From: Thuidium tamariscinum
Taxonomy: Eukaryota > Streptophyta > Bryopsida > Hypnales > Thuidiaceae
Reading direction: 5' to 3'
DNA length: 64,000 bases
Assembly (NCBI GenBank): GCA_947034885.2
Contig: OX344754.2
Span: 3,658,001-3,722,000, forward strand
Shown: piece by piece, positions 1 to 64,000 of the stretch
How the letters are laid out: every line of letters begins with the position of its first letter
How positions within the stretch are numbered: position 1 is the stretch's first letter
The notes under the pieces: generated by a model
Told to the model about the DNA's origin: nothing
Seen by the model: only the letters and a program-made list of their open reading frames with translations
Databases searched by the model: none
Position numbers and translations under genes: made by a program

Positions 1-372
1 TTAGGTAGATGATTTCTAGAGGATATACCTCAAATTAAAAAGAAAGTTTTTCATTTTCAAACAAATGCAATAATGATTAATCTAAAATATAATTTCTAAT
101 TTTCAAATGATCAAAGAAATGGAGGATTGTTTTCAAAGCTTTACAATCAAATAGAGTACATTGGGAAAAAAAAATTGACTTAATTGTGTCCATTCCAAAT
201 ATGCTATTAAATTTTGAAAAAAGAACCTTTGGAGAATCAAAAAAGGTCCTTGAAGAAGTTGGGAAGCAACCATAAAATGGTTGATTGGGCATTTAAGTTT
301 AATGTTAGAAACTACCATCATCTAGTGCATTAGCCAATACTCTAGAAATGAAACATTTTTTTGGAACTTTAA

Positions 373-1301
373 CCCCTAAGGACCAAACTGCGTTTTTTGG
401 CAACATAGTGATTTTGGGCAGCTCACTACGGATGGATTTTTTGTTTTTTTCTTTGAAATTTTCACATAACATGTGCCCAAGGAATAGCTTCAAGGCCCAA
501 CAATTATCATGACTTTTGACTACATGGTTAAAAAGTTATGACATGATATGTTGTTTCCTTCGATCAACAGGCAGCCCGGGCAACAATTTTTTTTTTTTAA
601 GAAATTTAAATTTGAAATTGGTTTCTTTGATTTTTATCTAAGTGGGAAGCTTTGAATCATTCCATTTTGATTAATGAGTCAAAAGTAATGAGGATTTTTA
701 GTTTGAGGTAGTTTGCGGCTAGTTATAGAATCTCTACACTATAGAAAAAGTTTGAAATTCTTTATTTAATTCAATTTTTAATATTTTTGAAAACAAATAA
801 TAACATTGGTTGTATACTGTTGAACACAACATTACAACCATTGGGATTGTCTTTTTTTAATTCTATAAATAAATTGTTAATAATTTAGTATTTTGGCTCA
901 TTTTCTACTTCTTTCTACTTACTATTTTTTTCCTATATGTTGTACAATTCCAAATGATCTGAAAATTTTCAAGCATGTAGCCAACTTCACTTGAAGAATG
1001 AATCCAAAGAGTTACAATCATTTTGGACATTTTTCCATACAAATATGGTTTTTTGAAGTGCAGCTGCCTGGATTTTTGCAGTGGTAAAAAATTGATTTTT
1101 GTCACTTCAAACACTAATATCTTGCAATCTACACGGCAGAAATTGCTGAATTTTTTTTTCACGTCTTCTCAAACTTGTGTTCTAAAAGATCCTATGGTTA
1201 CTTTTGTCTAAAAATATTTTTTTCTTAAAATGTAGTAGTTGTCTAAGAAATGACAGTTTTGAAGCGGTTTTGGGGAAAACATAGTAAAAAAACTTTAGGG
1301 G
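373..1301. mobile_element. TTAA-flanked non-autonomous DNA element, family P1 (copy a)
   Basis: This 929-bp AT-rich segment has no convincing coding capacity. It starts CCCCTAAGGACC and ends ACTTTAGGGG, a short terminal inverted repeat. It is bounded on both sides by the tetranucleotide TTAA (369-372 and 1302-1305). A second full copy with the same ends and interior lies at 30900-32793, and a left-end fragment at 43748-44110. TTAA target duplication with CCC-starting ends is the hallmark of the piggyBac superfamily. No transposase is visible, so the superfamily call is inference. Confidence 0.6.
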
Positions 1302-1305
1302 TTAA

Positions 1306-2700
1306 CCATACAAACAAGTACTAGCTAGACTATTGAATTATGAACATGTTGCGTTGAAATTTCAATTTACTAGACCAAAGATTATATTGTTTGAAGTAGA
1401 AAAATATCTTCTTTTCATTTTTACAAAACAGAATCAATAAACTTTGAACCTTCTTGCAGTAAAAACTTGCTTTGTACAAAATTGAGTCACTACACCATTA
1501 AATTCTACTTTTTGTTAGATACACTCATTAAAAACTTTTAGAAGCAAATAAGTAGAATATTTTCTTATTCAAAATGACAATGCAATATAAAGAGGTTAGA
1601 TAAATTGGCAATATACTATACATTTTTTGATGATGAATTCTTGTGTAATGAAGAAATTTTTTACTTGAAATCCGAACAATAGAAACTTAGTGACAAAACA
1701 TTTAAAGAAATTTTGAGAATTTTGAGAATTCAAAATTTAAGATATTAGCACTCTTACTTAGACCCAAAAAAAAATTCAAACTTATCTTACAAGTTAAGTA
1801 GATTTTGATCCTAGTGATTGCAATAAGAATTTGCAATAAAAGTGATTTTATTTTACAAATATATATCATGTCATATTAGTTATATAGGTACATGCCAAAA
1901 AAACTTTGATTCAAGCACCATAATTTTTTCAATCTATGCATCTATTTGGAAATATTTTTACATTCGTACAAAGGGGGTAAATGCCTCCATCTTGTGCCTA
2001 AAATTTAGAAACATCTAGTTATTTCTAACTTTCTAATCACTCACCTAAAGTTCTAATGTCCTTTGAATGGACATTTGGTCCTTTAAGAGTAAATACACCA
2101 ATGATCTATTTGAGACTAGTCAAGAATGCTATACACAATGATGCATCTATTTTTCTTACTACATCTAGAATAATGTAGGAAATCTAATACATGTGGAGTT
2201 CAAAGATTCAAATGTTCACAAACAAAATTGTTTAAAATATAATGTACAAATAAAATTTACCTAGATATATGTACTAACTTCTTAAAACATCAAGAAATAG
2301 GTACAATGACTTTAGTTTGTAAAAATAACATCATCTTGAAATCAATAATATTAAACCTAGCCCTCTAAATCAAATTATGAAGACCACATATTTTTCAATA
2401 TATCTACTAAGAATATTATTAATTGTTATCTAGTGAATACCATTTACATCAATTACAAAATTTATAAGTTTGACGTTGTTTAGCTCATCTATACACATAA
2501 GACAGTACTTTAGAGCAATGTGCCTCTATCTAGAATCTCTCTTTAAGAAATTTATTGAATATATAGATATGCTAAACATGACAATATATACACCCTTCAA
2601 CTAAACTACCACAAAATATGAATTCAAGATAGAAGAATTGCATTTCCTTGCATCCCAATTTCATTTTGTACTTTGGAGTCATGAAGGATTTTGAATCCTC
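1306..2700. other. AT-rich intergenic DNA without recognised features
   Basis: Both strands carry only short, stop-interrupted frames of low complexity. I see no gene, RNA gene or clear repeat boundary here. Confidence 0.6.
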
Positions 2701-3260
2701 TTCAATTCTCAACATGACATGTAGGGTGATTGTGAAGGTCAATTTAACCTTGAAGTACTTTGATGTTCGATTTCTAAAAGATGTATACATTGAAAATCAC
2801 ATTCCTTTCTTATCACAACTTGGATTAAAGTCATCCCAATTTTTAAAGATACTTTATGAAGTTGTCATCCTACCCAAAGGTTGGATTTGGTGTTACTATC
2901 TAGTATACATGTTTTTCCAAAATTACAAGTGTTGAAATATGTCAAGTGGTTGACCGAGCCAAAATTGCAAAAATGAGGACACACAATACAAAAATACAAA
3001 AGTTCCAAAAAATCACCATGTCAAGAGAACCTCATTTCAAATCTATTTCAACAGAATTTACTAAAAAAATGACTATCTTGCTTGTAATTGAATTTAGAAG
3101 AAATTTTGAATTTCACCTTTCAAAATTCGTAGAAAAACATTGGTGATAGCATTGGTGAATATAACCAGACAGATAGAATATATATCTCAAATTCTACAAC
3201 TTTCATTTGCATCTCCATTCCAAAGTATTCTTCCAAATAAGGTAACATGCTCTGAAAGTG
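2700..3260. repeat. Dispersed repeat D, copy 1
   Basis: The stretch resembles 6380-6960 in the same orientation. Shared blocks include GAAGTTGT-ATCCTA followed by GGTTGGATTTGGTGTTACTA, a CCAAAAAATCACCATGTCAAGA block near 3010 and 6655, and a final block around CATCTCCATTCCAAA. Frames in both copies are broken, so this is an old non-coding or decayed mobile sequence of unknown class. Confidence 0.6.
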
Positions 3261-3261
3261 A

Positions 3262-4322
3262 ACATTGTTCTAGAACACGGGTACATTTTGATTTCTGCAA
3301 TGTACTAGCAGAGCATATTTCAGCAGGTGGTCGCTTTTAGTAAGCGCTGCAACTGAACTTTAAAAATTCACAACTAATTCTACACAGGTCCAAAAAAGAG
3401 GAAACAACTTGGGTAAGGTGCCAATTCTATTTTCCTTCATATGAAAATTTACTGGAAATTGATTCAAGCAGTTTAACTTCCCTGAGAAGGCGATCAGCTC
3501 TTAAATGGTCGCTTTTAGAGCATACTACCTTAGTACTCTTTGATGATTTCTCCAAAGTTGTCAATTCCGAAGATGAGTCTGGACGCTTAGCGCTTAAGGC
3601 AGAGACTACCACTTGCTGTTCCATAAGTATTTAGACATCATGCAATCGTTAGCTAAACTTGTACTAGAGCATTCATGTATGTAAATAACCTACACGGCCT
3701 CTCCGGGATAATTACAATAAATTTCAAAAACCATGAAGCTCGGAATAAGATGTCGGCACGTTACACTCAAGAGATGCAATGAGATAACCATTGCTGACTC
3801 TTCCCGATGGAGAAGAGTCGACGACTCCCTGCTCCCAAGTTATGCCACAAGTCGCACGATCACTGGGGCAGAACGGGTAGTGGATCAAAAATAGGGGTGC
3901 GATTTAGGTTGATTACGTCCAAGACTCCGAAGTCAAGTAGATCGTCCTCTTACGAATGAAGGATATTGACGAGAACAAATATTCTCTGGATGTTCAAGAA
4001 TTTCTACCCTACTCCAAATTAGATGTCATCATGGCGTAATTTACTTAGTATGGAATCTCCGATCTGCGTGAAAACGAGTAGAGGAGAATCAGAAGTCAAT
4101 TTGAAACTGTAGAATGCGTTCTACTCCAGTACAACTTGATATCCATGATGCTAGAAAATAAAATAAGTGATGAAGTGTCCGGCAAAATACGGATGTACGC
4201 AAAACTGAATTCCACCATTGAAAGTGTCTGGATTAAAAATGAAAGATCGCCTCCACAATATCTATTGCAGCTTCACTGCACAAAGTCGGCTTGAGGGCCG
4301 AAACTTCCTGCCTGCTAGAAAA
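3262..4322. other. RPL10A 3' flank; partial M-family remnant, no gene seen
   Basis: Base composition is less AT-rich than the first 3 kb. The stretch 3350-3480 resembles part of the M-family repeat at 6962-7285 in reverse orientation, and 3530-3600 resembles the end of repeat D copy 2. The rest lies just downstream of the RPL10A stop and may hold its 3' UTR. A 65-codon frame on the minus strand at 3427-3624 has no recognisable motif and is not called. Confidence 0.4.
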
Positions 4323-5766
4323 CTAGTAGATACGGACGGGAGAACCCATGGTGGTCTTCAAGTAGAGCACGCGAACCTACAATAAAATGACAGTTTTGAA
4401 GTAAGAAGTTGATTTCAACAAAGAAAATGATAGTTAAATCGACATCACAAAAAACCATTTGAAAGAGATGTCAGGCTGCAAAGGAAACACCAAGTTGCAA
4501 ATCGAAGCTGGCGCGTCAAGAGAACTTACATTCTGCCAGTTCTTCTTCAACAAGGACACGAGGAAGTTGACGCTCATCTGGGTGTTCTGGAAGATTTGCT
4601 TCTCCTCCATTTCACAGTTGCCAATGGCCACTCCCATGCACAGAACCTTCTTCAACTGGAACTTCACCATAGCCTTGGTCTCCAAACCCTTGGCCTCCAG
4701 GGATTCCTGGTGGGACACAAGAGCAGGGAACTTACCAGCCTTGTTCAAACCAGGGCCAAGCAACCTGGGAATCTGCTTAATAACAGACTCAGATGCGAGA
4801 AAAGCGTGATACTTCTTGGCCAGCTTCTTCACGAGCTTCTTGTTCTTGTTCATCTTCTTCAAGCTCTCAACATCCATGCACTCCATGCCGATCTTGTTAG
4901 CCTGCATGTGCTCAAATAGAATTAATATGACGGAAGCACCAGATAGTCTGAAACACAATTCACTGGAGAAATAAGAGAGTACCCTAACCCTCAAGCCTGA
5001 TAAGTTGTTCTGGCTATATGGACCGATGTATATTCTATTGCCAGTTTAATCTCTTCAAAGATTCATTGTGATTTCGCAACATGATATTGTTTAAAGAATT
5101 CATACCATATTTGTTCAAGATATTGACTGTCAGCAACCAATTATGTTAATAAAATACTATGAATGAAGTGAAGATGCAATACTCCAAAGGCACAACGGTA
5201 GTTCAGAGAATTATGTGAAGTGAGTACCTCCTCGACATGCTGAGCGTCCCCGAGCATGCAGACCCTCATCTTCGGGCGAGGAATATGGGGCAACTTCACG
5301 GAGCCACTGAAACGCTTGTCTTTCTGGGGATCGTAGTTCTTCAGACCAATCTGAAGCTCCACCGTCTCCGTGAACTTTCGGTTCTTCTCCTTCGCCCCAG
5401 CGGTAATCTGGGAGATGGCTTCCCGGAGGACATCGCTCTGAAGCTTACTGCAGTGGATAAAATCACCAACATCAAACTCAAACCCTAATCTGAACCTCAC
5501 GCCGACAGAATCTCAACCATGACGAACGCAAGCCTACCTCGAAGAAATCACGAGGACGAGGACGAAGACGAAGTGAAACCCTCTTCAAGGGATTCACTCC
5601 CCCGGATTGAACCCGGGTACCCATTTCGGAAGTTCGGCAACGAATCGCCGAACTCCGCCCGCGGCTGGGTGGACCACGCGACGAGAAATCCAAACCATCC
5701 TACTAAACCGAATAACTAAGAGAAAAGGTCGTTTGATGCGCAAGAGAGGAGTAGAACCAACCTCAT
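4323..5766 (-). CDS. RPL10A: 60S ribosomal protein L10a (uL1), four exons
   Basis: uL1 of the cytosolic large ribosomal subunit, which forms the mobile L1 stalk at the E site. Coding exons in transcription order are 5766-5762 (only ATGAG), 5447-5228, 4901-4530 and 4376-4323. All introns are GT-AG, and the spliced frame is 216 codons plus stop, the normal plant length. Conserved segments include [30 protein letters not shown], the basic run [16 protein letters not shown], the rRNA-contact stretch [32 protein letters not shown] and the C-terminal [14 protein letters not shown]. There are no stops or frame breaks, so the gene looks functional. The start was chosen because ATG-AG joined to the T of exon 2 gives the family N-terminus MSKLQSD. 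A TATA box, a telo-box-like AAACCCTAG and a pyrimidine tract lie upstream. Confidence 0.97.
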
Positions 5767-5822
5767 GGCTGCGGCAGTATTGGACCGTACAAGGTCACCA
5801 AGGATAGCAACGACGCTGCGAA

Positions 5823-5863
5823 GCTGAGAGAAAGAGCTCTGAAACCCTAGACCAGGCTTTATA
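5823..5863 (-). promoter_or_regulatory. RPL10A core promoter and TOP-like leader
   Basis: On the minus strand there is a TATAAAG box at 5863-5857, then CTAGGGTTTC (telo-box-like, 5850-5841) and a pyrimidine-rich CTCTTTCTCTC tract. This order is typical of plant translation-machinery promoters. Position relative to the RPL10A start fits; the transcription start itself is inferred. Confidence 0.5.
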
Positions 5864-5966
5864 CGGCGAGACGATAATGCTCGAAACCTAATCCAGCCTC
5901 GGTTCCGAACTTAGTAGGTTCGGTTGCGAATGGTCCAGGCCTGACTCAGTGACAGCGGAAATAGGG

Positions 5967-6380
5967 GTCATGCCGTGCTTTTGAAAATTGGTTTCTGATT
6001 TTTTTTTATAAAAAAAAAATTTTGGTTTCTGATTGCTCACCCTTGTGGAGGGTAATTAAGCTTAATTGTTGTAAAATGTTACTAAATAGACAACTTGGAA
6101 CCAAAAGTTGGAACTTTGACCTTTACAATATTAGTCTCATGTTTCATACATTTTTTTTTATTCACCAATTTTTCTACCCAAGAAAGTTGAGACTTCACCT
6201 TGAATTAGACTTTAGAGTGTTGGAGCTTGGCAAATAGTGTGAAATGCCTACTTAGAAACTTATAAATAGAGGATGCAATAGACCCCGCCTTTAAATGGCA
6301 ATTTCATTCACAAAGGAATATATTTCAGTAGCAATACAAGATTATTCAACAATACATTTTTTAGGGAGTCATTTAATCCT
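5967..6380. other. AT-rich spacer upstream of RPL10A
   Basis: Low-complexity AT-rich sequence begins sharply after the GC-richer RPL10A promoter. No reading frame here resembles a known protein. Confidence 0.4.
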
Positions 6381-6960
6381 AATGTGCTCTAACGTTCAAT
6401 TTTTGGATGATGTATAAATTGAAAATTAAATTCTTTTTCATTACAACTTAGATGAAAGTCATCTTAATTTTTAGAGATACTTTAGGAAGTTGTTGTCCTA
6501 TCCAAGGTTTGGATTTGGTGTTACTAGAGTACATATTTTTCCAAAATTACAAATGTAGAAGTCTATTGAGTGCTGAAATTGCAATGATTCACTAGTTCAA
6601 AACTTGGAATTGCAGAAATGACATTATAGAATCAAAGGATACAAAAATTCCAAAAAATCACCATGTCAAGAAAACCTCTTTTTAAATCCATTCCCACAAA
6701 ATTTACTCAAAAAATGACAACATTTTGTTGATCATAGAATTTAGAAGGAATTTTGAATTTTTCCTTTCAAAATTTATAGAAAAATATTGGTGATAACATT
6801 GGTGAATCTAACTGTATGGATAGAATCTAAAACTCAATCTCTACAACTTTTATCTACATCTCCATTCCAAAATATTCATCCAAATAGTTCTAACCAAAAT
6901 ATTCTTTCAAAATTGTCAATTTTGGAGATGAGTTTGGACACTCAAAGGTTAAACTTGCAA
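6380..6960. repeat. Dispersed repeat D, copy 2
   Basis: Direct-orientation relative of 2700-3260, sharing several blocks of 15-25 bp in the same order. Frames are broken. M-family copy 1 follows immediately at 6962. Confidence 0.6.
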
Positions 6961-6961
6961 T

Positions 6962-7285
6962 AAGGTAGAAGGTTTACTAATCACCCATCTAAGGGTTGAA
7001 ATTGAATTTTGGGGAGGTGAAACATCTTGAAATATTTTTCAATATATTTTCCTTGAAAGACAAATGGAAATGACATCTAACCTAAGTTGTTTCATATTTA
7101 TTGGAGCTTTGTGGAATTTGTTATCAAGTTTTGAAGTTGAAAGGGCATAGGGCTCTAAAATGGTGCCTTGGCTAAAATGTACACTTAAATGTACACTTTC
7201 AGCGCACTATTGAAAGCTATGAAAAAACAACATGTACAAATATTGTACATTTAAAATAGGGCACCATTTTAGAACCTTCTACTTT
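6962..7285 (+). mobile_element. MITE family M, copy 1
   Basis: About 324 bp with inverted ends AAGGTAGAAGGTT and AACCTTCTACTTT. The interior matches 58160-58491 in the same orientation and 57694-58024 in the opposite orientation, including the block GGCATAGGGCTCTAAAATGG. A sub-terminal hairpin is built from TGTACATTT / AAATGTACA-type words. Possible TA target duplication. Non-coding. Confidence 0.65.
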
Positions 7286-7381
7286 GGATTATTTTGGTTT
7301 GACATGAACCAAATCAGCATGCATCCAATAATAAATTTCCTAATAAGCTTACTACTTCCTTTCTAACAGTATAAAGTTTTA

Positions 7382-7490
7382 CCCCCTTTGTCTCAAAATA
7401 AGACCACTGTTTCTTTTGTATTTTACATAGGAAACAGTTTCTTTTGTATTTCACGTAGGAAACACTGGTTTTATTTTGAGACAGAGGGAG
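7382..7490. mobile_element. Stowaway-type MITE
   Basis: A 109-bp fold-back element. The left end CCCCCTTTGTCTCAAAATAA pairs with the right end TTATTTTGAGACAGAGGGAG, and TA flanks both sides (7380-7381 and 7491-7492). CTCCCTC-GT-CAAAATA ends with TA duplication are the signature of plant Stowaway elements (Tc1/mariner derivatives). Confidence 0.85.
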
Positions 7491-7492
7491 TA

Positions 7493-8830
7493 ATGCCTAC
7501 AGAAGTCAATTTTTCTGATCTTGAATTTCTAACAACAGACACAGGTGAAATATTTTGCTTCTTTCATTTTGACAGCAACCAACCTAACTGAATAATTTCA
7601 TTTCAAAGGCTTACAACGTTGAAGTTGATTATCAGTCAAACTCAAACTTCCGTGGTTTGCCCGGTTTACAACACAAATTGAAGACGCTTCTCCATGTAAA
7701 ACCGTTGCAACTCTTTCTGAAGCAGTTTTCCCCAAATCGGATTGTTCTCGATGATCGCGGAAAAAGGTTTAAGCACAGGTTGGGCCTGCTGTAACATTCC
7801 CACCGATGTGGTTACCAAGGCAGCGAAGCCTCCCGCATTCAATAGGGACCTTGTGCAAATTATGGATTGCAGTGAAGAAAATGAGCACAGGAGCGCTCAA
7901 ATGAAACCTATTTCACGACAGTGATGGAGAGAAAACAGGAGAGCGCCTCTGCTTTACATTTCAAGGAAGACAAATTCAAACACGAGTATTTATCATCCAG
8001 TTGAGATAATTGCTGGCAACTGCATTTCCCAGCTGCATGTGTAAAATCACCGAACACTCTTCCTACATGAGTAACTGATCATGAGAGGTCCAATTCAAAA
8101 TGACTTAAATCCGAGGAAATAAATCTCTTTCCCAACGATATACTATCTTCTTGCACATAGGACCAGTTTCTCCTTCTATGAAAATTCAAACTACAGATCA
8201 ATTCAAAATCTTTCTTACTACAAAGTCGTCAACGTCATGAGGCTACTTTCGAAGCAATTATCGTCGTTCAAGAATCGCAGTCACCCGAAAGGACTGCAAA
8301 AGAAAAATCAGATGTCAAACTCAGCGGAATATGTATTTGAAAATTCATCTCACAGCATGTGCCGTGCACCTTACAACGTCTCAGAGAATGGAAACAGGTG
8401 GAATTCAAAGCCTATGCTCAGGGCATTTCTCCACCAAAAAGATGAACAACAAGGTTCAAAAAAAGCATAGTCATTAAAAAAAACTGTAATCTACACAGTC
8501 ACTTCTATGTTAGACGCGCTACGACTATGAACAGAAAATTAATTATAACCGTGAACATCCTCAAAAATATAAGGTATGTACAGACAGTGAAACATGTTGT
8601 CTATAGGAAAAGAAGAAAAGAAAAAGAGCCGGAACCACGTTGCAGAAGAAAAATGCTCGAAACTAACTACAACTTCATTTTACGATTAGGCAATTCAATC
8701 CCAAAGCGTACTCCAAAATATCAATTGCAAAATTAAAGAACACTACGAGCACAGCGAGCACCTAAGCATCAAGATTGATATACGCAGAACAAATCAGGAG
8801 TACCTACGCTTAAAGTCGACCACAGTCCGT
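7493..8830. other. 3' flank of DSS1, no confident gene
   Basis: Moderately complex, less AT-rich sequence on the 3' side of DSS1. Two frames of 60 and 77 codons on the plus strand (7742-7924, 8237-8470) have no motif I recognise and no convincing splice context. Part of the region probably belongs to the DSS1 3' UTR; on the minus strand a GTAGGTAC motif shortly after the DSS1 stop could be a 3'-UTR splice donor. Confidence 0.35.
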
Positions 8831-9055
8831 CTACTTCTCCGCCTCGAGCTCCTTCTTGAGCTGCACGGAGAAGTCGTCGGTGACATCGTCATCGTCCCAG
8901 TCATCCTCCCATTGCTGCAAGGCGCCTTTCCCCTCATCTTCGTCGTCCCACACCTCGTTCTCGAACTCCTCGAACTCGTCATCATCCTCGAAAACGTCCA
9001 GCTTAGGATCTTCCACGACGTCCTTCACCACCGTTGCGCCCGTGCTCCCCGCCAT
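8831..9055 (-). CDS. DSS1: 26S proteasome lid subunit DSS1/SEM1
   Basis: A 74-residue, extremely acidic and probably largely disordered protein. The DSS1/SEM1 family stabilises assembly of the proteasome lid and in animals and plants also binds BRCA2. The diagnostic features are two acidic segments with tryptophans: DVFEDDDEFEEFENEVWDDE at residues 20-39 and QQWEDDWDDDD at 47-57. They are followed by the C-terminal helix DDFSVQLKKELEAEK (60-74). Length equals that of typical plant homologues. The frame is uninterrupted with no intron in the coding part. The start is the ATG giving MAGSTGATVV. The upstream side on this strand contains a GGGCCCACACGTC promoter-type motif (9289-9307). Confidence 0.93.
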   Translation of the reverse strand: MAGSTGATVVKDVVEDPKLDVFEDDDEFEEFENEVWDDEDEGKGALQQWEDDWDDDDVTDDFSVQLKKELEAEK

Positions 9056-9288
9056 CGCTCCAAGCTAATCTCCACTGCAAACTTGTCACCTCGCAACACA
9101 ATCGATGAAGAGCTCTGCTCCGAAGTCCGAACCCTAACAAGTAACAACAGGCGGAACTTCTGCGTTTTCGTCCCCATTGCTCGACCTGTAGATGATTTCC
9201 ATCCAAGAATTCTGTTGCCAGGTGGATGTGGATGAAGGAACATGTTCCTATTAGAGGGGGAATCACCTAGAATATTAGTGTCAACACA

Positions 9289-9307
9289 AACAAGACGTGT
9301 GGGCCCT
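9289..9307. repeat. 19-nt inverted repeat, left arm
   Basis: The sequence AACAAGACGTGTGGGCCCT is present here and in exact reverse complement at 17296-17314, 8 kb away. AATATTA also precedes it on the outer side in both arms, with a 12-nt spacer difference. It could be a degenerate terminal repeat of a large element, or a shared promoter module, since GTGGGCCC is a TCP/site-II-type motif and DSS1 starts 234 bp away on the other strand. Confidence 0.5.
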
Positions 9308-10150
9308 CTCGTTTTCTGTATGGTGAATGGAGACTTTACATTATATTACCAAGCACTTACAAATTGGTGTTGTTGACGCGATGTTTTCGTTTGTTGCATT
9401 GCAGGCACAGGAGCATGGGAGAGTGCTTTGACGAACACCTTGTCTCCCGGGGACAAGATCATCTCCTTCCTGCTGGGCCAATTCAGCCTCCTCTGGATCG
9501 ACCAGATGCAGCGCTACAACTTCGACGTGGACGTGGTCGAGGCTGAGTGGGGTGAAGGAGCTGATTTGGAGATTCTGAAGAAGAAGCTGCAGGCGGATCG
9601 ATCCCACTCTGTGAAAGCCATCTGTGTGGTGCACAACGAAACCTCCACGGGAGTCACCAACGACATCGGCGCTGTACGCCGTGTTCTCGGTAAAAAAAAT
9701 ATCCTAAACCAGAGTTTCGGTGGAAACTTCACCTAATATCACCTATTATTCTGAATTAATTTCAAATAATTTTGACAGTCGTTATTCCGAATCTTTAGAA
9801 ATTGCTCAGTGAGCGTCAATTCTGAATAAGCAAGATTTGCAAGAGGTCGTCGCCAAAAGATACTGAGAACGGGAGTGGACAGTCGTCTACTCTAAGATTT
9901 AATTTCCAAGAAGCACAATGTATGTAATAGTGAAGGTTTTAAAGGTGACATTAGATAATCAGGTAGCAGAATGCACTTGGCTTTGTGCATATTAACAAAT
10001 CTGGCCGATCTCTTTCGTTGCCCTTCATCATTTAAAGTGGGCTTTGATACAATCCTTCACACAAGCTATGAAGTGGTGGAACTAGAAATTTCGAACATTC
10101 GGATTTTCAAGATTGCTTCTATCTCAAACACTGGATTAAGATTGTTTTAA

Positions 10151-10370
10151 TCTTATCAGAGGACCGAGAAGCCCAATTTGGGGTTCATAATGTTTCAGCA
10201 CTTTTGGGGTAGCTCGTATGGGGACTCTCTTTTGTCCAAGTTTTTGAATTTTTTGACGAACACGTACAAATGAATGTTCTTCACTTATACGTCGGATTAT
10301 CCATCTGAATTATCCATTTCACAATATGATCAAATCAAACTGGTCATTTGAAAACCATAAATCCTGGTTC
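10151..10370. mobile_element. P5-type TTAA element in AGT1 intron (degenerate copy 1)
   Basis: It begins after TTAA with TCTTATCAGAGGACC-GAGAAGCCCAATTTGGGG. It shares the order of words with 15360-15590, including GATCAAATCAAACTGGTCATTT and the end TCCTGGTTCTTAA. The right terminus is eroded. A second related copy follows at about 10385-10600. Confidence 0.5.
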
Positions 10371-10384
10371 TTAATTTCGTGATG

Positions 10385-10600
10385 TGTGATGGGGCTCATA
10401 TTTTTTTCAGCACTTTTGAGTAGCTCGTCTGGGTTTTTTCTTTTGTCCAATTCTTTTTTTTAAATTTTGACAAACACGCACAACGTATTTCACTTTTACC
10501 TTAAACACATATTTTTTTTTCCCTTTCTCAATTACATATTTCACAGTATGATCAAATCAAACCGGTCCTCTTGGAAACTATGGATCTTAATTTCCTTAGA
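10385..10600. mobile_element. P5-type element in AGT1 intron (degenerate copy 2)
   Basis: Direct repeat of the preceding copy: CAGCACTTTT-G-GTAGCTCGT, CTTTTGTCCAA, then CACAGTATGATCAAATCAAA and CTTAATTTCCTTAGAGG. It ends just upstream of the acceptor of AGT1 exon 10625-10994. Confidence 0.5.
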
Positions 10601-11017
10601 GGTAAAAATTATGATTGTTCCCAGATGAGGCGAAGCACCCGGCCTTGCTCCTCGTGGACGGCGTGTCCTCCATCGGCGCCATCGATTTCCGCATGGACGA
10701 CTGGAAGGTGGACGTGGCTCTCACGGGGTCGCAGAAAGCGCTGTCCCTCCCCACGGGTCTTGGCATTGTGTGCGCCAGTCCGAAAGCGCTGGAAGCTGCC
10801 AAGCATTCCAAGTCCACACGCGTCTTCTTCGACTGGGGAGACTACATCAAGTTCTACAAGGCAGGGACGTACTGGCCTTACACTCCGTCCAGCCAGATGC
10901 TGTATGGGCTGCGCGCTGCTCTGGACATGATCCTCGTGGAGGAGGGGCTGGATAATGTCATTGCCAGGCACTGTCGTCTTGCCGAAGCCACCAGGTATAA
11001 ACATACGATCTCAATTC

Positions 11018-11087
11018 TCTTTTTTTTGGAAACAAATGAAACAGAATTCCATTGCAAAGGGCAAAATACAAGCCCGCCAGCCACAAA
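11018..11087 (-). mobile_element. Very short retroposon tail with 13-bp target duplication
   Basis: ACGATCTCAATTC occurs at 11005-11017 and again at 11088-11100. The 70 bp between, read on the minus strand, ends in GTTTCATTTGTTTCC followed by an A-rich tail (T-run at the left side on the plus strand). Target duplication plus poly(A) indicates a severely 5'-truncated LINE-type insertion in the AGT1 intron. Confidence 0.75.
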
Positions 11088-12693
11088 ACGATCTCAATTC
11101 CAACACTGCATGATTGACCTCGAAAGAATATCAATGGTACAGAACCTCTGTCACAAAGCTGACAGAGAATGTCCTTCATTGATTTGCTTGACAGGGCAGG
11201 CAAGTGTAAGTTAGTCGGTATGCTCTGATTCATTGCTGCAAGGGTTGTTAATTTGGGTTAGTTCCAAAGTGGATGTCAAAACTCTTTTAACTTAACAGCG
11301 TGATCTCCTAAAGCGGACTGACTGCTTGGGGTTCGGGATCAATAACTATGATTTCGTTCGAATGTGTGACAAGTCTGCTACTATTGATGATACGATAGTG
11401 TGCAAATGTGAAGGGTAGTGTAGAATGTCATTTTTTTAGGTTCATATTTAAGCGAACACCCTTGACCTCAGCTCCTTACTCCATGCATTGGTGAATGGGT
11501 ATGTTTGGGTGAAGTAGTTTGAATTTTGAATCCGCTACAGAATATCTCAACTTCTTTTTGTTAAGTTTATTCTTGGAGTAGCCTTTCCAAAGAGTATATC
11601 ACAAGAGTTCCCTTAATTTCCAACCTCCACATTTCCTTGTGATTTCAAAGCACCTTAGTTTTGTGTTTACAATCGCTCTAATGTTTCATTGACCACTGTG
11701 TATGATGGGAAGTCCATTCATAGGCTACTAGTGAGATCAGACACCCTACACTAGTTTGAAATTCCTTTTGTAATTTGTGATTTCCTTTTGTAATTTGGCA
11801 GGCAAGCTGTGAGAGCCTGGGGTCTGTCGTTGTGTACCAAGAAGCCTCAGTGGAAAAGTGACACCGTCACTGCAGTGGTGGTGCCTTCGTGGATCGAAAG
11901 TGGTGACATTGTCAAGATTGCTTATAAGAAGTACAACCTGAGCCTTGGAGTCGGACTTAACAAAATCGCAGGGAAAGTCTTCCACATTGGACACCTCGGG
12001 AATGTGAACGAGGTTTGGCCCTGCAAAGTCATGCCCCTCTCTGTCTCTTCCTTCGTTGCCTGCACAGATGTTGTCTTCTTTTGCCCTTCCTAGTGCTTAC
12101 TATTTGACTGGAAGGCTGAATTCTTGTAATTATCAAGGATCATGGTTCGGCAGTAAATTAGATTGCTGCAGAAACTTTTAAGACAACATCACACAGTAGG
12201 TCTTCCCATGATTTATGAGGGAGTCTCCTTATATTAATCATATGAGATTTCTCCATGAAAAATGGGGAGACTTCCAGAAGATTTGTGGGTCTATTGAAAG
12301 ACCTCATGAATCACAGGGAATATTCTACTTTCGATGTTGCCTAAACAGTCTACACTTAAACCTCTTTAATCTTACCACCTGGGATTCCGACTTTTTCAAT
12401 GTTAAATAGTTTAGATGTGGCATGTGTGACAGTTTGATTGCGTAACGTAGTGTGAATGCTGGTGAAGCAAGTGTGCAGGATATTCTAATATTTGTGAGAA
12501 CATCATAATGAAGTTTGTTATATTTTTTGTATTGTTGGGAGGATTCAAGTTAGCTATATGTCTTGCTATGTCCTCCCAAGTGTAGGAAAATTTTGGGTGG
12601 AGGATTTTTATTTTCTTATCCTCTCTGTGTGAAATTTATACACTTTGGGAATTTGTCAAGGCTAAGAAACTTTCGTCTCAGTTGTTTAACCAG

Positions 12694-14305
12694 GATTCTG
12701 AGGATCTCATCGTAGTTCACGACGCTCTGGAATTTGGAAAACAGTCACCTTGCCATTGGGGTTCGTGTTCTCCTGACTTGCAGCATTAAACTTTTTTTGC
12801 ACTCAAAGCTTCCCATTGTTGCAGAGTTTGCTCTTACTTAATTCCTACATTTTGAGGTAACAGTGTTATAAACTTGAAGTCATGAGAATTTTAGAGAATG
12901 CTGAGCTCTGGATAAGTTCGAACCGCTAGTCAACTGCAATGAATTACATACATAGCATACATCTGGTGGAATGTGTGGTGCGACCCAATCTGATATCATA
13001 CTCAATTTCCCTATCTGATATGATACGTTTAATCTGTATATCGATTGAGTTTCAGGATCGAGCTATTCGGCAGAAACTTAAATTTTAAACGGATTCAATT
13101 CTTGCATTGCAGATTCCAATTTATGGCATCTTTGAGAATATCAACTCTTTAAGTCAGTTGGCTGCCATGCCACTGTGGACTGAAGAGAGGCCCTTGCGTG
13201 TTGTCACGGGCTACACTCTACACTTCCCTAGAGTGACGTACATGTCTTTCCTAGTCTGTCAATCTCTGTCTGCTGAAATACACGCTAGCTGCTATGATTA
13301 GTGCAATATTTTGAATCAGCGCAAAATACTTACCACAATGAATCTCTTGCAACGCAGTTGGGAAAGAAATTCTTGAAAAACAATGGGTTTAAACATTTCC
13401 AACTCTCCAGCGCTGATGGTGCTTTGGAGGCTGCACCAGCTGTGAGTAATTATGCTGACCTAACACCCTTTCGGTCTAGTTTTTCAAAGATCTAGGGTTT
13501 GATTAGTGGGTTTTCTCTGAGGTCTACAGGCTGTGCCTTTTGAATTATTCGGATGTACGAAGTTAGTATACGTAGTCTTACGCGAACCAACTTGGAATCT
13601 GCTCAGATGGGGACTGCTGATGCGATTCTGGATTTGGTGAGCAGTGGAACCACCCTACGTGAGAACAATCTGAAGGAGATCGCTGGTGGAGCTGTTCTCA
13701 GCAGTCAGGTCAAGATTTTTCCTGGTCCAATTCCTGTTCCTACTAAAGTATCAAACAGTTCCGTTGTGATCACCTTTTAATTTTGAGTTCTTTCAGGTTC
13801 TATTTCAGTGACTGTTTAGTCAGTGCAGAGGATTACTAGCGGCAAGTCCTTCAAATCACATTAGTTGGAACGATATTTCTTCTTTCGTTGGTTTAGGGTT
13901 CAGGAATTGGTAAGTGCAGTCCATGCAGAATGATGGGTTATTAGTTTTGGCCTCGTTGAGTGTTCGAATGACCAGAAGGGATCACTTCCAAATTTACTGG
14001 AGTTGAATTGAATCATACAGGACGGTAACAAAATGTACCAACTAGAGAGAATGAACCATACCCTACATTGTTGAATTGAACAATAGAGATATGTTTTTAA
14101 ACCTACTATAAGAAGCTATCCGCTTCGCCTCCGAGTTTCGCTTCCAATTTCATGCTCATACTGATCTGGTGTTCGCCGTTTCTGTCTGAAGGGTGTGTTT
14201 GTTGCGAACAAGAGGGCGTTGCTGGAACGCAAGGAGGTGCTGGACGTTGCTCACGAAATGCTGGAGCGATTTGAAGCACATCTGACTGCCCTCGGTCAAT
14301 TCACA
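12694..14305 (+). pseudogene. HISN1: ATP phosphoribosyltransferase, internal exons with a frameshift
   Basis: HISN1 catalyses the first step of histidine synthesis (ATP + PRPP) in plastids. Five exons are recognisable: 12694-12760, 13113-13232, 13358-13441, 13607-13708 and 14192-14305. They encode SEDLIVVHDALEFG, then [20 protein letters not shown] with [33 protein letters not shown] with [28 protein letters not shown] with LKEI, and ANKRALLERKEVLDVAHEML. The first exon is 67 nt where 66 keep frame: an extra A in the AAAA run 12738-12741 breaks it before SHLAIG. Exon 2 lacks a good donor after VTGYT; the nearest in-frame GT (13233) adds five unusual residues. The N-terminal half (transit peptide and first domain) and the C-terminal ~100 residues were not found. 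It lies between the AGT1 and mannosidase fragments, same strand. Confidence 0.85.
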
Positions 14306-14545
14306 GTATGGATGGAAACAATTCCACCTGCCTTTTGGATCGAACGCGGTGTGACGATTTAGGAGAGGAGTCGTTTTGTTGACGTTTGTTTCGCGCTGGT
14401 GTCGATTTTAGGGTTTGAAGCTCTGGAATGAGAGCTCGGTTTTGGTGGATGAGAGCTCTTTTGTCTAGCAGCTTTATGGATTGATTGTTTGGAGAATTGT
14501 TGCAATTAGATCACTTGCGTGATCGCTCGTTTTCTGTTGAAGAAG

Positions 14546-15987
14546 ATGGCGAGACCGAGGGCGTAATCCGCCTCGGTGCCCCGGTTTTTGAGCCCGATGT
14601 ATTACCTTCGGCGACCACGGCGCCTGCTCATTCTGTTTGCCTTCTTCGTTTGTAGCACTTACTTTCTCTGGGATCGTCACAACCTTGTTGTTCATCAGGA
14701 GGTAACTTTTCAATCTATTGCAACCATCAGTTTTTAATGAACTCTGAATAGAGTATAGTGTGTATGGATTTAAGCAGAGGATACTATTTGCGTCACTTTT
14801 AGCAATTCAACGCATGTTGGAGTGTGATTTTGGGAGCAGTGTTGAGCCGTTTTGTGAGTAGATGGATACAAGAGCCAATCTCTCTTGAGAATCACTATGT
14901 ATGAATTTCTTATGCGATCATTTGAAGTGGGTGGTTGTAGATCACTATCAGTGACATTATACCAAACCTATTTCCAGTCAAAAATCAGTAGCCATAGACA
15001 TTCAGCCAAGTTTTTCTTGCACCCTTGCTTCTTAGTTCAACCTAGTGCATGACTTGATGAGTTGCTGTTGGTAACAGGTCAGTATGGGAGACGGGATTAG
15101 GTCCCTAGCGGTTTGACTATCCTCTATCTTACTTGAATCTGATTTTGCAGGTATAGTGTGTTGACCTGACTCTGTTATCTCTGTGTGACAATGTAGGAGA
15201 CTGTGAAAAGTTTAACTCAACAAAATGATAAGCTTCAGCAGAAAGTAAGAATCCGAACTTTCTGGTTGCATTATAGCTTACATTTTAGAACATTGCACTA
15301 TCAATTTGTAGCTGTCAATCTCGAAAGGTTGTTTAGAGATTAATTCTTCTCAATTTTAACCCTTACAAGACCTACAAGCCCGAATTGGGCGTCATGTTTT
15401 GTTTAGTAGTTTGGAGTAGGTCAAAATGGAGTTTTTTTGGTTCTATTTTATTAGTTTTTAACCCACACATGTAATGCTATTCACTGATTCTGATGATACT
15501 AAATTTGGCCTCATCCGAATTATTGATTATTCTCAATACGATCAGTTAAATCGGTCATTTTTAAACCACGAATTCTTGGTTCTTTAAGGGTTAAGATTGG
15601 TGGTACTAGATTTTCAGTGCCAATGGAATTTCATTGAATGCTGAGCCTCGTTACTCTTTTATTCTTATGAGTCCGATCAAGACTACAATTGAATTTTGTG
15701 CCATAATCGTGACTGAGCTTTTGAGTGTATTACAGCTCGAAAAGCTCGCAGATCTGCTGACGGAGAGGGGTGAGAGCCTACCGAATGAGCTAGAATTTCA
15801 GGAGCAGGAGAATAGTGGCAGCAAGGGCAGTGGGCAGGACCTTCCTGATAAGACGAAGAAGCCAACATTGACTGATGTTGATGAGGATCCAGTCGCGGCT
15901 CAAAGGTGTGACAAAGTCAAGGAGGCCATGCTTCATGCTTGGACTGCTTATGAGAAATATGCCTGGGGCATCATGGATGAACTCAAG
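14546..15987 (+). pseudogene. MNS1: N-terminus of Golgi/ER class I alpha-mannosidase (GH47), no catalytic domain
   Basis: Plant MNS proteins are type II membrane enzymes that trim Man8-9 N-glycans. Exons 14546-14701, 15197-15244 and 15736-15987 (all GT-AG, phase 0) give a cytosolic head with LRRPRR, a membrane anchor LLILFAFFVCSTYFLWD, a stem including KSLTQQNDKLQQKLEKLADL, and the start of the enzyme: [19 protein letters not shown], then YEKYAWG-DELK. The first codons read MARPRA and are followed by an in-frame TAA at 14564-14566, where homologues continue; a later in-frame ATG (14597) could restart and keep the anchor. None of the roughly 430 residues of the GH47 barrel is found downstream, where an opposite-strand gene begins. 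Hence a fragment. It may still be transcribed. Confidence 0.8.
15360..15590. mobile_element. TTAA-flanked element, family P5
   Basis: A 231-bp element starting CCCTTACAAGACC and ending GGTTCTTTAAGGG, with perfect TTAA on both sides (15356-15359, 15591-15594). It lies in the intron between the last two mannosidase exons. Two eroded relatives occur in the AGT1 intron at 10.15-10.6 kb. Confidence 0.65.
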
Positions 15988-16173
15988 GTGTATATACGTT
16001 CACGTTACGTGTCTCAAATCTAATGTTGTATTACAAGTGTTTCGTAGAATAGCGGTAACACTAATCCACAAATGTGGACGGCAATACATTGCACCGCGCA
16101 CGTACTAGAGCCTGAGATTCGTAACACATTAGTAGTATTTGGTACAAATTTAGCAGAGTAGCTCTCTCTATAA

Positions 16174-16314
16174 CAGGGTTTTTTTTTTGGTACTGTTCAT
16201 CTACAGTAAAGCCCTCTGTGTCCTCCCACCAGAGGCCAATATTGGGAGGGAGCCACACACACTGGTGAGCCAGAGCGGGAAGCTGGCGATAAATCGACAG
16301 AAAAAAAAACCCTG
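16174..16314. mobile_element. hAT-type MITE
   Basis: A 141-bp insert with ends CAGGGTTTTTTTTTT and AAAAAAAAACCCTG. It is flanked by a perfect 8-bp duplication CTCTATAA (16166-16173 and 16315-16322). CAGGG ends with 8-bp target duplications are characteristic of hAT elements. The A/T runs next to the ends leave a poly(A) retroposon as an alternative. Confidence 0.7.
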
Positions 16315-16322
16315 CTCTATAA

Positions 16323-17295
16323 TGCTCTTCGAACGCAAATCATTCACTGATAAACACAAGAGAGCGAGTCTAACGCTGAAACAAACTCAGAGGCTGAGCA
16401 AGCACCTCTCAAACAATCATTCCACATGCGACTGCTGAATATGCTTCAACAAGGATGATCCGCCTCCCTCATCTTCCGCAAAGCTGCGAGCTCCCGCCTT
16501 CCTTCCGTTAGTTCAGGGTAATAAACTGAAGAAAATAACAATACTTGAGTGCCCAAACAGAATAAATTTCAGAGTTCCTAAAACTCACACAAGTGACATG
16601 ATGGATTCCTTCAAGGTTTCGATGGATTAGTCGATCCAATATTAGGTTATGCTGGATTTGCCAAACCATTTTTACGATCACAGACATCATTCGAAGTACA
16701 GCGACTTTTACATCCAAAATCAATGACAGTAACATAGATACAACAATTGCAACTGAACGAGAGCAAAATACTGAAGGTAAACACTGTCTTCAATTAGCAA
16801 ATAACCCATCTACCAATTAACCATGATAATTGGACTCAGCTAGAAGTCGAGCAGCTTGTACATGCTGTGCAGGATGATCATACTCTTAAACTCTGATTCG
16901 AAATGTTCATACTGACGTTATACTAAATAACCAATGTTTCCGTACAGACCAAATGACAAACGAATCCTACAATCACTTATAAATTCTCTAAATTTTATCA
17001 CAGAAAATTCAGAATAGAAGTCGAGCAAATGAGCTCGTAAGAGATGGGGTGTACGCCAAAACTAACGACATGCAGAAGCACTACACTACAGAGAATTGTT
17101 CCCGTGATAATCAATCGGGTTTCACATGTAAAGAGTTATCTTATAGAATTTCATTTCAATGCAACCAGCACAGGTGTGATTGAATATCGCAAACAAGCTC
17201 CTACTTAATATTCACAAGCAGGGCCACAACTCACCGTCAGGATATGTTCCATAGAGGTCCACGAACAGGTCCCTTCCCTTTAGGGTTTAGAGTCT
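16323..17295. other. Spacer between mannosidase fragment and Dof-like gene
   Basis: No convincing gene. A minus-strand frame at 16508-16735 has no known motif. On the minus strand, 17290-17265 holds a telo-box CTAAACCCTAAA and site-II-like GGGCCC, followed by an ATG and a GTGAGT donor (17257-17232). This could be a promoter plus tiny first exon of an unrecognised or lost gene. Confidence 0.3.
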
Positions 17296-17314
17296 AGGGC
17301 CCACACGTCTTGTT
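17296..17314. repeat. 19-nt inverted repeat, right arm
   Basis: Exact reverse complement of 9289-9307. The two arms enclose the AGT1, HISN1 and mannosidase fragments. Confidence 0.5.
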
Positions 17315-17491
17315 AATATTTACAAAGAGAATGATGGAGACATAGATTGCTCCAAGCACGGTAGAGCGAAAGTGACAGAACCCTCTAAGAGTATTCTTGT
17401 TCAGTAATTGCTAGCTCGCTCTATAGCTTCAAACATATTCAGAAGCAATACGCTAGCTAGCTAGAATATTTTCTTAGTCTCGGAATTCCAT

Positions 17492-18635
17492 CTAGTAAAC
17501 CCAAGAGGTCATCTCTGTGACATTGCCGGCCTCATCATCCTTGTTCCAATAAAAATCAGAAGACTCCTCAACCTCTATCAAGGCTTGTTCAAGCAAAAGG
17601 GGCTCGGGGATGTCATGGAATGCATCAACATACACCATGGTCGAGCTTTCACTGGACAAAGAATACTTTGAACCAGTGGATTGCCCAGACACCACCGTCA
17701 ACATGGAATTCTTGCGGGCCATTTCCATCTCCAAATCCATCTGGCGGCAGACAGCTGTAGCAGCTTCCGCATAGTTCATGCTAGAAACACCCACCGATGA
17801 ATTATCTTGGCTCCAGGAACCAGAATCAAATGCAGTCGAACTGTCCACCACCGAAGTTCCGTACATGACTTCTGGTACATTCATGGAGGTAGACTCGGAG
17901 ACCATCTCGACCGATTGATTTGAGACCATATAAACATCAGGAGCCATTGCACCAGTCTCAATGATATTCATCAACTCTGCATCTTCGATGCTCCAAGTCG
18001 GAGGCAACATGTACTCACCATCCATGGTGGTCGTAGGGGAAAAGGCATCAGCATTGGGAGCCGAATCATTATTCTCCGGCTTTGTCAGAAATTCAGCCTC
18101 AACGAGGTCCCAATATGCAGCGGCCTCATCAAAAGGTGGAGGTAAGTAGTTTCCATCGTCCCCATTGGCAGTCGAGGAGAGGGGATCAACTTGAGTCTTT
18201 TCTTCGTCAACCAATTCCATCTCAAGGAAATTTGCATACCCGACATCTTCATCATTGATCTTTGGGAACAAGCCGTTGTCAGTCTCAAGGGACATTAATG
18301 GATCACCATACACAGGCAAGAATGATCCGTCAAATGGCTGGTACCTTCCATTGTTAGAGCTGTTGCAAACTACGCCTTTCTTCACCAATCCCCAAAAGTC
18401 GCATTTGAAACTGTTTTCCACAACTTAGGCACTTGAAGCGTGGCTGGGAGAGATTGTGATTGTTATAATACTTAAACAGTGCGTTGTCAACTATGCCACA
18501 ATGGCGACACTGCCTTGACAAGCACTTTATCTCCGGAGGGTCCTCGTTTCTCTTTTTGGCATACATCCTGCCTTGCAGGCGACCATGCCACCCAACTGTG
18601 AAATACTTTCGGCAATGGTGGCACTGATAGCGGGG
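17492..18635 (-). pseudogene. Tandem Dof-like zinc-finger gene, 5' part missing and frame broken
   Basis: Dof proteins are plant transcription factors with one CX2CX21CX2C finger that binds AAAG. The exon begins after an acceptor (CAG) at 18635 with PRYQCHHCRKYFTVGW, the second half of a Dof finger (family: PRYFC-xC-RRYWT-GG). A basic linker MYAKKRNEDPPE follows. Then comes a second, nearly whole finger CRHC...FKYYNNHNLSQPRFKCLSC, with 22 rather than 21 residues between the cysteine pairs. This frame stops at 18354. The next frame runs from about 18420 to the stop at 17492 and encodes some 305 acidic residues with repeats such as YLPPPFDEAAAYWD and YMLPPTWSIEDAEL, which look like an activation region. 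One base must be skipped somewhere in 18357-18420 to join them; the TTTT run 18414-18417 is one candidate. The exon with the first half of finger 1 was not found. Assembly error or real decay are both possible. Confidence 0.7.
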
Positions 18636-18845
18636 CTGATCTACCTCGCGGGCGTGGTGGTGACGTTCCTAGTCTCTGTCCCTGACTGGCCGTTCTTCAA
18701 TCGCCACAAGTTTACGTGGTTGGAGCCCATGTACGCCGAGAAGCCGAGCCAACGGGTGATCGCTGCAGGATGTTCGCCTCAGAGCAGGATCAAGCTTCGG
18801 AGCAGGATCTTCGCCTCAGAGTCTCGCAGGATGTTCGGCTCATAA
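18636..18845 (+). pseudogene. SPCS1: Signal peptidase complex subunit 1 (SPC12), one exon
   Basis: SPCS1 is a ~90-residue double-spanning ER membrane subunit of the signal peptidase complex. The frame IYLAGVVVTFLVSVPDWPFF followed by NRHKFTWLEPMYAEKPSQR matches the second membrane span and the hallmark VPNWPFFNRH-L-WLDP-EAEK of the family (about 18640-18755). The N-terminal half (first membrane span) is absent: upstream on this strand lies the antisense of the Dof-like exon. After SQR the frame runs into a short GC-rich direct repeat (CAGGATGTTCG-CTCA words) and stops at 18845. A gene fragment or a rearranged gene; not enough remains for a functional subunit. Confidence 0.65.
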
Positions 18846-18850
18846 TCTCG
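18765..18850. repeat. Short imperfect tandem repeat
   Basis: Words GCAGGATGTTCGCCTCAGAG, GCAGGATCTTCGCCTCAGAG and GCAGGATGTTCGGCTCA recur at roughly 30-bp spacing directly after the SPCS1 homology. They form the 3' end of the open frame there. Confidence 0.6.
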
Positions 18851-19177
18851 CAAGATTCTCAGGAAAGTTCTCTCCGAGCATTGGTAATTATAGAAACCGT
18901 TTTCTTCACTACTACTCAGTAATTATTATCCAACTATGCAGTCTTAACTCTGCCCAAACGCACGAATCTCACACCTGCTATCAAGGGTTCAACATAAAAC
19001 TTCATAATAGAATGGTCGCCACTTACACTTGTATGACACAGAGCTGGACAAAAGGATTAATCCAACCTTGGGACATTCAGATTACCAGTATCAGACAATG
19101 TACAATTCGCATGTTTTATGCAGAATCAATGAGTCTCCCTTCAAGTATCCTGAAGAATACCTGCCCTCTACGACCAT

Positions 19178-22009
19178 CTACCGCCTGTCGCTAATTCTCT
19201 CGGGTGCCGAAAGCCCTGTTCGCTCCTCATACAGCTTCTCAAGAGCCTGCATTAACACCACAGGGAGGAAAGATTGGTGAACAGTTTAAGACCCCTTCAA
19301 AAAACAATAAAAATGCTGCATTTCTGAGAATGCTGCCCAGTCTGAAAGTGCCAATACGCACACAGCAAATACCACCTTCAAACATTTCCTAGTCAAGTGA
19401 GGCGGCCAGATACCACCAGCTGATTTTACTTACATGACTGATTCAAGAATTTCTAGACAATCTTGCCTGGTGTGTGTAAATGTCTCCCTATGATCACTAA
19501 AAGGCCACACCAAGATACATAACGAGGCCTCCGTGTCATCACTGTGACAAAAAAAAGACCTGCCCACGAATAATGGGGACGATTCTCTCAATAAAAACGA
19601 TGTCTGGAAAGTTCTTGAAAACAGTCTAATCGTATTGAAAACCAGGTTTTCTGCATTATGGTATGTGGATCACATTCTGGAAGTGAACAGTTGTGCAAGA
19701 GACAATGCTGGAATGGGAGAATGAAATTGACCTCAAGCTCTGGTCGAATTGTGTCCAGGACTTCTGGAGTCATTCGATCGAAGTACAAAATTCCCTGCAA
19801 AAATAATAAGAGCGTGAGCCCTCTGTCAGACTCTAAACAGGCTCTAAGTTATCATAAACGAAGATCTATTCTGCGCAGATTAGATAATTAAATATCTAGC
19901 TAGACGGATAGATGAACGCAAGTGCAGATCAAGATCATCCAGACAAGGGATTGTGGCCACAAAATCTAGCTTCTGAATGACACTTCCTAATATTCTTTGG
20001 CTTTAGGATTTGGGGTCACAATCTGCCATGCTTACCTCGAGATGATCATATTCGTGCTGGAAAATTCGAGCCTGCCACTCCTTCAGATTAAGGCTGAATT
20101 TCTTTCCCTTGATGTCTTGGGCATCTATCCTCACCGACTTGGGCCTCTGGACAACCAAACAATCAGACAATCAGTTCAGGAAACAGTAGTATAGAAAAAA
20201 TAGACATGGATATCGAAGGCACTAAAGTCCATTCCGAAGTGTAGAGGACTCTAGTGTATGTTTAGAAACCAAAGGTTCATGAGATCGACTCCCAGGGATA
20301 CTTTCATTAAATATATTAGATCCTAAGCAGAACAGCCTAAAAGTAGCAGTCGTTTTGGCATAATCAAAGACTCTAATTGCTGTGCTCCACCGCATCTGTA
20401 ATTTTGAAGGTCTTAAAGAGACCCCTGAAGCTGGGATGGAGGACTTCATCTGCAGGGGTCTTCAACATATCAGACCTAAATTATCCTGGTTTACCTCCTC
20501 CGGGTCCTTATTACACAATCTATCCTCGGTTCAGAACCAGACATAAAAACAAGCGAATGAACAAAATAGCACATTCGTGTTGATGCACAACCGGATTGAA
20601 CTTAACCCTAATATCCACGAGTACTGACCTCCACTGATGCCTCAATTGTAGGAGCTTGCTTGGGACCTCTTTCCAAGACAGGAAAAGAAAGGCAGCCTTC
20701 ATCAAAAAGATCCCGAGATTTCCCATACTTGACAATACGGGGATTCACCAACACATACTCTTCTCCACTCCCCCTTTCTCCCACGGGGTTGTACACCATC
20801 AGCCTCACATTTACACCCACTTGAGGTGCTGCCAGGCCCACCCCGTCCGTCCTGTAACAAACAATTCCCAATTGAGGATCTCGTACACTGACAGGTTATC
20901 TTGCGCAAAATGTAGTGTGAACGTAAGGAAGGGTCAATTTCGGGTACAGCATTTGAAAGTTCCAAACGGCGCCCAAAAGTTTCATGCTAAAATGCATTGG
21001 AATCGTCTTTCAACTGCCAATAAGACCCAGAAGAATTAAGATGGTTCGATAATTGCAACCATGCTTTCTTGAAATATTTTTTGAAATAGGTGTGCACAAC
21101 ACGACTGCAAGAGACAAGTTCAAATGCTCACTTGTACATAATGTCGAACATCTCATTCACAAGCTGTTGGAGTTTTTCGTCAAACACTTTGATCAGCTTG
21201 TTCTTGGCCCGTAATCTTGGATCCGGATACAAGACTACATCTAATGGCGATTCAAACTCCAGAGGACCGGCTGCCACATAGCACACAATACAGGACAAGC
21301 TCATGAGATGGCGATACGATAGAAACAAATAAGATAAAGGAAATTAAATCCATTAGAAAGTCGATCCCGTCTCCTGTACTGACCCCTGGTATCGACATGA
21401 AACTGATTTCTTCAAATAAACTTGGTTGGCTTTAAATTGGCAACTCGTGTACCTAAGCAAGCCTAGGCTAAATGTCTATGGCCCCCGATGCTTAAATGGG
21501 GTCTACTATCCCTTCAATAGTCGTCTACAACCTCCCACTTTCAACGATTGCATAAGCAAAACATCATACATTGAGTGAGAAAATCTTTGTAATCAAAAGA
21601 TATTGGCTCCTGCAGTACCACAGTGACGCAGATAGTATCCTCTACCTTATATCTACCAGAAATGCATGGTGCAAAAGACAGAGAGAGTCAAAACCCTAAT
21701 CAACAGGGTACCTGCGTCTGCCTCCTCCCTAATGCTCTGAAGCTCCGACAGTAAACTCCTCTTTGCAGCAACCTCAACAAGGTGCCTCCGTGTCCCTAAC
21801 CCTAATGCGCTCGCCGCATCTCGCCGCGGCCAAACACTCAGTTCAGTTCTAGCTCTTCTCAAGTCACTACCATTCCTGCTCTCCCTTCCAAACACACTAC
21901 AAGTTACCAGACTACGTTGCCCACAGTTGATGAGGGGTAGCAATGAAGTCCTATGCGTATGTAGTAACGACGTGCACGGTCTCAAGGACCCTCCCAGGGT
22001 TCCTTGCAT
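19178..22009 (-). CDS. PDF1B: Peptide deformylase 1B, organellar, six exons
   Basis: PDF1B removes the N-formyl group from new proteins in chloroplasts and mitochondria. Exons in transcription order: 22009-21712, 21270-21132, 20851-20629, 20146-20036, 19794-19732, 19246-19178; all GT-AG and phase-consistent, 300 residues. Residues 1 to about 99 form a Ser/Arg/Leu-rich transit peptide (MQGTLGGSLRPC...). The catalytic domain follows: YPDPRLRAKNKLIKVFDE, motif I GVGLAAPQVG (149-158), motif II EGCLS (Cys199) and motif III QHEYDH (His251, Glu252, His255). Cys199 and the two histidines bind the metal and Glu252 is the catalytic base. The tail ALEKLYEERTGLSAPERI is typical of type 1B. An in-frame TAA just before the ATG fixes the start. 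Residues 204-216 replace the usual GIYA segment and look like a retained 39-nt insert. Everything else is intact, so the gene is probably functional. Confidence 0.93.
20641..20679 (-). other. 39-nt in-frame insert in PDF1B with GT...AG ends
   Basis: Within exon 3, codons 204-216 (VLERGPKQAPTIE) start GTC and end GAG on the coding strand. The family normally has a short G-I-Y-A-type stretch between SFP and the R-P pair. Removing the 39 nt would leave SFP-ASVE-RPKS, still in frame. Confidence 0.45.
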
Positions 22010-25000
22010 TGCTCCTTACTATCCCCTTCACCGTTCCACCACACTACTCAATTGCTTGCGCACTCTGCTCAAAGCAAACAACAGAGATTAGATTCAACAT
22101 CACATCCCAAAAGACTCTCAAATCTAAATGAACTGAAATCTTATGCCAGATGATCTGATATTTTTGTCGGTTTCCACTGAATTACCAAGCGAACGTGAAC
22201 GAATGGCCTCAAGTGGTGTTAAGAAGAGAGCAGAGTCACAACCTCGGCCTTCCAGGCAAGCAACTTATAGAAAAATATGAGTACGCGCACAACAAGATGA
22301 AAATTCCAATAAATTGTCGTCACAGCTAATTCAGATAAAATTCTTCGTTAACCGCTTTGACCAACTCTAGGAAGTATATAACGAGTGGCACCAACATCTC
22401 TTAAGTTACCAATTGCGAGCTCAAAACAGAAAGAAAAATCTCGATCAGGAACCCTAGAACGCTGTGACTACCGGTACGCAAACTTGAAGTTCTATCGAAC
22501 CCAATATCTTTCTTACATGTTTAAGCACAACCGCAACCTCGCTCAATCAACTGTTGCAATCAGGATTCGAGAAAAATTGTGTTTTGGATTGAAACCCGTC
22601 AAGAGTGAAGCTTTGCTGAAGAAAAATTGTGACTCAAGCGTTTGGAAAACAGACCTCTCAATCAAGCTTATACGATGCTGGGCGAGGCGCAAATTCATGA
22701 ACAATCGTGGAGCGGTGGAAGACACCAACCGACTGAGAGGCTGAGTGACAAATCTAGCGAAAGAGATGATGAGAAAGGGATGAGGGGTGAAAAGAGAAAG
22801 GAAGACTTTGTTTGTTTAAGTATATGACATGAAGTTTTTTCAGCCTTTTAGTGCCTTAAACTCACTTTTTGAATGTTCACACATTTTAGTTTATACTCCA
22901 TAAGAAAATATAATATTATCTTCAAAAAAAAAATTTGTTGAAAAGGCATGTTTTCTTTCTATGGATTCTAATGTTACTTTGAATGAATGAAAAAAAAATT
23001 AGACAAAGCATTTCCTCAAAGCATTTTTTTCACCCTTAAAAATATGGACATTAGAGCATTAAAGAATTAGCATCTAAAAATATTTACATTCTAAACGCCT
23101 AAGAAAAATGGCCACTTTTAAGTAAAGATTTTTGATAAAATTTGTAATAAGGACAATTGTAACCATAGGATCCTAACTTTGCCTTCACATACTAAAATTG
23201 AAGAGCACATGCAAAAAGTTTCAAATTCAAGTTCTCTAATATCAATGAAATCTATATAATTATAGTAGAAAAGGATTTTTTGCAAGGTGGGTTTGAAAGT
23301 CAATATTTCAACTTTGAATTTCAAGAGAAATTAGAAAATGTGGAGTTAAATTTGCAAATTTTAGAATGATATAAATGCTTGGGATGAAAAAAATGCATAC
23401 AAAATCATGACCTAAAAGCTTACTTGTTTTTTCCATTGCCACCAATAAGTGTCATAGTTTTTAAGAACTCCTAAGTAGCAAAAGTTCAAAAGTATTTCAA
23501 CCATAACATTTTGACTCCTAATATTCAATAATTCAAAGAAAATGCATCCAAAAATTTGCATGTGCATGAATTTGAATTTTTGGATTTACAATAATAATTT
23601 GCATTTGAGAATTTATTTTGTGTTTTGGAACAAGTCAAAAAGTCACAACCCACCCTACTCTACCTATAGCACTTGACTAAAACCTCAAGAACCTTAATTT
23701 GGTTTCAAAGATTTCATAGATTAAATACAAGTTATCATGAGAAACAATCATTTTGATTTATTGTATTTTAGAAGGTATAAATTAAATGGAATTTTTTTAT
23801 GTTATTAGTGTGTTTAGAAAATGTTACTTATGTTCATTGTCAAAAATCATTTTTTGAATTAAAAAAAATTTGAAAAAAAAATAAGAAACTACTAAAAGAA
23901 ATGAAGCCCAAAGCATAGACATCTTTGTCTATAAAGGTTTAACTTCCAAATGACTATACATTCAAATCTCAAACAACAAATGAATGAAAAGATATCTCAA
24001 ATATATATAATCATTATTTTTTCACCCATCTACAAATTTACAGATTCTTTTATTATCTCCTTTACATTTATATGGAATAGACTATTTCAAATTATTTTTC
24101 CAAATCTTTTGGGATTAAAGGAATACAAATATGACTTGACCTCAAAAATGATATTTTTTAGTTCAAAAAATTATCCTTCAAAAACAATTTCAATGAATAG
24201 ATAAAACCAAAATCACCATAGATAAAACTTAACATTTTAAACTCAACAAAACAAGTTTTGCAAAGATTACAAATATTCAATCCATATCATATTCAATTTT
24301 TTTTAATTCAAATTTTATTCAAAAATATTAATTTGTGTTGTAATTATAAAAATCTAGTCATACAATATGATCTCAAAATCACAATTTTCAATTCTACTTA
24401 AAGTCATTATTAAATTATCATTCTAAATTGCATCAATGCATTAGAAGGAAAACACATTAAAATTGATGTTATTTTCCAAAGATTTTGTGTTGGAAGGCCA
24501 AATTTATAGAGTTGTTAAGGCCAAAGGTACATTGCTTTTGCATTGTAAACCATGTAAATGGTAATATAATATATTATATATGTATGATCATTGTGTGATA
24601 TAATATTTTGGTGTTCTTGATGCCTATTATAATTAAAGAAAATAACATTAGATCAAACAAAAAAGAACCAAAACATCGTCGTGACTTTTGCTCAAGGATG
24701 GCAACAATGTTCTTTATAGCTAGATAGTTTGTGAGATATCCTCTAAACTTACAAGAGTTAAACATAACAACTATATTTGGCTTCCAACCTTCGAAATTAC
24801 TCAATAGATTTTGACAAAGTTCATTAGTTATGGTAGAATTTTTGCTATGCTTCAAAACTTGTATTGTAGGTATCTACATTAGTAGTTTGTATGTTCCATC
24901 TTGGAAGATAGTTAGGATTTTAATGAAGTTTATTAGTTACAATTGAGTGTTTGCTATGCTTTTGAACTTGATATTGTTGGTGTCCGTATCAATGGTCTAT

Positions 25001-26331
25001 ATGTTCCACCTTGGAAGACAATTAGCAAAGTGCTCTCAAAGCTTATTTTATTTGAAAAGCTTTTATGAAGTCTTAAAAATTAAAATTAAAATTTGTGAAC
25101 AATGGAAAAAAAACTTTATTTCATATTATGATGATTAAAAATGAGTGATTATTAGTTGGCACTTTATACAAAACTAATTATAAAATTGTTGATGTGTTGA
25201 CTAAAGGTTGTTGTTTATCAAGTGGTTTGAAGGTTATCATATAAATCATTGGAACTATTGACATTAATACTATTATTTCACCTTATTTATTTTATAAGTG
25301 TGAGGTCTCAACCTTTCCAAGTAGAAGGGATTGTAGTTCAAATGCATGCAAAGGAATGAGTGCCATTCTCTTGAACTTCTTGAGAAATTAAGTGTGTGCA
25401 ATTATTTTATTGATTTTGTCAATTAAAGTTCTATAACATACTTCAATAGTGACTTGTAATGTTGGTAAAAATTTATTTTTAAATAATTCATAGAAATTAG
25501 ATGTCAACAAATTTATATGTAGTAGGAAATAAATCTTCTTATTTAGACTATCAAAATCATGCAAAGTTTGTTTGTATTTTGTCTTAGTAAATAATCAATG
25601 TAAATATAACTATAATCTTTTAGTCAAAAAAATTTGTTATTGTACTTTTTTGGTTTAATTTTCAATATTGTAACAATTGTCGATTAATTTATGACTTTGA
25701 TGTTATATGGAGATGCTAGTTTGGTTATTTCACACATATCCCCTAAAATAATTGCGTCATTAAAAACAATGAATGTAATATCCATATTCTAATTCATTCT
25801 TTGTTGTGCATGTGTGTGTGTTAACAAGTTCTAGGATTGTTGGAAAAGCAAAGTTATTTGAGTTTTTGATATTAAAGGATAATTTCAGAGCTTGAAGTAC
25901 TTTTGATGTTGAAAGATATACAAAAATTAGAACAAGTGTCAAAGGAGGATAATAACCAATTTAGAAATTATCTATTTAGTATAATAAATTTGTTCTAAAG
26001 GAGATGGTTAAGTAGAAATTTTTTATGCTAATAGGTTCAATTCCTTGATTAGATAAATATATTGATTTTATCTCATTTACCCTATTAGGATTTATAATCC
26101 ACCATTTTGAAATCATACACAATTAGACTCTAGCATACACATTCCAATCCAAATTTGCAACCTCTCAATCCAAATTCACATGACTCAATCACATATGCAC
26201 CAATTTGAGTTCACATTTCATATTTTCCAACTTAAATCACAACCGATTAAATTTCCATTGACATCACACAACCTTCATTCCAATTAGCGGTAGCATATAT
26301 CATATTAACTAGAATTGGTGAATATATCACC
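22010..26331. other. Gene-poor AT-rich stretch
   Basis: The first 800 bp are moderately complex (PDF1B 5' flank); a 119-codon frame on the plus strand (22385-22744) has no motif I can place. From 22840 on the sequence is strongly AT-rich and frames are short. Around 25170-25250 the plus strand reads KIVDVLTKGCCLSSGLKV, faintly like the decayed tail of a copia polyprotein, but too little to call an element. Confidence 0.4.
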
Positions 26332-26648
26332 CATAAGAGGTTTTCTTCCATAGTTGAGAGACTGTGAGTTCCCGGACTGTGGGAACTCGCTGCAGTAGCT
26401 GATCTACAGTGATCTAATGTGGCCGGGAGACTACCACATCAGATAATAATATTTCATTAAATAATATTTTTTAAATTATTAAATTTTTTCATTTTTTTAT
26501 TTTTATTTTTATTTTTTTTCATTTTTTAAATATTTTCATTTTTTAAATATTTTTTAAATATTTTTTTATTTTGATCAGCAGGGCTCGTTCACAGAAATGG
26601 GGAACGAGGCTGAAACAGTCTCTCAACACCCCCGAAAAACCTCTTATG
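26332..26648 (+). mobile_element. MITE family F, copy 1
   Basis: 317 bp, perfect ends CATAAGAGG / CCTCTTATG. The sub-terminal left block GAGACTGTGAGTTCCCGG plus CTGTGGGAAC forms a small hairpin, and the right block is GAACGAGGCTGAAACAGTCTC. Eight copies of this arrangement occur in the window. No target duplication is obvious. Confidence 0.75.
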
Positions 26649-26880
26649 ATTTAATAATTAATATTTTTTCAATAATTGTTTCATCACATTCTTCCGCTAC
26701 TCCCAATTAGTTAACATTCACTCCATTATCACACCTAACAAACTCTTTCATTTAATTCATAGTCACCAACTTGTAATTCAAACTCCTCATAACAACACTC
26801 ACACATTTGTAAAACCACTAACCTCATTTCTCATGACACACCAAATAGAGACAAAAATACAACCAACTTTGGTTGGGACA

Positions 26881-27105
26881 CACTACTATAAGAAAAAGGG
26901 TGTTTTAAATGAGTATTCAAGTATAGTCCTAGACATAAGATTTTAAGTAATGACCTTTCAAGTAATTTTCACCAAAAGTTTACTAGAAATATATGTATTT
27001 TAGTAGAAAAATTGCTATAAATTGCCTTCAAGGTCATTACTCAAAATCTTATGTCTGGAACTATATTTAGAAATTCACTTAAAACACCCCTTTTTTCTAA
27101 TAGTG
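26881..27105. mobile_element. CACTA-type MITE
   Basis: 225-bp fold-back. Left arm CACTACTATAAGAAAAAGGG and right arm (reverse complement) CACTATTAGAAAAAAGGGG stay complementary for about 80 bp, e.g. AGACATAAGATTTT-AGTAATGACCTT. CACTA ends suggest an En/Spm-derived MITE. The 3-bp target duplication is not clear. Confidence 0.7.
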
Positions 27106-27777
27106 CACATTGGACGCTCTCAACAATGGGTGAAAATAAAATCCACTGTCACAAACTAAGAAGAAATCACGCCTTTGGTACAATGGCAATTACCTACCAA
27201 GTTGGACTAGCCAATGGCCTACTTACTAACAACTTGAAACTCAAACTTCAATTCAATATTGAACTCTAACTAGACTCACTTCCACAATTAAGTTGGATTC
27301 CACCTAACCTACTCATCTAAGACTAGACTCCAACAATGTACTAAAAAGTAGTTGCACACTGTTGGTCAATTAATTATCCCCCCCTCCCTCAAAAAAATTT
27401 CAAGCCATTGATTGTTTTAAAAGAAAATGCTTACCTTTGAAATCACCTGTGATTTCTCAAAAATCACAAGGTGTTGATCTTATAAGATTTAATCTAAGTT
27501 GTCCAAATATAAACACAGATGTAGATATGAAATGAACAGTGAATATGGATATATTATTATATACGAATATGTAGTGAATTATTGGATACTATAAATATGG
27601 GTATAGATATAGGTACCACATATGGATATTAGATATAGGTACGAATACTAGATACAAGATGAATTGTCCAATATTGTTTATCAAATAAATTGGCTTCCTA
27701 AAATTACAAGAGTGGGGAGGGGAATGAAAAATTTTAAAATTTTAAATTCTTGGGCTTGTGAGGACATGCCATGTGTC

Positions 27778-27793
27778 CCCCCCCCCCCCCCTT
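27778..27793. repeat. Poly(C) run
   Basis: A run of more than ten C within AT-rich DNA; its length is likely unreliable in an assembly. Confidence 0.8.
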
Positions 27794-28402
27794 AAGAAAT
27801 TTAATCTAGTTGATTCAGTTTAGATTCAATACATTGTCTCATAATGTACTAAAAGTGACTCCAACTCAACACTCATCTCAAGTATCACTCCAAGTTGCAA
27901 ATCACCAATTTGAATACAAAAAGTAAAACCTCCTTGCTAAACAAAAGGAAAATCACACCTAATAGTACTTCCAAAAACTAAAAATAATCCAAATAGTATA
28001 TCTACAACAAGAACAAAAGATAGTGTAAAGACAAAAGAACCAAATGTATAGTATAATTATGTATAACTTCCTTGACAATATTCATGTGTGCATTGATTTT
28101 TTGAATTGTATGTACTAGATGCTTATTGTCAAGTATATGTCTACTAACAACTTTTGTGATTCAATACTTGACACATTTTATTGTCTTCTCTTCTAGAATG
28201 TAGACTGTTATGGCGAAAGGTAGTTTTATATGCATTTAGATTACTTGGTTGACATGTACATGTAATATACAGAATTGGATGGCTCAAATCGTGAGGAAGG
28301 ATTATAGGATCAATTTTTATTTTTTCTTACATATATGATGTAGTAGATATGAGTGAGCATAAATATGAAATTAATAATATCTTTGGTTGAACAAAATGTA
28401 TA

Positions 28403-28440
28403 CTCCCTTTGTCCTACTAAGAGCTTCTTATTTATATTCA
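28403..28440. mobile_element. Stowaway-like left end
   Basis: TA followed by CTCCCTTTGTCCTACTAAGA resembles the Stowaway end at 62604. No matching right end was found, so it is a fragment at best. Confidence 0.35.
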
Positions 28441-28578
28441 AAATTATATTCAGACAAACATGTAAGTATTTGACCTTCATGTTAACATCTGTATTGGAAA
28501 CAATGATTGTTGCAATCAACAACATTGCCCCTTATTGGACGAAATATGATATCATGTTTTATAAAATCCATACCCTAA

Positions 28579-28722
28579 CCCATTAAGGACTAGGTCGATG
28601 ACTGCAAATGAATATCTGGTTGGAAATGACATATTTTCATTAGTAGCTGAAGTGACTACTAATGAAAACCTGTCATTTTCACCTAGAATCATCAACTAAT
28701 CATTGACCTGGTCCTAAAAGGG
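28579..28722. mobile_element. Palindromic TTAA-type MITE, family P6
   Basis: 144-bp fold-back with ends CCCATTAAGGACTAGGTC and GACCTGGTCCTAAAAGGG. TTAA follows on the right (28723-28726), and the left flank is CTAA (one mismatch). The centre holds a second palindrome around CATTAGTAG / CTACTAATG. Confidence 0.55.
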
Positions 28723-28795
28723 TTAAGATAGGTAGTTTATTTTGTTTTGATTATTTATTTATCATATTGAGATCTCCCAGATTGTGCATCCTCAA

Positions 28796-29035
28796 TCATA
28801 TGCTTGGTACCATCAGAAAGCTCTCGGCAAGGAGGGGTGCACAGGCTCGATTTCGTGGCATTTTGACCTATGGTATGAAAGTTATGGATGTTTTAGTATT
28901 TTTGGGTTTATAAGTTTTAAAAATTACTTTTATTTATATTTTGGTCGCAATCTTAGTACCGTTGGAAAGCCCTTGGCAAGGAGAGGTGTACAAACTTTAT
29001 TTCATGGCATTTGGACATTTGGTGTGAGGATAATT
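28796..29035 (+). repeat. Diverged tandem duplication (~157-bp period)
   Basis: The segment GGTACCATCAGAAAGCTCTC with GGCAAGGAGGGGTG...CATTTTGACCTATGGT (28806-28880) recurs as AGTACCGTTGGAAAGCCCTT with GGCAAGGAGAGGTG...CATTTGGACATTTGGT (28957-29022). GC content is above the surroundings. The origin is unknown; no stop-free shared frame of useful length. Confidence 0.6.
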
Positions 29036-29227
29036 GAATTTCAAAGTTTTTATGCATCCAAAAGATTTGACTATGACAACAACACAAGGCACACTAATGA
29101 ACTTTTAAAATGCCATGTTTCAAAACATATTACAAACAACATGTTTGCATTACATTGAACACATTAAACCCATTTTAAACATGAAATTTTTTGTTTGGCA
29201 TAACATACAAATATGTGGAAAGGTGAC

Positions 29228-29485
29228 CATTAGATGTTTTTTCAGCAGTTTAGAAGACTGCGAGTTCCCAACTATGGGAACGCTGTCAAGAACTGCCACA
29301 TCTGCGATCTGACGTGGTCGAGAGACTGCCACGTCAGAAAATAATATTTAAAAAATTAATTAATTTTTTTTTCGAAAAAAATTCATTTAAAAAAAATTAA
29401 AAAATAATAATATTTTATTCTGACTGTTCGCAGCCTTGGGAACAGGCCTGAAACAGGCTTCTAATCTCCCAAAAAACATCTAATG
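29228..29485 (+). mobile_element. MITE family F, copy 2
   Basis: 258 bp, ends CATTAGATGTTTTTT / AAAAAACATCTAATG. It contains GAAGACTGCGAGTTCCC, CTATGGGAAC and CAGGCCTGAAACAGGC, matching copies 1 and 4. Confidence 0.75.
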
Positions 29486-30895
29486 CATGTGGCATGACAA
29501 GCTCAAAAGATGGGACTCCATGTAAACATGCCTATTAAAGGACACATGTTGCACCAACTCATCATGACTTGGTCTACTTAAATAGCCAAGTCATATCCAA
29601 CAAGGCAAAGAACAAATTAAAAAACACACATCGATAATAATGTGGTTGTCATATTACATTTGTTGAAGCATTGCAAACATCAAATTCAACAACCAATGTT
29701 TGAATCCCAACATGTCATTTTATTCATGTTGAAAATGTAAATTTCAACATAATCAATCTAATGTTTATATTTGTTCAAACCATTTCTCCAAACATGATTT
29801 TTGCATTAGAAGAGTCTTAATTTCAATATGTTATTCTTCTAGTGATGATTCATCTCTACAATTTGAAAATTTACACTATTCTTTGGTTGTTAAGGATTAA
29901 ACTCTTGAATGACAAATTTTGCTTTGCTTTAGCAAATTCTACTAGTTTCTTACAATGATACATATATGTCAAAATTCTATTATTTTTAAAATAATAATCT
30001 TGATATTATATCAAGCCTTCATGTTTATAATTTAAATATTAAAATGAATTTTTTTAGATTTTTAGAGGAAAAAAATTTGTGAAAATTATAATAATTCCAA
30101 GCACTTAAAATGGCTATAATAGTGTTAGAAATAATTGTATAATTGATGTGTTTGAATGATTTATTCTAATTTTGTTTAACTTTAAATGCTTATAAATTTT
30201 TCCTCTAACTTCCTAAAGAAAAACAATATGGAAATTAGTTTTAAGAGTGTAATGAGTTATTTTTATTGTAATGTACACATGTTAAAAAAAATTAAGATTT
30301 TAGAGTGTAACTATATTGTACTTGACATGAATTTTCATCTTCAATCTTTCATCATAATATGATCATTTTTTAAACCTTTGTAAGCAAATCTAATGTTTTA
30401 TTATAGAAAATTTAATCCATGGAATCTTTCAAGAATCAATTTGGTCTTTTACAGGTCTAAATGATTTTTTATTTTTTATTTTGTTCATAGGATTTTAATA
30501 GATTTTTTATACAAGACATACTCTACATTACTATATATAAAGCTTTATTTAGTCATAAAATTCTAAGATCTTTAACAGTTATGAAGGTTTGAAGAATATT
30601 TTGGATTCATGAAAAATTACAAATAATATTCTTTAAATATTAAGAAAATCTTGCATCATAAATCTCTACAAATTTTTGTCAAATTTTATTAAATCAGTAT
30701 TAAATACAAATGGCTTTGTTAAATAAGCATTTGAAACCATTTGTGGAAAATATAACATCTAGAGAAATCTAGATATCTATTGCAATTTGTTTGATTTCTA
30801 AAAATAAAAATCTCACAAAGTTTGGATGTCTTGTAGTGAATGGAAATCAATTTTTTGGAGATTATTTTATTCTATAGATTTTCAAGTGTGGTTCT
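29486..30895. other. AT-rich intergenic DNA, nothing recognised
   Basis: Short broken frames only. No inverted-repeat boundary or RNA gene recognised. Confidence 0.5.
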
Positions 30896-30899
30896 TTAA

Positions 30900-32793
30900 C
30901 CCCTAAAGCCTTGAACTGCGTTTTTTGGCAACATAGAAATTTTGGGCAACTCACTATGAATGGAGTTTTTATTTTTTTTCCTTCAAAGTTTTACAAAATA
31001 TGTATTTAAGGAGTAGCTTTAAAGCCCAACAATTTTCATAACTATTGACTACACGGTTTTAAAGTTATGGCATGATATGTTCTTTCCTTTGAATTGCGGG
31101 CAGCCTAGGCAACAAAAAAAATACTTAAAAATTATTTTTTCAAGAAATAAAAATTTGAAATAGGTTTATTAGATTTTTATCTATGTGAAAAGCTTTGAAT
31201 CATTCCATTTCAATAAATGAGTCAAAAGTTATAAAGAATCTCAATTTGGGGTAGTTTGTGGATACCTATAGAATTTCTATTCCACAAAAAGTTTGAAATT
31301 CTTTATTTAATTCTATTTTTTATATTTTTGCAAAAAAACTAAAACATTGGGAGAAGATTGTTTATTACAATATCACTAGAAGGCCCACGGCCATTTTGGG
31401 TTCAAAAAACTTGTAGCTTTTGAAGTGCTATAAATCTAAATGTGACTAAGTAATACACATCTTAACCGTACAATCTTGTAGTGAGCATGTTGTAGGTGGC
31501 ACGGATCAAATTTGAAGTTATTTGACCACATAGATTGCAAGATTAAAATGTTTTAAAGTTGAAAAAGAATGCTGAATTTTTCCTAAAAACTCATTTAGAG
31601 GTGAAATTTGACTTCTAAACCTAAGCAAATGACAAAACTTTAAACTACAAAGTGATTCAAAATCAGCATACAAACACATTGGTGAAAAAAAATATCATTC
31701 AATTGACTCAATGCGTTTGCAAAATGGCTTGCAAATGTCAAAAAATAGGTAAGAAAAGTTGCAAAAAACACATCTAGGGCTGAACCTCCTTCTACTAGAA
31801 TGCACCTCAGTCATTGAGAACTTCTTGGATTGATGTGAAATTTTAGTGACACAAACTAGACTAATATTCTCAACTTTCCCAAAAAAAATTATTGGAATTG
31901 GACACTGTATGAAGAAGATACAAGTCGCCAAAGTTCACTGAAGTTGCAAAATGGCGGGATTTTGAATTTCTAATTGCTCCCAAACAATCTAAACAACTTG
32001 GATTGACTTGAAAATTTCACCACAATAACTAGACTTCAAGGGGAGTAGAACCCAACAAATTTTATTCAAATCAAACATTGGATGAAGGAGATGCAAGCCC
32101 CCGAAGTTGCAGCCATGAAGTGCACTTTGGTGAATCACATTGAACCTCTGTGAACTTCGATTGGCTTCCACACAATCATCACCTCTTAGATTGATATGAA
32201 AATTTTACCACATGAACTAGAATAATAGGCGCAAATTTCCCAACAAGTTTCATTGAATTTGGACATTGGATGCAAAAGTTACAACACTTTGAATTCTATG
32301 AGAGGCCACTTTTGGGCCCCTTGGGCAGTCTAGGGTTAACCATTGGAATTGTCATTTTTCATTTTTATAAATAAATTGTTCACAATTTAGTATTTTCAAA
32401 CATTTTCTACTTCTTTCTACTTACTATTTTTTGCGTATATGTTGTACAATTCCAAATGATTTGAAATTTTTTGACCATATAGACAACTTGAATTGTAAAA
32501 TGAATTCAAAGAGTAACCATAATTTTGAGTATTTTTTCATACAAATGTGACCTTGTGAAGTACAACTGCTCGGATTTTTGCAGGGATAAAAAAAGGATTT
32601 TTGCTAGTTCAAATATTAATATCTTGCAATCTACACAATGAAAGTTTTTGAAATTTTTTCCATGTCTTTTCAAACCACCTGACTATGGTTAAATATGTCA
32701 AAAAATGTTTTTTTTTCAAAAAAATTGCACTTGTACTAGAAATTGCAATTTTGTAGTGATTTTGGTGAGAACATAGTCAAAAACCTTTAGGGG
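30900..32793. mobile_element. TTAA-flanked element, family P1 (copy b), with nested insertion
   Basis: It starts CCCCTAAAGCCTTGAACTGCG and ends ACCTTTAGGGG, with perfect TTAA on both sides (30896-30899, 32794-32797). Outer parts (30900-31370 and 32336-32793) follow copy a (373-1301) closely, e.g. GCGTTTTTTGGCAACATAG and GTTGTACAATTCCAAATGAT. The middle is an inserted P2 element. Confidence 0.65.
31373..32335. mobile_element. Family P2 element nested in P1b
   Basis: Homologous along its length to 41527-42611. It starts near ACTAGAAGGCCC and ends GGGCAGTCTAGGG followed by TTAA. In the uninterrupted P1a copy the insertion site reads TTACAACCATTGG, while here the right junction reads TTAACCATTGG. 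This is consistent with use of a TTAA-like tetramer. Confidence 0.6.
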
Positions 32794-33084
32794 TTAACCA
32801 ATTATCATCTAGGTCAAATTGATTAGTATATAAATTTATATCTTAAAATCTTTAAAGATAAAATTGCACCTTTAGGATGGTCCAATGAAAATTTGTTTAT
32901 TAATTTAGAATAAATCTTTTAATCCATAAATGTCCAAGGTCTTTTTTTAACTACTTGGAATTTACTATAATCTAAACAAAAAGATTTTTTTGTGGTAATT
33001 TTATATATTATATATATTATAACTATGTGAATTCAAACTAAATGTGTTATGGATCACATAGGAAGTGAAAATACAATAATATCT

Positions 33085-33431
33085 CATTAAGGGAGATTTG
33101 AGGGCAAAGGAAGATTGTTTTAGGGTTTTCCCCTGACATGTTCCTTGTGTTGTTTAGAAATTGTAAATCAGCCCATAATGGCTGAATTTTTGAATTTTTG
33201 AAAAAATAATAATTAAAAAAAGTCCCACAAGTATTAAGAATTTTAGAAGTGATTTTAAAATATTTTTTAATTATTAAAAATGATTTTATTTTATTTTATT
33301 TATTTTTAAGTTATTATTTTCTGACATGGTAGTTTTTCCGACTACATTAGACTACCAATGTGGCATGTTCCCACAATTTAGGAACTCAAGATAAGTTGTT
33401 GTCTTCTAATGCCTTCAAATCCCCCTTAGTG
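33085..33431 (-). mobile_element. MITE family F, copy 3
   Basis: 347 bp, ends CATTAAGGGAGATTTGAGGGC and GCCTTCAAATCCCCCTTAGTG. Interior blocks are those of copy 1 in reverse orientation (GGAAGATTGTTTTAGGG at the left; AGGAACTCAAGATAAG near the right). Confidence 0.7.
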
Positions 33432-34217
33432 ACTTGCGGGTTGAATTATTATAGTGTTTGTTCAAGACAATGTTAAAATTGTGAAAGTAATTTGAAATCT
33501 TTCAATCCACTTCTTACATATCAAATCCGGATCAAGGTTGTGAAAAAAAATATGAGGCTAGAAGAAACAATATACAATAGAAAAAATGACTTATAACTTT
33601 TCAAAATCTTTTCCATAAATCTAAAAAATGAATTTCTAGTATCATTTTCCCCTCGAGATCCAATGCACTTAAGGCTCATCTCCATTAATCTTTAACACTA
33701 AAAATCAAAATTTGCAATGAAATCCATTGTATAAAATCTTTAATAGAAAATCATGACCAATTCTTTCAAAATCAAAGTTGTAAAGGGTATTCAACAAAAA
33801 AAAATATAACCATGAAAATGATACTTCAATTGATAAGATGTTTATATAACTTCAAAGTTTAGTCGACACCAATATATAGTCCTTTGGGCATTTAGGGGTC
33901 AAAGATGGGAATTCAAGGCCTTTCAATGTGAATGGATTCAATTGGCTAATAATGCCTTGAAAATTCTTTGAAGTGTACTTACCTCTATGCTTCTTTTCTT
34001 ATCTCCGACTTCTATTCCAATTACAAATTTCATTTGTCTCAATTTTTGGCAAATAAACAAATCTAAATAGATGAAGTTGAGAAGGAAGCATAAAAAAATA
34101 TTTCAAAGTACAAATATATCTCTACATTTAACTCAAAATGCACATGATATTGGTACCCCAAAATGCACCATTAACCCAAAGCCACCATTTTCACTCTATT
34201 TACATCTCCAAAATTAT

Positions 34218-34303
34218 ACAAATATACATAAATGTATGTATGTATGTATGTATGTGTATATATGTATATATGTATGTATATGTATATGTATATATATACA
34301 CCT
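34218..34303. repeat. (TGTA)n / (TATG)n microsatellite
   Basis: Alternating TGTATG, TATATG and GTATATATG units; low-complexity tract. Confidence 0.9.
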
Positions 34304-34309
34304 ATTTGT

Positions 34310-34505
34310 AGACTAAAAACTATTGTAGAATTGAACTTTTGTTCCTTCCTAACTTTTGCATACAATATCCAAATGTTACATTCTTCAATGCATTGCAACC
34401 TCCTTTCCCTTGCCAAGAACAAGAAAATATGGAAATCTAAATAGTCTATTTATTATAGTAACTAGAGGCACAATAGCTAAAAGTGGTGGTTTGAGGGTAC
34501 CTACC
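34310..34505. repeat. Dispersed repeat E, copy 1
   Basis: Shares AACTTTTGCAT-CAATATCCAAATGTTA and GCAACCTCCT-TCCCTTGCCAA-style words with 52715-52885 in the same orientation. The class is unknown. Confidence 0.55.
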
Positions 34506-34509
34506 TTAA

Positions 34510-34731
34510 CCCTTAAATGTTGACAACAACGTTTTGTGGCCGATGAATGACAAAGAATCTTTCCTTGTAGGATAGAAGTGCAACTATTCATCCTTGAATT
34601 TAGAGGTGAAAAGAGGAAAATCTTCTACAATATTTTGACTTCCAATGAGTAAATTTGGCGTATTTCAAATAGATGATGTCATACGGTATCAAAATGCATG
34701 ATATCCACAACCACTAATCCATCCTTGGACA
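34510..34731. mobile_element. TTAA-type element, family P3, degenerate copy
   Basis: After TTAA it begins CCCTTAAATGTTGACAAC and is alignable to 57191-57412 throughout (GACAAAGAATCTTTCCTTG, ATCTTCTACAATATTTTGACTTCC, GGTATCAAAATGCATG). The right end reads CCTTGGACAATTAA and is eroded. Confidence 0.55.
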
Positions 34732-34847
34732 ATTAAAATAAAGTGGAAACGTGTCTCATTTGTGTAAAAAACAACAACAAATAAAGTAAAGTAAAGTAGA
34801 AGCCAAGCACACAATCCTAGTGAGTGTTTTCATTCACAATCTGACCA

Positions 34848-35120
34848 CATTAGATGAAATTTGAGGGCATTAGGAGACTGTAGGTTCCCGGACTACGGGA
34901 ACGCAGATTCTGCCCTGTGAACTTGAATCCTACGTAGTCGCGATCCTGCTACGTAATTTTTTTTCTCTATTTTTTTGGACTTATTTTCATATTTCAGGAC
35001 CCAAATTTTAAATTTTTTTATTTTCGATTAAAGCCGACCTAACAACAGCCAGCGGCATTGGGAGCCGTTTCGGGAACAGACCTGAAACGGCCCTATAATG
35101 CCCTCAGATTTCTTCTAATG
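34848..35120 (+). mobile_element. MITE family F, copy 4
   Basis: 273 bp, ends CATTAGATGAAATTTGAGGG / CCCTCAGATTTCTTCTAATG. It contains GGAGACTGTAGGTTCCCGGA, CTACGGGAACG and GGGAACAGACCTGAAACGG. Confidence 0.75.
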
Positions 35121-35223
35121 CTTTGAGGGACTCCGTCATCCGAAAATGATTATTTCATTCACCACCAGATCTTCATTCAGTTCAGTTGGTAAGCTTATGA
35201 TGAAGTTTATTCCTGACATTCAG

Positions 35224-36045
35224 CCGGTGGACGGCGGACTTGGTGCTCACAGGCATTGAAGCTGTCCAAGGCGCCCCTGGAGATGCCTGACGCGGATGAG
35301 GTAGAGCCGTCCACAACCAACCTGTAGCCATTGATGAATTTCCAACCAAGGCTAACTTAGAATGTGTTTTCTTCTCCTTTTCAAAGGTGGGACTACAAAT
35401 TCATGACACATGTCCCAAAGTAACTTTCGTGTGTAAAAAAGTTGGAGGCAGTAAGTGGGAAAGTAATTTTTTGGAATGATTGGAATTAAGGGAGAGGCAC
35501 CCAATGGCGCACCTGTACTCAATGCCGTCCGTTTCTACAGCACACAATCATTTCAGGCTATAAATGTAGGTAGACAGTACATGGCTTATTTCTTTTGACC
35601 TAAAACAATAAGCAATCTACACTCCCGCAACATTTATGTTCTAGATTGAACGACTAACTTAGAAATGGACGGCATTGGATGCAGGTGTACCATTGGGTGC
35701 CTCTCCCATAAAAGAATTTAGCCATTGGCTGCAAGTCCAACACACTTTCCGCCTTTCAAATTTCTTAGTAATTTCAATTCATGCGATAAGATTACCAATT
35801 TTTTTGCAATCCCCATCATTTCTATCATTGCACCTCTGGAAAATATTTGCTTTTGCTTGCACTAACTTAACTTACACCAAATCATGTCTGCAATGTCTTA
35901 AATGATTGGTTACAGGTGGTTCTACCTTAGATCGCCCCTGCAGGTGACAGGGAAGCCTGAAATCATACCCAAGTCAGTTGCAGGGCGGACCGCATCATGG
36001 TGGGGTAAAACCGAAGACGGAGATTGGTCATGGGTGAAAAAATAA
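35224..36045 (+). pseudogene. 3' fragment of an unidentified protein gene, two exons
   Basis: Two exon-like blocks in a GC-richer island. Exon 35224-35300 (acceptor CAG, donor GTAGAG) reads WCSQALKLSKAPLEMPDADE. Exon 35944-36045 (acceptor CTGCAG) reads VTGKPEIIPKSVAGRTASWW, then GKTEDGDWSWVKK and stop. Phases join in frame. The Trp-rich, charged tail looks like a real conserved C-terminus, but I cannot name the family. No upstream exon is found; MITE F4 ends 103 bp before the first exon, and another MITE (35490-35707) lies in the intron. Probably a gene remnant. Confidence 0.5.
35490..35707. mobile_element. Fold-back MITE with ~48-bp arms
   Basis: The left arm GGGAGAGGCACCCAATGG continues to AATGCCGTCC-TTTCTA. 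It is matched by the reverse complement of the right arm with few mismatches. Flanks (TTAA left, ATAAAA right) show no clear duplication, so the superfamily is open. It sits in the intron of the fragment at 35224-36045. Confidence 0.75.
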
Positions 36046-36096
36046 ATGAAAAAATAAATGAAAAAAATAAATATATTTAAAAGACGGAGATTGGGG
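36022..36096. repeat. Short duplication around AAGACGGAGATTGG
   Basis: The end of the coding block (GAAGACGGAGATTGG) is repeated at about 36080-36094 after three AAATAAATGAA-type units. This suggests slippage or a local duplication in the 3' flank. Confidence 0.5.
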
Positions 36097-36270
36097 AATC
36101 TCAGGAGGGGACTGATTTGTGGTTGCACTGAAAAGTCATACGCCAGATTCATAAAAATCTGGAGAGTCAGGACTGATTCAGGTGAGATTCAATCTTGGGT
36201 GTGCTTTACTTTTGACTTATTAGAGGCGTGGCCAATTTGTTGTGTAATAGCATCTCCACCGGGGGGTTTA

Positions 36271-36379
36271 GGGGTGTTTCACACTACAGCCGTCCAAGTC
36301 AAGAGGCCGTCCATTTCACCAATCAGATTTGAGAAAACCATGGCCTCTCGACTTGGACGGTCATAGTGTGAAACACCCC
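36271..36379. mobile_element. Tourist-type MITE (PIF/Harbinger)
   Basis: 109 bp with arms GGGGTGTTTCACACTA / TAGTGTGAAACACCCC that extend through CCGTCCAAGTC-AGAGGCC. A perfect 3-bp TTA duplication flanks it (36268-36270, 36380-36382). A GGG-start end with TTA/TAA duplication marks PIF/Harbinger MITEs. Confidence 0.85.
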
Positions 36380-36383
36380 TTAA

Positions 36384-37683
36384 CCCCTGAGTGCCCATAG
36401 CAAAATCTTTGAATTTGAGACCTTTCTCAACTCATTTCAATCAAATTATCTCCTAAATTGAGATCCACATGCTTCGATTACATTGATTGGTAGTAGAGAC
36501 AAGTCTTGAGATGTGGGAAAAAGGACATGTCTTTTGACTGTATTGTTGAAAAGATTAGAATAGTCAAACATGGAATTTTTTTTGAAATGGAGAGGCCATA
36601 TTTGGGGCACTTGGATGCTCACTAGTTAAAATGAGCACACCAAAGCTCTTTTGGTGTGTGATAACCTAACTAACCCCTATAATATGCCCCATTTGTTTAT
36701 TGCACCCCTATTAGCACACAACAAGAATTCCAAATCTCAAGGCTTGAATTGTAACAATCTGACATGCTACTTGAATTTGACATATAAATTTGTTTGCGGA
36801 AGTCAAATTCTAGGAATGCAACTTAGAGCATCTCCTGCAATCCTCCAATTACCCTAAAGCTTCTAATTTTTGGATGATAAGCAATCATTTATAGCTTGTG
36901 TCAACCTCTACCTTCTAAATGATACACCAAATAATCTATATTTGAAGGGCTCGGTAACTCCTCTACATGCTACATATTCTCTTGGAGTTAGCAAGTCACC
37001 ATAATCAAAGATAGGGTACTTATTGCTTTTGCAAGTTCTTTGAATATTGTTGGGGATACAAATAGCCATCCCTTCTAAACTGGATAGATCTCAATTGAAA
37101 GGGCTGGGAAAATTAGAGGGGTGTAGAAGATGCTCTTATTGTCTAGCTACTACTCCCTTCAAAACACCAACAAAGCATCCCTTTTTTGCTAGTATTGTAG
37201 CCCAAGTCAAATAGATCCACCTAACTACAAGTTAAAGTTAAAGTGTCTCGACTAATTTTTTAAAGGGTCCATAGTGGAAAAAAACAAAGGCTACAACTAG
37301 TGGGATGGCTTCAAACTCTAAAGCAAGCTAAAACATTTGTTGGGGCAATATGGTGTGCTCTAGTCGAGATGCTCTAAAAGAATTGAAATCCTTACTTATG
37401 ACTTGACAAAAGGCTAAAAATTTGTGCAATCAAACTCAAGGAGAATGGTCCAACCTCTAGATGTAAAGTGTCCCTTTACATAGGTTGATGTAAAAGGTCT
37501 TAGTCTTTAGGAAGTTATCAAAGTTGTCAATGTAATTTACCTCCCCTTTATAGAAGAAGATGAAGAGGGGTGTGGGTGTGGGTGTGGGTGTGGGGTTCCA
37601 AGTACATTAGTTGTTTCTTATTTTTAATTAACATGATTTCCAAATTCATTTATTTTGATATCAAATTTTTGCTACCCTTTATC
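36384..37683. other. AT-rich spacer; possible P-type left end at its start
   Basis: It begins with TTAA-CCCCTGAGTGCCC, resembling the P-family ends, but no right end was identified. A (GGTGTG)n tract lies at 37570-37595. No gene recognised. Confidence 0.4.
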
Positions 37684-37980
37684 CATTAGGGGGGATTTGA
37701 GGCCTTTGGAAGACTATGACTTTCTAGACTATGGGAATATAGAAACTACTTTGGAAATGCAAAAACGTAGGAATCCAACGTGGTCAAGACTATGCCACAT
37801 TAGTTTTTTTGTTTTGAAAAAAATTGGATTTTTTTCACATTTCAGGCCCCCCCCCCCCCCCCATTTTAAATTTTTATTTTTTATTTTGATAATTGTTGGC
37901 TTGACAGTAGCCAACAATCCTAGAATAGTTTCGGGAATAGACTTGAAATGGCCCTTTGGAGGCTTCAAATCTCCCTAATG
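37684..37980 (+). mobile_element. MITE family F, copy 5
   Basis: 297 bp, ends CATTAGGGGGGATTTGAGGC / GCTTCAAATCTCCCTAATG. It contains GAAGACTATGACTTTCTAGA, CTATGGGAAT and GGGAATAGACTTGAAATGG. A poly(C) run of about 17 lies inside (37845-37862). Confidence 0.75.
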
Positions 37981-38014
37981 CCTTTAGCTTCAAATTCACA
38001 ATAGTTACAATCTT

Positions 38015-38339
38015 CATGAGAGGATTTTTGGACCTTTGGAAGATTGTTTTAAGGCTCTTCCTTGAAACCGTTCCCATTGCTGTAGACCAACCCTCTGTTG
38101 GTCTGAATTTTTGAATTTTTGAAGGAATTTTTTTTAAGAACTTCCCAAAAAACTTCAAAATGTATTAAAAAGTAAGAAAATGATTTTTTTAATTCAATTT
38201 TTTTAATAATTACTTAAAATAATTAATTAATGAGTATTTTCTAACGTGGTAGTTACTTGACCACATCAATATAGCGTTCTCAACGTTCCTAGCATTTGGG
38301 AACTTGTAGTCTTTTAAATTGGCCAAAAATCCTCTTATG
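38015..38339 (-). mobile_element. MITE family F, copy 6
   Basis: 325 bp, ends CATGAGAGGATTTTTGGACC / GGCCAAAAATCCTCTTATG, interior in reverse orientation. It lies 35 bp after copy 5, so the two form an inverted neighbour pair. Confidence 0.75.
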
Positions 38340-41252
38340 CCTCTTTCAAAGACATGCCAATTTGGAGATTGAATTCAAAATTTCATTACATTGGGTAGAC
38401 ACATACAATAGAGTAAAGGGGTCATCAATGGTATCCACCTTATTTAAAAAGATAATTGTCTCCAACAACTTAGATATTAGACATAGATTCAAAATGGAGA
38501 AGCTAAAATCTAACAATTTCATAGATATAGAGGCTACATATCCACCTTTTATTTTTCTACCTTACAGTAGTTTCCATTGCGAGTCCTACCAAATTTTTGT
38601 TCCAAATTTTGACTGTTTATATTTTCACACTCCAAATGATTACTATTTCAATGGCATTAGCTGATAATGAAATAATTGACATTTCTTTCCAAACATTGTT
38701 AGGTCCCATAGTCCATTGTAAAATGCAAAATATATGTTTTGAGATTTATGAAGTACATGTTCACTTTTTTCTCAATAGTGTTGGTATCAATGAAGGTAGA
38801 GGGAAAAAATAGAACACATATTAAAGGTTTTTGACTTACAAATACAGACTTTATATTGATACTTTGAAGGTGTGTGTATCCATAGTTACTTGCTACTATT
38901 ATGAGGAGTTCAAGAAAGTTTGAGTGGAATTTGGATTAAAGAATAATGTGTGTTTTTCAACAAATTGTAAACAACTTGAAGTCCAAAGTTGAGGGATATT
39001 GTAGCTTTAGGTTCCTATCAATATAAAATGATTAAATTTTTTGAAGGTACATGGTTTTGAAAATTAATAAGCCACTTTGTCAAATCCAAGGAAAACTAAA
39101 CATGAGGAAAGTCAAAATGTTGGAATACATTTGTATATAGCTTGATCATAGGTCATGTTTTTGGTATTTGGCTAAAAAAACGACCATTTTCTTCAAACAA
39201 CCCTATAGGGAGCTGTGTAATGAAGAGTCAATGGTTCTTAAATGGACTGCTAACAATGTGAGAGCATAATTAAGACTTATCATATATTGCTTCATACTTT
39301 GCCAATGGATGGAATAAGAGCCAAGGAGGGTCCATTTTAAAACCACAGGGGAATTACTTAGTTTTTTGAATGAGAATTGATTGTCCAATTGCCTTCTTAT
39401 AAATGTTAAAATAATATAAGGTCCATTTAAAGTAAATAAAGGAACCCTATGTATTACTTTTTGAATGTATCAATGCTTATTTTTGGTCAAACTATATCTT
39501 TTTCTTAAACTGAGTATGAGTGGATTTTGCAAGGCCTATGGTCAAGAATATGTGCATACCGCATAATTTTTGAAAATTCATAATTAATTCATAATTTCTT
39601 TGAAAAATATGAAACTACTTGTGTTAAATTTTACATCAATTCTTCTTCAAGTGAAAAATAAGTGAAATTTTTTTAGAGCATCTGAAATCCATCAAAAAGG
39701 CCCAACAACCTTGGAAAGGTTACTTTTTGAGCCACCTACCTTACTACGTAAAGTACAGTCAAAATTCAATCCTCAAAGAAAAGACACTATAAAAAGTAAT
39801 GAATACATTGAAAGTTAAGACTATTACTTTTCTATACAGTCAAAAAAGTCATTCAAATTCCAAGATTAATTGAAGGGTTGACGAAAGTTTTTTAAATTAT
39901 TTGATAATTATTAAATAACTTATTGGTGAAAAAATAAACTACAACACTAATCTTTCTAATTCTAAATAGCTATCCAACAAAAATATGTTGAAGGTAATTT
40001 CAAGTTGTGACATTCACTTTTGAAGTTCATTTTAGTAGAACATCAATAATTGACAAAAGTAGTCTCATCCATAAATCAACCACATTCACATGCTCAATAC
40101 CAAAGTAGTGAATTTATATAGGTGAATTCTTTATTGGGTAGTTTACCCCCGAGTTTATCGTGCCTTCCTCCCATTCTTGCTCATACTTCCAATATTCATA
40201 TTTTGGAATTATTGATTATCGGTTCTCAACTATATTTTATGACACAAGTTTTTGGCTTATATTGTTATAGCATTCACAACATAAATACTAGATATTAGCC
40301 TTACAATATCAAATGGCAAGTATGGAACAAAACCCATTTGTATGCCAACAACTCTTCTTCAATACAAGTTTGTCACTTCAAAGTTTAAAGGCCCTAAATT
40401 TCTTTTCAAAATGACATTGAGATTTAAATTGACCATGTTTTTCATTCTTTGTTTTATATTCTTTTCATGCTTTCTTTCTTTCTATATAGAATTTTTTTGT
40501 GCTTCAAGAAGAGTTTCAAGTTTACATCTCTAGGACAATGGTCAATAAGACGCAAGTTGCATGATCTTCAAATGTAACCAAAGTATAGACTTCACGTGCA
40601 AACAAAGAAAGGTAAAACAACTCATTGGCATTCAAATTTGGAGTTTGGCATTACATTATTATTGAAAATTTTCTATGATTTTTCCACATAAAGTCAAGTG
40701 TGAGATACAATAAGTGCAATTGAAATTATAGTTTATTAAAAAAATATAAAATTTCCAGGAAATTTTCAAGTATTTACTACATCATGGCCTAGAATCAACA
40801 AAATTTGAATCCATAATACCCTTCTTACTATCTAATGATATCCGGCAATATATTTTTTAACATGCAAAGCCTAAAAATCAATATTTACAACGAATTTTAC
40901 ATTGAAAAGTAGGAAGTTCCTAATAAGGTCACTAGTCACTCTACTATTGTCATATAAAGCATTGATTGTGGCCAAAATCTCACATACTAAAAAAAACATA
41001 ATGTATTCATTTCCTATATAACCTGTGTAGGTCATCTAACCGCAATAGGATGTTTTACCTTAAATCCTAAATGCCCAAGGCCCCAAAATCTGATGTTTGC
41101 AAAACTTTGAAGTTAAATAAAACCTAACCAAGTTGCTATTTTTAATATTTTGTATTTTATGAAAACTTCTTTTTGAAGACTAGTTTAAGCATTAAAAATT
41201 TGATGTTGAAAATGATTGATTATGATTTTTCTATTCAAGATTTTGTGCAAAT
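38340..41252. other. AT-rich intergenic DNA, no gene recognised
   Basis: Frames up to about 120 codons (38296-38664) exist by AT-rich chance but lack motifs and codon structure. Some words near 41070 (TTAAATCCTAAATGCCCAAG) resemble P-family termini. Confidence 0.4.
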
Positions 41253-41526
41253 ATGCCTGTAGATTTGACATGTGAAAAGAAGATCAAACAACTTCAAATT
41301 ACTTTTGCAATTTTGCTACACAAGTTGGAGAGGAGTCAAGTGACTACAGTGAAGAAAAAAAGAGAAAGTCCGAGAGCTCAATCTGGACCGTTGCTACCGA
41401 GATATATGAATGGCATCGATGCTCGTTCTAGTGCTGGTCAATCATACGCGTTGAACTTAACACGCATTTTGCACCAATTAGGAGGTGACATCTGGACAGC
41501 AAAGTTACGTCTAGCCCATAGCTTAA
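41253..41526 (+). other. GC-richer open island before P2a, unassigned
   Basis: An open frame of about 90 codons with ordinary composition: QSGPLLPRYMNGIDARSSAG, then LTRILHQLGGDIWTAKLRLA. Its composition differs from the surroundings and it stops being open inside the P2 element at 41527. I do not recognise the protein; it could be a gene or transposon-coding remnant interrupted by P2. Confidence 0.3.
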
Positions 41527-42611
41527 CCCCTAGAAGCCCAAAGCATTTTTGGGTTTAAAATTTAAAAAATCATTGCTTTTGAAGTCTTACAAGTCTAAAG
41601 ATGACTAAAAGGTATAGTAATCTCAACTGCTTACAATCTTGAAGTGTATGTGTTGTAGATATTGTGACTCAAGTAAAATTATAGTGTTTTAGTGTTGAAA
41701 AAGGATGCTGAAATTTTTTTAAGAACACAAGTGGAGGTGAATTTTGATTTCTAAATTAACTCAAATGAAGAATTTCTAAACTATAGAGTGATTCAAAACC
41801 AACATACAAACACATTCATTGGTGGAAAAAAATATCATTCAATTGACTCATTGTGACTACAAAAGGAGTTTGAAATGTCAAAAAATAACAAAAAAAAGTT
41901 GCCAAAAACATGTTTACGGTTGAACCTCCTACTAAAATACTTCTCAATCATTTGTAACTTCTTCAATTGACATGAAATTTTAAGCACACAAGGTGGACTT
42001 ATATGTAGAACTTTCTGTAAATAAATTATTTGAATCTCTACTTGAAAATGAGGGTATAAATGACTTGTTCACAATGATTGCATCGAATGACTATTTCTAC
42101 AATCATTGTCATTAGTGTAGTCATTATGGACAAGTCATTTATACCCCCGTTTCCTAGTAGTGAATTGGATATTGTGTGGAGAAGAAGCAAGCCATGAAAG
42201 TTGAGTGGAATCAAAAAATGGCAAGATTTTGAACTTTGAATTGCTCTCAAATATTCAAAACTACTTGTATTGACAATAAGTCTTTACCAGAATAACTAGA
42301 CTTTAAGGAGAACAAAATACAACAAGTTTATATTAAAAACAAACGTTAGATGAAGGAGATATAAACCCCAAAGTTGCAACCTTCAAATGTAGTGTAGTGA
42401 ATTCAAATTGAACATGTGAACTTTGATTGGCTTTCCAAAAATCAGTACATCTTAAATTGGTATGAAAATTTCACCATCAAAACTAGAAAAAATTGTACAA
42501 CTTTTCCAACAAGTTTTATTGAAATTAGAAGTTAGATGCAAAAGTTACAACACTTAGAATTGGAATTGAAACTCTGCAAGGACACTTCCGGTTCCCTAGG
42601 GCATTTAGGGA
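41527..42611. mobile_element. TTAA-flanked element, family P2 (copy a)
   Basis: 1085 bp with ends CCCCTAGAAGCCC and GGGCATTTAGGGA and perfect TTAA on both sides (41523-41526, 42612-42615). It is homologous to the nested element 31373-32335. A CACTA-type MITE is inserted inside it. No transposase reading frame. Confidence 0.65.
42036..42162. mobile_element. CACTA-type MITE inserted in P2a
   Basis: 127-bp fold-back; right end reads CACTACTAGGAAACGGGGG on the minus strand, left end CTCTACTTGAAAATGAGGG. Arms share GGGTATAAATGACTTGT-CA. A 3-bp AAT duplication flanks it (42033-42035, 42163-42165). The related P2 copy at 31373-32335 has a single GGAATTGG at this place, an empty-site control. Confidence 0.8.
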
Positions 42612-43163
42612 TTAAGGCATTGGTAGCACCAAAAAACGCCAATATAAGCAATTCAATATAGTTGGAGGTACCTTTTCCAAAAAATAATATTCTTGTAGTA
42701 TTAGTGAGTGGAAATTGTGAATATTAGAAAAAAATAAGATTTTTTGGATGTTATATGGAATTTCTATGATTTTTCAAAGTACCAATTGCTTGAACCACTA
42801 AAAATGTTAGGTAGGTACATCCAACTCTAAACTTTGCAAAAATCTATTTTCAACAAATCATACTTGAGTATGTATCCTTCATATGTGTCAACAAATCAAT
42901 GTTAATCCCTATAGTCCCAAGGCCATTTTCCTATCAAAAACAATTCAAAATTGCCCTTTTTGTTGTATTCAAGAAATGACATGGTAATTAAAGAAACATC
43001 TATTAAGAATAGATAGAGAAATTTAAAATTTTTTAAAGTAGCCACAACCAAAACAAGAAGAGAAGTGAATGAAAACCAAAAAATTAATAGCCTTAAGTGC
43101 CTTAATCCTAAAACGTAACTCTCACCTTACTAAAATCATACAACAATCAAAAGTGAAGTATTT

Positions 43164-43458
43164 TTTGGGGATGCGACTCTTTACCATAGATGGAATGCAT
43201 GGCTGAAGACCTCGAGATGCCTAGAAATTCCTCCGCAAATTTGACAATGCTTTGCTTCGTACTCCATTCTTTGGTAATAGACATGTAATAGGACTATCAA
43301 TTGGAATCCTATGAGACCTATATGTGGGTTCCTTGTATAAAATTGTGATTGTTTGAGTTGTTTGGTTTCAATTTGTTATTCTTTTCTAAGGCTATGCCCT
43401 TGGCTTTCCGCCATTTGTTCTTGATCTTTTTGGAATAAACTTCGGGTTTCAAAAAAAA
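43164..43458 (+). mobile_element. Poly(A) retroposon, probably a 5'-truncated LINE
   Basis: About 295 bp flanked by the 10-bp direct repeat TGAAGTATTT (43154-43163 and 43459-43468) and ending in AATAAACTTCGGGTTTC plus A8. Target duplication, a poly(A) tail and an AATAAA-type end fit a truncated L1-type insertion. No reverse-transcriptase motif remains. Confidence 0.75.
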
Positions 43459-43747
43459 TGAAGTATTTCAACAATCTATTGTTGAATGTGATTTTTACAT
43501 GTGGTATTTAATACGCATTGCTATAATCTCAATAGTTTGACTTTGATAAATTAGCATTATATATACTTTTAGAAGAAATCAATGCAGTCCAATCATTCAA
43601 TGTATTTATCCATTTTTACTATATTTATTCATCTGGATTCTATAGTCTACTATAATAAAATAATAAAATATTAGGTAAAATTCTAAATCTATTATTGTCT
43701 TATAAGCCAAATCATTTTTTGACAACAAACCACAAAACCAAGTTTAT

Positions 43748-44110
43748 CCCCTAAAGGACAAAATTGCCTTTTTTTGGCATCATAGCAATTTTGGGCAGCT
43801 CACTACAGATGGAGTTTTTTTTCTTTGAAATTTTGATACAACGTGTGCCCAAGGAATAGCTTTAAGGCCCAATAATTTTCATAGCTTTTGACCTCATGGT
43901 TAAAAAGTTAACACATGACAAGTGATTTTCTCTATTCGGTGGGTAGTCCAGGCAGTCCAAAAAACTTCTTTAAAAATCACTTTTTTTGAAATTTGAAATT
44001 TGAAACGAATTCTTTGAACTTTAATATACGTGTGAAGCTTTGAATTATTCCATTTGGACTTATGAAGTGAAAGTTATGAGGATTTTAAGTTTGTGGGTAG
44101 GTATGGAGTT
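43748..44110. mobile_element. P1 left-end fragment (copy c)
   Basis: It starts CCCCTAAAGGACAAAATTGCC after TTAT and follows P1a/P1b (GGCAGCTCACTACAGATGGA, CCCAAGGAATAGCTTTAAGG) before similarity fades. The right end is absent. Confidence 0.6.
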
Positions 44111-45465
44111 TCAAAACTTAGATTGTTGTGCATTAAAATTGAAGAAAGTTTCAATTTAATAGAATTTAAATTATAACAATTTGCCAAACATGCAAATGAT
44201 GTTGGTTTGCACAATATTTGAATTTGGCTTTTGGAATTGAGAGAATGGGATTGCTCTATCTATTGAAGAGAGAGTAAGCTTGCAACATGCACCATTGTGA
44301 CTACTTAGGCAATGACTGCCTCTTTTGAGCTCATTGTCATTGTAACAAACTGTATCACAATGAGCACAAAAACTTTTAAAAAATTTAAAATTTAAAATTT
44401 AGCAACTCCCCCTCCCAATCTAATTTAATGATTTAAACATTAAATTTTAAATATTAAACTTTTTAAATTTTTGTAACCCCCCTCCCCTCCCAATTTGATG
44501 TAAATATTAAATATTAAATTAAAAAAAATTCTTTAACTTGTAAATCCCCCCTCTCCCCACCCCCTCTTATAATTCTCAAAGGGTGGGATAGGAGACAAAG
44601 GATATGGGATAAATGATATCCCATATACCATATTCGTATACAATATCAATGTCTGATTTTAAGTATTGGTACATGTATTCAATACCAGTACCAATATTAT
44701 GTATCCATATTTGTATTCAATATTGGTATTCCATATCCATATTTGGTATTTGTATCCAGTATATGTACAGTAGCTGACGGTTATTGATTTTTCTTGGAGG
44801 GGGGTGGGATTTTTTTAAATTCAAATCCAACGACTATTAATTTTTCTGACGAGGGGGGTAGAAAATTAATCAAATAGCAGTGACTACCACTTTTCGTTAC
44901 ATTGTTGCCCTTACATCTTAAAGGCATTGCATTTGAAATATTTGATGAATTGGACAATGGATTCAATTTGTATTTTACAATCATGTAATGTGTTTATAGG
45001 TTTTGTTTTGTTTTGTACAAAAACTAAAATTAATTATTCACATAATTGATCCAACAAATAAAATAAAAATATAATTGTTGATATCATCAACAAACAATCA
45101 ATTTAATGAAGATTAGAATGTAATTTTGGCAAATTGACAAAATTTTGGTGATATTGACAATGATAATACAATTCTTTGAATATTTTTTTACACATATGTG
45201 TATCATGAATTCATGTCTTCATACAAAAGAATCACATCTAAAATGTATCATGTTGCTATAAAATATAAATTGAATGCATTGTCCTATTTAACAAATAATT
45301 CAAATGCTAGGGTGTTAAGATAGAACAATGGTCCATGTTACAACCATAGTCTCTATAAAATGGCTCATGAAACCCCATGCTCTTACCCACCGCCCCACCC
45401 CCAAAATCTCATATATTGTGAAAACCAACATCTTTTATATATTTCTCAAATTGTTGATATTTTAA
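44111..45465. other. AT-rich spacer with C-rich low-complexity tracts
   Basis: Several CCCCTCCC-type tracts (44400-44570) and repeated GGTAT/CCATAT words (44620-44780). No gene recognised. Confidence 0.4.
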
Positions 45466-46675
45466 CCCCTAAATTCCTATTGTCCCATTAGGAGACAAAA
45501 TGGATTTCAAGTAGGCTTCTACTATCTCAATATTTGTTGTGATATTTTGAGTTTTTTTACAAACGTAGAAAAAAACATCATCTTTCTTAAATTATAATTT
45601 ATACTTCAATTGGTGCTCAAGAGCAAAAGTTATAGCACAAAAAGTCCAAATTTTAGTTTGGTGGGTAGAATATTATTCTCAAAAAACTTAAAATAAAAAC
45701 ATTTTAATTTATTTTGAGTAGATTATATTTTTATCTACATAAAAAGCTTTGATTCATTCCATTTAAATTGGTTATGCAAAAGTTATGGACAAATGAGCAA
45801 TTAAAGCATCTTTTTGAAAAAATAACTCATAGGATTCAATTCTAGTCTTGCTTTTTCCAATTGAAAACAAAATTCAAATAGTTAAAATTTCTTATTAGAA
45901 CAATCTTTCCATTCATATTATTTTGTTTCAATTCCATCTTAGAGATATTAATGGTTTGGTTTTCCCTTCAATCTTGAATTTGATTCTACTTAACAATTTT
46001 TTGATGAATGAAAAGCAAGTGATTATTTTCGTAATAAAAATTTCCCTAGATTTTCAACTCAATTTTTCATCATATAAAATAAGAAACTCAAAATTAATAG
46101 TGAAAAAAAATTTAAGTTTAGAAGGTTCTAAGTCTAAAATGTAATTGAATAAAGAGGAAAAAAACTTGTTTCATGAACTTTACATGCACCAAATATCTTG
46201 CAATCTATAGGCTCAAAGTTTTTGAAATTTCTTTATTACATGTTTACCATAATATGTTTTTTGAGACCTTAGATGATTGTTTTGAGGTTATTAGTTACCT
46301 AAACTTGTTCCTTATGTTGTAAACTAGCTACTATTGGTTAAGATATTCAAATTTTGAGAAATAAAAAAAGATTTAAAATTTGAAAATATTGAAAATCTAA
46401 TTTTTTCAAAGAAATTACAAAAAATGATTATTATTTAATATTATCTAAAATGGTAATTTCTCAACTACATCAAATTGCTTACATGATAAAGTACCCAAAG
46501 TTCCCACATATAAAAAACTTGCAATTTTCCAAATGCCCTATAAAACATCTAATGAATATACTAATGCAAAATCTTCCATTGCAATATGCAAAAGTTACAT
46601 TAAATTTATTTTTTTGCCTTTTGATATAGAAATGGTAATTTTGAATTTTTTTTGATTGAAACAAGGCCTTGGAAC
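45466..46675. mobile_element. Candidate TTAA-type element, family P4
   Basis: The left end is TTAA-CCCCTAAATTCC. The right end, read on the minus strand, is TTTA-CTCCTAAAGTTCC, so the termini are matched but the right TTAA is degenerate. Interior words (CTACATAAAAAGCTTTGATTCATTCCATTT) recur in reverse orientation near 59560-59600, next to another TTAA terminus at 59871. MITE F8 sits inside. Confidence 0.45.
46248..46554 (-). mobile_element. MITE family F, copy 8 (diverged)
   Basis: 307 bp, left CATAATATGTTTTTTGAGACC, right TATAAAACATCTAATG. Interior GATGATTGTTTTGAGGTTA and the CCCAAAGTTCCCACAT region fit the reverse orientation of the family. Confidence 0.55.
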
Positions 46676-46850
46676 TTTAGGAGTAAAGTATCATAAATTA
46701 GAAACTTACTTCTATTTTGCATACAAAAATCTAGAGTGATGTATACCAACATTCAAAGGCACAAATAGTTGTTTTTTAGTTCTAAGAAAAATTTGATAAA
46801 AGATAAAGTATGTCCAATTTATAATGAACAAAACCAAGTTTTAGACATAG

Positions 46851-46949
46851 CACTAGAAGAAAAGCCTCAAAATCTGTGTTTGTTTCAACATAACTCACTT
46901 GACACGTTATGTTGAAACAAACGCAGATTTTGAGGCTTTTCTTCTAGTG
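46851..46949. mobile_element. CACTA-type MITE, near-perfect hairpin
   Basis: 99 bp. Arms of about 43 bp starting CACTAGAAGAAAAGCCTC differ at a single position (TGTG/TGCG). A perfect 3-bp TAG duplication flanks the element (46848-46850, 46950-46952). The arm identity suggests a recent insertion. Confidence 0.85.
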
Positions 46950-46952
46950 TAG

Positions 46953-49900
46953 TATACTTTGAAATTAATTTTCTTTCAATTCACAACTAATTTTTTCTTC
47001 ATACTTCCATGGTAGCATGTAATATGTTGTGCACTACAACTTGAGTATATATACATTTGGACTTTGTCCATTGATGCTTGTAGTTATAGTATGGTTGATT
47101 GAATGAAAACATTTGAGATTTATACTTAACCTTTAGTTAATCACTATATCCACCTTTTTTTCCCACAAATATCAAAGACAAATTAGCGATTACAAATTGT
47201 ATAAAATAAATGTTAAACAATGATATGACAATAACAATAATAATAATAGATTTTCAAACCTCAATATCTATGTTAAAATTATAAACTTCACAATTGAATA
47301 TGAAATATTTTTAAGAATTCTAAAATAGTATGAATTTTTCAAAATACTATTTTTTTAATTCTATGAATTTGTATTAGAAGTATTAAAATTACCTCAATGA
47401 TTCTCAATCACATATGTAAATTTAGTGTACATAATGCACTTTGAAAGCACTCTTTCAGTGTAAGTATCTTAATTTAGAGTACTTGAATTTCTTTTTAAAT
47501 GGAAGAGAAGGAGGCAAGTAGCCAAGATTGACCCTCTTCCCTAAAAAATTGCCTTGCATAATAAGTTCATTAAGCATTACAGTGGACATTTTTCAAGTTT
47601 ATCAAATCATTGCCTTTCATGCATCACAAAACAAAAAATTGTATAATGTAGCATGCAAGGGCCTTACTTTGATTTATAGAATTTAAGTCAAATTGTACAT
47701 TATATTTGGACAATCATTGCAGCTTGTTATAGAAACAATTAAATTTTATGTTCATTTTGAATTTGTTGTTTAATGTTTTGAGAAAAAAATAAAAAATAGA
47801 TGTAATTTTCTATTTAAAAAATTTATACCATTGATATTAACAACAATCAATATTTATTTGAAATAGTAGAATCTTAGTGATTCTCTTCAATTAATTGTAA
47901 TCTTTTTCTTAAAAAAAATAAAAAATGAAAATGTATAGAGCTTTTTATGAAAAGAAACATTCATGTGCTTTTAACTTATTTTCTATACGTTCAATTTTTT
48001 CCCTAATGTTACCCAGCATTAGCATATTTTTATACTTTTATTGAAAAATGAAACCTCATCTTTGGAATGGGCTAAAAAAACTTGGTTTTGAAATTCAAGC
48101 TTTATAATCTTGTATTCAATGAGTGCTTTCTATCCAAAATATATGAAAGATGAACCAAACAATAAGTTAATTTTTAGAATTAGACTTACAATAAATTAGA
48201 AAAAGATTCTAGATTCTTTTGAGGATTAGGCAACTTGGAATTGTTTTAAACTTGAAACAACCAATGAACTATAGAGATTAATATCACTAATTCAATATAT
48301 ACACAAAATTACCAAATGTAATCTACACGTTTTCAACAAGAAAAAAATGGTTAAATTTACAATAAAGAAATAAAAAATGAAAGCAAACAAGTAATTTATA
48401 TTATTATTACCTCATTGTTACTTTGCTAAAATAATAGTTGCAACTTTTGACCACCAATGCCTTCCTTGACTAATCTCAAAAAAATAATAATTCTAAAAGT
48501 CTTCACTAACATTTTATGAAAATTATTTTTTGAAGTCTCTTTGTGAAGATAAAATACAAAATGTGAAGAAATAATCCCGTTTTTAGCAATTGTTGAAGTC
48601 TTTTTTTTTAACTTTAGTTAAAACATAATAAAATCCCTATTAGTTGAGTTTGAACATTCTTCCATCAATCAATCATATACACACTTGTACCTTTAGATTC
48701 AATCCTGTCTTTGGTCACATTATATTGAATAAGAACAATTCTCACAATCATATTGTTTTTTGAATAGTCAAATCAAAGAGACTCTTGTGAATTATAAAAA
48801 GAATAAATCCAATTTTAGCTTCTTTGAGATCTATACTTGCAATTCCTAAAACAAATTCACAAGTATTAAGAACATGAATTGTGAATCTTATCGAAACAAA
48901 TCTTGTTAACTTTTAATCTTTAAAGACATTCTTTTGTCCTAAACTAGAGCATTTTGGTGTTAGCAAAATAACTTTGAGTTGTCTTATTTGATTTTATAAC
49001 TAGCCTATATGTAATCTCTTTCTAACTTTGGCAATGTTATCCTCTAAGTTGCAAAATTAGGTTGCACCTACATTTCCAACTTCCTATCTTCATTTGGTGA
49101 AAATGAATATGTATTGTAGAGTTTCTTGCGTTGCATTTTCACTTAATAAGATACAACCATTCAAAAACTTAGAAACTCCCATTTAAAGCTCAAAAAGAAT
49201 ATAAATGATTACTTGAATTGAGATGCTTAACAGAATTTGAAGATATTATGACAATATAAAAAAGTAGATAATTGAAATTTTCGTAGTCAATACTTATTTC
49301 CTAAAGAATTTTAAAGTCAAGGCATCACTTGATTAATTAATTAAGTACATATTTAATTATATTTTTAATCTACTACAAAGCATTTGAAATTTGTCATGTT
49401 TTTTTTCAACTACCTAAATAAAAAATTTCAATTTAATTACCTAATTATTTGGTAGTTGAATGTCAAAGCTATTAGTAAGGTAAAGTATGAATTTTTTTAA
49501 GCCTTCAATTACAATAGGGGCTATTTCACAAGTTTTTTGAAAATTTAAAGAATTTTTAGAGAGAATAAATCCATACCCCGACAAGATTACAAAACTTAAG
49601 AACTTAGGAAATCAAATTTAACCAATCTCTCTTCACCAATGAGACATGTCTTTAAGATATCCTAATATTGCATATGAGATGTCATGTGGCTATATTTTAT
49701 ACTTTTGGAGATTATAATTTGTAGACATGGGATAACAAATAAACCTTTAAAATGAATAGCAAGGATATATTATCTCTATAACAATAATGCTAGTATGGTA
49801 GAGGTACCTATAACCAATCAAATAAGCACATTTAGACATGATCTAAGGTAGTGCAAGGCAAGAAAAATATTTTTAGAGGTGCATTGACATAAATGATGGG

Positions 49901-50873
49901 AATTGCAAAAAAATTGATAACTTTATCATTTTGACTTGAAATTATTATGAATTTTGAAAGGTCAAAGTTGGGCTTGATCCATAACCAGCATCTAAAATCA
50001 TCCAATTCTAACCATTTAGGGAGTACTTTCCCACTTATTGCATCCTACTTTCATGCTCACTTATGTGTCATTAACTTATTGGTCCAACCTTGAAAAAATA
50101 CAAAGACATACATTCCAAAAAGAAAATGGAAATCCATTCCAGTCTTAATTGGAAATAGGGTACCCTAGTAATTGTTGATGGGAAGTTGGTTAGTAATAGC
50201 TAGATACCCCTACCATATATGAGCAACTTTTTTACAATTTAAAGTAGAAACACCAGTTACTCATTAAATAAGTTCATTTTGAGCAGATGGTGAGGAATAA
50301 GAACTGGTGGAAATTTTCGTCAAGTAGGGAGATGGAAAATATGGAGATTCAAATTTTTTTACAATTGTATTACAAAAATTGAAATTGCTTTGAATTTTTA
50401 GAGTCAGAAAGTGCATTCTACCAAAGACCAATGTTTGGAGTCTTCTAATTCCAATCAATTTAGAACTAATTTCCCATTTATTTTTTTCAAACATGTGTCA
50501 TAACTTTATTAGTTCCAACCAACAAAAAAACAATCCAAGCTTGATTTTCATCCAAAGGTTGGAAATATCACATCCTACAAGTTGATTTTTGGGCATGTTT
50601 AGTTACTGGTGCTTCTACCTTAGATCCCTCAAAATAGGTGTATAGTCTTTTAGGCTCATGTGTCTATGATTTTAAGCTCACATAATAGCAATCCTATTAG
50701 GTATAAAGGATATTTTTGTTCCTTGATGGATTTTTGGAGATTATTAGTATGTCCTTCTTTTGAGTGAATGAATTCTCAATTGGTCAAAGGATTAAATGAC
50801 TTTATATGATTTATATTTAAATTTAATGCAAATCCTAGAAGTCATAAAAATATCCCAAACTTTCATCACCAAA
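46953..50873. other. Long AT-rich stretch, nothing recognised
   Basis: Frames are short on both strands. I found no RNA gene, protein motif or paired repeat ends in this 3.9 kb. Confidence 0.5.
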
Positions 50874-51089
50874 CACTATAAGAAACCCATGTTTTAGGTG
50901 ATGAGTCCAAATTTTTAGAGATGGATTTAAGTGGACATCAAATATAACAACCTGTGTTTTCATGTCAACAAAAACATCCTACATAACATCAATGTTGACA
51001 TGAAAACACAGGTTGTTACATTTGATGTCCACTAAAATTCATCTCTAAAAATTTGGACTTGTCACCTAAAACATAGGTTTCTTATAGTG
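50874..51089. mobile_element. CACTA-type MITE with ~98-bp arms
   Basis: 216 bp, starting CACTATAAGAAACCCATG and ending in its complement TAGGTTTCTTATAGTG. Arms pair over nearly the whole length with a handful of mismatches (AACAACCTGTGTTTTCATGTC in both). Flanks AAA/TAA give no clean duplication. Confidence 0.8.
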
Positions 51090-53170
51090 TAACAATGCTA
51101 GTGACTATGTGAACATGAAAATGCAAGCATGTGAACCTTGAGCATGTAAACCGTTGAATATAAAATATGTATCTATAACATAGTTACACTATAATCACCG
51201 AAATTTTTTATCGTATAAATATCTATAAATACAAGTATATAGTTTTCTAGATATATAGGTACACCCTCCTAGGCTTAGACAATAAAAACCTTCTTTTCAT
51301 CACATTTGATATTTTAGCATACTTCATATGAATGGCCTCCAAATTGAAAGTGGACAAATAACCTTACATTTCTTCATTAATCACCCCTACATCATTCTTC
51401 ATCATTTTAATGATAAAGATATGTATAATTGCTTTTGCTAAACATCCCAAAGCATTACCCTTATTAATTGGGATCATTATATTTTGTCAAAAACTCTTAC
51501 ATGATATCACTACATTTATAAAATGTACAAAGGAATTTGCATAATCTAAAGCAAATTAAAGTAAACCAAAATATACTATCTCTCCTATCCCTCTATAAGA
51601 TACAAACACTTGCTCTTGCACTCTCCACCATGTTTGAAAAAAATTCAAAGCCATTGATCTTAATTCACCTCCCCCCATCTCCTATGCCATTGATTTCCAA
51701 TTGAAAAACTAAACAATTGCCACTAATTGCCTTCATGAGATACAATTTTGACCATTGGTTTGGTACTTCAAGATACAAGATGTAAATATAGAGGATACAA
51801 ATTTAGAATACATATAAAAATATATGGAATATATGTATTCATATAAAATATAAATATCAATTATTCAAATTTATACAAAATTCATGTGGTAATTGTATGT
51901 ACATCCCTTATTGTTTGCAATTTGAACAATTTTCATGAAATTGCAAATATGTGATAGACTAGATATTTCTAAAGCATATATTTAATTTTCTCAATCAATG
52001 GCAAAATGATATGTGCACCCCTTTTAGATTTTTTGGAAAATTTTAACCACCAATGTTTGAATGACATGTGTACCCCAACAATTTTTCATATACTCTAGGA
52101 TTTTTGTCACTATTATTATCACTATTACTATCACCTCAAAAGAAGCAATACCAACCAACTATACAATGGAAATGGATAAATATGACAATTGATTTTATAA
52201 ATTAGGGTTTAAACTTCTAAATGAATATAGTAGGAAGAAGACTATAGATCTTGAGCTTTTGACGCAATATAAATTATGACTTGATAATAGTGAACCAAAT
52301 ATCCTAAACTTCATTTAAAAAATTTTGCTTCAATTTTTTTTCATTTTTATATATAGTAATTTAGATTCTTGCACAAGGCTCATCAAAACATCAAGTGATT
52401 GAGCTAGTTACATTGTTAAAACTAAACCAAATTATAGTTTCAACATTCGTGCATGCACTTCTTCTCTTTCACAATGAACTTTTGAAAACATTTATCATCT
52501 ATTCACTAGGTCCCCACTCTCTAAGAAACTAATGTTGCATTAGATCACTACACGACTTAGTAATCTATTTGGATTCCAACAAATCTTCTACAAAGGTGGA
52601 TATGACAAAAATACCCCCTACTTAAAGTTGTCATCACCAGTCTATGTACATCTCCTAAATCAATATATAAGTGTATTGAAGCAACAATTTTAGACCATCC
52701 ATCGAATGAAACTTTGACCCTCTATAACTTTTGCATCCAATATCCAAATGTTATGTTCTTTGGTGCGTTGAAACCTCCTCTCATTTGCCAACAAGAAAAT
52801 ACCAAAAGTTGACCAGTCCAATAATAATAGGTAGGTAGGCACAGTAGCAAAAGTGTCGGTTCTGGAGGTCCCACCTTAGGTAGAAGACCTTTCGTGTGAA
52901 TGCACCCCAAAATCCCCAATTCAAAACTCTAGGAATAGGGGCTTGCTGAGTTGCTGGGAAGCTGGGATGACTCTCAATGAAATACGGTATCCAAAGCCAT
53001 AAACCTTGAGCCGACTTTTGACATTTTAGTTAAAATTTGGTGCGGTTCCCAATTAATTAGAAACCGTGATTCATGGTAGTGATCAACCGATCATTCCTGG
53101 CAATAAGTTAAGATCAAAAATCAATCTGGAATCCAATGCTACTCTCCCGCTCATATTCGTATACAACTAA
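51090..53170. other. AT-rich spacer; dispersed repeat E copy 2 near its end
   Basis: Positions 52715-52885 resemble 34310-34505. The rest holds no recognised gene. After about 52900 composition shifts towards the GC-rich promoter region of the F-box gene. Confidence 0.45.
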
Positions 53171-54247
53171 AACCGTATGGTATCCGTATCCGTATCATAT
53201 CGTATGAACACCCGTCACAGTTCGGTCGCCACTCGCCGACCGGGGTACAGTACCGGGTCACCACCCGTGCGGCCGACCGGGCACGACCCCCACACCCGGC
53301 CCGGCCCGGCCCGTGCCGGCCTTGCCCAAAAGGGCGGGAATCGCCTTCCCGTCCAATTCAAATGCGTCTCCCGCCCCCGCGCTCGGAGACCGGGGGAGGC
53401 GTTTTCAGTTGGAACAATCTCTTCCTCTCGTACCAAGGAAGCTTTTCGCCAGGAATCGTCGTCTTCTCCGATTGCAAGGGGCTATTGCAGATTGGAACTG
53501 TCATCGTCTCCATTTGCAAGGAGTCATGGATTTCGTTCCTGAGCTGCGATGCTACAGCCTGTCCCTGAGAGGATGCTATTGTTAGCGCATCGAGCCAGAC
53601 TGCCGCTGCTTCCACTGCCGCCGCATTTTTTTTCAGATCTGGGGAAGCTGCGTTTGATACAGTGTTGTGTGGTTAGGTTGAGCTTCGAGCCAAGTTGCTG
53701 GCTGTGGTGGAAGCGGGCGGCATTGTCTCGGGGAATCTCGGGTGCTGCTTCATAGCTTGGACGGTACGCTTTCACAGCATGGTTTAGGGCTTTGCTTAGT
53801 CTCGTATTAGTAAGGCGGCGGAGAGATTTCTGTCATGGCTGCACTGCGGGAAGCGCAAGGACATAGCAAGGGACACGGGACGGTGCGGGTATTGTTAGGG
53901 TGAGGGAAAGGAAGGCAGCAGGGTTAGCGCGTGAGTTGGTGTTGGGGCTTCTGTGGTTTTGGAGTGCCGAATGTTAGTGCGGGAGCTGTGGTGTGGTATG
54001 GTTGGTGATGTAGCGGAGTGGAGAAGTTGTGGAGGAGAAGGGTGGCACGTGAGAGCGTCCTGTAAGAGTTTGGGGGCTCGACGACTGGATCCCAGTTTCG
54101 ACTTCTAGTGTCTGCCTTCTTTGGTTGGACGTTGGCGACCTACGCGTTTTCCTTCTGTTGAACGCCATTGCTACTTCTTAATAACGACCCCGGTGAGTGA
54201 TTCAATTGTTGTGGCTGTCTGCGCGGAGCCGTGACATATTAGATAAT
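53171..54247 (+). promoter_or_regulatory. GC-rich 5' region / leader of the F-box gene
   Basis: An abrupt change to GC-rich DNA (repeated CGGCCCGGCC words at 53297-53315) marks a promoter or CpG-dense 5' region. Frames on both strands are open only because of composition. A CCCCG-GTGAGTGA motif at 54188-54200 may be the donor of a 5'-UTR intron. Confidence 0.45.
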
Positions 54248-56058
54248 ATGAATATGATGGTTAGATTAAGAAGAAGAGAGGAATCATCCATGGTTGAATG
54301 CGGGCAACCAGATGCTGTATCGTATGTGAAGCGTCAGAGGTGTGACTCTCCTCGGAGTTGTGTGGGAATCTCTGTCGGCCTGGAAGATCGAGCTGGTTCC
54401 TCTGCATCTACGTCGTACCGGAGTATTCCCGAATTAACGCGAGGCTCGTCTCAAACATCATCTAGGTATTTCACTTACTGCACTGCTGGTTGTTCGTTTG
54501 TTTTTTTGACATAGCCTGCGACCTTCTGCCGCTGTCATCAAGGGTATTGGTCACATCTTATCTTTAAAGCATCCATTTGTTCTCTTTTAGGACGCAGAGC
54601 TTCTCTTATCATTTCGTCGATCTTGATCTAGTGTTTCGACAGTCCTAGTGTCTTGACCGATGCATTTTTTTTTTGGTACAGCGGACGAGTTCTGAGACCT
54701 GATGTGGCAACAGCAACTGAGATTAGAGTAAATTCTCTAAGTGAGCAGAGAATTCGAAGTCTAGAGCGGGGTGCGGAAAGTAAGACTCAGATGCCGAGAC
54801 GACGGAAATATCTTAGGCCAGGACATCTAGCGAAATTAGTGGATGAGAATAAAAAATCTTGTACTTCCAATGGAGCACTAGGAAAGAAGAAATTGGTTGA
54901 GAATATCAATTTCAGGAGACGACCTCTTGCAACTGAAGAGGAAAACCATTCTACTCCAAACATGCTATCACCTTCATCAATGTCTCCTGTCTCTACGATA
55001 CAGGTGTTTGGGCCTGCATATCCTCAGAGGAAAAAGTTAGTGGCGCCTAGAACCCCCCTTACCCCTGCTTCACACTTAACCGTGATGCAGACTCCTATGC
55101 GTCGGACGGAGTTTCCCTCCCAGTCTCAATCACCTTTGGAAGGTTTGCCCGTCGAGCTCCTGGTATAGTTCACATCCTAACTCGTACTGCATTGTCTTTT
55201 TTTCTGGCACCTTTTTTTGAAATGAGAACAATTAGGAAGGTTCTTCGGGAAACAGAACTGTTTTGCCTCTCCTCTTCTTTGCATTCTCAGTTCGTTCCTC
55301 GTATTGACAATGCATGCCCTATCATTACGCAGGTTCATATTGTCTGTAGACTACACCATGACCAGCTTAAACCTGTCTTCCACGTCTGCCGCTCCCTACA
55401 ACAAGCGGTAAGCATAACTTTGTTGCATCTTATTTTGCAGTTCTTGGTGCAGTCCTCGAATAAGAGTTTGTTGTTAGGAGGGTATAATTTGCATTTTTAG
55501 AGTTCGGTGACTGTCTGTTTGCATCACTGCATGGCTAATATGTTTGTTTATTATGTATGGTGCAGGTTAACATTGCTAGGCAAATGCACTTCAACTTCAC
55601 CACCCCTGATTACGAAAGGCAAAAAACTATTGGCTTGTACACACCTAAACGTCACCGAGATTTTTATTTGAGGTAATTCTTTCGGTCTGCCCTTGTCACT
55701 GAAATGTATCTCATGCTACATCCCTGTACGTGGCTTTGGATGCTAAGTAGCGGCGTGAGTCATGTCTTCTTAATCAGATTCCGGGAAATCTAACGTCGTT
55801 CTATTTGTCGATATGTGCAGTGTACGTGAAGCACCAGGAGGTCTACTGGATGTGCGACCACCAACTCCCCAGGCTCCGAGACATGGCCCGAAACCACCAC
55901 ATGCACGGATTCCATTAGCTGATATGAATTCTCTTGTGAACCCGTTGTTTCAAGGACCCAGGGATACACCTCACAGGCCTCCCGGTCTTCCTCGCCCAAC
56001 GTTCAAGGCGGTCGCTTCACATCGAGTTCTTTTCAATGAAGAAGAATTCCGTCAGTGA
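54248..56058 (+). CDS. FBS/SKIP27-like F-box protein, five exons
   Basis: F-box proteins of the FBS (F-BOX STRESS INDUCED) group are SCF ubiquitin-ligase adaptors that bind ASK/SKP1. Exons: 54248-54465, 54682-55162, 55333-55407, 55566-55672, 55821-56058; all GT-AG, phases close, 372 residues. The F-box lies at about residues 224-275: LEGLPVELLVHIVCRLHHDQ, then LKPVFHVCRSLQQAV and the group-specific ARQMHFNFTTP. The N-terminal half is basic (RRRKYLRPGHLAKLVDE, RKKLVAPRTPLTPA). The C-terminus is proline-rich, ending SHRVLFNEEEFRQ, which resembles the RVLF-E-DEL tail of FBS proteins. The start is the first in-frame ATG after the presumed leader; an ATG two codons on is an alternative. No damage is seen. 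Confidence 0.85.
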
Positions 56059-56585
56059 GGTTTCCAGCTGACGATTGCAGCGTAAGATTTGAAGCCATGC
56101 CTACGAAGCTGGTGGTGGATTCAGATTATGTACCATGTCAGGTGTAGTGTTTCTGGGCAAATCCAAGTTCACGAGCCCTCTCTGGTATTTTGTGGGGCAC
56201 ATGTTGATTATCAGGAGCCTTCGCAAGCATGTACCCATCATTCTCTTGCTAGATTATCTAGCGTCTATACAATCACGAGATCAGGACCATTTTCGACCGT
56301 GAGTTAAACAGATGGTTAAGCGTCAGTAATTTATACCATCTTCAAATGTGAAAATATATGTGGCAAGCTGAAAGTTTAGCAGCTCCCATGATGAAACATA
56401 CTTTTTAATAGATGTACCGTCTTTAGGACAACCCGGAGTATCGCCCCATCCAAAGATCGAGCTTGTTGATCTTGTCGGCTTCGTGTCTTTCTGGCAGAAT
56501 TATTGTGTTCCCAGGATTCTAGACGGCTGGTGTCAATATGTGATGTATTCAGAGGGCATGCCTTTCAACTTAGATCTCACTTCAG

Positions 56586-56855
56586 GTAGCAGCACCGACT
56601 GCAGTGGATTTAAGGGTTTTGGAACAAGGAGACAGATCACTCAAGGGGGGGTTTGAAATGAAATTCAGTTGGAATGAGGAAATGAAAAATATTGACGGGA
56701 GCAATAGAGATTCAGTGGCAAGCATGGAGTCAGTCATTTCAAACTGGAAAGTAGTTATAATTGTAAACTTGCCAGCAGGGGATGTCATTACAGAATCTAA
56801 TGAACCTCTTCTCAAACCCCATGGGTATTTCCCATGTGGTCCCTCGTCCACCTAA
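56586..56855 (+). CDS. Unassigned exon-like reading frame
   Basis: After an acceptor-like CTTCAG, a frame of 89 codons runs VAAPTAVDLRVLEQGDRSLK to PLLKPHGYFPCGPSST and a stop, with ordinary composition unlike the AT-rich DNA that follows. It lies 530 bp after the F-box gene stop, same strand, so it could be an alternative terminal exon, a remnant, or chance. I do not recognise the sequence. Confidence 0.25.
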   Translation, partial: VAAPTAVDLRVLEQGDRSLKGGFEMKFSWNEEMKNIDGSNRDSVASMESVISNWKVVIIVNLPAGDVITESNEPLLKPHGYFPCGPSST

Positions 56856-56981
56856 TCATTTTTTTTAATCAATAATGGTGTAGCTAATTATATTAAATCC
56901 TCTACTGAACCAAGTATTCATAAGCAATGCATTGCTTACTCTTCACTTTTAATTTTAAGAACTTGTCAATCATCGGGCAAA

Positions 56982-57055
56982 AAAAATAGTGGACATGGGT
57001 ACAAATAATCTTACACTTGTCCACTATTTTTTTACCTCTGTACCCATGTCCACTT
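56982..57055. repeat. Small nested inverted repeat
   Basis: AGTGGACATGGGTACA pairs with TGTACCCATGTCCACT (57039-57054). The same left arm with its A-run also pairs with GTCCACTATTTTTTT (57019-57033). Two alternative hairpins share one arm. Confidence 0.6.
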
Positions 57056-57190
57056 GTTTAGTTTTTATAGATTTCAAACTTGATGAAAAAATTAGTTAGA
57101 ATTAGTGCAATCTCCATAATTTCCATTCTTTCATTTGAGAAAATTATCACCTTCACTGTTGCTCAATCAGACATATCCTAAAATGCTTAA

Positions 57191-57412
57191 CCCTTAAATG
57201 ATGTTGCGGACATTTGGTGTCTGCTAAATGACCAAGAATCTTTCCTTCCAGGATAGAAATACAACTTTTCATCCTTGGTATTGGGGGTGGAAAGGGAAGA
57301 TCTTCTACAGTGCTTTGACTTCCAATGCATATATTTAGCTTTTTCAAAGTAGGTGATGTCACATGGTATCAAAATGCATGGTTTCCGCGGCTACCGGTCG
57401 GTCCTTCAAGGG
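57191..57412. mobile_element. TTAA-flanked MITE, family P3
   Basis: 222 bp, start CCCTTAAATGATG, end GGTCCTTCAAGGG, perfect TTAA on both sides (57187-57190, 57413-57416). It is related to 34510-34731. Non-coding. Confidence 0.65.
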
Positions 57413-57693
57413 TTAAACATTGTTTGAAGTAGGTGATAGCTTATGATACCTCATACAATCTGCTCTTAAGTTCCACATTGTATTTCAAATTATAATGACC
57501 TGTAAAGTGTAAACCCTGGAGACGGCCGCCTTTGTATCCGATCTGTTAAAGTTTGTTGTAAATGCGCTGCAGGGACCAGCCAGCCCTGTTGTGCAACAAT
57601 AGACGTAACTATTCAATGCCCTGCATTGATTTCCAAGTCGATGGGTCCAATGGGGTGCAAAGAGAACTTGGGAAGCACCTTCCTCCGAGCAAC

Positions 57694-58024
57694 TAAGGTA
57701 AGAGGTCCTTAAATGGAGCGGGCATTAAAATGGAGCCCTATCTTAAATGTAGACAGTTTGTACATGTTTCTTTTTCATAACTTTTAGTGGTGTAAAAACT
57801 GTGTACATTTTATGCAATGCTTTATTTTAGAGCCTTATGCCACTTCAAATTCAAAATTTGATAATTAATTTCACAAAGCTCCAAAAAATATGAAACGAAT
57901 TGGGTTAGATGTCAATTCTACTTGTCTTTCAAGGAAAATTTGCTGAAAAGTATTTATAGAAGTTTTACTTCCTTGAAATTCAGTTTCAGCCCTTAGATGG
58001 TCCATTGTAGGACCTTCTACCTTA
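57694..58024 (-). mobile_element. MITE family M, copy 2
   Basis: Inverted relative to copies 1 and 3; ends TAAGGTAAGAGGTCC and GGACCTTCTACCTTA. It includes AGCCCTATGCCACTTCAA, the reverse of the GGCATAGGGCT block of copy 1. Confidence 0.7.
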
Positions 58025-58159
58025 GGCACTGCACCTAGGGTTTTAGGCCGAGAGAGAGAGTCACAGGCTACCTTAGGGCTCAAATTGCTCATGAGTGTTC
58101 ACATGACTCATGCAGCTCATGTCAATAACATTCACTCATTAAAAAATATCAAAATCAAG

Positions 58160-58491
58160 TAAGGTAAGAGGTCCTATAATGGACCATTGAAGGGCTGAAA
58201 CTGAATTTCATGGAGGTAAAACTACTAGAAATATTTTTTCCATAAATTTTCCTTGAAAAACAAGTAGAATTGACATCTAACCCAAGTTGTTTCATATTTG
58301 TCTGAGCTTTGAGGAATTAGTTATAAAATTTTGAAGTTGAAGTGGCATAGGGCTCTAAAATGGAGCACCTCCTAAAATGTATATAATTTGTACATTGTTG
58401 AAGGCTATGAAAAAGTAACATATACAAATTGTGTACATTTAAGGAGGTGCTCCAATTTAATGCCTACTCTATTTAAGGACCTCTGACCTTA
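58160..58491 (+). mobile_element. MITE family M, copy 3
   Basis: Ends TAAGGTAAGAGGTCC and GGACCTCTGACCTTA. It is the mirror of copy 2 across a 135-bp spacer. Contains GGCATAGGGCTCTAAAATGG and a terminal GGAGCACCTCCT / AGGAGGTGCTCC palindrome. Confidence 0.7.
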
Positions 58492-61381
58492 GGTTCAATC
58501 TTTAAAAAATTTCATTAACTAGTATATGGTTGATCCTCTTTTTAGAATAGCCATTTCTAGGCTTAGGAATGTGAAGTCTCTAATTTTTGGGCTCATTTTT
58601 AAGAAAATAATTTTTTTTTTGGGTAGTATTAGTGAATGAAAATCATGAGTATTAAAAACAATAAATTTTTTGGATATCATAAAGATAGGTATGAAGTTGT
58701 GTATTCAAATTTAGAGCAAGAGATACTGTATAATTTATAAAATTTCCTAAATGTAGGTGGCCTAAAGATAAAGACTCAATGAGTCATTGGATACGGAACT
58801 CTAGCCAATGAAGTGGAGGCATTTGTTTTCTTACCTCTTTTTGGTCTAAATTTAGTAACAACTACTAAAATATACATCTTGCATTTGGATTTGAGTTGTT
58901 TTTCAATTTTTTTGCTATTGTATATCTTTTCTTGTGTTCTTTCACTCTACTATGTCTAATCTTTAATTTTGGCTTCAAATTTGTGACAAATGAGTTCCAT
59001 TTATCTCATAATTTGTGAAATTAACAATGAAGTGGTTACTATTGCAAGACGACTTTGTTACTCATTTTTAGTCTTAAAAATACAAGACTTGTTTTCATAC
59101 ATGGAATTTAGTTTCCTTAACAATGAACATAAGATGCCAATTTTCTAAAATGCTATGTGTCCAAAAGCCCACTAAAGCACACAATAACCTCCACTTTTAT
59201 ATTATAATCTTACAATCTATGAGTTGGATTGAAACCAAAATTTATAGAGATAATTTTTCTTTAAGATCTTATAGATAATTCTACCTAAAAATGATTCATT
59301 GCCCTTTGAGCTTCAATTCTTTGTAACTTACAAAATTAGAATCTAAAAACACCTTAAAAGTCACTGAAAAATGAAATTGTTAATAGTTCTAAAGTTAAAT
59401 TGAAACACTGTAATCCTAATGGTGAGATTGTTCTAGCAAGAAAATTAATTGATTTTTAATAATTAAAAAAGAATTTACATTCAAAAATGAATTCATTAAG
59501 GTTTTTTTCTTCAAAAAGATGATCAAATTGCCCAAAAAACAAGATTGTTTTTAACTTATTCATCAATAATCCAAATAGAATGAATCAAAGCTTCAGACAT
59601 AGACAAGAATATAATCTTTGCAATAAAAATTAAAAATTAAAAAATTCATTTTTTGGTGATATTTTGTTGTTTCTTCAAGTTGCTTTTTGGACTTAGGGTG
59701 GCCTGACTTTTGCTCCCAAGTATAGATTGGAACAAAAATGATATTCCTACAAAGCTATTCTAATTTTCTATCTTCGAAATATAGTTTAAAAAATATAAGT
59801 CAAAATTTGCAATCACATATGTCTATCCAAAATTTAAAGAGTCTCCTATAGGGACTTTGGGATTTTAGAGATTAAGATAGATGCACTCATTCATGTCCAT
59901 GTACCTCCATTCTATCATCATGTATGAATGGTAATCATTTTCTTTGAAGAATATACTACATTGGTACATGATGACAAAGTGGAGGTAGAAGGTTGGGAAT
60001 GGACACATATACCTTACCAATGAGGCAAGGGTGGTCGTATTGTATCATTTTAGACTACACCTAGACTTGGAAGACGTTAAAAGAAATTGTATATTTGTAA
60101 TCAATTTATCCCATTGTAGAATAAATCCTAAGTTCTTTTGGAATAAAGTTAGAATGTGATTTATTACTTGAGTTCTAGTATTTTTTTTAGTTTCTAACAA
60201 CTCTTAACATTAACAAAACATCAAAATTGTAATGGATCACTTTCACCACAATTTGATTAAAAAAATATTTAATAATAATTCTCAAAGTATTGTATTTTAA
60301 AAATAGACCTTAGCAATTGTCTATATATAACCTCAAAGTTAGTCAATACAAAAACATAGTCTCTTGGACAATTAGAGGTTACAACAATGGAATTTCACCT
60401 AATTGTGTCATGTTTCTAATGTCAAATCTACTATTTCTTTCCTAAAATGGTCACCATGCAAATTATATTGTTATAAATGAATATAAAATCATTTTTTCAT
60501 TCCTAATAAAATTCAACAAAAATTCACATTTATTTAATAACATTACTCATGGTCAAATGGGCATCAATTAGTCAACTTGAAGTGCAATTGCCTTGTCATA
60601 TTTATATATCTTGACAAACTTGACTAAGTATAGTAGAAGACGGAGCAGTCTCTTACCACTAATATATAGTGTGACTAATTACTCAAAGAAAATTCAATGA
60701 ACTTTACTATTATATTTCTAAAAAGGTGAATGCAATTCAAGAATTAATTTTGACCTATAAGAAAATGTTGCCATCAATATTTTGGAGTCTAATGTACCGT
60801 ATTTGGTTTTGTACATTATGGCATTTTACACTAATAGAAAATGCAGGAATTTTGTCAAAATTATGTTGATTTGGATGTGTTGTCATGAACATTGTTTTGT
60901 TGATTTCAACAAAAATCTATTAAAACTAACTCTAGTGGAGCTTGAAATATAGCATTTAAAAGGCTTCATTAGAGATAAATTTTGATCATGTGGATCAATT
61001 GAAATTTGACAATTTTACATTCTGAAGACCACTTTAACTATAATGCAATCCTCTTCATTCAAGTCTTTCAATATTCATGTAGAAGTGAATGGCCATTGTT
61101 TTGATTGCATTGGTGCTAATTTTAGAGGCTCTACCAATTTTGCTTACAAATGAAGGTTTATCCTTATTCTATTTTCAATCTAGTTTTAAATTTTCTTCAA
61201 TCTAGTCTTTGAAATTAGAAGAATAGAACTAGTATTGTGCAAATCATTCAAAATTGGAGATATCTAGAACATTATCAATTCCTATTATTGTAATGACACA
61301 CTTTAGGAATGGAATCCAAGAGAGGCACAAGGTTGTGGAACCTAATTCTAATTTTTAAAGAATTTTGGATGTAAAATTAAT
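58492..61381. other. AT-rich stretch with a P4-like terminus
   Basis: Around 59560-59871 sequence related to P4 (45466-46675) lies in reverse orientation and ends TTTTAGAGA followed by TTAA at 59872-59875; its other end is not located. No gene recognised. Confidence 0.4.
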
Positions 61382-61711
61382 CATAAGAGGATTTTAAGGC
61401 CTTTGGGAGATTCTTTTAGGACTGTTTCCTAAAACTATTCCCATTGCCATAGATGAGTCCTACTGGTCTCAATTTTTTAATTTTGAAAAAGAAATTAAAA
61501 GAAATTTCCAAAAATTTTGGAATGTATAAAAAAGCAAAAAAATGATTTAAAATATCTAATAATCAATTAAAATAATTAATTACTTAATGTTATCTGATGT
61601 GGCAGACACCCGACTATGTCAACATGCTGTTTAGTAGCATTCCTAGCATTCCTTCAATGTTTTTAGCATTTGGGAACTTAGTCTTTTGAAACTGCCAAAA
61701 GTTCTCTTATG
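61382..61711 (-). mobile_element. MITE family F, copy 7
   Basis: 330 bp, ends CATAAGAGGATTTTAAGGCC / GCCAAAAGTTCTCTTATG. Interior as copy 6 (TCCTAAAACTATTCCCATTG; GGGAACTTAGTCTTTTG). Confidence 0.75.
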
Positions 61712-62603
61712 CTTGAATATTTGAACATTTCATGCAATAGGCAAGAATTTGAGAATGATTAGTTTTCACCAATAAGGAATTCAAAAATTTACCATTTATA
61801 TTTAAAAAAAATTATATGTGACAAAGTTGATTGAAACTAGCAATCAACTTCTTCAACCAATTTGTGAACAATATTGAGGGGTATAAATATGACTCCAAAT
61901 AAGAATTTCATTGATCAATGCATTTGGAATTGGAATTAAAAATAATTCTCAAAGTGAAAATTCATGTGCACTTTATAGGAAATGGAATTGGGTATGTGGA
62001 TTGGAATATAGGTCCTCTATCTTGAATACCACATTTAATTAGTTGTATTGTTATAATATATACAACTATAATTTCTAGATAGGAATGTTTTTGAAATCCG
62101 AAGAAGCCCATTCCAATACTTTGAATGTATAGAAATTTGTAGAGCACCAACAATTGATTATAGGGTCTTTGAAAAATATTAATTTGAACACATGTAGAAA
62201 ATTAGGCAAAAACATACAAAATGGTAGATTCTTAGAATGATATTTGTTTGATTACTTTGCCTAATCGAATTTCAAAATTTGCCTTATATGATAGTGGTAT
62301 CGTTCAATTATTACAATAACATTTTAATTTAAAAAATATACAAATTAAATTAAAATGATAAACTAGGCATTAATGTAAAAATATGAAAGAAATTTTCTTC
62401 TTTTATATGATTGTCTTTCAATTGTACGATGTTTTTTTTAAACTTCCTATTATTAATATAATGCCCTATTTAACAACCATATATTCTATTTTTATTTTAA
62501 CATAACATTATTTTATTTGACATCATATTAGATTATTAAAGAAAAGAATTCAAATGTTTCAATCATGTAGCTAGTGTCAAATTTGTCTATTACCACTGTA
62601 ATA
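61712..62603. other. AT-rich spacer, nothing recognised
   Basis: Low-complexity sequence without coding or repeat signals that I can support. Confidence 0.5.
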
Positions 62604-63174
62604 CTCCCTCTATTCTACTAAAACTTTCCAAATCAAACAGAATTGTTGTTCCACTAAAAAGTTCCATTTTTAATTTCAACCATCTACTAAGTGTTGGTTG
62701 TATTGAATGACCTTGTGGGGGCAAATGAAACAATCTAGGAACATTCCATTAGATTTGCAAGCTTGGCCTTGCCCATATGAAGCACATTGTATCAATTGTT
62801 CTTTTAAACACTAGTATTGACAATGTATTTAGTGACCATTTTCATCACTATGAAAATTTGATTGTAAAGTGAACTAGATTTCCTTATTGTAGATATTTAG
62901 ATTAGGGAACATGTTTTTAGAATCCTAATATTGCCACTACCTCTTAAACTATTTAAAATGAAAAAATTGGCAATATTTACAAACTATGCTAAAAAATATT
63001 ACTTGTACATGGATTTTGAATGTCTAAATGATAGCTCCTAAACTAAAGATTTTACAAAGATTTAAGAGATGGAATTTTTCTTGTTGAAAGCATGTATTGT
63101 TGACATCATGACTAAAATTACAATTAATCTCTAAAGGGAAAGATTTTAGAAAGTTTTTAGTTGAACAAAGGGAG
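62604..63174. mobile_element. Stowaway/mariner-type non-autonomous element
   Basis: 571 bp; left end CTCCCTCTATTCTACTAAAA, right end TTTTTAGTTGAACAAAGGGAG, TA on both sides (62602-62603, 63175-63176). It is longer than a usual Stowaway MITE and carries an AT-rich interior without transposase motifs. Confidence 0.75.
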
Positions 63175-63176
63175 TA

Positions 63177-64000
63177 TCATTTATCAATATAAAAATTACA
63201 GATTTTTTCATAAATATAGTCATTTGGGTAGCCTGGGATGTGATTATTAAGAAATTTTAATATATACCTATAATTTTTTAATCAATTTTTAATATATCCT
63301 AAGGAACAATCATATTCAATTCAAAACTTATATTGGTAATAAAAGAGTGGTTAATGATACTACAAGCAAGTCCTCTCGTCTCTTAGAATACATTTTTGTT
63401 CATAACTTCAGCATCTTTTGTCCTTTTGGCTTGAGATTTAGAATGAAGGTACACACAAAAGTTTTAGATTTGAGTAATTGTTTCGAAATTTTAAAAATTA
63501 GTTTATTATTTTTAACTTGCCCTCGATTGGATGTCTACCTTGGCCATTTTTTTTTTGGGGGGGGATAGTCCTATTTTTGACTTAAACATTTGAATTTAAA
63601 GCTATAAATTGGATAAGTTAGAGGTTTAGTAACATTATAAGTATTGATGATGAGTTTTTATAGAAATAGAAATATATGTGTTGTGCACATGGAATCAAAG
63701 TGACCTTCCTTTGCGCAAAGCCTACGAAGAGGGAAAAATTCTAGTTAGAGGAATTTTTTAATTGCAATGTGAGTGCAATCTTGTTTAGAAAAAGGATTTT
63801 AAAATAATTTTTTTTGAATTTTTTTTGAATTACTAAAAATAAAAAGGTCCGTAGATCCCATTTCTATTATTTTTTGCTACCAATGGCCTATGTAGTACTT
63901 TGTAGCAATCTTTAGTATTGCATTTTACTATATAGTACTGAATTAGTGGTGCAAATTTGCAGGTGCCCAAATTGGTTAAGATTTGCAAGCATGCAATTAA
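63177..64000. other. AT-rich window end, nothing recognised
   Basis: No gene or paired repeat found. A T-run followed by a G-run (63548-63566) is low complexity. Confidence 0.5.

Follow-up and report, generated by a model that had tools for sequence, protein, structure and literature searches.

Copied gene fragments and pieces of a Helitron with Helitron2-like ends form a patchwork block in Thuidium tamariscinum

The window, a 64,000-nucleotide stretch of Thuidium tamariscinum contig OX344754.2 (assembly GCA_947034885.2), contains a patchwork block of ~9.7 kb at approximately 9290-19007, in which seven copied pieces are joined with three that derive from a single Helitron family (Table 1). 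The five incomplete genes of the block, which we take to be AGT1, HISN1, MNS, a Dof-like gene, and SPCS1, each reproduce part of a gene that lies at another place in the genome, and the copies match their source loci across exons and introns. An earlier note, made from the window sequence alone, had described adjoining fragments of these five genes with their introns, and this description was borne out; however, the limits that it gave (9405..18845) were too narrow, and the block includes, beyond the five genes, further copied pieces at 16028-17279 and 18867-19007 as well as the three Helitron pieces. The intact gene that it placed to the left is present as a DSS1/SEM1 reading frame (8834-9055, minus strand) with a near-complete domain based on Pfam analysis.

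Table 1. Features of the patchwork block, with positions in the window.
Feature	Position	Strand	Evidence or remark
Helitron family 17-bp terminus (CTTGT|T end)	9290..9306	-	Exact motif match; body faces right and runs into the AGT1 copy
AGT1 copy, three internal exons with introns, outer exons missing	9307..12517	+	BLAST match; Aminotran_5
HISN1 (ATP phosphoribosyltransferase) copy, internal exons, both ends missing, indels in exons	12518..14347	+	BLAST match; HisG
Alpha-mannosidase (MNS, GH47) copy, upstream region and first exons, without catalytic part	14338..16029	+	BLAST match
X segment copy, also at C3:35.35 Mb (L013) and in element X at C3:42.64 Mb (L011)	16028..17279	+	
MITE, presumably hAT-like, 141 bp, later insertion, CAGGG ends	16174..16314	.	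Many 94-99% copies; target duplication
Helitron CTTGT|T end with 17 bp of subterminal sequence, adjoining the Dof-like gene	17280..17313	+	
Dof-like gene copy without N-terminal part	17314..18641	-	At least 12 related places among the matches listed; Zn_ribbon_Dof
SPCS1 (signal peptidase subunit) piece, 125 bp	18639..18763	+	
Subterminal repeats of the Helitron family's hairpin end	18764..18866 (left border approximate)	+	Match to L101, L103-L107
141-bp copy of C5:7678513-7678656 (-)	18867..19007	.	138/141 bases

Nine pieces were submitted to a Pfam search, and two gave no match. Among the three AGT1 exons in the window (approximately 9405-9689, 10625-10994, and 11802-12012, read by eye), two matched Aminotran_5, one of them under the curated cut-off (18.7 vs 21.5 bits). 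The HISN1 window piece matched HisG, and the submitted piece of its parent gave no match; the Dof-like window piece matched Zn_ribbon_Dof. Glyco_hydro_47 was matched at the MNS parent locus, and SPC12 was matched by the intact SPCS1 gene.

We searched the genome (363 Mb in 19 contigs) with window positions 9050-18950 and scored 39 of the 1375 candidates; further copies may exist. A second genome search supplied the pieces at 18764-18866 and 18867-19007. Where the sources are clear, they lie on contigs C2, C3, C5, and C6. The AGT1 source (C2:7898764-7901991) matches window positions 9301-12517 with 97% identity by BLAST (98.2% of aligned bases, 3142/3199), the HISN1 source (C2:41262675-41264515) also aligned with 97% identity (98.0%, 1782/1818), and the MNS source (C6:10609234-10610933, minus strand) aligned with 96% identity (97.4%, 1628/1672). 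The match to element X spans window positions 16028-17314; its longer piece has 97.4% identity to L011 and 97.7% to L013, and its shorter piece is identical to L011 at all 140 aligned bases. The SPCS1 piece has 97.6% identity to the intact gene (L086) and 98.4% to a partial copy near a Dof copy (L014), and the C5 piece has 97.9% identity to its source. The identities of the AGT1, HISN1, MNS, longer X, SPCS1, and C5 pieces to their sources are therefore similar, at 97.4-98.4%. The Dof-like match, which spans window positions 17310-18641, has 95.9% and 97.4% identity to L009; for L010 the value is 94.1% over the first part, and for L014 it is 95.1% over the second. A 74-bp gap near 18371 breaks its reading frame; a lost intron was considered and rejected, because L009 has an open coding frame through this stretch, and the gap is thus a deletion.

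Parent loci were viewed in full length for SPCS1 and in part for the remaining genes. More complete parents exist in the same genome: two outer-exon AGT1 motifs are present in the parent and absent from window positions 9001-16100 (plus strand), and a full SPCS1 frame lies at C6:2.13 Mb. The window SPCS1 piece lacks its N-terminus, as had been noted, and its C-terminus as well. These parents also bear on a collapse or misjoin in the assembly, which had been offered as one origin of the block. Copies and parents diverge by ~2-3% and show indels relative to each other, and one of the copies bears the MITE, flanked by an 8-bp duplication (CTCTATAA), at a site where L011 and L013 have neither; because of this divergence and of the MITE that the sources lack, we regard misassembly as very improbable.

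Along the block, the source changes abruptly, and, leaving aside the MITE and the 74-bp deletion, neighbouring pieces end ≤10 bp apart. The five resolved joins share 0-6 bases: 0 at AGT1/HISN1, 3 at HISN1/MNS, 2 at MNS/X, 3 at Dof/SPCS1, and 6 at Helitron/C5. At the left join, the inner border of the 17-bp Helitron end adjoins AGT1 sequence, with a GGG.CCTC match (one mismatch) to the end of an autonomous Helitron copy. The X/Dof join falls within a Helitron end common to L010, L011, L014, and the window. Separate genome-wide searches covered two joins; AGT1/HISN1 gave one exact copy and one match with 3 mismatches, and HISN1/MNS gave one copy with up to 3 mismatches allowed.

Some junctions recur elsewhere. 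The Dof/Helitron junction of the window is found in L010 and L014, the junction between the L013 segment and the Helitron is already present in L011, and in L014 a distance of only 560 bp separates a Dof piece from an SPCS1 piece. Together with the MITE, which is a later insertion, these recurrences would be expected if independent Helitron insertions, deletions, and duplications had accumulated stepwise at one place. However, the similar divergence of six of the pieces and the way in which long pieces adjoin without leftover sequence argue against such a history, and we consider it doubtful.

We characterized the Helitron family by searching the genome with the 17-bp end (ACAAGACGTGTGGGCCC), which gave 176 matches with ≤1 mismatch (reversed control: 0); places were listed for 79 exact and 21 one-mismatch matches. 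An A precedes this end in 26/26 ends viewed, a few of which are duplicates of one another. Inside the end, most compared pairs diverge after 17-60 bp, and few remain alike through the whole retrieved piece. The far end of the family, defined from two copies that are 98.8% alike, is a hairpin followed by GGGCCCATA, with 16 genome matches at ≤2 mismatches. Each of the nine exact hairpin ends has a correctly oriented 17-bp partner 5.0-11.3 kb away, for which the chance is ~0.0013 per end; the seven inexact hairpin ends have no partner among the 17-bp ends listed. The largest pair (L082; 11,307 bp) is an autonomous-looking copy with an open Rep/helicase frame of 1163 aa (L082:2712-6203), which matched PF14214 (Helitron_like_N, Rep) and PF05970 (Pif1-like helicase), both over the cut-off. 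The best PDB match of this frame is Helraiser, via the helicase part, and 18 other genomic places score higher for PF14214. The 68-nt hairpin end of the autonomous copy has a predicted folding energy of -24.3 kcal/mol (z -5.74; 0/200 shuffles as stable), and folding of its 45-nt 3' end gave no stable hairpin.

Read from the hairpin end, the target is TTTT|T at 7/9 sites, with a T after the join at 9/9 and no target duplication clear by eye at any of the nine. Dof copies without the Helitron insertion read TTTT|TAATATTT, and the subterminal repeats in L101 are preceded by ATTTT|TATGGGCCCC. Asymmetric repeats are present as TATGGGCCC at one terminus and GGGCCCACA 8 nt from the other, with one mismatch. 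In place of the 5'-TC, CTRR-3', and A|T target of canonical Helitron1 elements, this family, which we call the ACAAG family, has ends TATGGGCCC and CTTGT and the target TTTT|T; it belongs to the Helitrons but has non-canonical, Helitron2-like ends, and is a new family of a known kind.

In the available sections of two reports (PMC3627910, PMC5148889), a TTTT|T target and asymmetric repeats are traits of Helitron2, which inserts between TTTT and T/C without duplication, has an antisense transposase in some members, and carries its 3' repeat 20-30 nt from the end. As far as these sections describe Helitron2/Helentron-type elements (Chlamydomonas, Selaginella, Fusarium FoHeli), the window's family resembles them in its Rep/helicase transposase, encoded in antisense as in some members, its 5' terminal hairpin, its short asymmetric inverted repeat with T as the first base, and its target without duplication. 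Unlike them, it has a 3' repeat at only 8 nt from the terminus, carries a large cargo of DNA copied from elsewhere, and lacks a predicted 3' hairpin, although the Helitron2-like FoHeli3-5 also lack one (PMC5148889). Because this hairpin is missing, Helitron2-like refers here to the ends and target and not to certified membership of Helitron2.

Other members of the family carry copied DNA. The 6.1-kb L058 element is present at four places in the genome at 99-100% identity, and most of the element is accounted for by two cargo segments, one matching C2:13.00 Mb at 96% and the other C6:15.90 Mb at 98%, on either side of a stretch common to other Helitrons; the C6-matching segment has a further match, at 85%, at C2:26.74 Mb. 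Pfam named none of three frames in this cargo, so its probable identity as host-gene DNA rests on the genome matches. Element X shares 2.35 kb with C3:35.35 Mb at 96.2% identity, and the latter is the likely source, because its sequence continues past the join without a Helitron end. It is thus well supported that the family picks up multi-kb segments and that one such segment was multiplied later.

The window block itself holds two copies of the same Helitron end, which face each other 8 kb apart (9290 and 17313) and form a perfect 17-bp inverted repeat within 29-nt arms that are 86% complementary. The left copy corresponds to the 3' end in Helitron2 orientation. A reading of the repeat as the terminal inverted repeat of one element was rejected, since genome-wide searches give the hairpin as the family's other end. 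A perfect repeat of this kind might suggest a Pack-MULE, which the earlier note had proposed beside a Helitron, or another inverted-repeat transposon; yet the repeat belongs to a Rep/helicase family, no other pair faces within ≤15 kb among the 79 exact ends listed (by eye), nine ends pair with a hairpin end instead, one of them around the Rep/helicase frame, and no 8-10 bp target duplication was seen by eye at 9290/17313. We find this origin scarcely credible. The search region 8000-20500 contained no long direct repeat flanking the block, contrary to the long terminal repeats also suggested there, and in place of the canonical TC...CTRR ends that the note had envisaged, the bordering ends are ACAAGACGTGTGGGCCC.

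A hairpin end was sought by sequence and by folding across 9290-19400, and none was recognised. One intact element would have two different proper ends, whereas the block has the same end twice without a recognised hairpin end and thus is not such an element. The suggestion of Helitron capture held in that a Helitron-type transposon is involved, but the block does not support capture inside one Helitron. In this alternative, the block would have been captured within one family element and moved here as a unit. Consistent with this, Helitron ends in inverted orientation bound 9290-17313, where chance alone would place two facing ends within ≤10 kb ~0.04 times, counting the 79 exact ends, or 0.21 times, counting all 176; the AGT1, HISN1, and MNS copies share one orientation; and other members bear comparable multi-kb copies, including the multiplied L058 element. 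However, the two bounding ends represent the same element terminus rather than one of each, the hairpin end is missing, although hairpins vary, and the AGT1/HISN1 and HISN1/MNS joins are single-copy. We consider such transport possible but unlikely. Compared with maize and other canonical Helitrons, as described in the sources available, the family is similar in having gene fragments in non-autonomous elements with little beyond their ends in common; its ends are not TC...CTRR, and the window block is without one end.

At plant double-strand breaks, filler DNA forms chains of copied pieces that share few or no bases at their joins. The window block is likewise a chain of copied pieces with low-overlap joins; unlike filler-DNA insertions, it has pieces of up to 3.2 kb, and three of its pieces come from one transposon family. 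The abrupt, low-overlap joins among many sources, combined with the similar divergence of most pieces, fit template-switching repair under the filler-DNA model. We therefore favour, with a probability of about 0.6, an origin in which template-switching repair at a broken Helitron end produced the block, as in the filler-DNA model of gene capture by Helitrons, over clean mobile capture. Such repair would have begun when a Helitron broke ~17 bp inside its terminus; synthesis would then have jumped between templates via very short matches, with the X/Dof jump using the shared Helitron end. The whole patchwork may have been made in one event, and the product would not itself be mobile. A single event is not proved, because the shorter X piece shows no differences from L011 and the Dof part has only 94.1-97.4% identity to the copies compared; given the proximity of Dof and SPCS1 in L014 and the Helitron/L013 join in L011, some of the pieces may have been inherited already joined.

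We also compared changes inside and outside exons between window copies and parents, with exon borders set by hand and off by a few bases. The counts were 3/870 in exons and 54/2329 outside for AGT1, 7/487 and 29/1331 for HISN1, and 7/400 and 37/1272 for MNS, whereas a rough neutral model predicts 12.6, 6.6, and 7.3 exon changes, respectively. On this simple model, AGT1 alone appears constrained (P 0.0014, one of three tests), which we treat as a lead only; the HISN1 copy has indels in exon sequence. A broader proposal, in which the Helitron2-like family would repeatedly make broken ends into multi-gene patchworks and mobilise some of them, with the AGT1 part of the window selected within a new gene, seems to us improbable.

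Whether host genes enter Helitrons by end bypass or by filler DNA is still under debate, and 2-13 bp end junctions in insects have been taken as support for the latter (PMC6544945). The present locus is a good test case, as the sources of most of its pieces lie in the same genome and most of its joins can be read to the base. Within the accessible text of the open-access literature, we found no report of gene-fragment pick-up by a plant Helitron2-like element, which is weak evidence. The ACAAG family suggests that such pick-up by Helitron2-like elements occurs in a plant, and the locus may show how rolling-circle transposons help shuffle genes.

Within the exons of the window AGT1 copy (9405-12012), changes number 3/870, whereas 12.6 would be expected under a rough neutral expectation; judged by the same approximate measure, the HISN1 and MNS exons, in contrast to AGT1, show no such deficit of changes. 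A further partial copy of the AGT1 region, distinct from that in the window, lies elsewhere in the genome (L018/L019, C11:8065940-8067394), where identity is 96% over one portion but drops to 88% over the adjacent one.

The Dof-like sequence belongs to a gene family with numerous dispersed copies, and the window also carries Helitron-related repeats (see table). One Dof-like copy (L009) has an open stretch of 441 residues; another (L014) carries a foldback insertion of ~260 bp near the equivalent of window position 17404, and the window copy is without this insertion.

Dof-like copies and Helitron-related repeats
Feature	Location	Identity
Dof-like gene family, dispersed copies	window 17314-18641; loci L009, L010, L012, L014-L017, L020-L022, L030, L035	
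Repeats matching internal stretches of the 11.3-kb autonomous Helitron copy	window 6959-7098, 34531-34720, 57227-57420	76-80%

At two loci (L041 and L044), a family-like hairpin end immediately adjoins the 17-bp end of a neighbouring element, and these appear to be end-to-end insertions. At L049/L050 (C2:38873414 and 38880219), two Helitron ends lie in opposite orientation with ~7 kb between them and share their adjoining sequence; this pair is apparently an inverted duplication.
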